Source of the DNA: Actinomycetota bacterium
Lineage (GTDB): Bacteria; Actinomycetota; Acidimicrobiia; Acidimicrobiales; Ilumatobacteraceae
DNA length: 38,376 nucleotides
Direction: 5' to 3'
NCBI GenBank assembly: GCA_009702755.1
Contig: WLHL01000013.1
Span: 1 to 38,376 of the forward strand
Positions 1 to 38,376 of the stretch are shown here, piece by piece (the first letter of the stretch is position 1; each line of letters opens with the position of its first letter). The notes below the pieces were generated by a model that was given only the letters and a program-made list of their open reading frames with translations, searched no databases and was not told where the DNA came from. The position numbers were made by a program, and so were the translations under genes.

Positions 1-645
1 CGCGTAGAAATCTGGTCCGACGTTGTGTGCCCATGGTGCTTTATAGGAAAGCGCCGTTTTGACAATGCCGTCGCCCAACTGCGAGAGAAGGGCGTCACAG
101 AGCCTATTGAGATTGTCTTCAAGGCGTACCAATTGGACCCCACAGCCCCGGTTGGTGCCCCCACCCCTGTGGTTGATGCCTATGCCAAGAAGTTCGGCGG
201 CCGAGAACGCGCCGAACAGATCCTCCAGCACGTCACTTCTGTCGCCGCCGGTGATGGCATCACCTTCAATATGGACATTGCTCTACGTGCCAACACCATC
301 TTGTGCCACCGCGCTCTCCACTGGGTCCTGGAGAACCATGGAGCACACGCCCAAGTGACATTCAAAGAAAACTTGCTGTCTGCCTATTTCACAGAGGGAC
401 TTGACGTTGGAGATGTTGAGGTTGTCCTCACACGTGCAGGCGCATGCGGTTTTGATTCTGACACTCTTCGTTCATGGCTTGACAATGGTGGCGGACTCGC
501 TGACGTGCAAGAAGATATCCAAGGTGCAATCGACCGAGAAGTCACTGGTATCCCCGCATTCTTTATTGACGACAAGTACTTCATTCCGGGCGCTCAAGAA
601 ACCGATGTGTTCGTGAAAGTGCTTGAACGAATTCTTTCCTTGTGA
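1..645 (+). CDS. DsbA/FrnE-family thioredoxin-like oxidoreductase (5' partial)
   Basis: The reading frame is open from the first base, so the true start lies upstream; 214 residues are visible and few N-terminal residues seem to be missing. The sequence opens on the first beta strand (RVEIWSDVVCPWCFIG) with a CPWC redox motif at visible residues 10-13. It then shows FrnE features: YQLDP near 38, an ANTILCHRALHW segment near 97-108, and a GIPAFFIDDKY cis-proline loop followed by PGAQE near the end. Members act as cytoplasmic disulfide oxidoreductases or isomerases and are often named 2-hydroxychromene isomerase/DsbA family; the substrate cannot be told from sequence. The gene ends in a 4-bp overlap with menH, so the two are probably cotranscribed. 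Confidence 0.88.
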   Translation, partial: RVEIWSDVVCPWCFIGKRRFDNAVAQLREKGVTEPIEIVFKAYQLDPTAPVGAPTPVVDAYAKKFGGRERAEQILQHVTSVAAGDGITFNMDIALRANTILCHRALHWVLENHGAHAQVTFKENLLSAYFTEGLDVGDVEVVLTRAGACGFDSDTLRSWLDNGGGLADVQEDIQGAIDREVTGIPAFFIDDKYFIPGAQETDVFVKVLERILSL

Positions 646-1388
646 AGCTTGCACCACTCGTTCGCGGCACAGGCACACCTGTCACATTCCTTCACGGCTT
701 TACTCAGACCAAAGAGTCGTGGTTACCCGTTGTCGATTCACTTCATATTTCGATTGAGGCAACACTCCTTGATTGTCCTGGTCACGGCGAATCAGCCTCA
801 CAAGGACGCACGTTGCAACAAACTGCGAACGATGTTGCCGAGTGCATGCCATCAGGCATCCTCGTTGGCTATTCGATGGGCGCACGGATTGCACTCCACA
901 CAGCTTTGCAATCTCCTGACATCGTCCAGGGCCTAGTTCTCATCAGCGGCACACCTGGACTGCGCACTGAATCAGAACGCAGTGACAGAAGAGCAGCTGA
1001 TGAATCCCTGGCGCAACACATCGAAGAAGTGGGCGTCAATGAGTTCATTCCTGAATGGTTATCCAACCCGATGTTTCAGGGACTTTCAGCAGATCTTGCT
1101 GATGTACCGCGCCGTTGTACAAACACTGCAAGCGGTCTTGCCGACTCTTTAAGGTGCGCAGGCACAGGCACTCAAGAACCGCTGTGGGAACAATTGCCAT
1201 CACTCACGATGCCTGTCCTCATCATCACAGGCGGCACAGACGAGAAGTTCACAGCACTTGCTCGACAGATGACTCCATTGATCTCACAAGCAGAACACCA
1301 CATCATGAAAGATGTAGGCCACACCTGTCATCTCGAAGATGTGCATCAGTTTGTAGATGTGTTTGAAGACTGGTTCTTACGCCTTTAG
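642..1388 (+). CDS. menH: 2-succinyl-6-hydroxy-2,4-cyclohexadiene-1-carboxylate synthase (MenH), alpha/beta hydrolase
   Basis: The 248-residue alpha/beta-hydrolase fold protein starts at GTG, overlapping the preceding stop by 4 bp. The oxyanion segment FLHGFTQTKESW is at 16-27. The nucleophile elbow GYSMGAR places Ser78 as nucleophile, with Asp200 (GGTDEKF) and His227 (DVGHTCH) completing the triad. The strand after the nucleophile (LVLISGTPGL, then an E-R-rich helix ending DESLA) matches the MenH pattern. MenH eliminates pyruvate from SEPHCHC in menaquinone synthesis. The assignment is supported by menA, which converges with it (12-bp overlap of the coding ends), and by menE just beyond. A generic hydrolase is possible but unlikely in this context. 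Confidence 0.82.
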   Translation: MKLAPLVRGTGTPVTFLHGFTQTKESWLPVVDSLHISIEATLLDCPGHGESASQGRTLQQTANDVAECMPSGILVGYSMGARIALHTALQSPDIVQGLVLISGTPGLRTESERSDRRAADESLAQHIEEVGVNEFIPEWLSNPMFQGLSADLADVPRRCTNTASGLADSLRCAGTGTQEPLWEQLPSLTMPVLIITGGTDEKFTALARQMTPLISQAEHHIMKDVGHTCHLEDVHQFVDVFEDWFLRL

Positions 1389-2279
1389 CGCAATAACAAT
1401 TCCTGCAGTGAAAGTGATTGCAAGAATCAATTGAGCACGGCCGACGGCGCCTAAGACGGGAATCAACGCTTTCCCCTTCAGACCTTTCCCGATGTCATTC
1501 AGTGCAGGCCGCGTTGCAATCACTCCAACAAGACCAAACATGGCGAACGGTGTGGTGATCACACCAACCCACACAATGGACACTGCAGCAAGGACGATGA
1601 GTGCTCCAAAGAATTGACGGGTACGAGCATCGCCCATCTTCACCGCCAAGGTTCTCTTTCCCACCTCGGTATCACCGGGAATATCGCGCAAGTTATTCAC
1701 GACGAGAAGAGCACATGCGTACGCACCAACTGCAATGCTCGCAATCCAGCCAGCAGTGGTCAATGTCTCTGACACCACATACTGAGTACCCACCGTTGCT
1801 ACAACGCCAAAGAAAACAAAGACAAAAACTTCACCAAGACCGGCGTATCCGTATGGACGTGGGCCACCGGTGTATGTCCAGGCCGCGACAATTGCGCACA
1901 CACCCACCACAAGTAGCCACAACGTTGTCATCATCGCCAGCGAGAGTCCGGCAACCCCGGCAATACCTAAGGCTATGAATGCTGCTCTCTTCACCGATGA
2001 TGCAGATGCAACACCAGAACCGACGAGACGTAATGGTCCCACGCGGTCATTATCTGTTCCCTTAATGCCGTCGGAATAGTCGTTGGCGTAATTCACACCC
2101 ACCTGCAGCGCAAGGCTGACAAGCAGTGCAAGAGAGACACGCCACCACACAGGCGAATCAGCCGATGCACATGCAGCACCCACCATGACGGGCACGACGG
2201 CAGCGGGCAAGGTGCGAGGCCGAGAGCCCACAACCCACTTCTTCCAACCAAGTTCTGCTGAAGGCGTCGAGTTGTTCAT
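1377..2279 (-). CDS. menA: 1,4-dihydroxy-2-naphthoate polyprenyltransferase (MenA)
   Basis: A 300-residue integral membrane UbiA-superfamily prenyltransferase of normal length. The first Asp-rich prenyl-diphosphate site is NYANDYSDGIKGTD (Asp67 and Asp70). The second is NNLRDIPGDTEVGKRTLAV (Asp199 and Asp203), which is the MenA-type form of the motif. Several hydrophobic helices lie between and after them. The enzyme attaches a polyprenyl chain to DHNA with decarboxylation, giving demethylmenaquinone at the membrane. It is divergent from menE across a 34-bp gap and overlaps menH tail to tail, so the three menaquinone genes are packed together without forming one operon. ATG start. Confidence 0.93.
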   Translation of the reverse strand: MNNSTPSAELGWKKWVVGSRPRTLPAAVVPVMVGAACASADSPVWWRVSLALLVSLALQVGVNYANDYSDGIKGTDNDRVGPLRLVGSGVASASSVKRAAFIALGIAGVAGLSLAMMTTLWLLVVGVCAIVAAWTYTGGPRPYGYAGLGEVFVFVFFGVVATVGTQYVVSETLTTAGWIASIAVGAYACALLVVNNLRDIPGDTEVGKRTLAVKMGDARTRQFFGALIVLAAVSIVWVGVITTPFAMFGLVGVIATRPALNDIGKGLKGKALIPVLGAVGRAQLILAITFTAGIVIALKA

Positions 2280-2313
2280 TCGTCAAGTGTCGCACCTCCC
2301 ATAGGCTGAATGC

Positions 2314-3420
2314 GTGAACGAACTCATCTGCCTTGACATGCCGTGTGGCCCGCAGATGGTTGACCGCATTCGTCGGGCCTGGGACGACGGTGACGCAGTC
2401 TTTCCACTTGACCAAAGACTGCCAGTATCCGCACGAACAGTCGTGATGGATGCAGTGAAGCCCACTCGTGTCGCTACCGTCAGCGATGAGACAACCCTTT
2501 CAGGCGATCCTGTTGAGACAGGCGACGCAGTGGTGGTTGCTACAAGCGGTACAACAGGTCATCCCAAGGCGGTAGTCCTCACTCTTGATGCCGTGATCGC
2601 AAGCGCCCGCGCGACAAGTCAACGACTTGGGGTTACATCGAACGACAAATGGTTGGCATGCCTTCCCGCATCACATGTCGGAGGCCTCAGTGTCATCCTG
2701 CGATCCATTGTGATCGACACCCCAGTCATCGCAGTTCCCGCATTCAGCATTGAGAGTTACGACGCTGCAGCCCGCGATGGAGCAACTCTTGTGTCGCTCG
2801 TCAGCACTGCACTGCAGCGTGTGGATAGTTCAAAGTTTCGCACCATCGTTCTCGGCGGGTCTCGCCCTCCGCAGGACCGTCCCAGCAATACCGTGACGAC
2901 CTATGGGATGACGGAGACCGGCAGTGGCGTCGTCTATGACGGGATTCCTCTTGACGATGTCCAGATTGAAATTCGTGATTCCATCATTCACATCAAGGCC
3001 CCCATGCTGATGCGCGCGTATCGCAATGCAGAACCCCCCTTCACCAGCGATGGCTGGTTTCGCACAGGTGACATTGGAACAATCAATAACGGTCAACTTT
3101 CAGTTGAAGGTCGCGAAGGTGATCTCATCATCAGTGGTGGCGAGAATGTCTGGCCCGAAGAGGTGGAAGCCGCAATACGCACATCATCCTTCGTCGCCGA
3201 TGTGTGTGTTGCCGGAATTTCCGACCCCGAATGGGGCCAAGTAGTGACTGCGTGGATTGTTCCGATTGGCGACATCCCGTCACTGGAAGACATCCGATCT
3301 CATGTGAAGCAAACATTGCCTTCACACTGTGCACCACGACGAATAGAGATCATCTCAGAGATTCCACGTACGTCACTCGGAAAACCGAGACGTGCAGATC
3401 TTGTTCAGTCGCTGGGCTAG
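2314..3420 (+). CDS. menE: o-succinylbenzoate--CoA ligase (MenE), ANL superfamily
   Basis: A GTG-started protein of 368 residues, shorter than most acyl-CoA ligases because the N-terminal region is trimmed, as in actinobacterial MenE proteins. The P-loop ATSGTTGHPKAVVLT is at 76-90. YGMTETGSG follows, then the hinge region DGWFRTGDIG and GREGDLIISGGENVWPEEVE, and the C-terminal catalytic lysine in SLGKPRR (Lys357). It adenylates o-succinylbenzoate and transfers it to CoA, upstream of MenB and MenA. Placement beside menA and menH supports MenE over a generic ligase. Its stop overlaps the stop of the convergent CNNM gene by 4 bp. Confidence 0.85.
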   Translation: MNELICLDMPCGPQMVDRIRRAWDDGDAVFPLDQRLPVSARTVVMDAVKPTRVATVSDETTLSGDPVETGDAVVVATSGTTGHPKAVVLTLDAVIASARATSQRLGVTSNDKWLACLPASHVGGLSVILRSIVIDTPVIAVPAFSIESYDAAARDGATLVSLVSTALQRVDSSKFRTIVLGGSRPPQDRPSNTVTTYGMTETGSGVVYDGIPLDDVQIEIRDSIIHIKAPMLMRAYRNAEPPFTSDGWFRTGDIGTINNGQLSVEGREGDLIISGGENVWPEEVEAAIRTSSFVADVCVAGISDPEWGQVVTAWIVPIGDIPSLEDIRSHVKQTLPSHCAPRRIEIISEIPRTSLGKPRRADLVQSLG

Positions 3421-4700
3421 TCCGCTACAGCAATAGGAGACACGCGCACACTCGTAATGCGTCGACCTTCAATCTCTTCAGCGGCCAATTTCCAGCCGTC
3501 GACTTCGATTGATTCACCCACTGCTGGCACATGTTCCAGCACGCCAAACATGTATCCACCGACGGTGTCGAACTCTTCATCATTGAGCGAAATCTTGAAG
3601 ACATCATTGAAGTCGGAGATCGACATTCCCGCATCCACCAGTGACACGCCATTGGGAAGCTGACGAATTGACGCATCTTCATCGTCATGCTCATCAACAA
3701 TCTCGCCCACAAGTTCTTCAAGACAATCCTCGAGAGTGACAAGTCCGGCGATGCTTCCGTATTCATCGGCAACAATCGCCATATGGAAATGGTCCTTCTG
3801 CATCTCGCGCATCAACTTCGCAACTGGCTTTGATTCGGGAATAACAATTGCGGGACGAACAAGAGAGTCGATCGATTCGGCTCCTCCACCAGCACGACTG
3901 CGAATCATTAAGTCCTTGATGTAGGCGACTCCGAGAACGTCCTCGTTGCCTTCCTCGTCTTCATGCATGACAGGCAGACGACTCACGCCATGTTCAAAGG
4001 CTTCATCGAGGGCTGCATCGACTGTTGTTCCCATCTGAAGAAGAACAAAGTCAGGGCGAGGCTGCATAATCTCACGCACCACCGTGTCACCAAACTCGAT
4101 GATGGACTCAATCAGTTCACGCTCTTCGTGTTCAATGATTTCTTCTTCAGCTGCCGCCTCAATGATCCCCAAGAACTCTTGTTCGCGAACGAAGGGCCCT
4201 TGCTCCAAGCCCTTGCCTTTCACGACAATGTTTGTCAGCCCAATCAATGCCTGTGAAGCCATTCGCAGTGGCCAAAACTTTGCAAGCCCTGATATCAGTC
4301 GCGCCGTAGACAATGCGGCTCGGTCCGAGTGAATCACTGCGTATGTCTTCGGAACAGCCTCAGCGAAAACAAAGAAAACAACAACGTTGAGCAATACACC
4401 AGTCACCACACCAGCAGCACCAAAGAGTCGGCCTGCAACAACACCAGTCAATGTTGCCTGAACTGTCTGACATATGTTCACGGACAACAGAAGTGGATTC
4501 ACCCACTTCTCAGGATTCCTCACAAGTGAAAGAAGTGAAGCCCCGCCCTTGGCACCAGAGTCAGCAAGAGCCTGTGCCTTTGGTTTCGACATTCGGGACA
4601 AGCCCATCTCTGCGATGGAGAAGACCACCAGAACAAGAAGCAGCATCAAAATCGCGGCGATAATCCACCAATCGATTGTTGTTGGAGCTTTCGCAATCAT
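3417..4700 (-). CDS. CNNM/CorC-HlyC family membrane protein (DUF21 + CBS pair + CorC_HlyC)
   Basis: The 427-residue protein has three parts: an N-terminal DUF21 (CNNM) transmembrane domain (about 1-190, first helix IIAAILMLLLVLVVF, followed by SIAEMGLSRMSK); a tandem CBS pair (about 205-330, including REIMQPRPDF and DEYGSIAGLVTLEDCLEELVGE); and a C-terminal CorC_HlyC domain (about 345-420). Such proteins are linked to Mg2+/Co2+ transport and are often mis-named hemolysins. The start is the ATG at 4700, because it overlaps the ybeY stop as ATGA; an in-frame extension to 4745 lies inside ybeY and is unlikely. It is the last gene of the phoH-ybeY-CNNM group. Confidence 0.9.
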   Translation of the reverse strand: MIAKAPTTIDWWIIAAILMLLLVLVVFSIAEMGLSRMSKPKAQALADSGAKGGASLLSLVRNPEKWVNPLLLSVNICQTVQATLTGVVAGRLFGAAGVVTGVLLNVVVFFVFAEAVPKTYAVIHSDRAALSTARLISGLAKFWPLRMASQALIGLTNIVVKGKGLEQGPFVREQEFLGIIEAAAEEEIIEHEERELIESIIEFGDTVVREIMQPRPDFVLLQMGTTVDAALDEAFEHGVSRLPVMHEDEEGNEDVLGVAYIKDLMIRSRAGGGAESIDSLVRPAIVIPESKPVAKLMREMQKDHFHMAIVADEYGSIAGLVTLEDCLEELVGEIVDEHDDEDASIRQLPNGVSLVDAGMSISDFNDVFKISLNDEEFDTVGGYMFGVLEHVPAVGESIEVDGWKLAAEEIEGRRITSVRVSPIAVAD

Positions 4701-5290
4701 TCGTTGTGTCCTTGTTGAAAGCCATCGGGAGCGGGACCGCCCCAATGATGAGTGGTGAGTATGGCCAGTTCGGCAGCACGCATGACTGCAAGATTCTCAT
4801 CATTGTCATGGTCGAAACCAAGAATGTGGAGGACTCCATGCACGACCAACAAGGCAATCTCATCGTCGAGAGTGCCTGCGTGAGTCGGGAACTGTTTCTG
4901 AGCAACTGCTGGACACACCAAAACGTCTCCGAGAAGAGTCGGCATGTCGTCGTGATCAGGGTGTGGGCGCGAAGGTCCTCGCGTGAGTGCACCGGGACCT
5001 TGAGTCTCAGCAACCTCTACTCCGTCGAGAGGAAACGAAAGAACATCCGTTGGGCCCGACTTCCCCATGTGTTCAGCATTGAGATCGGCAATGGTCTCTT
5101 CATCAATAAAGAACAAGGACAACTCGCAAGCACCTCTTATCCCCTGCGAGATAAGAGCATCAATCGCGAGACGACGCCATCGCTCGAGTTCTATCGGAAT
5201 GGAATCTTGTTCGTCTGAACAGAAGACTTCGGGCACTCCATCACCGCCCGAACGTTTCGGAGCATCCACTTTGGGGCGTGAATCAGGCAC
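4697..5290 (-). CDS. ybeY: Endoribonuclease YbeY (rRNA maturation factor)
   Basis: The UPF0054 signature HGVLHILGFDH, with three metal-binding histidines at about 151, 155 and 161, is intact and preceded by LSFPLDG and LLGDVLVCP. YbeY is a zinc-dependent single-strand endoribonuclease involved in 16S rRNA 3' processing and ribosome quality control. An insert of about 20 residues between LSFP and LLGD is also found in actinobacterial members. The start is uncertain. The GTG at 5290 overlaps the phoH stop by 8 bp and has a GAGG-like site upstream. ATGs at 5344 and 5368 would overlap phoH by 60-86 bp, and the conserved fold begins only around VFCSDEQDSI. It is translationally coupled to the CNNM gene by ATGA. 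Confidence 0.92.
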   Translation of the reverse strand: MPDSRPKVDAPKRSGGDGVPEVFCSDEQDSIPIELERWRRLAIDALISQGIRGACELSLFFIDEETIADLNAEHMGKSGPTDVLSFPLDGVEVAETQGPGALTRGPSRPHPDHDDMPTLLGDVLVCPAVAQKQFPTHAGTLDDEIALLVVHGVLHILGFDHDNDENLAVMRAAELAILTTHHWGGPAPDGFQQGHNE

Positions 5291-6275
5291 GGGAGGAACC
5301 TCGACGAGGACGTGGGCCGTCTGAGGAAGACGTGAACTTTTCATACGCTGCAACGATGTCAGCAACAATACGGTGTCTCACCACGTCCGAGCCGTCAAGA
5401 CGCACAAACTCAAGGGAATCAATCTCCCCCAGTTTCTTTTCAAGTCCCACAAGACCACTTCGACCATCAGGAACGTCAATTTGGGAGATATCGCCCGTCA
5501 CCACAACCTTGGAGCCAAAACCAATGCGGGTCAGGAACATCTTCATTTGTTCCGGGGTCGTGTTCTGGGCTTCATCCAAGATGATGAACGAGTTATTCAG
5601 TGTTCGTCCTCGCATGAACGCCAGCGGTGCCACTTCAATCGTTTGGCGCTCAATCAGCTTCTGAGCCGCCTCTGCGTCAACCATGTCGTACAACGCGTCA
5701 TACAGCGGGCGAAGATAGGGGTCAATTTTGGCCATAAGGTCGCCTGGCAAAAAGCCCAAACGCTCTCCGGCTTCAACGGCAGGACGAGTCAAGATGATGC
5801 GCTGCACCTGTCGTGCATGCAACGCCTGCACAGCCATAGCTACGGCCAACCAACTCTTGCCAGTACCAGCAGGACCAATGCCAAAAGTGATCGTGTTATT
5901 CCGTATGGCATCGACGTAGCGCTTTTGCCCTGCAGTCTTCGGGCGTACCATGCGACCGCGAGACCCCTTCAAAATATCGTCAGTAAGGATGGTGCTCGGG
6001 CGCTGCTCTGCCCGCACCATCACGATGCTGCGATCCATCACCGATTGGTCAAGTTTCTCGCCGCGCTGCAGCAGCAGCACCATCTCTTCAAAGAGTTTCC
6101 CTACCTGGTGCGCACGAGGGCCAACACAGTTGATTTCGTTCCCCCGGACGACAACCGATACGTCAGGAAATGCCTCTTCCACCCTGCGCAACAATTCGTC
6201 ACGTTGGCCCAGTAGTTCGGGCATCAGATGGGAGCCAGGAACTACGACCGAGATTGTGGGCGCAACGGATGTCAT
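5283..6275 (-). CDS. PhoH-like ATPase
   Basis: A 330-residue PhoH-family P-loop ATPase. An N-terminal KH-like segment (VVVRGNEINCVGP, 41-53) precedes the ATPase domain with Walker A GPAGTGKS (134-141), the TRPAVEAGERLGFLPGD block typical of PhoH, and Walker B IILDEAQN (Asp234-Glu235). GDISQIDVP follows. Members are cytoplasmic ATPases tied to RNA metabolism and commonly lie beside ybeY, as here. The ATG start has no clear ribosome-binding site; an 18-bp perfect palindrome ends 4 bases upstream. Confidence 0.92.
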   Translation of the reverse strand: MTSVAPTISVVVPGSHLMPELLGQRDELLRRVEEAFPDVSVVVRGNEINCVGPRAHQVGKLFEEMVLLLQRGEKLDQSVMDRSIVMVRAEQRPSTILTDDILKGSRGRMVRPKTAGQKRYVDAIRNNTITFGIGPAGTGKSWLAVAMAVQALHARQVQRIILTRPAVEAGERLGFLPGDLMAKIDPYLRPLYDALYDMVDAEAAQKLIERQTIEVAPLAFMRGRTLNNSFIILDEAQNTTPEQMKMFLTRIGFGSKVVVTGDISQIDVPDGRSGLVGLEKKLGEIDSLEFVRLDGSDVVRHRIVADIVAAYEKFTSSSDGPRPRRGSSRA

Positions 6276-6278
6276 TTG

Positions 6279-6296
6279 ATTTCAGCCTACTGAAAT
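6279..6296. repeat. Perfect 7-4-7 inverted repeat abutting the phoH start
   Basis: ATTTCAG-CCTA-CTGAAAT is a perfect 7-bp inverted repeat with a 4-base centre. It lies in the 119-bp gap between divergent phoH and the GGDEF-EAL gene and ends 4 bases before the phoH ATG. It could be an operator or a hairpin in the phoH leader that masks the start region. No protein can be assigned. Confidence 0.4.
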
Positions 6297-6394
6297 GCCC
6301 ATCAGAGCAAGGATTCCACCGCCCAAGAGCACTGTCGTAGTACTTTCATAGGCGTTCGTATCGGGCGTTCGCACTATGCCGAAATGAGGTTCTC

Positions 6395-8656
6395 GTGGCG
6401 CGTAGGGCACTTTCAGCCTCATCGTGGGTCGTTGCAGCCATCGGCATCGGTTTGGCATGTCTGCATGGCGTCTCCAGTGGCCCCACTGACTCGCCCTTCG
6501 CCATCGGGGCCATTGCGCTTGCATCCATTTGCGTCGGCATCGGGTGGATCATCAACCGGCCACCATTGAGCGCTCTCGCCACCTCACTGATCTCCCTCCT
6601 CTGCTTAGTGGCTGCACTATCTGTTTCGCTGAGGTCGTCCAGCACTTCCACAGTGGAGACTCTGGTCCTTTTGTCTCAACTCACCCTTGTCGTTGGGCTC
6701 ATCATCTTCGTTCGCAACCGATTGGGGCAACGGGCATCAAGCGTCGTACCCGATGGACTCATCGTTGGTCTCGGCGCATGGGTTCTGATTTGGATCGTCC
6801 TCGTGCAACCAGCGATTCAAGAATCAACGAGTTCATCACTCACCATCCTTCGCGCTTCAACGTTGGGCGCCGCAATGGTCGTTCTATTCCTACTTGCGAC
6901 TCTTCTGTTCTCAGATACAGCCCCATCGCCATCAGTGGGATTTCTAGGTCTCGCAGTTTTTCTGGGACTCACTGGAATTGTTCTTCGAGCAATGTCATTT
7001 CGCCAAGACTTCTCCATCACATCGACCACGTACACCACACCTTTCCTCATCACGTGTGGATTTGCAGCAGCAGGTTTTCTTCATCCGACAGTGCGACACA
7101 TCTACACCTCGGGAACAAGCAGAACATCTCCACCTCTCATGACAAGACTCGTCACAACGACTGCGTCACTCATTGTTCCGGTTGTCCTTCTCGCGATCAC
7201 TGACCCGTTTGATACCCAAGATCGCATAGTCAGAACTGTTTCGGTATCGGTCCTTGCAATCGTCGTCATGATTCGCGTCATTCAATCGGTACGTGCCAAT
7301 GCGCGCACACAAGATCATCTGATGAAGAGTGCTCTCACTGACTCGTTAACGGGACTTCCGAATCGAATCCTGATGCTCGAACACATCGAGACAGCAGTGC
7401 AACAAGCGTGGCGCACATCACGCCAACCAACTGTTTTGTTCATTGACGTGGATCGCTTCAAGAACATCAACGACTCCTTGGGACATTCCATCGGCGACAA
7501 TGTTCTCACCCTTGTTGCTTCCCGACTCATCGCTGCAGTTCCATCACACGCGTCAGTTGCACGCATTGCAGGAGACGAATTCGTCATTCTTGATGCAACA
7601 ACGGAAAGCCCTACTCAATCAGTTCTTTTGGCCGAGTCCGTTCTCGATGCGTTTCGAGAACCTGTCAATACTCCCGAAGGCGACATGTTCGTGACCGCGA
7701 GCATCGGTGTCGCCTATTCCCCCAAGGGTGTCGACCTCTCGGCCGATGACTTAATGAGACATGCAGACACTGCGATGTATCGAGCAAAGGCTGCAGGTCG
7801 TAACTGCATCGCCCTCTTTGACGATTCGATGCTGGAGAAAGTGACCAAGCGACTCGATGTTGAAACTGCGTTGTACCGCGCCCTCGAACGCAAAGAGTTA
7901 CATCTTGTGCATCAACCAATCATCGACATTGATTTAGGAATCGTTGTGGGGTTCGAAGCATTGATGCGCTGGGACCGCGGCGATGGCGACATCGTGCCAC
8001 CAACAGAGTTCATTCCCATCGCAGAAGAAACAGGAACCATTGTCCCCCTCGGTTCATGGGCTCTCAATGATGCGCTGATTCAATTGCGGCACTGGATTGA
8101 TACCAATGTTGTGTCCCCCAGCACAACGATGAGCGTCAATGTCTCTCCCCGTCAGTTGCATGACCCACAATTTGTGTCCATCGTGAGCGATGCACTCACA
8201 GCTTCTGGCATACCTGCAGAACAACTGTGGCTCGAAGTCACTGAATCCGTCATGATTACCGAGGCAACACAAGCACTGTCGGCGTTACGAAGATTGAACT
8301 CCCTCGGCGTGCGCATTGCGATTGACGACTTCGGAACTGGCTATAGCTCTTTGTCTCTACTTCAGAAGTTTCCCATTCAATGCGTCAAAATTGACCGCGC
8401 ATTCGTGCAGGACATCACGACCGAAGAGGGAACGCGCAATCTTGTTCGCACCATCATTGCGATGGCGAATGCCCTTGGTGCCGACATTGTTGCTGAAGGC
8501 ATTGAAAACAAGGATCAACTCAGTGTCTTAGCGTCAATGCGATGCAACAAAGCGCAGGGGTACTTCATCAGTCGGCCTATCTCAGTCGCTGATGTACCTG
8601 CAGTTGTTCAACAGTTACAGGACATCGATGCCTGGAGAGCCAGAACATCTTTCTGA
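6395..8656 (+). CDS. Membrane-anchored GGDEF-EAL cyclic-di-GMP signalling protein
   Basis: The 753-residue protein starts at GTG. Residues 1-295 contain about eight to ten hydrophobic helices and form a membrane sensor-like region with no recognised ligand domain. The GGDEF domain (about 310-470) has DSLTGLPNR, FIDVDRFKNIND (Asp351) and the signature AGDEF (392-396), where the first Gly is Ala; no RxxD inhibitory site lies five residues before it. The EAL domain (about 485-740) keeps the EALMRW loop (521-526), Asn582, Glu614, DDFGTGYSSL (644-653), Lys665, AEGIE (700-704) and QGYF. The phosphodiesterase half therefore looks complete, while cyclase activity is uncertain. It sits alone between two minus-strand genes. 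Confidence 0.93.
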   Translation: MARRALSASSWVVAAIGIGLACLHGVSSGPTDSPFAIGAIALASICVGIGWIINRPPLSALATSLISLLCLVAALSVSLRSSSTSTVETLVLLSQLTLVVGLIIFVRNRLGQRASSVVPDGLIVGLGAWVLIWIVLVQPAIQESTSSSLTILRASTLGAAMVVLFLLATLLFSDTAPSPSVGFLGLAVFLGLTGIVLRAMSFRQDFSITSTTYTTPFLITCGFAAAGFLHPTVRHIYTSGTSRTSPPLMTRLVTTTASLIVPVVLLAITDPFDTQDRIVRTVSVSVLAIVVMIRVIQSVRANARTQDHLMKSALTDSLTGLPNRILMLEHIETAVQQAWRTSRQPTVLFIDVDRFKNINDSLGHSIGDNVLTLVASRLIAAVPSHASVARIAGDEFVILDATTESPTQSVLLAESVLDAFREPVNTPEGDMFVTASIGVAYSPKGVDLSADDLMRHADTAMYRAKAAGRNCIALFDDSMLEKVTKRLDVETALYRALERKELHLVHQPIIDIDLGIVVGFEALMRWDRGDGDIVPPTEFIPIAEETGTIVPLGSWALNDALIQLRHWIDTNVVSPSTTMSVNVSPRQLHDPQFVSIVSDALTASGIPAEQLWLEVTESVMITEATQALSALRRLNSLGVRIAIDDFGTGYSSLSLLQKFPIQCVKIDRAFVQDITTEEGTRNLVRTIIAMANALGADIVAEGIENKDQLSVLASMRCNKAQGYFISRPISVADVPAVVQQLQDIDAWRARTSF

Positions 8657-8661
8657 GTCTC

Positions 8662-10701
8662 TTATCGAGGCGATCCCACCTTGGTCACCGCGCCATCAGG
8701 AGTTCGCACAAAGAGTTCCACCGAAAGATCCCCCGGCGTCAACAATGTGTAATCAAGAATCGCCGTGTAGGGCACCACGTCTCGTGCGCCGGAGAGTTCA
8801 CCAATGACACCTGCTGCAACTCCATTGATTGCGATGATTCCTTCTGTCCCCACTTCTAGTGGCGCAGAGAGTCGAACGTTTCCTGTCACAAGAGACGGAA
8901 CCTTGGCTCCGCGCTGATCAGACACATTTGTGAAACTCTTCTTCTGATTCACAGTCCAGGATGAAACGGAAGTGTTCTGGTCAGATGATGCAATACGAGA
9001 CCCGATCAGACTCGCGGAAGAACCAATCGCGGCAACCCGTCGATTCGGACCTTCATTAGACACCACATCTGCGTAGTACGCGACTCGTTCGAGAACTTCT
9101 TCAAAGCCGCCCGATATCACGTTTGTCTCACCCGTTGCTGACACAACCTCACGAACACGGTTCGCTGGACATGACTGAGCGACAGACTTGCCACCAAACA
9201 CCCATGATGTTTTCGTTTCAGTTGTCTCAATGATGGTCGGCAACAAATCAAGATTTGACATTGCGCAATCACTCACCACAGCCTGTGATTGTTGTGGATA
9301 CTTAATGAACGTAGGAATTCTGTAAATATCGCTGATTGTCTCTTTCTCAGTGAAGTCCGTATGACGTTGAGGCAGAGTTGGGACAAATGAGATTCCATGA
9401 TCCGCGGTAACGACAAGCATTGTCTTGTCCCACTTGCCACTTTTCTTGAGTTGAGACATGACATCAGCGATTGCATTGTCAGCTGCTGCCACCTGATACA
9501 AGAACGTCTGGTACGTATCGCGCACACCGTCCTCGCTCTCAGGATTCGATGTAGAGATAGACGGAGACAATGGCGCAACGCGGTCATCAGGCGTGATTCG
9601 CCACGGAGCATGCGGCGCCAATGCATGAACAACCTGCACACGTGACTGGGAATCCTCTACAAGCGCTCGCGTACCGTTGGCGATGGCATCAACTTGGGAA
9701 AGAGCGCCAACATCGAACTGCTCTTTGAACTTGTTTGCGACGGCACCAAAGCCACCCCACGTGCCTTCGATGGAGGGGACGTACTTGCGAAACACTGGCG
9801 GCAGAACACGCTGACCATATACATAGCTGGCATCACGCATAAATGACTTGAACCGCGAGAACTCAAAGAGCGCATTCACTTCATCAGTTCCTGCACACAC
9901 ACTCTTTGGGCACAAGCTGGTCACCGGCTCGATCCCTCCCACAGATGTCTTCCCTGCAAACAGAGTAAAAATATTCTTCGGATACTGAGTCAGGAATGGG
10001 CCACCCTCTTGTTGAGGGATTGCTGAGGCCAAAATTGCGGGCACCGCTTGATGGGTGAAGTTCGACTCAGCAACATTGTTGCGGTACCAGGTGGACTCAC
10101 GAGCAAGTGCGGCAAACCCCGGGTACCGCTCGGCGTTGATTGTTCCATCGTCAGACAACAGCGAGTACAGAGGGAATTCGTCAAACACGATGTGCAGAAC
10201 TGACACGTCTTTGTTGCCGATTACAGCGTCTGATGTAGGCCCGTCTGATTGGAACAGAATCGGCTGCAATTGGAGAATCGCGCTTGCAGTGACGGCAATA
10301 GCCAACACAGACAACCATCGCGACCATTCACGAATTGCTTTCTTTCGGTCATAGGCGATGGGCACAACTGCGGCAAAGAGAAAACCAAGCGTGAAAGCAC
10401 CAATATTGCCGTCAACACTGATCCATCGAGCCACCGCGATACCCAAGAGAAACGAAAAGCCCGCAATGATCCACAAGCGGGTTGCCTCGTTGACCTTCGG
10501 TCCGAGAAAGCGCGTGAGTCGATCTAACCCCGTTGCCAATAGCGCCGGCACGAGAACAATGATGAGTACAAAAAGGGCAACTTCGAGAGACGACATCTTG
10601 GCTGCGGAGAACACAGTGGGGTTCTTGCCATACAAATCGAGAATTGGCTGAGCAATCGCCATCGTCGAGAGTGCCAAATAAGTGAGGAAGTGTCTGCGCA
10701 T
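8662..10701 (-). CDS. Membrane-bound alkaline-phosphatase-superfamily (sulfatase-like) enzyme
   Basis: With the ATG at 10701 the protein has 679 residues: about four N-terminal transmembrane helices (residues 1-155) and then an extracytoplasmic catalytic domain. The domain shows HIVFDEFPL (metal Asp about 174), NFTHQAVPAILAS with a candidate nucleophile Thr at about 216, LAPHAPW, and VVTADHGISF (Asp434-His435). This is the layout of LTA-synthase, phosphoglycerol transferase and membrane sulfatase relatives, which modify surface polymers. Thr at the nucleophile position favours a phosphotransferase over a formylglycine sulfatase. The C-terminal 150 residues look like a separate beta-rich domain. 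A TTG at 10722 is an alternative start. Confidence 0.75.
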   Translation of the reverse strand: MRRHFLTYLALSTMAIAQPILDLYGKNPTVFSAAKMSSLEVALFVLIIVLVPALLATGLDRLTRFLGPKVNEATRLWIIAGFSFLLGIAVARWISVDGNIGAFTLGFLFAAVVPIAYDRKKAIREWSRWLSVLAIAVTASAILQLQPILFQSDGPTSDAVIGNKDVSVLHIVFDEFPLYSLLSDDGTINAERYPGFAALARESTWYRNNVAESNFTHQAVPAILASAIPQQEGGPFLTQYPKNIFTLFAGKTSVGGIEPVTSLCPKSVCAGTDEVNALFEFSRFKSFMRDASYVYGQRVLPPVFRKYVPSIEGTWGGFGAVANKFKEQFDVGALSQVDAIANGTRALVEDSQSRVQVVHALAPHAPWRITPDDRVAPLSPSISTSNPESEDGVRDTYQTFLYQVAAADNAIADVMSQLKKSGKWDKTMLVVTADHGISFVPTLPQRHTDFTEKETISDIYRIPTFIKYPQQSQAVVSDCAMSNLDLLPTIIETTETKTSWVFGGKSVAQSCPANRVREVVSATGETNVISGGFEEVLERVAYYADVVSNEGPNRRVAAIGSSASLIGSRIASSDQNTSVSSWTVNQKKSFTNVSDQRGAKVPSLVTGNVRLSAPLEVGTEGIIAINGVAAGVIGELSGARDVVPYTAILDYTLLTPGDLSVELFVRTPDGAVTKVGSPR

Positions 10702-10741
10702 CACCCTTTTACCTTGCCACAATGGAACAGTGAGTTCCCCT

Positions 10742-11578
10742 ATGCACAGATCAATTCATCGGCCTCTTGCCGTATGCGTGACTGTTCTCACTCTTCTCGG
10801 CATCGCTGCAGTTCCGGCGACAGCAGCAAGAAAACCAGCCATTGGAGCCAATGGGCAAGGCACAGTTCTCGTTGTGGGTGACAGCTTGACTTTTGGCGCC
10901 AACTATTTCGGCAAGCTTGGCGTCAAGGCTCAAGGAACCAATATCTGGACAAACGTTGTCCTCGATGCAAAGAACGGCCGCAAAGCCACGGTGGGCGCAA
11001 AAATCATCGCCAACAGACTCAGCAGTTCGACCACAGCAATTGTTGTTGCCCTCGGCACGAACGACATGATTTCAAAATCTGAGTCCTGGTATCCGACGTA
11101 CGCCATCGACACGGTGATGGAACAAGCTGGAGGACTTCCCGTTCTGTGGGTCAATCTTGAATTCTCTCCGACTGGTCGCGCCGATTGGAGAGCACGCGGA
11201 GTTCGCTTCAATCGCGCATTGCAATCAGCCACCCGTCGCTACCCGAATCTCGTGATTGCAGACTGGAACAAGTTCTTCACTCCAAAAGGGCAAAGCCGTT
11301 TTGTTGCAGACGGAGTTCATCTCTCCGTCACTGGATACAAGACACGCACCACCTACTTCATTAATCAAATGAAGTTGTTTGGACAGCGAATCGTTGATGC
11401 AACAACCACGACCATCACGACAACAACCAGTACGTCATCAACAACGACGACAACTGTCCCTGCAACGACCACGACGAATCCAGATTCGTCAACGAGCTCC
11501 ACCACACCGTCGTCGACAACAGCAACGAGCGAACCGCCGTCATCCAGTTCAAGTACGCAACCTTCGTCAACACCGTAA
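10742..11578 (+). CDS. Secreted SGNH/GDSL-type hydrolase with Ser/Thr-rich tail
   Basis: The 278-residue protein begins with a clear signal peptide (charged start, hydrophobic 9-24, ATA-AR-like cleavage near 29). The SGNH blocks follow: VVGDSLTFG (Ser48), ALGTNDM (Asn107) and VADGVHLSVTGY (Asp190 and His193). Residues 220-278 are almost only Thr, Ser and Pro, encoded by repetitive aca/acg/acc codons. The tail has no LPxTG motif or membrane anchor, so it may be a glycosylated or wall-spanning linker. The role is probably deacetylation or esterase action on a surface glycan. The ATG at 10742 is chosen because it opens the signal peptide; GTG at 10730 is an alternative. Divergent from the sulfatase-like gene. 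Confidence 0.78.
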   Translation: MHRSIHRPLAVCVTVLTLLGIAAVPATAARKPAIGANGQGTVLVVGDSLTFGANYFGKLGVKAQGTNIWTNVVLDAKNGRKATVGAKIIANRLSSSTTAIVVALGTNDMISKSESWYPTYAIDTVMEQAGGLPVLWVNLEFSPTGRADWRARGVRFNRALQSATRRYPNLVIADWNKFFTPKGQSRFVADGVHLSVTGYKTRTTYFINQMKLFGQRIVDATTTTITTTTSTSSTTTTTVPATTTTNPDSSTSSTTPSSTTATSEPPSSSSSTQPSSTP

Positions 11579-11605
11579 ACACAGCAAACGACTACCGTTA
11601 GGCCC

Positions 11606-12547
11606 ATGCTTGCTGTCATCGCCACCCAAGGCGTTATCTCTGTTGTTGAAAGAGACATCCCCGATGGTTTCGGAGAACTCATCACAGTGACCTCTAGTGG
11701 TATCTGCGGTAGCGACCTTCACATGATTGAAGCTGGTCTCTCAGGGGTCGTTCTCGGGCATGAGTTCGGCGGACTCACAACAGATGGGCAATTGGTAGCT
11801 GTTCGCCCGACGGGAGAATGCGGCACATGTGTCCAGTGCACCTCGGGGTTTTCTCACACGTGCTCCATGGCGGGCAGATCACTTCACGGAATGTCTCGCG
11901 ATGGTGGACTCGCAGAGATGGTTCGTGTCGATCCGAATCAGATCTTCCCCATGCCCTCTGGCGTTGACCTGGCTTCGGTTGGCCTAGTTGAGCCACTGGC
12001 GGTAGTCATCCATGGCATCAATCGATCCGGCATTCAGGCAGGAAGTCGAGCAGTCATCATCGGTGCCGGTTCCATCGGTCTTCTGACGGCAGCAGTTCTT
12101 GTTGACCGCGGAGTGATTGTCGACATCGTGACCCGACACCCGCACCAAGCACTGGCAGCCGAGAAGGTCGGTGCCCACCCCGTCTCTGAACCTGGCCTCA
12201 ACTATGACGTGTCGTTCGACGCCGTCTGCTCACAACAATCATTCGACGCATGCGTGCAGGCGACCCGCCCGTGCGGCACCCTTTTGGAGTTCGGAATGTT
12301 CTGGAGCCCAGTCACCCTGAACAACACACTCATGATGAATGAGATCACGGTGATTCCGTCCATCTTCTATGGCCATAATCATGAACACCACGATTTTGAG
12401 GAAGCAATTGACATCTTGTCTCGGCTGCCTTTCCTTATAGATGCAGTTGTGACCCATCGATTCGCTTTGACCGACGCTGCCGAAGCTTTTCGGGTTGCCA
12501 ATGATCGCAAGTCAGGCGCCATCAAGGTTCACCTTTTCCTCTCCTAG
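11606..12547 (+). CDS. Zinc-dependent medium-chain alcohol/polyol dehydrogenase
   Basis: A 313-residue MDR-family enzyme, shorter than the usual 340-350. Catalytic zinc ligands appear as Cys34 (GICGSD), His51-Glu52 (GHEFGG) and Glu129 (VEPLAVVIHG). The structural zinc lobe is intact with Cys72, Cys75, Cys78 and Cys86. The Rossmann motif is GAGSIG at 153-158. The pattern is closest to sorbitol/threonine dehydrogenase-like members; the substrate is unknown. It lies 27 bp after the SGNH gene and may be cotranscribed with it. The next gene downstream begins with its own regulatory region. Confidence 0.82.
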   Translation: MLAVIATQGVISVVERDIPDGFGELITVTSSGICGSDLHMIEAGLSGVVLGHEFGGLTTDGQLVAVRPTGECGTCVQCTSGFSHTCSMAGRSLHGMSRDGGLAEMVRVDPNQIFPMPSGVDLASVGLVEPLAVVIHGINRSGIQAGSRAVIIGAGSIGLLTAAVLVDRGVIVDIVTRHPHQALAAEKVGAHPVSEPGLNYDVSFDAVCSQQSFDACVQATRPCGTLLEFGMFWSPVTLNNTLMMNEITVIPSIFYGHNHEHHDFEEAIDILSRLPFLIDAVVTHRFALTDAAEAFRVANDRKSGAIKVHLFLS

Positions 12548-12641
12548 ATGCCCAGGACGATGACAGAAACAGGTGAGAGTAATTCACCTCAGCCTGAGTG
12601 ATCACTTGCCGAAGACAACCTCTTTTATCCCTGAGTTGCCT

Positions 12642-12655
12642 ATGTCGTAGGACAC
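12642..12655. promoter_or_regulatory. Candidate operator, copy 1 (ATGTC-GTAG-GACAC)
   Basis: A near-palindrome of the form RTGWC-N4-GWCAC in the 168-bp region before binding protein 1. It lies 27 bp (about 2.5 helical turns) upstream of a second copy. Related sites occur at 23041 and 27939. The regulator is unknown. Confidence 0.45.
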
Positions 12656-12668
12656 ACCTACTGCTATC

Positions 12669-12682
12669 GTGTCCTCAGTCAC
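12669..12682. promoter_or_regulatory. Candidate operator, copy 2 (GTGTC-CTCA-GTCAC)
   Basis: The second copy of the palindrome, 33 bp upstream of the start of binding protein 1. It matches the copy at 23041 at 12 of 14 bases. Position close to the start codon would suit repression. Confidence 0.5.
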
Positions 12683-12696
12683 ACCACGGTGGTGTG
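12680..12696. repeat. 8-1-8 inverted repeat in the leader of binding protein 1
   Basis: CACACCAC-G-GTGGTGTG is a perfect 8-bp inverted repeat with one central base. It overlaps the last 3 bases of the candidate operator and ends 7 bases before the GGGGGT ribosome-binding site. It could be an operator half of a different protein or an mRNA structure; with a one-base centre it cannot form a tight hairpin, so DNA binding is the better reading. Confidence 0.4.
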
Positions 12697-12715
12697 CTTA
12701 TTTGGGGGTAACTCA

Positions 12716-14452
12716 ATGACAGAACGTCAGACCACACGGTCACGCGTGATGCGTCGCGTAGGGGCAGCAATCGCCGCCACTATTGCGGTGTCCACCGTGG
12801 CTTCGACAGGAAGCAACGCTGCTTCCACGTCGGCCGCAAAAGCCGGAGGCGAAATTAAAGTCGGAATTTTCGACACGTTCCCCGGTTTCTGCAACAACAA
12901 CAACCCAGCGAACTCATCTTTGATGGCAACTCGCGCAATTTTTGAAGGCCTTGTTGAGAAGACTCGTGGAAACGACTTCGTTGGTCTTCTTGCACAAAGC
13001 TGGGCTCCATCAGCCGACTTCAAGACTTGGGACATCACACTCCGTCAAGGCGTGACATACCACAACGGTCAAGTTTTCAATGCTGACTCTGTGGTTTCGA
13101 ACATGAACGTCAACTCAGGCCGTCGTGCAGCACAAGGCATCGGTGTTGGAACCAACATCACATTTGGTGCCAACATTGCTAACTTCGCCAAGGTCAGCGA
13201 CTACGTCGTGAGGTTCTCACTTCACCGCGCACAGAATGACTTCCTCGGAACGCTTTACGCTTCCGGTCGTCTTTTCATGCGCGCTGATGCTCAGCTCGCT
13301 ACGGGCGGCGCAACAGGCACCTGTTCAACAACTGCCATCGGAACAGGACCTTTCAAGGTTCAGTCATGGAACAGCAACGAACTCGTTGCAGTAAAGAATG
13401 AGAACTACTGGCGCAAGGACCCTAAGAATCCTTCCGCCAAGTTGCCATACCTCGACAAGATCACTTTCACCAACGTGAAGGAAGGCTCACAGCGCGCAGC
13501 TGCTGTCCGCCGCGGAACACTTGACGCAGGTATGTTCACCTCTTTCTCCGAAGGAACCTTCATCAAGGACCTCCGCCAGCGCAAGAGCGTTGTGACAGAG
13601 TTCAAGTCACCAAACGAGTACTACCCATCACTCTGGTTGAACCAGGGTAAGACCGGCTCTCCATTGGCAAACAAGAACGCTCGCCTTGCAGTTATTAGCT
13701 GCATCGACCGAGCGAACTTCGTCAAGGTCCGTGCTAAGGGTGAATCAGTTGTTGCTAAGTCACTTGTTGGTCCATCAAGCGTGATGTACACCACTCGTGG
13801 ATTCAGCAAGTTCAGCCCCAAGGCTGCTCGTGATTACGTAGCTGCGTACAAGGCAGAGACAGGTGCAACATCACTTACTTTGAGCATCCCAGCAGACTCA
13901 TCAAGCGCTTCACAGGCAAACGCTAAGTTCCTGATTAATCAGTGGGCCAAGTGTGGAATCACCGTGAACATGGTTGTTGAAGAAACTGCAGTGATCATTG
14001 CGAAGGCATTCAACCCAACAGTGCCATTCGCACAACAGCAGGCATACGACATTCTTCCTCTTCTCTTGTTTGAAGGAACCGATGTGGCTTTCAACTTGCC
14101 ATTCGTTGCAACAAACATGTTCCCAGCAGGAAGCACCAACCCAGTTGCCGGAGCATTCCGCGGCGTTCTTGGTGGCTTGCTCAACTTGAACAAGCATCTC
14201 GATGCAAACGTTGACGCTGCATTCTTCGCTGGTCAAGCAGCAGCAACTAAGGCAGCAGCCAAGGCGAAGTATCAGGAAGGCACTGCATACTTGCAGACAA
14301 ATGGCTTCATGACTTCGATCCAGCATGGCTACTACACACTCTTCACAACGAAGAAGCTTGGTGGAATCGGAACACTCAAACTTCCAGAAGGTAAGACACA
14401 GCGTCTCATCACTAACTACGGAATTGACTGGACCGGCGTTTACAAGAAGTAA
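12716..14452 (+). CDS. ABC transporter family-5 substrate-binding protein (binding protein 1)
   Basis: The start is the ATG at 12716, preceded by GGGGGT at a 6-base spacing; the protein has 578 residues. It has a Sec/Tat-like signal peptide (Arg-rich start, hydrophobic about 16-30, cleavage near SNA-AS) but no lipobox cysteine. The mature protein is SBP_bac_5 (peptide/nickel/opine type): VGIFDTFPGFCNNNNPANS near the N-terminus, AIFEGLVEK, WDITLRQGVTYHNG, AIGTGPFKVQSW and ENYWRKDP. Cysteines near 60 and 200 are also present in its two paralogues here and may form a disulfide. It is the first gene of the importer cluster and is separated from the permeases by a terminator, which would give excess binding protein. 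The ligand is unknown. Confidence 0.88.
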   Translation: MTERQTTRSRVMRRVGAAIAATIAVSTVASTGSNAASTSAAKAGGEIKVGIFDTFPGFCNNNNPANSSLMATRAIFEGLVEKTRGNDFVGLLAQSWAPSADFKTWDITLRQGVTYHNGQVFNADSVVSNMNVNSGRRAAQGIGVGTNITFGANIANFAKVSDYVVRFSLHRAQNDFLGTLYASGRLFMRADAQLATGGATGTCSTTAIGTGPFKVQSWNSNELVAVKNENYWRKDPKNPSAKLPYLDKITFTNVKEGSQRAAAVRRGTLDAGMFTSFSEGTFIKDLRQRKSVVTEFKSPNEYYPSLWLNQGKTGSPLANKNARLAVISCIDRANFVKVRAKGESVVAKSLVGPSSVMYTTRGFSKFSPKAARDYVAAYKAETGATSLTLSIPADSSSASQANAKFLINQWAKCGITVNMVVEETAVIIAKAFNPTVPFAQQQAYDILPLLLFEGTDVAFNLPFVATNMFPAGSTNPVAGAFRGVLGGLLNLNKHLDANVDAAFFAGQAAATKAAAKAKYQEGTAYLQTNGFMTSIQHGYYTLFTTKKLGGIGTLKLPEGKTQRLITNYGIDWTGVYKK

Positions 14453-14465
14453 GCACTAGGTAGTC

Positions 14466-14483
14466 AACTTCGTTAGCGAAGTT
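14466..14483 (+). repeat. Small hairpin between binding protein 1 and the terminator
   Basis: AACTTCG-TTAG-CGAAGTT is a perfect 7-bp hairpin with a 4-base loop, 13 bases after the stop codon and 4 bases before the main terminator. It may stabilise the 3' end of the binding-protein mRNA or be part of a double terminator. Confidence 0.6.
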
Positions 14484-14487
14484 AACC

Positions 14488-14526
14488 CGAAAGGGGCGGT
14501 GTCCAAGTTGGGCACCGCCCCTTTCG
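14488..14526 (+). terminator. Strong rho-independent-type hairpin after binding protein 1
   Basis: A perfect 14-bp GC-rich stem (CGAAAGGGGCGGTG pairing with CACCGCCCCTTTCG) with an 11-base loop. Only a weak T-rich tail follows (TTGTATT). It stands between the binding-protein gene and the permease gene, so it probably allows partial readthrough. Confidence 0.85.
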
Positions 14527-14565
14527 TTGTATTAGATTGAAAGAAGCACCAAGGGGGTACTTGCT

Positions 14566-15525
14566 ATGAATATTTTGCGGCAATTGTTGCGGCGCTTGAT
14601 TCCCATGTTTTCAATCGTCGTGATCGCAACATTCTTGCTTTCATTACTGATGCGATTACTTCCAGGCGATCCTGCAGCAATCATGATTCCTAACGGATCT
14701 ATTGACCAACAAATAGAAATCGCTAAAGAAACAGGACTCGATCGCGGCCTGTTTGGTTACTACTGGAAATGGTTTTCAGACGTCTTCACTGGCGACTTCG
14801 GAAAGTATTACCTCAACGGTGGCTACCGAGATTTAGGTGGCGTCATTGCTGACACACTTCCCGTCACCTTGATGTTGATCATCTACGCACAGATTGTTGC
14901 GCTGACAATCGCCATCCCACTCGGACTCGCATCTGCATACAAAGAAGGCAAACGCTTCGACCGAATCACAAGCACCGTCATGTTCACCACTGTGTCATTT
15001 CCTAGCTTTGCTCTTGCGCTCATCTTCTCTTTGATCTTCGCTGTCAATCTCGGATGGGTTGACCCCATCGGATACGTCAGTCCTTCCGAGAATCTCGGCG
15101 AACACCTCAAGCTAATGATTCTTCCCGTCATGAGTCTTGCGTTCGGTTTAGCTTCTGGTTACACACGTCTCTTGCGCACGGACGTGATTGCAACATTGAA
15201 AGATGACTATGTGACGATGGCCGCGTCGAAGGGCATCTCAAACCGTCGTGTTCTCTGGCGTCACGTCTTCCGTCCATCAAGCACCACTTTGCTCACCTCT
15301 GCTGCACTGAACATGGGTGGTCTTATCGGAGGAACAATCGTTATTGAAACAATTTTCGTTATCCCCGGTATCGGATACGAAATCTTCTATTCCATCGGTG
15401 CTCGACAAGTTGTCGCCATGCAAACACTCATCGCATTGATCTCAATTGGCTACGTGTTCTTCAACACGATGGTCGATCTTCTTACACAAATCACTGACCC
15501 ACGAACAAGGGAACGCCGTGCCTGA
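14566..15525 (+). CDS. ABC transporter permease, DppB/OppB type
   Basis: A 319-residue permease starting with the family N-terminus (first helix then LMRLLPGDPA). It has about six helices, and the cytoplasmic EAA-type loop is seen as DDYVTMAASKGISNRRVLWRHVF (coupling to the ATPases). Downstream is GGTIVIETIFVIPGIGYEIFYSI, the usual OppB/DppB ending. The ATG has an AAGGGGG site. The gene overlaps the next permease by 8 bp. It forms the membrane channel with the DppC-type partner. Confidence 0.93.
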   Translation: MNILRQLLRRLIPMFSIVVIATFLLSLLMRLLPGDPAAIMIPNGSIDQQIEIAKETGLDRGLFGYYWKWFSDVFTGDFGKYYLNGGYRDLGGVIADTLPVTLMLIIYAQIVALTIAIPLGLASAYKEGKRFDRITSTVMFTTVSFPSFALALIFSLIFAVNLGWVDPIGYVSPSENLGEHLKLMILPVMSLAFGLASGYTRLLRTDVIATLKDDYVTMAASKGISNRRVLWRHVFRPSSTTLLTSAALNMGGLIGGTIVIETIFVIPGIGYEIFYSIGARQVVAMQTLIALISIGYVFFNTMVDLLTQITDPRTRERRA

Positions 15526-16423
15526 CAATTCACTTTCATCAACAGAGACTGCAGAGCCAGTCGTCAAGACGAAGAAACCACGTAAGACCATTGGTTTTTA
15601 TTTGGCTAGCGCATGGATTTCTTTGGTCATGTTCCTTGCACTCTTCGGATGGGTGCTTCCCACGCCTCAGTGGGACGAAGCGTCCTACGACAACCTCGGT
15701 GTTGCACCATTTCACCCCAGCCACATCCTTGGTACCACCAATGATGGTTACGACATGATGGCGTCCATTGTGAATGGAGCGAAGATCTCAATCATCGTTT
15801 CACTCGTGGCCGTTCTCATTGGCGGCGGTATCGGAAGTTTCATCGGAATCACGGCTGCTTATTTCCGCGGGAAATACGACTTCGCAGTCACCATGATTTT
15901 CAACATCATGTTGTCCATCCCCAACCTTGTGTTGTCATTAGCTTTGCTTTCCGTCCTCGCCTACTCCGATGAAAACAATCCGGCTTCAATGACCCGACGA
16001 GTTGTTGTGTTGATCATCTCTTTGATCATCGTGATTATTCCGATTCTTGGTCGTATCGCACGCGGATCAGCTCTTCAGTGGGGCAGCCGAGAATTCGTTT
16101 TGGCATCAAAGTCGATGGGGTCGAAGAATTTCTTCATTATTCGAAAGCACATTCTCCCGAACGTTGCACCAGCCATCTTGGCCATTGGTTTCCTCGCTGT
16201 TGGCTCCGTCATCATCGTTGAGGGATCCTTAGCCCTTCTCGGCATCGGAATTCCTGGCGGAGCTTCCTGGGGCTCCATGCTTGCCAATGGTCGCGGCAAC
16301 ATTGAATACTCGCCACATGAGGTGTACCTCCCCGCATTGTGCATTGCTTTCACAGTTATCTCATTCAACTGGTTCGGCGACTACGTCCGAGTCAAACTCG
16401 ACAAGAGGGAGTCAAAGATATGA
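15518..16423 (+). CDS. ABC transporter permease, DppC/OppC type
   Basis: The start is the GTG at 15518 with AAGG 7 bases upstream, overlapping the previous stop as GTGCCTGA; an ATG at 15446 lies deep in the previous gene and is rejected. The protein has 301 residues: a cytoplasmic N-terminus, a first helix near 25-45, a periplasm-facing loop ending HILGTTNDGYD (typical GTD-like motif), and the EAA loop REFVLASKSMGSKNFFIIRKHILPN. The C-terminal part has LLGIGIPGGASWGSML, a DppC hallmark. Translationally coupled to the ATPase gene by ATGA. Confidence 0.93.
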   Translation: MPDNSLSSTETAEPVVKTKKPRKTIGFYLASAWISLVMFLALFGWVLPTPQWDEASYDNLGVAPFHPSHILGTTNDGYDMMASIVNGAKISIIVSLVAVLIGGGIGSFIGITAAYFRGKYDFAVTMIFNIMLSIPNLVLSLALLSVLAYSDENNPASMTRRVVVLIISLIIVIIPILGRIARGSALQWGSREFVLASKSMGSKNFFIIRKHILPNVAPAILAIGFLAVGSVIIVEGSLALLGIGIPGGASWGSMLANGRGNIEYSPHEVYLPALCIAFTVISFNWFGDYVRVKLDKRESKI

Positions 16424-17976
16424 GCAACTTTTCGACTGTTGCTGAACGTCCGCTGCCATTTGCACAAGATGCCGAGCCAGGTATCTACCTTGCAGATCCA
16501 TCTCGTCGCCTGAAGGCTTTCCTTCTTGAAGAGGCTGTTTATGTAGTGGCGTTCGTTGTGATTGCCATCTTTGCAGGTGTCAATATCTCTCTTGCCGTTA
16601 CCTCGGTTTTGTGGCTTGCACTGCAAGTGAATGCGGGTCGCCAAAAGAGTGGTACTTCATTTGCAAAGAAGCGGATGAACATGCGTGTGGTCGATGCGAA
16701 AACATTCGAACCACTCACCTTAAGTCAGATGATTATTCGTCGCGGACTGCTGGCCACACTTGTCGGTCACGCAGGTCTTGCAATCGTAATCGCTGCACCA
16801 ACTGTGATTCTCAACGCCATCGGCCTTGAGAATGGTCTTCTCAGGCTCGCACTAACGATTGCGACCGTCTATGCCTATTCATCGGTGCCACTTCGCAATG
16901 ATCGCAATCGCAATGTTTGGGATCTTGTCTCTGGTACTCAGGTGATCTACGACAAGTTCGACACACTGACAACACCTATCATCGAGTCAAAACTGTCCCT
17001 CGAATCTGACCTTTTGACAATCGATGGTTTAGACGTTTCATTTGCCACACCACGCGGCAATTTGAAGGCGGTTCGCGATGTCACCATCAGGCTTCGGAAG
17101 GGCGAGAGTCTCGGTGTCGTGGGTGAATCCGGATCAGGAAAGACAGTTCTTTCACGTGCAACCATGGGTCTTCTTCCCTCCACCGCAACGCGCACCGGAG
17201 ATATCAAGTACCGCGGTGAATTGATTTCAGAATTGTCCTCGGTCGAAGTTCGTAATCTGTGGGGAACCGGCATGGCCATGATCTTCCAAGATCCAATGAC
17301 CGCATTGAACCCAGTTCGTCGCATCGGTGACCAGCTCACAGAAAGCCTTACCGAGCGCATCGGTATGGATAAGCGAGCAGCAACCGAGCGTGCTATCGCG
17401 CTACTCAAGCGAGTGCGTATTCCAGACCCAGAGGGCATGCTGAGGAAGTTTCCGTACCAGCTTTCTGGCGGCATGCGTCAGCGCATCATGATTGCTATTG
17501 CTGTTTCATGTAACCCTGAGATGCTCTTTGCAGACGAACCAACCACCGCGCTCGACGTAACAGTGCAGGCGCAGGTGCTTGAGTTGCTGACAGAACTCCG
17601 TAAAGAGTTTGATATGTCCATGATCTTGGTGACTCACGACCTTGGTGTTGTTGCAGGCCACACAGATCAGATTGCAGTGATGTATGCCGGTGACATGGTG
17701 GAGTACGCCCCAACACGTTCCCTCTTCGCAAACATGAAGATGCCGTACACAGAGGCGCTCCTCAAGTCGATTCCACGACTTGAGACACCCACCGGAACTC
17801 GTTTGCCCGTCGTTGAGGGTCGTCTCCCCGACCCCACCAAGGACGAGCCAGGTTGTGCATTCGCCAACCGTTGCGAATATGTGCAGGACAAGTGCCGCGC
17901 AGAAAAGCCGCCATTGAAAGATGACGGCGACAACCACTTCTATCGTTGTTGGTTCCCACTCGGAGGAGGCAAGTAA
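16420..17976 (+). CDS. RDD-domain/ABC ATPase fusion, DppD/OppD type
   Basis: The ATG at 16420 overlaps the previous stop (ATGA); 518 residues, about 180 longer than a normal DppD. Residues 25-180 look like an RDD domain: DPSRRLKAFLLEE, hydrophobic helices at about 38-70, GTSFAKKRMNMRVVDAKTFEPLT (78-100), hydrophobic segments at about 109-155, and NVWDLVSGTQVIYD (165-178). The ATPase follows: Walker A GESGSGKT (235-242), Q-loop Gln290, signature LSGGM (348-352), Walker B LFADEPT (369-375) and His406. The C-terminal oligopeptide-type region has four cysteines (CAFANRCEYVQDKC and FYRCW). It energises the importer. The membrane domain on a normally soluble subunit is the odd feature. Confidence 0.9.
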   Translation: MSNFSTVAERPLPFAQDAEPGIYLADPSRRLKAFLLEEAVYVVAFVVIAIFAGVNISLAVTSVLWLALQVNAGRQKSGTSFAKKRMNMRVVDAKTFEPLTLSQMIIRRGLLATLVGHAGLAIVIAAPTVILNAIGLENGLLRLALTIATVYAYSSVPLRNDRNRNVWDLVSGTQVIYDKFDTLTTPIIESKLSLESDLLTIDGLDVSFATPRGNLKAVRDVTIRLRKGESLGVVGESGSGKTVLSRATMGLLPSTATRTGDIKYRGELISELSSVEVRNLWGTGMAMIFQDPMTALNPVRRIGDQLTESLTERIGMDKRAATERAIALLKRVRIPDPEGMLRKFPYQLSGGMRQRIMIAIAVSCNPEMLFADEPTTALDVTVQAQVLELLTELRKEFDMSMILVTHDLGVVAGHTDQIAVMYAGDMVEYAPTRSLFANMKMPYTEALLKSIPRLETPTGTRLPVVEGRLPDPTKDEPGCAFANRCEYVQDKCRAEKPPLKDDGDNHFYRCWFPLGGGK

Positions 17977-18968
17977 TGGCTGGTAGCGGAAAGGCCCACA
18001 TGCGGCCAGAAGGCGATGTCGTTCTCGAGGTCAATGACCTCGTCGTTGAGTTCAAACTCGGCAAGAACCAAATCGTCAAGGCTGTGTCAGGGGTTAGCTT
18101 TGACCTCATCCGTGGCGAGACTCTCGCCGTTGTGGGTGAGTCAGGTTGTGGCAAGTCCACCCTTGGTAAAGCAATTCTTCAACTTCCTAAGCCCACCGGT
18201 GGCTCAGTGAACTTCCTTTCGAAAGAGCTCACCACCATGGGCAAGAAGGAATTGCGCGATATGCGTCCTGCGATGCAAATGATCTTCCAGGACCCTGTGA
18301 GCTCGCTTGATCCTCGCCTTCCTGTTAGCGAAGTCATCGCAGAACCACTGCGGGTATGGAATCGTGGCAACGAGGTCGAGATCAGCGCAAAGATCGACGA
18401 ACTGCTTCTCGCAGCCAACCTCGATCCAGCGGTTGTGCGTGATCGTCGTTCATATGAGTTCTCAGGCGGCCAGTGTCAGCGAATCAGCATCGCCCGGTCC
18501 TTGGCACTCGACCCAACGATGATCATTTGTGACGAGCCAGTATCGGCGCTCGACGTGAGTGTGCAAGCACAGATTCTGAACCTCTTGCAGGACATGAAGG
18601 ACCGTTACGGCCTCACCTTGATTTTCATCTCTCACGACCTCGCAGTTGTGAAGGCAGTCAGTACTCGCGTGATGGTGATGTATCTGGGCAAGGTATGTGA
18701 GGTTGCTCCTCCTGAGGAGTTGTACCAAAACACCAAGCACCACTACACGAAAGCTCTTGTTGGCTCTGTACCCATCCCCGACCCAGATCGCCCCATCTCG
18801 GGCAATCTGATTCAGGGCGAGCCACCGTCACCTTTGAACCCTCCATCGGGCTGCCGTTTCCGTACGCGCTGTCCACAGGCTTCCGATTTGTGTGCTCAGG
18901 AAGAGCCACAGCTTCGCGAAGTCTCATTGGGCCACTTCGTGGCCTGCCATCACCCCGTCGGCGAGTAA
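17976..18968 (+). CDS. ABC transporter ATPase, DppF/OppF type
   Basis: The start is the ATG in TAATG shared with the previous stop, with GGAGGAGG just upstream; the protein has 330 residues. It has Walker A GESGCGKS (54-61), FQDPVSSLDPR in the Q-loop, signature YEFSGGQCQRIS, Walker B IICDEPVSALDVS and the switch His in ISHDLAVV. The C-terminus carries the Cys-rich oligopeptide-type extension (GCRFRTRCPQASDLC). It has no RDD domain, unlike its partner. It pairs with the preceding ATPase to form the nucleotide-binding heterodimer. Confidence 0.94.
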   Translation: MAGSGKAHMRPEGDVVLEVNDLVVEFKLGKNQIVKAVSGVSFDLIRGETLAVVGESGCGKSTLGKAILQLPKPTGGSVNFLSKELTTMGKKELRDMRPAMQMIFQDPVSSLDPRLPVSEVIAEPLRVWNRGNEVEISAKIDELLLAANLDPAVVRDRRSYEFSGGQCQRISIARSLALDPTMIICDEPVSALDVSVQAQILNLLQDMKDRYGLTLIFISHDLAVVKAVSTRVMVMYLGKVCEVAPPEELYQNTKHHYTKALVGSVPIPDPDRPISGNLIQGEPPSPLNPPSGCRFRTRCPQASDLCAQEEPQLREVSLGHFVACHHPVGE

Positions 18969-18975
18969 TTCCCCG

Positions 18976-19584
18976 GTGGCTGTTCAGCAGTCATTTCCAT
19001 TTGGTGGAGAGCTTTTGTTTGGGGACGGTTCGGCACTGCTCGTTCCGGAGTTTCTCACCCAAGATGAAGCCGATGCAGCTCTCGTTGAACTCATACGAGA
19101 AAACGCCTGGGAGCAACAACGCCTGTTGATGTACGGCAAAGTCGTTGACGAACCTCGCCTTTCTACATGGCACTCCAATGGCCAGACCTACACGTATTCA
19201 GGCAGTGCACGCACACCTCAGCCGTGGACTCCCCTTTTGCAGGACATCCGTGAACAATGCGAGGAGCAGACAGGGCACACTTTCAATGGCGTTCTTGTGA
19301 ACTTCTACAGAGACGGCAACGATCACCTCGGTTGGCACTCTGATGATGAACTCATCAACGGCTCCGAGCCTCTGATCGCATCCATCTCCTTAGGTGCTGA
19401 GCGTCGGTTCGACATGAGACACCGGGAGACTGGCGAGGTGGTGTCGACACCTCTCGGTCATGGGTCTCTCCTCGTGATGTCGGGACTCAGCCAAAAATGC
19501 TGGGAGCATCGCATTCCCAAAATGCCCCGTATTGCTGACCCACGTATCAATCTCACGTTCAGACGACTCTTGTCGACTCATTGA
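18976..19584 (+). CDS. AlkB-like 2-oxoglutarate/Fe(II) dioxygenase
   Basis: Start taken as GTG at 18976, just 7 bases after the importer operon, giving 202 residues; the upstream open frame lies inside the ATPase gene. The AlkB core is complete: FNGVLVNFYRDGNDHLGWHSDDE with iron ligands His121 and Asp123, distal iron ligand His178 (WEHRIPK), and 2-oxoglutarate-binding Arg190 and Arg196 (RINLTFRR). LASISLGAERRF-like and HGSLLVMSG segments fit the ALKBH2/3-like bacterial group. It probably reverses N-alkyl damage in DNA or RNA. It is likely cotranscribed with the transporter by position only; a functional link is not evident. Confidence 0.88.
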   Translation: MAVQQSFPFGGELLFGDGSALLVPEFLTQDEADAALVELIRENAWEQQRLLMYGKVVDEPRLSTWHSNGQTYTYSGSARTPQPWTPLLQDIREQCEEQTGHTFNGVLVNFYRDGNDHLGWHSDDELINGSEPLIASISLGAERRFDMRHRETGEVVSTPLGHGSLLVMSGLSQKCWEHRIPKMPRIADPRINLTFRRLLSTH

Positions 19585-19589
19585 ACGAA

Positions 19590-21128
19590 TTAGTTCACTT
19601 GGCGCTCGAAGCCTTCCCAATAGGGTGCACGAAGAATGAATTTCTGCAATTTGCCTGTGGCCGTGCGAGCAAGTTCGGTTCGGAACTCCACAACCTTGGG
19701 GCACTTGTACGCAGCGAGTTTGGTGCGTACATGAGCAATGAGGTCAGCTTCAGTTAGTGACGAACCCGGTGACTTCACAACAAGTGCCAAAACTTTCTCG
19801 CCCCACTTTTCATCGGGGATGCCGATGACAGCGACCTCTGCAACTTCAGGATGTGAGAACACCGCATCTTCCACCTCGATAGATGAGACATTCTCCCCAC
19901 CAGACACAATGACGTCTTTCTTGCGATCTGCAATCGTGAGGTAATGGTTCTCGCCCAAGTAACCACCATCACCCGTACGGAACCATCCGTCAACAATGGC
20001 TTTGCCGGTCTCTTCGGGCTGGTTCCAGTAGCCGCCCATCACTGTGTTTCCACGTGCGAGCACTTCACCTGATGGGTCAATCTCTACTTCGACGCCCAGA
20101 GCAGGTGAGCCGGCAGCAGCCAACTTGCTCGCACGTTCACTGGGAGACAATGACTTCCATTCTTGACGAGAGCGGTTCATGGTGAGCAATGGCGAGGTCT
20201 CTGTTAATCCGTAGATCTGTACAAATTCCCAACCAAGTTCGGTTTCAATTCGCTCAATTGTCTTGGTTGGTGGCGGAGCGCCTGCGACGACCATTCGCAC
20301 CTCGCCTCGCCGAGTAGACGCATTGGATTCACTCGCTGCATCCAAAATCATGTTCGCCACCGCCGGTGCGCCGCACAGCATCGTCACAGCGTGACGATTA
20401 ATGCGAGACAGAATCTCCGCTCCGTCCACCTTGCGCAAGATCACGTGAGTTCCACCCATTGACGTCACGGCATACACCATTCCCCAGCCGTTGACGTGGA
20501 ACTGAGGAAGAGTGTGCAGATACACATCGCTCTCATTGACATTCATCTGCCACCCGAAGACTGCAGAGTTCACCCACAGACTGCGGTGTGTGAGTTGCAC
20601 ACCCTTCGGACGAGCCGTTGTGCCACTGGTGTAGTTAATCGTGGCTGTGGCGTCCTCATCTGGCACCCACGCGTTGGGCTGCGTATCGAACTTGTACAAG
20701 ACCGCATCAGATTCTGCACCGATGATGAACTTATGTTTGGCCTGTACATCAGACAACGCCTCTTCAAGTTCCGGGTCAATGATCAGCACCTCAGCCCCGC
20801 AATGCTCGATGATGTACTTCACTTCTTCAGCCACAAGACGGAAATTAATGGGCACAAGGACGCGCCCATACCCACTCACACCGAAGAACGCCGTCAGCAG
20901 CCGAGCTGAGTTCTGCGACACCATTGCAACGCGTGCACCCTGTGGGATACCCAAAGCATCGAGGCCTGCTGCTTGCGCGCGAGCTCGTCTGGCCATCTCG
21001 TTATAGGTGATGGACCCCCACGACTCGCCCGGCTGATCTGGCTCATCAATGATGGCAATTCGATCGCCATATACCTGCTCGGCTCGGCGGAGATGATCGA
21101 CAATTGTAAGAGCAACCTTCATATGCAT
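19590..21128 (-). CDS. Acyl-CoA synthetase (AMP-binding, ANL superfamily)
   Basis: A 512-residue ligase from the ATG at 21128 (a second ATG is at 21122). The frame stays open to 21416 but that extension would run through a terminator and the end of the next gene, so it is rejected. It shows the P-loop YTSGTTARPKG (166-176), IYGLTETSPLL, DGWFRTGDGGYL, ADRKKDVIVSGGENVSSIEVED, and catalytic Lys493 in RTATGKLQK. Family role: ATP-dependent activation of a carboxylic acid to its CoA thioester; the substrate could be a medium/long-chain or aromatic acid. It is convergent with the AlkB gene (5-bp gap). Confidence 0.88.
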   Translation of the reverse strand: MHMKVALTIVDHLRRAEQVYGDRIAIIDEPDQPGESWGSITYNEMARRARAQAAGLDALGIPQGARVAMVSQNSARLLTAFFGVSGYGRVLVPINFRLVAEEVKYIIEHCGAEVLIIDPELEEALSDVQAKHKFIIGAESDAVLYKFDTQPNAWVPDEDATATINYTSGTTARPKGVQLTHRSLWVNSAVFGWQMNVNESDVYLHTLPQFHVNGWGMVYAVTSMGGTHVILRKVDGAEILSRINRHAVTMLCGAPAVANMILDAASESNASTRRGEVRMVVAGAPPPTKTIERIETELGWEFVQIYGLTETSPLLTMNRSRQEWKSLSPSERASKLAAAGSPALGVEVEIDPSGEVLARGNTVMGGYWNQPEETGKAIVDGWFRTGDGGYLGENHYLTIADRKKDVIVSGGENVSSIEVEDAVFSHPEVAEVAVIGIPDEKWGEKVLALVVKSPGSSLTEADLIAHVRTKLAAYKCPKVVEFRTELARTATGKLQKFILRAPYWEGFERQVN

Positions 21129-21170
21129 ACCGTAGGCGCTCACATCGCTCTGACTAGCCCTGGAATGCAA

Positions 21171-21202
21171 AAGGGACGGTGACCCGAAGGCCACCGTCCC
21201 TT
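21171..21202 (-). terminator. Hairpin terminator of binding protein 2
   Basis: On the minus strand an 11-bp perfect stem (AAGGGACGGTG with CACCGTCCCTT) with a 10-base loop is followed by TTTTGC. It lies 25 bases after the stop of binding protein 2 and 42 bases before the next minus-strand start, so it separates the two genes. Confidence 0.85.
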
Positions 21203-21226
21203 CCGTAGAAGTTGTTCTAGATGGGC

Positions 21227-22945
21227 TTAGCCCTTCCAGATTCCTGTCCACTCGAAGCCCTTGGTTTCGACGACATCTGCCATCTGACCACCAGGCATCT
21301 TCAAAGTTCCGATTCCGCGAAGCTTTGCCTTGTTGTTGACATACACCTGGAAACCACCGTGTACCGCAGGAATCGCAATACCCTGTTCTTGGATGTACTG
21401 AGTAGCGGCTTGCCACTTCGTTTTCGCAAGCTTCGGATCCTTCTCTGCCTGAGCGGCATAAATCAGATCGTCAACCTTGGTGTCGCTGTGGTTACCCAAA
21501 GCGATAACAGTGTTGTACACCTTGCCGTACGACGTGTTGGCGATTGGGTTGACTGTTCCAGTCATAAATGCCTTACTCACGAAGAACGGAATCACGTAGC
21601 CAGGAGAGCCACCTTCAGCAGGAGTACCTTCGGCGAAATCAAAGTCGTTTCCGCCGCCCTTGTAGATCTTTGAGACCAACAGAGCAGACTCACCGATGAA
21701 AGGAGCATTGAACAGAATTCCTGCCTTCTCCATCGACTTCTGAATGAACTTTGTGTTGTTCTGTGACTGAGTACTGGTATCTGCATACAACGTGATCTTC
21801 ATTGGAGCAGCCGCACCAAGATCTGTGTTGCACTTCGCAAGATAATCCTTTGCCTTGGCCAAGTTGTATGTCGGAGCACCCTTCTTGGTGTACATGATGT
21901 GCGACTTGCCGACAACTGAGCCGGAATAGTCACCATTACCCTTCAGACGCACCTTGTTGTAGCTCTTCCAGTCAATGGAATGAGCAGCAGCCAAGCGGCA
22001 GTTCAAGAACTTGAACGGAGAGCCAGCCTTGTTCTGGTTTGGCATCCACTGGCCCCAAGCGGTCTGTGTTGACTTATAGCCAGTCACTAACGACTTGCGG
22101 TTCGCCAAGTCATTGGTGAATGTCGCATCGCCCTGCACGAAGAAGCCTGCATCAGCAGTTCCACGGCGGACAGATGCTGCACGCTGTGATGCTTCTTTCA
22201 CAACAATGAACTCAATCTTGTCGAGGTATGGCAACTGACGACCCTTGCCATCTTTGCGCCAATACGTTGGGTTCTTCACCACAACTTGTTCGTCTTGCGT
22301 GAATGACTGAAGCTTGAATGGACCTGTGCCAATTGGATTGGTCGAACAGGTTGCACGATCAGCAATCTGAGCTGGTGCACGCATGACGTAGCGACCAGCG
22401 CGATACATCAGGCCAAGGAAGTCGTTGTCAGGACGCTCAAGCGTCACACGAACATTCAAATCATCTACAACATCAACTTGCAGAATATTGGAGTTGATAC
22501 CCACACCGGTTGAAAGGTATGTCGTCACCGCTCCACGACCGATGTCAATGTTCTGCTTCACAGATGCAGCATTGAACGCCTCACCGTTTGAATACGTGAT
22601 TCCTGGGCGGAGTTTGATGTTCCAGACCTTGTTGTCACTTGAGGTGAACGACTCAGCAAGAAATCCGACGTACTTACCTTTATTGGTTCGCTCCACAAGG
22701 CTCTCATAGATCGAGCGAGATGCTCCGAGAGGGCCACCAGGCAACGCATTTGCGAAGCAATGTCCGGCGATGGAACCATCAATCAACATCGTGACAGTTC
22801 CGCCGTATTTCGGCGCTCCTGCTTCAGGCTTTGGCGCCGCTTGCGAACCTGTGGCCGCAAGGGTTGAGCCAATGAGTGCAACACTAAGTGCTGCCCCCAG
22901 GCGCTTTGTCATTCGCGAACGAATGACTCTTCCTTGTGTTTTCAT
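21227..22945 (-). CDS. ABC transporter family-5 substrate-binding protein (binding protein 2)
   Basis: A 572-residue SBP_bac_5 protein with ATG preceded by GGGGGT, the same leader style as binding protein 1. The signal peptide is Arg-rich with a hydrophobic core and an SQA-AP type cleavage near 36; no lipobox cysteine. The mature part has YGGTVTMLIDGSIAGHCFAN, SIYESLVERT, WNIKLRPGITYSNGEAFN, NPIGTGPFKLQSF, NPTYWRKDGKG and a C-terminal GFEWTGIWKG matching the DWTGVY ending of the paralogues. It is the most divergent of the three. No permease or ATPase gene accompanies it, so it may share the importer at 14566-18968. It is divergent from the halohydrin dehalogenase gene across a 207-bp region. 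Confidence 0.87.
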   Translation of the reverse strand: MKTQGRVIRSRMTKRLGAALSVALIGSTLAATGSQAAPKPEAGAPKYGGTVTMLIDGSIAGHCFANALPGGPLGASRSIYESLVERTNKGKYVGFLAESFTSSDNKVWNIKLRPGITYSNGEAFNAASVKQNIDIGRGAVTTYLSTGVGINSNILQVDVVDDLNVRVTLERPDNDFLGLMYRAGRYVMRAPAQIADRATCSTNPIGTGPFKLQSFTQDEQVVVKNPTYWRKDGKGRQLPYLDKIEFIVVKEASQRAASVRRGTADAGFFVQGDATFTNDLANRKSLVTGYKSTQTAWGQWMPNQNKAGSPFKFLNCRLAAAHSIDWKSYNKVRLKGNGDYSGSVVGKSHIMYTKKGAPTYNLAKAKDYLAKCNTDLGAAAPMKITLYADTSTQSQNNTKFIQKSMEKAGILFNAPFIGESALLVSKIYKGGGNDFDFAEGTPAEGGSPGYVIPFFVSKAFMTGTVNPIANTSYGKVYNTVIALGNHSDTKVDDLIYAAQAEKDPKLAKTKWQAATQYIQEQGIAIPAVHGGFQVYVNNKAKLRGIGTLKMPGGQMADVVETKGFEWTGIWKG

Positions 22946-23040
22946 TCAAATACCCCCATGAATGGTGCACACACACTTGTGTGCTTGATGTCACCCTAGA
23001 CCAAGGAACAGGGTGCATTTCAAGCCAATGATGAATATTT

Positions 23041-23054
23041 GTGTCCTAGGTCAC
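23041..23054. promoter_or_regulatory. Candidate operator (GTGTC-CTAG-GTCAC) between binding protein 2 and the dehalogenase
   Basis: Near-perfect palindrome GTGTCCTAGGTCAC, 95 bp upstream of binding protein 2 and 98 bp upstream of the dehalogenase start, central in the divergent region. It matches the site at 12669 at 12 of 14 positions. The remainder of the 207-bp region shows no clear second element. Confidence 0.5.
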
Positions 23055-23152
23055 TTGTATCTGACAATTACTTCAATGCCTCGAATAGGGGTCACTCAAC
23101 CCCCTCCCGGCGCCTTCCACTAAGTTCTCCCCATCGCTCAAGGGAGAATCTC

Positions 23153-23899
23153 ATGACCCAGCACACTCGTCCCGTCGCCATCATCAATGACGGCAGCTTT
23201 TATGTCGGCCCACCCCTGGCGAGGGCCCTGGCTGCTTCTGGGTACGACATCGTCGTCGGCGACCCCGCAGATGGCCTAGTGGCAGAGCTTGAGGCTCTTG
23301 GGGCAACGGTTGCGAGCGTTTCCCAAGTTCGGGACCTCACTCGACCAGAGAATCCTCAGAAACTGGTGCAGACCGCCCTTGACGTCTTTGGTCGCATTGA
23401 CTCGGCTGTCATGTTCTCAGGACTCATCGTTACGGGTTCCATTCTCAAGTCCAGCAGAGAGGACCTAGACAAGGTCTACAACGGCTGCGTCGTCGCCCCG
23501 TATGAGTTCCTCAAAGCCACATTGCCCACCATGGTCACGCAACGCTCTGGCCAGGTTCTCCTCATCACCAGTGCGTCCGCCGCACGACCCACGCCCGGTG
23601 CGCCGTTGTATTCCTCCATGAGATCAGCTGCCACCATGCTTGCCAAGAATTCCGCGATGGAGATGGCCAAGAACAACGTGCAAGTCAACGCCGTCGGAAC
23701 AAACTTTATGGACTTTCCCGAGTTTCGCCGAGCAACAGGGGCCGATGATCCCGAGACGCGAAAGAAGATTGAGTCGCAAGTTCCTCTCAACCGACTTGGT
23801 GGAGTGGATGAGTTTGCTCATTTCTGCATGCCGTACCTCGACGGCAAGAGCACATTTGCAACTGGCCAGTTCGTCTCTTTCTCTGGCGGATGGTCGTAG
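23153..23899 (+). CDS. Putative halohydrin dehalogenase (HheG-like), SDR-derived
   Basis: The ATG at 23153 has AGGGAGA upstream; 248 residues. The fold is that of short-chain dehydrogenases, but the catalytic residues are Ser140, Tyr153 and Arg157, spaced as S-X12-Y-X3-R; normal SDRs have Lys at the last position. The N-terminal glycine-rich NAD(P) motif is replaced by NDGSFYVG (12-19), close to the T-X4-F/Y-X-G motif of halohydrin dehalogenases with Asn in place of Thr. These are established family signatures. From memory, segments such as GLIVTG, VGTNFMDFPEF and TGQFVSFSGGWS closely resemble HheG of Ilumatobacter. Such enzymes interconvert halohydrins and epoxides without a cofactor. It could instead be an inactive or repurposed homologue. 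Confidence 0.8.
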   Translation: MTQHTRPVAIINDGSFYVGPPLARALAASGYDIVVGDPADGLVAELEALGATVASVSQVRDLTRPENPQKLVQTALDVFGRIDSAVMFSGLIVTGSILKSSREDLDKVYNGCVVAPYEFLKATLPTMVTQRSGQVLLITSASAARPTPGAPLYSSMRSAATMLAKNSAMEMAKNNVQVNAVGTNFMDFPEFRRATGADDPETRKKIESQVPLNRLGGVDEFAHFCMPYLDGKSTFATGQFVSFSGGWS

Positions 23900-23908
23900 T
23901 CATTTCGC

Positions 23909-24352
23909 TTACGTGCGCGATACGAGTTCTCTCCATTTACGATGAGCCTCATGCACGATTTCACCGTTACTGAGTGCAGGCAGATTCACAGTCTCTAGCG
24001 CTAACACTTTTATCGCAATCGCTTTCTGATGATCTCGCAGATAGTGAGAGAAGCGTTCAGCAGCATTTGCTTTCCCAGTTCCGTGTCCAAGCAGCAAGAC
24101 ACTGGATGCATTCTGAATGTGAGCTGAAAGATCTGCAAAATAGTTCACCTCTCCGTTCTCGGAGGCATGTCCGTGATGAGCTTCTGCACTACCAACATGA
24201 ATGTTTTCAGGCTCGGCTCGACGAATAATCGCTATCGGCGCAGTTGACTCATCATTCAATAGAAATACGTGCGCGTGATCGTGAGTGACTGCAACAGCAA
24301 CGGATTTGTTTTTGACCTTGTCTTCATCAATGAGATTCATGCAGTGAAACAT
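23909..24352 (-). CDS. Small baeRF-like (bacterial eRF1-related) protein
   Basis: A 147-residue protein with an alternating beta/alpha pattern: VAVAVTHDHAHVFLL (first strands), IHVGSAEAHHGHAS, NYFADLSAHIQNASSVLLLGHGTGKANAAERFSHYL, then VLALETVNLPALSNGEIVHEAHRKW. The combination of an opening DHAHVF strand, a His-rich linker, a LL-GHGTGK loop and the closing LETV-LP-NGEIV helix resembles small proteins of the eRF1 domain-2/3 type annotated as translational machinery or baeRF proteins. No catalytic GGQ is present. Start by ATG at 24352, with ATG at 24340 as alternative. It converges on the dehalogenase gene with a 9-bp gap. Confidence 0.55.
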   Translation of the reverse strand: MFHCMNLIDEDKVKNKSVAVAVTHDHAHVFLLNDESTAPIAIIRRAEPENIHVGSAEAHHGHASENGEVNYFADLSAHIQNASSVLLLGHGTGKANAAERFSHYLRDHQKAIAIKVLALETVNLPALSNGEIVHEAHRKWRELVSRT

Positions 24353-24361
24353 ACGGAAGAA

Positions 24362-24377
24362 TCATTTGAACAAATGA
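24362..24377. repeat. 7-2-7 inverted repeat upstream of binding protein 3
   Basis: TCATTTG-AA-CAAATGA is a perfect inverted repeat located 10 bases from the start of the baeRF-like gene and about 100 bases upstream of binding protein 3. It is a candidate operator of the divergent pair and differs from the GTGWC-type palindrome. Confidence 0.4.
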
Positions 24378-24383
24378 ACCAAA

Positions 24384-24399
24384 TTCATCTAGGTATGAA
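24384..24399. repeat. 5-6-5 inverted repeat upstream of binding protein 3
   Basis: TTCAT-CTAGGT-ATGAA lies 22 bases (start to start) from the previous repeat and shares its ATGA/TCAT arms, so the two may be tandem sites for one dimeric regulator. Confidence 0.35.
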
Positions 24400-24474
24400 A
24401 TAGTCAAGTCAGTTCATTAGTCGATACCTACGGTTGCCTTGAGAGAACACCTCTTCAACAGCCAGGAGAAGCCG

Positions 24475-26250
24475 ATGACATACTCACGAGGTCAGAAACA
24501 ACGACGAGCGATTGCACTAATTCTTGCAAGTGCTGTCGTAGCAATGTCGTGTTCATCCGGAAATGACACTGCATCATCGACGACAACTCCCCCGCCCGCA
24601 CGGTACGGAGGAGAAATCAATGTCGGCATCTTCGACAGCCTCCCTGGTTTCTGTGTCGGCAATAATCCGGCTAACTCTGCTCTCATGGCTACGCGAACCA
24701 TCTACGAGACACTCTTTGAAAAATCCGAGACGGGTCAGATGGTTGGCTTGCTCGCACAGGGCGCCACTTCATCAGCTGACCTCAAGACGTGGACAATCAC
24801 ACTGCGAAAAGGAATCTCATTCCACGACGGGACACGATTCGATGCTGCGGCAGTCGTAGCGAATTTCAACGCCATTACTGGTCGTGTCGCACTCGGCGCC
24901 TACGCAGCGAGTGGTCCACAAGGACTCGCCGCCACGGCGTACACAATCGGCACAGGCACAGCATTCACGGCCAACATCAATTCTTTCCAAGCACTCTCTG
25001 ACTACGTCGTTGAATTCACCCTTGATCGTCCTCAGTACGACTTCCGATCGACGTTGTATGCGTCAGGGCGTTTCTTTATGAGGTCACCACGCCAACTTCA
25101 AGATGCCAAGACATGCGGCCAGAGCCCAATTGGCACCGGTCCATTCAAAATTGAGTCATGGAATCCAAACGAAATGACCGTGACACGCAACGCTTCCTAC
25201 TGGAGAAAGGATCCCATCACCAATAAGCAATTGCCCTATCTCGATGCAATCACGTTCCAGAACATCAAGGAAGCATCACAAAGAGCAGGGGCAGTTCGTA
25301 GCGACACTCTCGATGCGGGATTCTTTTCCGCAGCAACAGATTCCGCAACCATTGTGGATCTTCGCTCTCGGTCAACAGTGAAAGAAACCAAGTCGCCCGA
25401 TGAGTACTACCCATCACTGTGGCTGAATCAAGGCAAGCCGGGATCACCGTTTCAATATCTGTCAGCAAGGCAAGCTGTGCTCTCATGTATCGATCGAAGC
25501 AACTTTGTCAAAGTTCGAACCAAAGATGAAACATCGGTCGCCGAATCAATAGTTGGACCCACCAGCCTTATGTTCTCGACCGAGAACTTCCCTGAGTTCA
25601 ATAGCGACAAAGCCCAGGAGTATGTGAATGCCTATAAGAAGGAAAGCGGAGAAACATCACTTCAGTTCACCTTTCCCGCAGACACGAGCACAACAACGCA
25701 ATTGAATGTCCAATTCCTGAAGTCAACGTGGTCGAAGTGCAACATCAAGGCTGAGTACGTCATTGAAGAAGGTGCGGTCATCATCGCGAAAGCCTTCAAT
25801 GCTTCTCCACAACTTGACAAGGGTGGCTTCTACAACGCATACGACGCCATTCCCATCACACTTCTGGAAGGTACAGATGCTGCTTTCAACATTCCGTTTT
25901 TGGTCACCAATGCCTACACAAAATCCAGCATGAATCCGGTGAAACAATTACTTGGCGCTTCTCTCGGGCCCGTTCTCGGACTCAATCATCACGACGACAC
26001 AAAGATTGATGACTTCCTCTATGCAGGACAGGCACAAGCAACTGCAAGCGATGCGGCTACCTATTATCGACAAGCCACCTCATACATTCAAAAGAATGCG
26101 GTGATGGGATCCATCAATCGGTTCTACTACTCGCTCTTCACGACCAACAAGATTGCTGGTGTCGGAGTTCTCCAACTACCCAATGGACAAACCCAAAGGT
26201 CCATCAGTAACTGGGGGATTGATTGGACTGGCGTGTATCAAGTTGGTTAG
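24475..26250 (+). CDS. ABC transporter family-5 substrate-binding lipoprotein (binding protein 3)
   Basis: The ATG at 24475 has AGGAGAA upstream; 591 residues. A lipoprotein signal ends in AMSC with Cys26 as the lipidated residue, unlike the two paralogues. After a Ser/Thr/Pro linker the mature protein reads YGGEINVGIFDSLPGFCVGNNPANS, nearly the same as binding protein 1 over this segment. It also shares SPIGTGPFKIESWNPNE, NASYWRKDP, SCIDRSNFVKVR and the ending NWGIDWTGVYQ. It is thus the closer paralogue of binding protein 1. No transport genes flank it. It ends 4 bp inside the convergent acyl-CoA synthetase end. Confidence 0.88.
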   Translation: MTYSRGQKQRRAIALILASAVVAMSCSSGNDTASSTTTPPPARYGGEINVGIFDSLPGFCVGNNPANSALMATRTIYETLFEKSETGQMVGLLAQGATSSADLKTWTITLRKGISFHDGTRFDAAAVVANFNAITGRVALGAYAASGPQGLAATAYTIGTGTAFTANINSFQALSDYVVEFTLDRPQYDFRSTLYASGRFFMRSPRQLQDAKTCGQSPIGTGPFKIESWNPNEMTVTRNASYWRKDPITNKQLPYLDAITFQNIKEASQRAGAVRSDTLDAGFFSAATDSATIVDLRSRSTVKETKSPDEYYPSLWLNQGKPGSPFQYLSARQAVLSCIDRSNFVKVRTKDETSVAESIVGPTSLMFSTENFPEFNSDKAQEYVNAYKKESGETSLQFTFPADTSTTTQLNVQFLKSTWSKCNIKAEYVIEEGAVIIAKAFNASPQLDKGGFYNAYDAIPITLLEGTDAAFNIPFLVTNAYTKSSMNPVKQLLGASLGPVLGLNHHDDTKIDDFLYAGQAQATASDAATYYRQATSYIQKNAVMGSINRFYYSLFTTNKIAGVGVLQLPNGQTQRSISNWGIDWTGVYQVG

Positions 26251-27923
26251 GAGTACAGGTCCCTCAAGTCCTTCTTCAACACTTTTCCTGCAGCGTTCCG
26301 AGGCAAGTCCTCGTGATGCCAAAACACCTTGCTGGGCACCTTGAAACCTGCCAAACGTGAACGGAGATGTTCAAGAACATTTTCAGCACTCTGAGGACCA
26401 TGGCCATCAGCGGCAACAATGACAGCCGCCACTTCTTCACCCAGCTTGTCGTGCGGTATACCGATGACGGCACAATCCTTCACCGCATCGGCTTCAAAGA
26501 GAACAGTCTCCACTTCCACGCAATAGACATTCTCGCCACCGCGCAGCACCATGTCCTTGATGCGATCCACCACATAGATGAAGCCATCAGGGTCAATGAG
26601 TCCGGCATCACCCGTATGGAACCAGCCATCCGTGAACGCTTTTGCAGTCTCCTCTGGCTTGTTCCAATAACCACGCACATTGTTCGGGCCGTACACCCAA
26701 ATTTCACCAATGGACCCTGGCGGAACATCTTGGCCATCTTCCCCAACAATGCGGATATCGGTTCCGACATAAGGAAGACCCACACTGTCCTTCTTGGCGA
26801 AGTACGCAGCGCCACTGTTGCCGATAATCGCTGCTGTGGTTTCGGTGAGTCCGTATCCGTTTGCAGCACCGACCTTGCCAGCGAAATCCTTTTCAATCCG
26901 TGCGACGGAGTCCGGCGCAACGGGTGCGCCTCCCTGTGAAATTGCTGTCAAGCTCGACAAGTCGTACTTGTCACGCTCAGGGTGTTCAAGCATGGAACGC
27001 ACAACCGTGGGAACGCCACCGAATGAGGCAACTTTGTACTTCTCAATCAGTCTCATCGCATCTGCCGGGTCCCACTTGAATTGCGAAACAATGGCTCCAC
27101 CGTTGTTGGTGTGAGAAGTCATTCCACAAAGACCAGCAATGTGGAAGTACGGGAATGTCGTGAAGGCAATTGCCTGGGGTTTTGGCGCATTTGAGGGCGA
27201 TGGCGCGACACCTGCCATCTTTCCGGCAAGCGCAACCGCAAATAGGCCGTTCCAGATATTGGTGATGTAGTTGCGGTGACTGCCAGCAGCACCTTTCGGA
27301 AAACCAGTTGTGCCCGATGTGTACAGAATTGTCGCATCATCATCTGCATTGATCACCACATCTGGCAGTGCCGCTGACGTGTTGCTCGCAATGTCTGACC
27401 ACGCAAAAGTTCCTTCACGAGTCTCTCCACGAACCACCAGCACAGAGTGCACGCCGCAATCTGAGAGCAATTCGTCAGAGAGCCTCTCCAGACGTTCCCC
27501 ATCGACAATTGCTGCAGTAGCCCCAGAGTCTGTGAAGGCGTACTTCAACTCATCGGCAATCCACCATGCGTTCAAGCTGACGGTGACCGCACCAATGCAC
27601 TGAATCGCCCAATGTGCCATTGCCCACTCGGGATAATTACGCATACCAACGGCGACACGATCGCCTTTCTTGACTCCACGCTCTGCAAGCCACGCTGCAA
27701 CGGCAGTCACCTGTTGATGGGCACCCCCATACGTGGTCGTGACATCGTCGTAATGAAAGTACGGTGCGTCACCTCGCTGCGCAGCCGAGAGCCACACATC
27801 GCGCAATGACGTGGGAGCATTTTTAAAGACACGAAGAGGATTCCCGTGAATGTTCACAGTCTCAAGTTCGAAGGGACTTCCTGAAGAAGTCAGTTCTGCA
27901 ATGGCTTCAACACGAGTCAGCAT
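26247..27923 (-). CDS. Acyl-CoA synthetase (AMP-binding, ANL superfamily)
   Basis: A 558-residue ligase with P-loop YTSGTTGFPKG (201-211), YGLTETTAAI, DGWFHTGDAGLIDPDGF, VDRIKDMVLRGGENVYCVEVE, and catalytic Lys547 in RNAAGKVLKK. It differs clearly from the 512-residue ligase at 19590, so the two are not recent duplicates. The family forms acyl-CoA thioesters through an acyl-adenylate; the class resembles fatty-acid or bile/cyclohexane-carboxylate-type ligases, but the substrate is open. The ATG start lies 15 bp downstream of a palindrome also found at the binding-protein promoters, suggesting shared control. Confidence 0.88.
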   Translation of the reverse strand: MLTRVEAIAELTSSGSPFELETVNIHGNPLRVFKNAPTSLRDVWLSAAQRGDAPYFHYDDVTTTYGGAHQQVTAVAAWLAERGVKKGDRVAVGMRNYPEWAMAHWAIQCIGAVTVSLNAWWIADELKYAFTDSGATAAIVDGERLERLSDELLSDCGVHSVLVVRGETREGTFAWSDIASNTSAALPDVVINADDDATILYTSGTTGFPKGAAGSHRNYITNIWNGLFAVALAGKMAGVAPSPSNAPKPQAIAFTTFPYFHIAGLCGMTSHTNNGGAIVSQFKWDPADAMRLIEKYKVASFGGVPTVVRSMLEHPERDKYDLSSLTAISQGGAPVAPDSVARIEKDFAGKVGAANGYGLTETTAAIIGNSGAAYFAKKDSVGLPYVGTDIRIVGEDGQDVPPGSIGEIWVYGPNNVRGYWNKPEETAKAFTDGWFHTGDAGLIDPDGFIYVVDRIKDMVLRGGENVYCVEVETVLFEADAVKDCAVIGIPHDKLGEEVAAVIVAADGHGPQSAENVLEHLRSRLAGFKVPSKVFWHHEDLPRNAAGKVLKKDLRDLYS

Positions 27924-27938
27924 GGGCAGACGGTATCA

Positions 27939-27952
27939 GTGACGCTGGTCAC
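27939..27952. promoter_or_regulatory. Candidate operator (GTGAC-GCTG-GTCAC) upstream of the acyl-CoA synthetase
   Basis: A perfect 5-4-5 palindrome GTGACGCTGGTCAC, 15 bp before the start of the minus-strand acyl-CoA synthetase. It is the most symmetrical member of the GTGWC-N4-GWCAC set. A separate short TAACTG-CGT-CAGTTA repeat at 27969-27983 lies between it and the tRNA. Confidence 0.5.
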
Positions 27953-27988
27953 GATGCAGTATCAGAAGTAACTGCGTCAGTTATCAAA

Positions 27989-28063
27989 TGGAGGCGACGC
28001 CGAGAATCGAACTCGGATAAACGGCTTTGCAGGCCGCTGCGTAAACCATTCCGCCACGTCGCC
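27989..28063 (-). tRNA. tRNA-Cys (GCA)
   Basis: Minus strand, 75 nt including an encoded CCA. The acceptor stem GGCGACG pairs with CGTCGCC, the discriminator is U, the anticodon stem GCGGC/GCCGT encloses loop CTGCAAA with anticodon GCA (at 28028-28030), and the T-arm is CCGAG-TTCGATT-CTCGG. It lies 66 bp downstream of the methyltransferase stop on the same strand. Confidence 0.97.
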
Positions 28064-28129
28064 AGAAGCAGTGCATGCACTGCAACACCTCAACTCTACA
28101 GGGGTTCCGAAAGGACTCCCCTGACGCGA

Positions 28130-29530
28130 TTAGCCCTTGCGGACAGCGTGGAAGATGGTGCGAGTTCCGCCTGCGAGAAGCATCTTTGACTTGATGTCAA
28201 AGCGCTCTGAGAGCAAACGCTCGAAATTCTCGAGATTGAAATCGTCATGGATGCCGTCGCGCTTGTTCTGCAGGAGCTTGCGCACCATCGGATCATCCGC
28301 ATGAGGCATCTCAATGATGAGCTCTGGGGAAAGATCACGGAACATGTCGAGCTGAGATGCAATAGGCACATTAAAGGTGATTGCCATGTGGTGAATCACT
28401 GCAAGCGCCATCACGATGTCGGGGTGTCCACGATGGAACACGCCAGGACGTTCAAGACCGCGCCAGCCAACACCGCCACCGGAGTCGGTGAGATCGACAT
28501 ACAACGGAAGAATCTTGTCATTCTTCTCCGCCTTCAGCGTGTTGTACAAACGATCAACCACCAATGGGTCGGCATCCATTGCAACGACGTAATCCGAATG
28601 AGCAGATGCAATACGGCTAAAGACACCGTCGTTACAACCAATATCCCACACTTGCTTGCGTGGCGCAGAAGCAACAGCATCGCGAACGAACTTCTGCTTC
28701 TCATCAAGGCTTGATTCGAGGTAGTGACCACGCTCGGAGTAGTTCGACCATGTTGACTTCTTGTCACCAAGATTCAACTTCTGAACAATCTTTTCCAACT
28801 TGCGCATGGTTGCATCAAGAACCTGAGCATTCATGCCTGCCTTGGCAGTTGCCTTCTTCACGTCAGTATTGGAATCTGCAAAACGTGTGGACGCGGCCGC
28901 ATGCAACACAACATGAGTGAGGCGACCCTTGCGAGGATGGCGAATGCTGGCTGGCAACAACTTACGCATCGTCTCAGGAGAGATACCGTTCACCGAACCA
29001 CGAAGGTACGGCTGGTACTGCACACCGAGGTACGCCTGCATCATGAGTGGATACAGATACATCTCGCAGAACTGCTTGTATCCGTACCAAGGGTCGCCTT
29101 TCCGGCGCCTCTCGAATGAACCGGCATCAATGAACTGCGGGCGCGATCCAATGAACTGCACGTTGTACGGAGTTGCGTCTTTCAAGCCAATGCCATCAGC
29201 CAAAGTCTCACGAGTGAGCTTCAACTGCAAGAGAGCTGCATCTTTGAGCATGCTGAATGTCCACTCGTATGGGTACGAGATAAACGGCAACATGGGGTGA
29301 GTCATCGCTGAGGTCCACGGAGCAGAAAGACCAACCGAGGATGGTTCCACAATGTTTGACTCGATCAATTCACCCGATTGCAGTGCGCCTTGAATTGACT
29401 TCTTGCCCCATACAGCGGTGATGTCTTTTGCACCCTCTTGTGTGAATGCGCGAACAACGCGACCATCACCGACAAAAACCCTGCTCAGGGGGTCACGAAA
29501 AGAACCTGGGTCTTGAGAAATTCCTGACAT
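28130..29530 (-). CDS. Two-domain protein: kinase-like N-terminus and class I SAM methyltransferase
   Basis: 466 residues, ATG start. The C-terminal part (about 290-460) is a Rossmann methyltransferase: motif I VWDIGCNDGVFS (294-305), acidic end of strand 2 in VVAMDADP, and DIVMALAVIHHMA as the motif IV region. The N-terminal part (about 10-200) is unusual. LKDATPYNVQF followed by PQFIDAGSFE gives Asp118-X4-Asn123 and then Asp135-Ala-Gly, spaced as in the catalytic loop and DFG of protein and aminoglycoside kinases. A glycine-rich ATP loop is not obvious, so it may be a degenerate kinase-like fold. The substrate is unknown. A small membrane-protein gene lies immediately upstream (3-bp gap). 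Confidence 0.72.
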   Translation of the reverse strand: MSGISQDPGSFRDPLSRVFVGDGRVVRAFTQEGAKDITAVWGKKSIQGALQSGELIESNIVEPSSVGLSAPWTSAMTHPMLPFISYPYEWTFSMLKDAALLQLKLTRETLADGIGLKDATPYNVQFIGSRPQFIDAGSFERRRKGDPWYGYKQFCEMYLYPLMMQAYLGVQYQPYLRGSVNGISPETMRKLLPASIRHPRKGRLTHVVLHAAASTRFADSNTDVKKATAKAGMNAQVLDATMRKLEKIVQKLNLGDKKSTWSNYSERGHYLESSLDEKQKFVRDAVASAPRKQVWDIGCNDGVFSRIASAHSDYVVAMDADPLVVDRLYNTLKAEKNDKILPLYVDLTDSGGGVGWRGLERPGVFHRGHPDIVMALAVIHHMAITFNVPIASQLDMFRDLSPELIIEMPHADDPMVRKLLQNKRDGIHDDFNLENFERLLSERFDIKSKMLLAGGTRTIFHAVRKG

Positions 29531-29533
29531 GGA

Positions 29534-29716
29534 TCAGTCGTGGGAAGATTCGTATTCGTCATCTTCTGACGACTCATTGGCGGGCATTGGCTTCCCTGTG
29601 ACCTTGGAACGGATACGAGCCATTCCCATCTTGAAGGCAACGGCGAGTCCGGCAAAACCACCAGCAATGGCAGTGACAATCATGCTGCCTGTTTGTGCGT
29701 CTAAGTAAGAGAACAT
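29534..29716 (-). CDS. Small single-helix membrane protein
   Basis: 60 residues from ATG 29716 (GTG at 29743 is an alternative giving 69). It has one transmembrane helix (TGSMIVTAIAGGFAGLAVAF), then a basic stretch (RIRSKVTGK) and an acidic C-terminus rich in Glu, Asp and Ser, so the tail should be cytoplasmic. The gene is 3 bp upstream of the kinase-like/methyltransferase gene on the same strand. Its position suggests it may anchor or partner that protein. No family recognised. Confidence 0.65.
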   Translation of the reverse strand: MFSYLDAQTGSMIVTAIAGGFAGLAVAFKMGMARIRSKVTGKPMPANESSEDDEYESSHD

Positions 29717-29758
29717 GGCGGAAAGGCTACCCCACAGTCCCACGAAGAGACTGAGACC

Positions 29759-29787
29759 CTAAATACCCCTCTCGAGGTCATATTTAG
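29759..29787. repeat. 7-bp inverted repeat upstream of the PLP enzyme
   Basis: CTAAATA and TATTTAG arms are separated by 15 bases that include the palindrome CTCGAG. The element lies 17 bases upstream of the PLP-enzyme start in a 60-bp gap between divergent genes. Operator or leader structure; unassigned. Confidence 0.35.
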
Positions 29788-29803
29788 TCGTTATCCTCGC
29801 TTC

Positions 29804-30958
29804 ATGCCGAAAAACCCAGATACAACAGCGATTACAGCAGGTCGTGGGCCTTCTGCATCTCTGGCTCCTGGTTTATGGCCTTCTACTGTTTGGGAATCTT
29901 CCAGCCTCACTGATGCCACACAGCGCGCAACCAGCCTTCGCTCCGGTGAGTTCTATTCCCGCTTCTCTAATCCCACCGTGTCGCAACTTGAGCAAGCAGT
30001 TGCCGAATTGGAAGGAGCCGAGTCGGCACTTGCATTTGGCTCGGGCATGGGCGCCCTGGCATCCCTTGTTCTTGCGCTCTGTGGCCAGGGTTCACACATC
30101 GTTGCCCAGAACAATATTTATGGTGCGACGCTCTCGTTTTTGCAGGGTCCATGTGCCCGCTTCGGCATCGAGACCACTTTTGTTGATCCCGCTGTCCCTG
30201 GGTCTTTCGCAGCGGCAGTCATCCCGGGTCGCACCATGCTCGTTCTTGCCGAGACACCATCGAATCCTCGTCTCACCATCACCAACTTGGCAGAACTAGG
30301 CGCAATCAAGGGGCCCTTCACAGTTGTCGACTCAACGATGGCAACCCCCACCGGACAACGTCCCCTCGACTTCGGCGTCGACATTGTTCTTCATTCAGCG
30401 ACCAAGGGAATCGGCGGCCACAATGACGCACTTCTTGGAGTCATCGCTGGAGAGCGTGATCTTCTCAACGACATATGGTCGTACTCCGTCATGCACGGTG
30501 CATCAGCGTCGCCCTATGACGCACTGAATGCGTTGCGCGGCATTCGCACACTCGCAGTTCGCACAGAGCGTCAAAGTAAGTCGGCTCTCACTATTGCTCA
30601 TGCGCTTCAGGCACACTCGTCCGTCAAGGACGTGTTCCACCCATTCCTTGAATCACATCCGCAGCACGATCTGGCACGAGCCCAGATGCGTCACGGCGGT
30701 TCCATCGTTGCAGTGGAACTTGATGGCGGGTTCGCCGAGTGCAATGCGTTTGTTCAAAAACTTGAACTAGCGCACATCGCAACTTCCTTCGGTGGTCCCG
30801 AGACTCTCGTCTGTCATCCAGCAACAAGCACACATGCGGGCCTATCGAAAGAAGCCCTCGATGCAGTTGGTGTGACAGCAGGGCTCTTGCGTTTTTCTAT
30901 CGGCCTTGAAGATGCTGATGATTTGGTGATTGACATCACCAACGCACTCTCCCGATAA
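29804..30958 (+). CDS. Cys/Met-metabolism PLP-dependent enzyme (cystathionine synthase/lyase family)
   Basis: 384 residues, the usual size of the family. The phosphate-binding YSRFSNPT (51-58), FGSGMGA (79-85), the active-site Tyr106 in NNIYGATL, the PLP-pyridine Asp176 in VVDSTMATP and the Schiff-base Lys201 in HSATKGIGGHND are all present. These enzymes catalyse gamma- or beta-substitution/elimination on cysteine, homoserine esters or methionine. The DSTMATP and SATKGIGG details differ slightly from the common DNTFATP and SATKYLGG, so the exact reaction (cystathionine gamma-synthase, lyase, or methionine gamma-lyase) is uncertain. The ATG start lacks a strong ribosome-binding site. It converges with the DUF1295 gene. 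Confidence 0.85.
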   Translation: MPKNPDTTAITAGRGPSASLAPGLWPSTVWESSSLTDATQRATSLRSGEFYSRFSNPTVSQLEQAVAELEGAESALAFGSGMGALASLVLALCGQGSHIVAQNNIYGATLSFLQGPCARFGIETTFVDPAVPGSFAAAVIPGRTMLVLAETPSNPRLTITNLAELGAIKGPFTVVDSTMATPTGQRPLDFGVDIVLHSATKGIGGHNDALLGVIAGERDLLNDIWSYSVMHGASASPYDALNALRGIRTLAVRTERQSKSALTIAHALQAHSSVKDVFHPFLESHPQHDLARAQMRHGGSIVAVELDGGFAECNAFVQKLELAHIATSFGGPETLVCHPATSTHAGLSKEALDAVGVTAGLLRFSIGLEDADDLVIDITNALSR

Positions 30959-30968
30959 AGCTTCCTCG

Positions 30969-31745
30969 TTAGATCTTTTTTGGTGGACGCGGAATGAAGC
31001 CACTTGTTCGTGAGACGTAATCGGCATAGCCCTCACGACGACGACTCAGTGATCGTTCCAGCATAGGAACACCCGAAATCTTCAATAAGAAGAATGTCAT
31101 CACGACTGGACCGATGAAGCCGAACACACCGGAGCCTGTCTCAGCACCAACGATGGCAATACCCCACCACAACAATGCGTCTCCGAAATAGTTGGGATGA
31201 CGTGTCAGGCTCCACAATCCCTTATCCATCACTTTTGTTGCGTTTGCAGGGTCTTTTTTGAAACGTGCAAGTTGAAAGTCGCCTACTGCTTCGAACATCA
31301 AACCGACAGCCCACAACATGATGCCCATGACAGCAATGGGGCCGACGCCCGGTGAATCATCTGCGTTGCCCAAAATGACAGGCAACGACACTGTCCACAT
31401 CAATGCGCCCTGCAAACCAAAAACAGTGACAAGGCTGATGATGCCGAAATTCTTGCCCTTCTTCTTGCGCATCGCCTTGTAACGCCAGTCTTCACCGTGC
31501 CCAATGTTTCTCTTCCCGAGATACAACGCAAGACGCATTCCCCACAGGCCAACCATCACAGCAAGAAGTATCTGACGACCAGAGTTTCCTTCAACCGTGA
31601 TTGCAAGGACCCAAGACGTGATGGCAAAGCCAGCGCCCCACACGATGTCAACGATTGACGCATTCTTTATGACAAGACTGATGATCCATGTGGTCACCAT
31701 TACAACAGCGATTGTGATCGCTGCAATCAACATTGCATTACCCAT
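30969..31745 (-). CDS. DUF1295 / steroid-5-alpha-reductase-like membrane protein
   Basis: 258 residues with about six hydrophobic helices; ATG preceded by AGGAG at six bases. The DUF1295 hallmark is LTRHPNYFGDALLWWGI near residue 180, followed by GPVVMTFFLLKISGVPMLE and a C-terminal PRPPKK. The fold is related to isoprenylcysteine methyltransferase and 5-alpha-reductases, which act on lipids or sterols using NADPH or SAM. The actual activity is unproven. It starts 13 bp after the PlsC-type gene and the two are likely one operon acting on membrane lipids. Confidence 0.85.
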   Translation of the reverse strand: MGNAMLIAAITIAVVMVTTWIISLVIKNASIVDIVWGAGFAITSWVLAITVEGNSGRQILLAVMVGLWGMRLALYLGKRNIGHGEDWRYKAMRKKKGKNFGIISLVTVFGLQGALMWTVSLPVILGNADDSPGVGPIAVMGIMLWAVGLMFEAVGDFQLARFKKDPANATKVMDKGLWSLTRHPNYFGDALLWWGIAIVGAETGSGVFGFIGPVVMTFFLLKISGVPMLERSLSRRREGYADYVSRTSGFIPRPPKKI

Positions 31746-31758
31746 TGTTCACTCCTAT

Positions 31759-32742
31759 TTACAGTGATTGTTCTGAGATTCTTACTCCGACAGCATGGTC
31801 CATCGCGCACCACTGCTCATCGAGCCACGCAACGAATGCTTCGCCCGTTGCCACAGTCGCACGCTGGTGTTCTGTCACCTTCACATGCACCCGTACTGCA
31901 CTCTTCGCGAGGTGCTGAACGATTCCGCGAAAGGAATCCATGCCATCGAAACCCGCATGCCACATCGTCACAACTTTGGCATTTGGAACTGCCGCCAGTA
32001 AAGCCGTCACGCCAGCGGTCTTCGGCGCCATGAGGTATTTCAGTTTTTCCAATTTCACTGCGCGCTCCGGCGCACGCTCACGAAGACGTTCCAAAATTCG
32101 AGCACGCTTGACATCGTTCGCGCGAGTACCTTCCGGGAAAATAACTGCAATCTCCTGAGCGCTGAGTCCTTGCGCCATCTGCTCAATTCCTTGTAGTTCG
32201 GCAGCAAGATTCGAAGAAGATCTGTCAAGGAAATAGTTCGGCAGACGATGACCGACAACATCGAGACATGGGTCGAGCTTGAGTTCCTTCTTCAGCACAT
32301 AACGAGGGCGAAGCCCCGACGCAGTCATGAATACCCAGGCACTCATCACGGAATCAGCCAAACTGGCGTGACGACACAGTGCAATGAACGGTCCGTCTCC
32401 CAACGAGTCAGCACCTTCTACTTCGATGTGCAGACCAACCGTCAGACCAAGCGCTCCCACGACGCCTCGGGTCCACAGCTTCTGCAGAACAAAGTTGGCG
32501 TTCTGGTTTCGTGATTGCCCGACGGCCCACAAGAACGCGGCAGCAACAATGCCAAGGGTCTCAAGCCACGCCCACATGAGTCCAAATGCTGTGAATCGCA
32601 CGAGTGGGAAACGCCAATTCATACGTCCAGCGTCGACAAGAAGCAGCACGGGGAGCCACAACGGCAGCAGAGCAAGAAGGAGAACTGCCATTGACACCAC
32701 ACCCAGAACCATGACGGGGCGGCGAATCCAAGATCTCTCCAT
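31759..32742 (-). CDS. PlsC-family lysophospholipid acyltransferase
   Basis: 327 residues with one or two N-terminal helices (about 13-36 and 55-75). The acyltransferase motif I is HASLAD (125-130, HX4D), and motif III is FPEGTR (202-207). The Arg/Lys-rich central part and the wider VDGAD...RHASLADSV context are similar to eukaryotic-type AGPAT/LCLAT proteins. The likely reaction is acyl transfer to lysophosphatidic acid or a lysophospholipid at the inner membrane face. Start by ATG. Upstream is an 85-bp gap shared with the divergent molybdenum enzyme gene. Confidence 0.85.
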   Translation of the reverse strand: MERSWIRRPVMVLGVVSMAVLLLALLPLWLPVLLLVDAGRMNWRFPLVRFTAFGLMWAWLETLGIVAAAFLWAVGQSRNQNANFVLQKLWTRGVVGALGLTVGLHIEVEGADSLGDGPFIALCRHASLADSVMSAWVFMTASGLRPRYVLKKELKLDPCLDVVGHRLPNYFLDRSSSNLAAELQGIEQMAQGLSAQEIAVIFPEGTRANDVKRARILERLRERAPERAVKLEKLKYLMAPKTAGVTALLAAVPNAKVVTMWHAGFDGMDSFRGIVQHLAKSAVRVHVKVTEHQRATVATGEAFVAWLDEQWCAMDHAVGVRISEQSL

Positions 32743-32804
32743 CCCCGAACCCTATTCCTTTGGGCACCAACGACAGGGATGCCATATAGGACAGCCACTT
32801 CCCT

Positions 32805-32819
32805 TTTACATTTTGTAAA
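32805..32819. repeat. 5-5-5 inverted repeat TTTAC-ATTTT-GTAAA in a divergent promoter region
   Basis: A perfect 5-bp inverted repeat ending 8 bases before the GTG start of the molybdenum enzyme and 62 bases upstream of the PlsC-type gene. It might be an operator or overlap a -10 element; the molybdenum gene has no spaced ribosome-binding site here, so leaderless initiation is possible. Confidence 0.35.
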
Positions 32820-32827
32820 CTTCGGGG

Positions 32828-35425
32828 GTGACTGACATTGCCCCATCTGGAACCCGCGTCTCCTTCAAGGTCAACGGACGAGACGTTTCTGTCTCTGTCG
32901 AACACCCCCACCTCCTCGCCGCCCTGCGCGATGAACTGGACATCACGTCCCCCAAGGATGGCTGTTCTCCTTCGGGCCAGTGCGGCTGTTGCACCATCAT
33001 GATCGACGGCAAAGCACAAGTCAGTTGCCAGTACCCCGTCACCAAGGCTGAAGGCAAAGTCATCACCACACTTGAAGGCGTCGATGAAGCAGAGCGCACT
33101 CGCTATTCAGATGCATTCGCAGCATGTGGCGGCTTGCAATGTGGTTTCTGTATCCCTGGCATTGTCATGCGTGCAAAGTCGCAAGTGGACAAGAAGGGCG
33201 CGGACTTAAAGCGCGAAGACATGGCCCGTCACTTGGGTGCACACCTCTGTCGCTGTACTGGCTACGTCAAAGTTCTTGACGCCATTGAAGCCGTTGCCAA
33301 GGGATCCCCTGTCGACATCTCACTGCCTGGTGGAGTCGGGTCACGAGGCACAAAGTACGAAGCAAATGAACTCGCTCTCGGTGATCGTGGTTATGTCGAT
33401 GACATTCGCGTTCCTGGCATGTTGCACGCTGCTCTTCACCTGACCAAGCATGTTCGCGCAGACATCACCGCAATCGATACAACTGCCGCACAAAATGCTC
33501 CAGGTGTTGTTGCTGTGTTTACTCGCGCCGATGTTCCCGGTGACAACAAAGTCGGAATCATCTATAAAGACTGGCCAGTGTTTGTCGGAGTCGGTGAACG
33601 CACGTCATATGCCGGAGACGTTCTCGCAGTGGTTGTTGCCAACTCACGTCGAGAAGCACGTGCTGCCTCTGAACTCATTGAGGTGCAGTACGCCCCGCTT
33701 CGACCCATTGTGGATGCCCGTGCGGCCATCACGGATCCAGACATTGCTGTATGGGGCACAGACAGCAATGTCCTCTCTCGAAGCGAGTATTCACGAGGAG
33801 ATGTTGATGCACAATTGGCATCAAGTGCTTTCGTCGTGACAGAGACATTCAATACGCAACGTATTGAACACGCCTTCCTCGAGCCAGAGTCAACTCTTGC
33901 CGTTCCAAATTCCAAAGACGGAACAATGCACGTGTACTCCGGCGGTCAAGGTGTCTGGGATGACCGTGATCAGATTTGTTCGCTTCTCGGGATACCCACA
34001 GAAAAAGTCACCGTTGAACTCGTCTCTAATGGCGGAGCCTTTGGCGGCAAAGAAGACATGTCGAATCAGGGTCAAACTGCTCTAGCAGCATGGCTATTGC
34101 AACAACCTGTGAAATGCACGTTGTCTCGCGAAGAGAGCCTGTTAATGCATGCGAAGCGTCACCCGATTGAAATGGAATACACCGTTGGCTGCGATGCCAA
34201 TGGCAAGCTCACCGCAGTGCGCGCTCGTATGATCGGTGACTCTGGCTCCTATGCGTCAGTAGGTATGAAGGTGCTTGAACGTGCAGCAGGACATGCCACG
34301 GGCCCGTATCACACACCATCGGTTGATGTTTCGTCTGTTGCTGTTCGCACTAACAACCCTGTGTGTGGTGCATTCAGAGGATTCGGCGCAAACCAAGCTC
34401 AGTTCGCAATGGAAGGGTGTCTTGATCGCCTTGCTGAGATGGCAGGAATCTCGGGCTGGGAGATTCGTAAGCGCAACGTGATTCATCCGGGTGAAGTATG
34501 GGGTCCTGGCCAAATCATGGACGATGGTTGTCTCGGAGCCGAGACATGTCTCGACACAATCAAAGACGAGTACGACACAGCGGTTGCTGCAGGAAAAGCT
34601 GTGGGGCTTGGTCTCGGTCTTAAAAACTCAGGACTCGGAAATGGATTCCGCGAGATTGCTCGTGCAGCAGTTCACTTCCGTGCTGACGGCCTCGTCGAAG
34701 TTCGTCACGGATGGACAGAGATGGGTCAAGGCGTTCACACTGTTGCATTGCAAGTTGCTGTGGAAGAACTCGGTATTGATGCCGCAAGCATCCGCGTCAT
34801 TGTTGACACCACTCGTCAACTTGGTTTCGGACAAACCACCGGCAGTCGTGGAACCCTCATGGCGGCTGCAAGTGTGAGGAACGCGTGCGCGGAAGCAGAC
34901 AAAGATGGCCGCAAGATCGGCGTTGATTACATCGGCGAGTACGTCGTCGACTGGACGCAACATCTTGGTGAACCAGGCGTGGAGAACCCAACTATTCATT
35001 CAGCATTTGGATACGCAGCACAACTCGTTGTGATGAATCCGGACACTCAAGAGATTGAAAAGGTTGTTGCAGTGCATGACGTTGGTCGCGCTGTGAACCC
35101 AACACTGTGTGAAGGCCAGATTGAAGGCGCAGTGCACATGGGTCTTGGATACGCATTGACCGAGGACTTCCCGAGTGATGAAACAGGATTCCCCACCAAC
35201 ATGACATTGCGCTCATTGGGAATCTTGCGCGCCAAAGATGTGCCACCTATTGAAGTCACATTGGTGGAATGCCCGCAGCCAAAGAGCCCATACGGCATTA
35301 AGGGTGTGGGTGAAATTGGTCTTGTACCGACAGCACCCGCCGTCGCAGCTGCGTTGCACAATGCAGACGGTGTGTGGCGAACACGCTTGCCAATGAAACC
35401 AAAGAACGACAGTTCAAACGATTAA
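32828..35425 (+). CDS. Fused [2Fe-2S]/molybdopterin hydroxylase, xanthine oxidase family
   Basis: 865 residues. N-terminal ferredoxin-like [2Fe-2S] domain: Cys46, Cys52, Cys55 and Cys67 ([12 protein letters not shown]), with one residue more than usual between the first two. The second [2Fe-2S] domain has CGFC (105-108) and CRCTGY (141-146). The molybdopterin domains begin near 175, with [23 protein letters not shown], and [13 protein letters not shown] close to the C-terminus, whose Glu is the catalytic base of the family. There is no FAD domain in the chain or next to it, as in Mop-type aldehyde oxidoreductases. It probably hydroxylates an aldehyde or N-heterocycle. GTG start. The first of a likely four-gene operon. 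Confidence 0.88.
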
Positions 35426-35450
35426 GAATGACACGAGACCAGGAGAAATT

Positions 35451-36452
35451 ATGACGAGCCCAGCAGCGATCTACCTTCAAGATGCACACCCCATCAAAGA
35501 AGGAATGGACTACACAAAGTACGCAGAAGAAAAAGGCTTTGAAGCCGTGTGGCAAGCAGACAGCCGCTTGGTCCGCGATGCAATTGTTCCCATGTCTGCA
35601 TTCGCAGCCGTTACCGACACCATCAAGATTGGTTCTGGCGTTGTTGACTGTTGGACACGTAACCCAGCTCGTCTAGCTGCAACGTTCTCCACGCTCGATG
35701 ACTTGGCTCCGGGTCGTGTCATTCTCGGCATTGGTGCATGGTGGGATCCGCTTGCAGCAAAGGTTGGCGTCTCACGCGCAAAGCCACTTCGTGCAATGAG
35801 AGAAATCATCACCGCTGTTCGTGGACTTCTTGCCAATGAGACCGTCACTATGAATGGCGAGTTTGTTCATCTTGATGGCGTGGAACTCGACTACGTGTAC
35901 CAAGAGCGTCGTCCGAAAGAAGTACCCATCTATCTCGGCGCAACAGGCATGCAGATGATGGAACTTGCTGGCGAGATCGCAGACGGAGTTGTACTCAACT
36001 ACCTCGTGTCTCCTGACTACAACAAGACCGCCATCGAAGCACTCGCGAAAGGTGCAGACAAAGCTGGTCGCAAGTGGGAAGACATCGATCGCCCACAGCT
36101 TGTTGTGTGCAGCGTGCACGAAGATCGTCAAACAGCTTTCGACATGGCACGTCTCATGGTGACGCAGTATCTCGGTCAGCAGCCACACATCATGAAGGCG
36201 TCTGGCGTTCCTCAGTCTCTCCTTGACAAAGTGGGGGAAGTGCTCACGTGGCCAGCCACCCATGAGCAAGTGGTCGCGGCATCCAAACTGGTACCCGATG
36301 AGATTGTTCAGATGTTGACTGCATCAGGTACTCCTGACGACGCTCGTGCCAAAGTCCGTGAGTACATGAAAGACGGTGCAACATGCCCGATTCTGTATCC
36401 ACTGGGCGACGTGAAGGCAATGATTGACGCCTTCTCGGGCTGGACAGCCTGA
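35451..36452 (+). CDS. Luciferase-like (LLM) oxidoreductase, probably F420-dependent
   Basis: 333 residues, a bacterial-luciferase-like TIM barrel: [68 protein letters not shown], and [25 protein letters not shown]. The pattern is that of methylene-H4MPT-reductase-like LLM proteins, which in actinobacteria usually use coenzyme F420; FMN use cannot be excluded. The ATG has AGGAGA upstream and lies 25 bp after the molybdenum enzyme. The C-terminus repeats [15 protein letters not shown], common in the family. Substrate unknown. Confidence 0.85.
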
Positions 36453-36479
36453 GGCTTCCTCGTTGAGTAATACGCTGTT

Positions 36480-37664
36480 GTGGTGAGCCCACAACAGCCA
36501 TTGACAACACGACTCGCTGGTTTCGGCGCGTCTGTCTTTGCAGAAATGACTGCTCTCGCGGTTCAGACTGGCTCAATCAATCTTGGACAAGGATTTCCTG
36601 ACTACAACGGCCCAGACGAAGTTCTTTCTGCTGCTCAAGCCGAGATTGCTCGTGGCAACAATCAGTATCCCCCTGGAATCGGCCAACCTGACTTGCGCAG
36701 TGCCATCAGTGAGCACCAGAGGCGCTTCTGGGGTCTCTCTTATGACCCAGAGTCAGAGGTGCTCGCCACCATGGGTGCGACCGAGGCACTGGCGGGTGCA
36801 TTGCTTGGCATCTTGAATGCCGGAGATGAGGTCATTGTTTTTGAACCACTCTTCGACACCTACGCAGGCTGCGTTGCGCTTGCTGATGCTGTTCTCTCCC
36901 CTGTCACACTTCGCCCGCAGTCGACAGGGCGCTATGGATTTGATGCTGACGAATTACGCCGTGCCATCACCGGTCGCACTCGAGTGATTCTCTTGAACTC
37001 GCCACATAATCCCACGGGAATGGTTTTCAACAGAGATGAACTACAGATGGTTGCCGACATCGCACAGGAACATGACCTCATCGTTGTCTCCGACGAGGTC
37101 TATGAGCATCTCCTCTTCGACGATGCTCAACATGTTCCGATTGCATCACTGCCTGGAATGCGAGAGCGCACGATCACCATTTCATCTGCAGGCAAGACTT
37201 TCAATACCACCGGGTGGAAGATTGGTTGGGCGTGTGCCCCTCGCCATCTCCTCCACGCAACCCGTATGGCGAAACAGTTATTCACATTTGCAGGCGGCAC
37301 TCCTTTCCAATCCGCAATTGCAGCAGGCTTGCGGCTTCCGGATTCGTATTTTCAACAACTTGCAAAAGACTTGCAGTCGAAGCGAGACATCTTGATGGCA
37401 GCTTTACAAACAGCGAACCTCAACCCGATTCGCCCCGAAGGTACGTACTTCATTACTGCTGATATTCGAGATCGTTGGCCTCACGGTGACGCCATGGACT
37501 TTTGCAGAGCGCTGCCGGAAGCTTGTGGAGTTGTGGCAATACCTGGTTCAGTTCTCTACGACCAACGTCACGCAGACGAAGGCAGGCATCTGGTTCGCTT
37601 CGCCTTTTGCAAACAAACGTCCACTATGCAAGCGGCCGCAGAGAAACTCAGGAGCTGGGCATGA
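36480..37664 (+). CDS. Class I/II aminotransferase (glutamine-/methionine-oxo-acid transaminase type)
   Basis: 394 residues, GTG start 27 bp after the LLM gene (a second GTG follows directly). Fold-type I markers are LGQGFPDYNGP (35-45), QYPPGIGQPDLR, NSPHNPTG (Asn177), SDEVYEHL (Asp205) and Schiff-base Lys239 in SSAGKTFNTTGWKIGW. The GQGFPD and YPPG patterns are typical of the kynurenine aminotransferase/glutamine transaminase K and YbdL group. It shares an ATGA with the nitrilase gene, which is the omega-amidase partner expected when glutamine is the amino donor. It may instead serve diaminopimelate or aromatic amino acids. Confidence 0.82.
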   Translation: MVSPQQPLTTRLAGFGASVFAEMTALAVQTGSINLGQGFPDYNGPDEVLSAAQAEIARGNNQYPPGIGQPDLRSAISEHQRRFWGLSYDPESEVLATMGATEALAGALLGILNAGDEVIVFEPLFDTYAGCVALADAVLSPVTLRPQSTGRYGFDADELRRAITGRTRVILLNSPHNPTGMVFNRDELQMVADIAQEHDLIVVSDEVYEHLLFDDAQHVPIASLPGMRERTITISSAGKTFNTTGWKIGWACAPRHLLHATRMAKQLFTFAGGTPFQSAIAAGLRLPDSYFQQLAKDLQSKRDILMAALQTANLNPIRPEGTYFITADIRDRWPHGDAMDFCRALPEACGVVAIPGSVLYDQRHADEGRHLVRFAFCKQTSTMQAAAEKLRSWA

Positions 37665-38376
37665 AAATCGCAGTCATCCAACACGACATTGCTTGGGCAG
37701 ACCGTGATGCCAATTTTGCCGCACTTGCTCCACTCATTTCGAAGGCAGCAGACAACAACGCGCAATTCATCGTGCTGTCAGAGATGTTCTCCACTGGTTT
37801 CGTTGTAGATCGTGACGATATTGGCGAACCATTGGGCGGCCCATCCTCACAATTTTTGTCTCGCATGGCGCAGGAGCACAACGTCACGATCTGTGGAAGT
37901 TGCCCCGAGATTCAAGTCGACGATCCTCGCCCGTTCAACTCGCTGGTTGTTGCTCACCCCAATGGAACCTTTGATCGCTACTCAAAGATCCATCCGTTTA
38001 CCTACGGCGGTGAAGACAAATACTTCCGTGCGGGCGACTCCTTCGTCACAATTGCGGTCAACGACATTCGAATTTCTTTGTTCGTCTGTTACGACTTGAG
38101 ATTTGCAAACGAATTTTGGTCACTGGCAGAGAACACCGACGCATTCGTCATCCCAGCCAACTGGCCTGAATCACGCAGAGAGCATTGGATATCTCTTCTG
38201 ACATCTCGAGCCATCGAGAATCAGGCCTATGTCGTCGGATGTAATCGCGTCGGTGATGGTGGTGGACTTCACTACGTCGGAGACAGTCGGATCATCGACC
38301 CACTCGGCACAGTCATCGCAAATGCAGCGTCAGACGCCACCATTATTTATGCCGATATCGACGCACACACGGTTAC
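37661..38376 (+). CDS. Nitrilase-superfamily omega-amidase-like hydrolase (3' partial)
   Basis: ATG at 37661 overlaps the preceding stop; 238 residues are visible and the frame runs off the window, with few residues likely missing compared with the 255-270 usual length. The Glu-Lys-Cys triad is clear: Glu41 (LSEMFSTGF), Lys109 (YSKIHPF) and Cys143 (LFVCYDLRF), and AIENQAYVVGCNRVG matches the family. The EMFSTGF and CYDLRF forms match YafV/Nit2-like omega-amidases, which hydrolyse alpha-ketoglutaramate made by glutamine transamination. This pairing pulls the upstream reaction forward. Confidence 0.9.
   Translation, partial: MKIAVIQHDIAWADRDANFAALAPLISKAADNNAQFIVLSEMFSTGFVVDRDDIGEPLGGPSSQFLSRMAQEHNVTICGSCPEIQVDDPRPFNSLVVAHPNGTFDRYSKIHPFTYGGEDKYFRAGDSFVTIAVNDIRISLFVCYDLRFANEFWSLAENTDAFVIPANWPESRREHWISLLTSRAIENQAYVVGCNRVGDGGGLHYVGDSRIIDPLGTVIANAASDATIIYADIDAHTV

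Follow-up and report, generated by a model that had tools for sequence, protein, structure and literature searches.

A predicted halohydrin dehalogenase of the short-loop G-type branch in an Ilumatobacteraceae genome, and the sulfatase genes found near many of its relatives

The DNA analysed here, termed the window, is a stretch of 38,376 nucleotides (contig WLHL01000013.1 of assembly GCA_009702755.1) from an Actinomycetota bacterium of the family Ilumatobacteraceae, the genome of which (G000) comprises 1.84 Mb in 94 contigs. The gene under study, a predicted halohydrin dehalogenase (HHDH), reads from an ATG at 23153 to a stop codon ending at 23899 as a frame that is open throughout and encodes 248 amino acids (Table 1). 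An alternative upstream start is available at TTG 23039, against which stands the length of 248 amino acids in all 15 nearest relatives (P0002-P0016). A search for a sigma-70-like promoter near the gene found none. One further locus, L009 (JAJTFJ010000006.1, Ilumatobacteraceae bacterium), encodes a protein identical to the window HHDH within the same gene order and with slightly different neighbours, and therefore comes from a very near genome.

Table 1. Features of the window HHDH gene and of its neighbours (positions in the window).
Feature	Position	Strand	Basis or remark
Short-loop G-type halohydrin dehalogenase (HHDH) gene	23153..23899	+	PDB search, fold, tree; activity predicted
AGGGAG, ribosome-binding-like, 6 nt 5' of the ATG	23141..23146	+	Sequence; putative function
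Motif 1, N12-X4-Y17-X-G19 (codons 12-19)	23186..23209	+	Lines the predicted nucleophile pocket, by analogy with HheC/HheG (accessible text of PMC11976700)
Linker DPADG, residues 37-41, at the place of the HheG flexible loop 39-47	23261..23275	+	Alignment
Motif 2, S140-X12-Y153-X3-R157, predicted catalytic triad	23570..23623	+	Sequence and alignments
Acyl-CoA synthetase-like	19590..21191	-	Start uncertain, ORF to 21416; also in L010, L011, L013, L014, L016
Family-5 extracellular solute-binding protein, divergent neighbour	21227..22945	-	Also in L010, L011, L013, L014, L016
Small conserved protein, 147 aa, no confident family, convergent	23909..24352	-	Conserved near HHDH in the window clade
Family-5 extracellular solute-binding protein	24439..26250	+	Neighbour annotation
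Acyl-CoA synthetase	26247..27923	-	Top NCBIfam score steroid-24-oyl-CoA synthetase, below cut-off

The five loci listed for the divergent solute-binding protein are the window-clade loci that reach far enough to show its counterpart, and the L010 relative of the small convergent protein gave no Pfam match. Farther away, at a distance of 12.4 kb from the HHDH gene, the window holds a PF00884 gene (8662-10722; 71 bits against a cut-off of 25), on which named sulfatase models score low and which was left out of the neighbour counts given below. Two other frames of the window deserve mention in their own right: positions 32828-35425 form a single frame of 865 amino acids that exceeds the NCBIfam cut-off for a selenium-dependent xanthine dehydrogenase (838.8 versus 830.45), and positions 16339-17976 join an RDD domain and an oligopeptide-type ABC ATPase in one frame, representing either a real fusion or too early a start.

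A preliminary description of this DNA had proposed a halohydrin dehalogenase, probably of the HheG type, from a Ser-Tyr-Arg triad in S-X12-Y-X3-R spacing and from an N-X4-Y-X-G motif at residues 12-19 in place of the usual NAD-binding Gly motif. Both motifs are present in the translated frame, and in an alignment of the query with its 120 nearest matches (the best 120 of 2869, 66-91% identical to it) N12, Y17, S140, Y153 and R157 are invariant in 121/121 rows and G19 is kept in 120/121; since these residues are invariant across relatives of such divergence, the pattern is not due to chance. The TGxxxGxG motif of short-chain dehydrogenases/reductases (SDRs) is absent from the window HHDH and from 80/80 HHDH loci collected from genomes, and present in the two that could be read among six SDR paralogues of the window genome. 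When the alignment and structural model that the description had called for were made, the nearest neighbours by sequence as well as by fold were chains of G-type HHDHs. A PDB search with the window protein returned 7wkq (321 bits), AbHheG (8h8y, 319 bits; mutant 8hqp, 313 bits) and HheG chains (184-188 bits), followed after a wide gap by the best NAD-type SDR (78 bits), 4z9f (halohydrin epoxidase A, 75 bits) and 3zn2 (56 bits). In a fold comparison of the AlphaFold monomer model (pLDDT 82.7, the stretch 142-149 beside Ser140 being poor) ranks 1-25 were all chains of 7wkq, AbHheG or HheG, the first FabG appearing at rank 26. A 76-row maximum-likelihood tree, built quickly and without bootstrap and with 25 of its 73 inner forks open, grouped the window protein with 7wkq, AbHheG and HheG, within a clade of its own of eight rows (support 99), and set the two NAD-type SDR paralogues of the window genome apart on very long branches; placement among NAD(P)-dependent SDRs, which the description had named as grounds for abandoning its proposal, was thus not what was found.

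The assignment to the HheG type holds at the level of G-type HHDHs, as PDB search, fold and tree agree, and fails for HheG proper, a candidate that we rejected because the long flexible N-terminal loop 39-47 is replaced by the short DPADG linker. Grouping, short linker and a GTN(F/Y)MDF stretch all place the protein in the short-loop branch of 7wkq and AbHheG, of which it is a new natural member with predicted activity. The window gene is thus very probably a short-loop G-type HHDH, and its predicted reaction is the NAD(P)-independent conversion of vicinal halohydrins into epoxides and back.

This assignment sits awkwardly with the published HHDH filter, which in the accessible text of PMC4989007 consists of T-X4-F/Y-X-G plus S-X12-Y-X3-R. 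The window protein has the second motif and, in the first, keeps Y17 and G19 with Asn for Thr; since T-X4-F/Y-X-G fails, it is not an HHDH by the strict definition and is filed here in the short-loop branch. The replacement of Thr by Asn, already pointed out in the preliminary description, extends to all 121 rows, and Asn12 as a feature unique to the window protein was accordingly rejected. Two peptide patterns located outside both motifs were used to collect the genome loci, of which the top 80 of 97 confirmed ones were taken, and motif 1 was looked for in their first 40 residues only. Across these 80 loci the first motif-1 site is A in 42, N in 21, G in nine, S in three, T in two and D, H and P in one each, whilst none of the 80 deviates at Y/F17, at G19 or in the triad. 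Asn is therefore one of several natural states of this site, Thr marking the HheG group. The two-motif filter passes 2 of the 80 genome loci, none of the 121 near rows and 7/7 HheG-group loci; T-X4-F/Y-X-G is likewise missing from the two crystallised proteins, which have Gly (7wkq) and Ser (AbHheG) at its first position. Judged from these sequences, mining by the strict motifs would miss almost all of the short-loop branch sampled here, so that a large pool of HHDH candidates goes unseen: candidate epoxide-opening biocatalysts, two of them already crystallised, which are annotated as reductases. The accessible part of a 2025 study (PMC11976700) reports that the motif-1 Thr of HheG can be replaced by similar residues only (Ser) and notes two natural variants, and the Asn clade thus offers a natural experiment at a position where HheG accepts Ser only. 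Given that Asn12 is clade-wide and that the site varies freely in the branch, an effect of Asn12 on nucleophile binding is possible. The view that the family is small did not survive: 55/395 whole genomes of the class, in 33/183 genera, gave a hit at E<=1e-40, fragments in a few cases.

Clustering of the genes that flank HHDH in the 80 loci and in the window revealed recurrent partners, which we identified on representatives. One of them, a protein of ~754 amino acids with a CSPTR-type motif, matches arylsulfatase 4cxk with 303 bits; a sulfatase lies within 5 kb of the HHDH gene in 38/80 loci, and in 30 of the 54 loci with at least 3 kb of flank on each side. The initial pattern for the sulfatase Cys motif was found in 31 of these 38 sulfatases, L027 being added later, and the motif was seen by alignment in L063, L064, L067 and L078 (rows for 10/11 loci, with none for L137); contig ends truncate the sulfatases of L018 and of L081, and we make no claim of broken sulfatases. 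A haloalkane dehalogenase, which in L020 scores 470.7 bits against a curated cut-off of 265 and has 6f9o and 4mj3 as best PDB matches, occurs within 10 kb of HHDH in 17/80 loci, and neither enzyme is near HHDH in 18 of the 54 well-flanked loci. Other recurrent partners are a mycothiol-transferase-like protein of the DinB superfamily, which is weakly matched (41.5 bits versus a cut-off of 170; DinB_2 21.4 versus 24.8), a TetR regulator, a DUF2855 protein and a beta-propeller protein with no confident family. The sulfatase neighbours occur in various orders and strands, with at least seven changes of state on the quick tree (49 rows, 23 with sulfatase, after removal of sulfatase-free loci whose flanks were short). 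An overlap of 4 nt between the HHDH and sulfatase frames is seen in six loci: HHDH comes first in L029, L030 and L049, sulfatase in L079, L080 and L081; overlaps of 4 nt between HHDH and the DinB-like gene occur in L028, L036, L062, L063, L064 and L078. Downstream gaps lean short because the start codon nearest the stop was taken. The 7wkq chain (residues 3-248) is encoded at L024, where a sulfatase lies 1.6-1.7 kb off and the HHDH gene runs on into one gene resembling Rv2466c and one resembling MDMPI, each of a mycothiol family.

Several features of these loci were noted in passing. In L079 (7140-9992) and L088 (4727-7369) the sulfatase 5' of HHDH is fused in frame to a DJ-1/PfpI domain. The beta-propeller family of ~420 amino acids (L045 5514-6788 and 15 aligned relatives) lies within 6 kb of HHDH in 19/80 loci and also occurs in the HheG-group loci L122-L124; the L045 protein had no NCBIfam match, that of L033 a weak SGL Pfam match, and fold comparison of the neighbour cluster c424 gave no informative function. 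L082 and L085, which come from bins labelled Chloroflexi, also carry HHDHs of the short-loop branch, possibly as a result of transfer; the neighbours there are DUF2855, NMO/FabK-like, sulfatase and haloalkane dehalogenase genes. The titles of L035, L045, L047, L079, L081 and L087 (Bifidobacterium breve; Acidobacteria bin) do not fit such loci and are probably errors of naming or binning; the neighbours of L087 are the same as those of the Microthrixaceae loci L065 and L073. Record titles of several HHDH loci mention Baikal, LacPavin, groundwater, palsa and fen.

The association was assessed in two sets of whole genomes, which overlap in content with each other and with the 80 loci. Among 30 genomes, a sulfatase lay within 5 kb of 14/31 HHDH genes versus 2/150 control SDRs, with 0.65 expected from a uniform density (Fisher p = 9e-11, a value that overstates independence since the genomes are related); sulfatases and control SDRs were in each case the best 150 of a longer list, and the control SDRs, as the best-scoring ones, may be housekeeping genes. 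All 14 linked HHDH genes, in 8/18 genera, had the sulfatase within 1.5 kb. In 25 further genomes the count was 6 of 26 HHDH entries (0.64 expected from density), the entries including two fragments (G024) and the partial matches G115 and G387; this set was not blind, several loci having been seen beforehand, and took the density expectation as its sole baseline, without an SDR control. The six linked entries were among the 19 outside the HheG group, the seven within it having none. Haloalkane dehalogenases, counted in the 25-genome set at two thresholds (E<=1e-40 and E<=1e-80), lay within 10 kb of HHDH in 3/31 cases versus 2/150 controls in the 30 genomes and in 4/26 cases (0.22 expected) in the 25, two of the four belonging to the HheG group. 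Of the haloalkane dehalogenases themselves, 6/35 in the 30-genome set and 6/27 (0.66 expected) in the 25-genome set had a sulfatase within 5 kb, the genome of HheG itself (G027) being among these pairs; its locus L118 is 99.6% identical to an HheG mutant chain. At G027:C1:3502535-3508256 a haloalkane dehalogenase gene is flanked by two sulfatase genes, as is the case in G254 and G387. Both enzymes are common in these genomes, a haloalkane dehalogenase being present in 180/395 genomes of the class (E<=1e-80). By a hand count that took both draws as identical genomes, and uncorrected for kinship or genome size, it was present in 47/55 HHDH-carrying genomes versus 133/340 others.

The window clade itself shows a different picture: in 0/8 rows is there a sulfatase within 5 kb, and in 0/8 a haloalkane dehalogenase within 10 kb, four of these loci being less than 14 kb long. 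An NMO/FabK-like gene stands beside HHDH in L011 and L015. The window genome as a whole has ten PF00884 matches at E<=1e-10, the four among the matches listed all being on other contigs, and two haloalkane dehalogenase matches, likewise on other contigs, one of which adjoins a DUF2855 gene.

By analogy with other HHDHs, Tyr153, its pKa lowered by Arg157, would take a proton from a substrate hydroxyl held by Ser140, and the freed oxygen would displace the adjacent halide to give an epoxide. The halide would leave into the motif-1 pocket formed by N12, Y17 and G19, where an SDR would hold NAD, and in the reverse direction the enzyme may open epoxides with small anions. The neighbourhood of the relatives hints at the natural job of the HHDH family: a sulfatase would uncover a vicinal halohydrin from a sulfate ester, HHDH would close it to the epoxide, haloalkane dehalogenases would strip other halogens, and the mycothiol-transferase-like protein, or another nucleophile, would possibly consume the epoxide. 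That the family acts in this way, forming an epoxide after a sulfatase has released the halohydrin, is a tentative proposal to which we give somewhat less than a one-in-three kind of credence, and the role of the window clade is the least certain since close sulfatase and haloalkane dehalogenase neighbours are absent there. As to the substrate, we can offer a guess. Chlorosulfolipids contain vicinal chlorohydrin sulfates. They carry sulfate and up to 11 chlorines and are described, in the accessible text of PMC13413282, from freshwater chrysophytes and recently from coastal seawater. It is a speculative and rather improbable extension that short-loop G-type HHDHs supply the missing dehalogenating step in the bacterial breakdown of these algal lipids or of similar halohydrin sulfates, from sulfatase to HHDH to haloalkane dehalogenases and mycothiol transferase, with the Asn-motif clade as a branch whose pathway genes are scattered in the genome. 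Internal halohydrins would fit the preference of HheG for internal epoxides reported in the available portion of PMC11536340.

Three other explanations were weighed. That the gene encodes an ordinary NAD(P)-dependent short-chain dehydrogenase, for example a 3-oxoacyl-ACP reductase, is what a routine annotation would suggest, and the preliminary description was right to expect this: the Pfam models adh_short_C2 and adh_short, generic for short-chain dehydrogenases, score above cut-off and the source names are 3-oxoacyl-ACP reductase or SDR-type. However, the catalytic Lys of the classical Ser-Tyr-Lys set is replaced by Arg in 121/121 rows, the nucleotide-binding motif is missing, the 321 bits to an HHDH compare with 78 to the best NAD-type SDR, and no NCBIfam model passes its cut-off among the best 25 of 183 (top 107.6 bits versus 215). 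We therefore rejected a plain NAD-dependent SDR, which is highly improbable. It is also unlikely, if less so, that a cofactor-less protein of the HHDH lineage has lost halide binding through the motif-1 Asn and turned to another reaction. The fixation of Asn in 121/121 rows and the tolerance of HheG for just Ser in place of Thr (PMC11976700, as far as its accessible text goes) would agree with such a loss, but 7wkq with Gly and AbHheG with Ser, titled HHDHs in the PDB or in papers, belong to the same branch, and the site varies freely in the 80 loci whilst the remainder of both motifs is fixed.

A more serious possibility, though still one that we regard as doubtful, is that these G-type enzymes serve to open or detoxify epoxides with a small anion such as nitrite and do not dehalogenate, the sulfatase and haloalkane dehalogenase being bystanders in catabolic clusters. 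In the accessible part of PMC10099379 the characterised enzymes HheG, HheG2 and HheG3 open epoxides well and have next to no dehalogenating activity on the chloroalcohols assayed; the window gene lies between solute-binding proteins and acyl-CoA synthetases, and an NMO/FabK-like gene adjoins HHDH in two loci of its clade. Against this reading, the 4-nt overlaps of HHDH and sulfatase occur in six loci and in both gene orders, and the association recurs in the further genomes (6/26 versus 0.64). Moreover, the G-type dehalogenation assays, as given in the accessible text, used unspecified beta-chloroalcohols and 2-chlorocyclohexanol, so that internal halohydrins with long chains were perhaps not among the substrates.

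Regarding the physiological role of HHDHs, a 2016 review (PMC4989007, accessible text) states that just two of the HHDH genes known at the time sit together with an epoxide hydrolase in one operon; further physiological functions of HHDHs, it adds, cannot be excluded. Our literature search found no paper joining halohydrin dehalogenase with sulfatase, with haloalkane dehalogenase plus sulfatase, or with genomic context; judged by titles and the beginnings of abstracts, it returned nothing on the physiological role of this HHDH family or on bacterial breakdown of chlorosulfolipids. The HHDH-sulfatase neighbourhood is thus likely to be new to the literature, most subscription papers lying outside the search. 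The neighbourhood of sulfatase and haloalkane dehalogenase genes offers a concrete and testable answer to the question of what HHDHs do physiologically.

Among known systems, the most distant are 4z9f and 3zn2, HHDHs of types A and C which share the SDR fold and Ser-Tyr-Arg triad with the window protein; at 75 and 56 bits they match it no better than ordinary SDRs do and belong to a different branch. The closest is 7wkq, an HHDH from an Acidimicrobiia bacterium, which is ~60% identical to the window protein over its full length and has the triad and fold in common with it. Both linkers are short, DPAE in 7wkq and DPADG in the window protein, whilst motif 1 starts with Gly in the former and Asn in the latter; the 7wkq gene adjoins sulfatase and mycothiol-family genes, whereas the window gene is without such neighbours. 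A DPAE-linker homologue from Actinomycetota/Acidimicrobiia is described in the available portion of PMC11536340. AbHheG (8h8y, mutant 8hqp), likewise from an Acidimicrobiia bacterium and the top PDB fold match, is 58-59% identical in the fold alignment and shares the triad and the short linker, with Ser in place of Asn in motif 1; the nearest locus to it among those examined is L106, at 83%. HheG from Ilumatobacter coccineus (5o30, 6i9v/w) is 42-43% identical, and its group of seven genomes has a sulfatase within 5 kb of HHDH in 0/7 and a haloalkane dehalogenase within 5 kb in 2/7. HheG and the window protein have the triad, the Y-X-G of motif 1 and the fold in common; they differ at the start of motif 1, which is Thr in HheG and Asn in the window protein, and at the linker, which is short in the window protein and forms the long flexible loop 39-47 in HheG.
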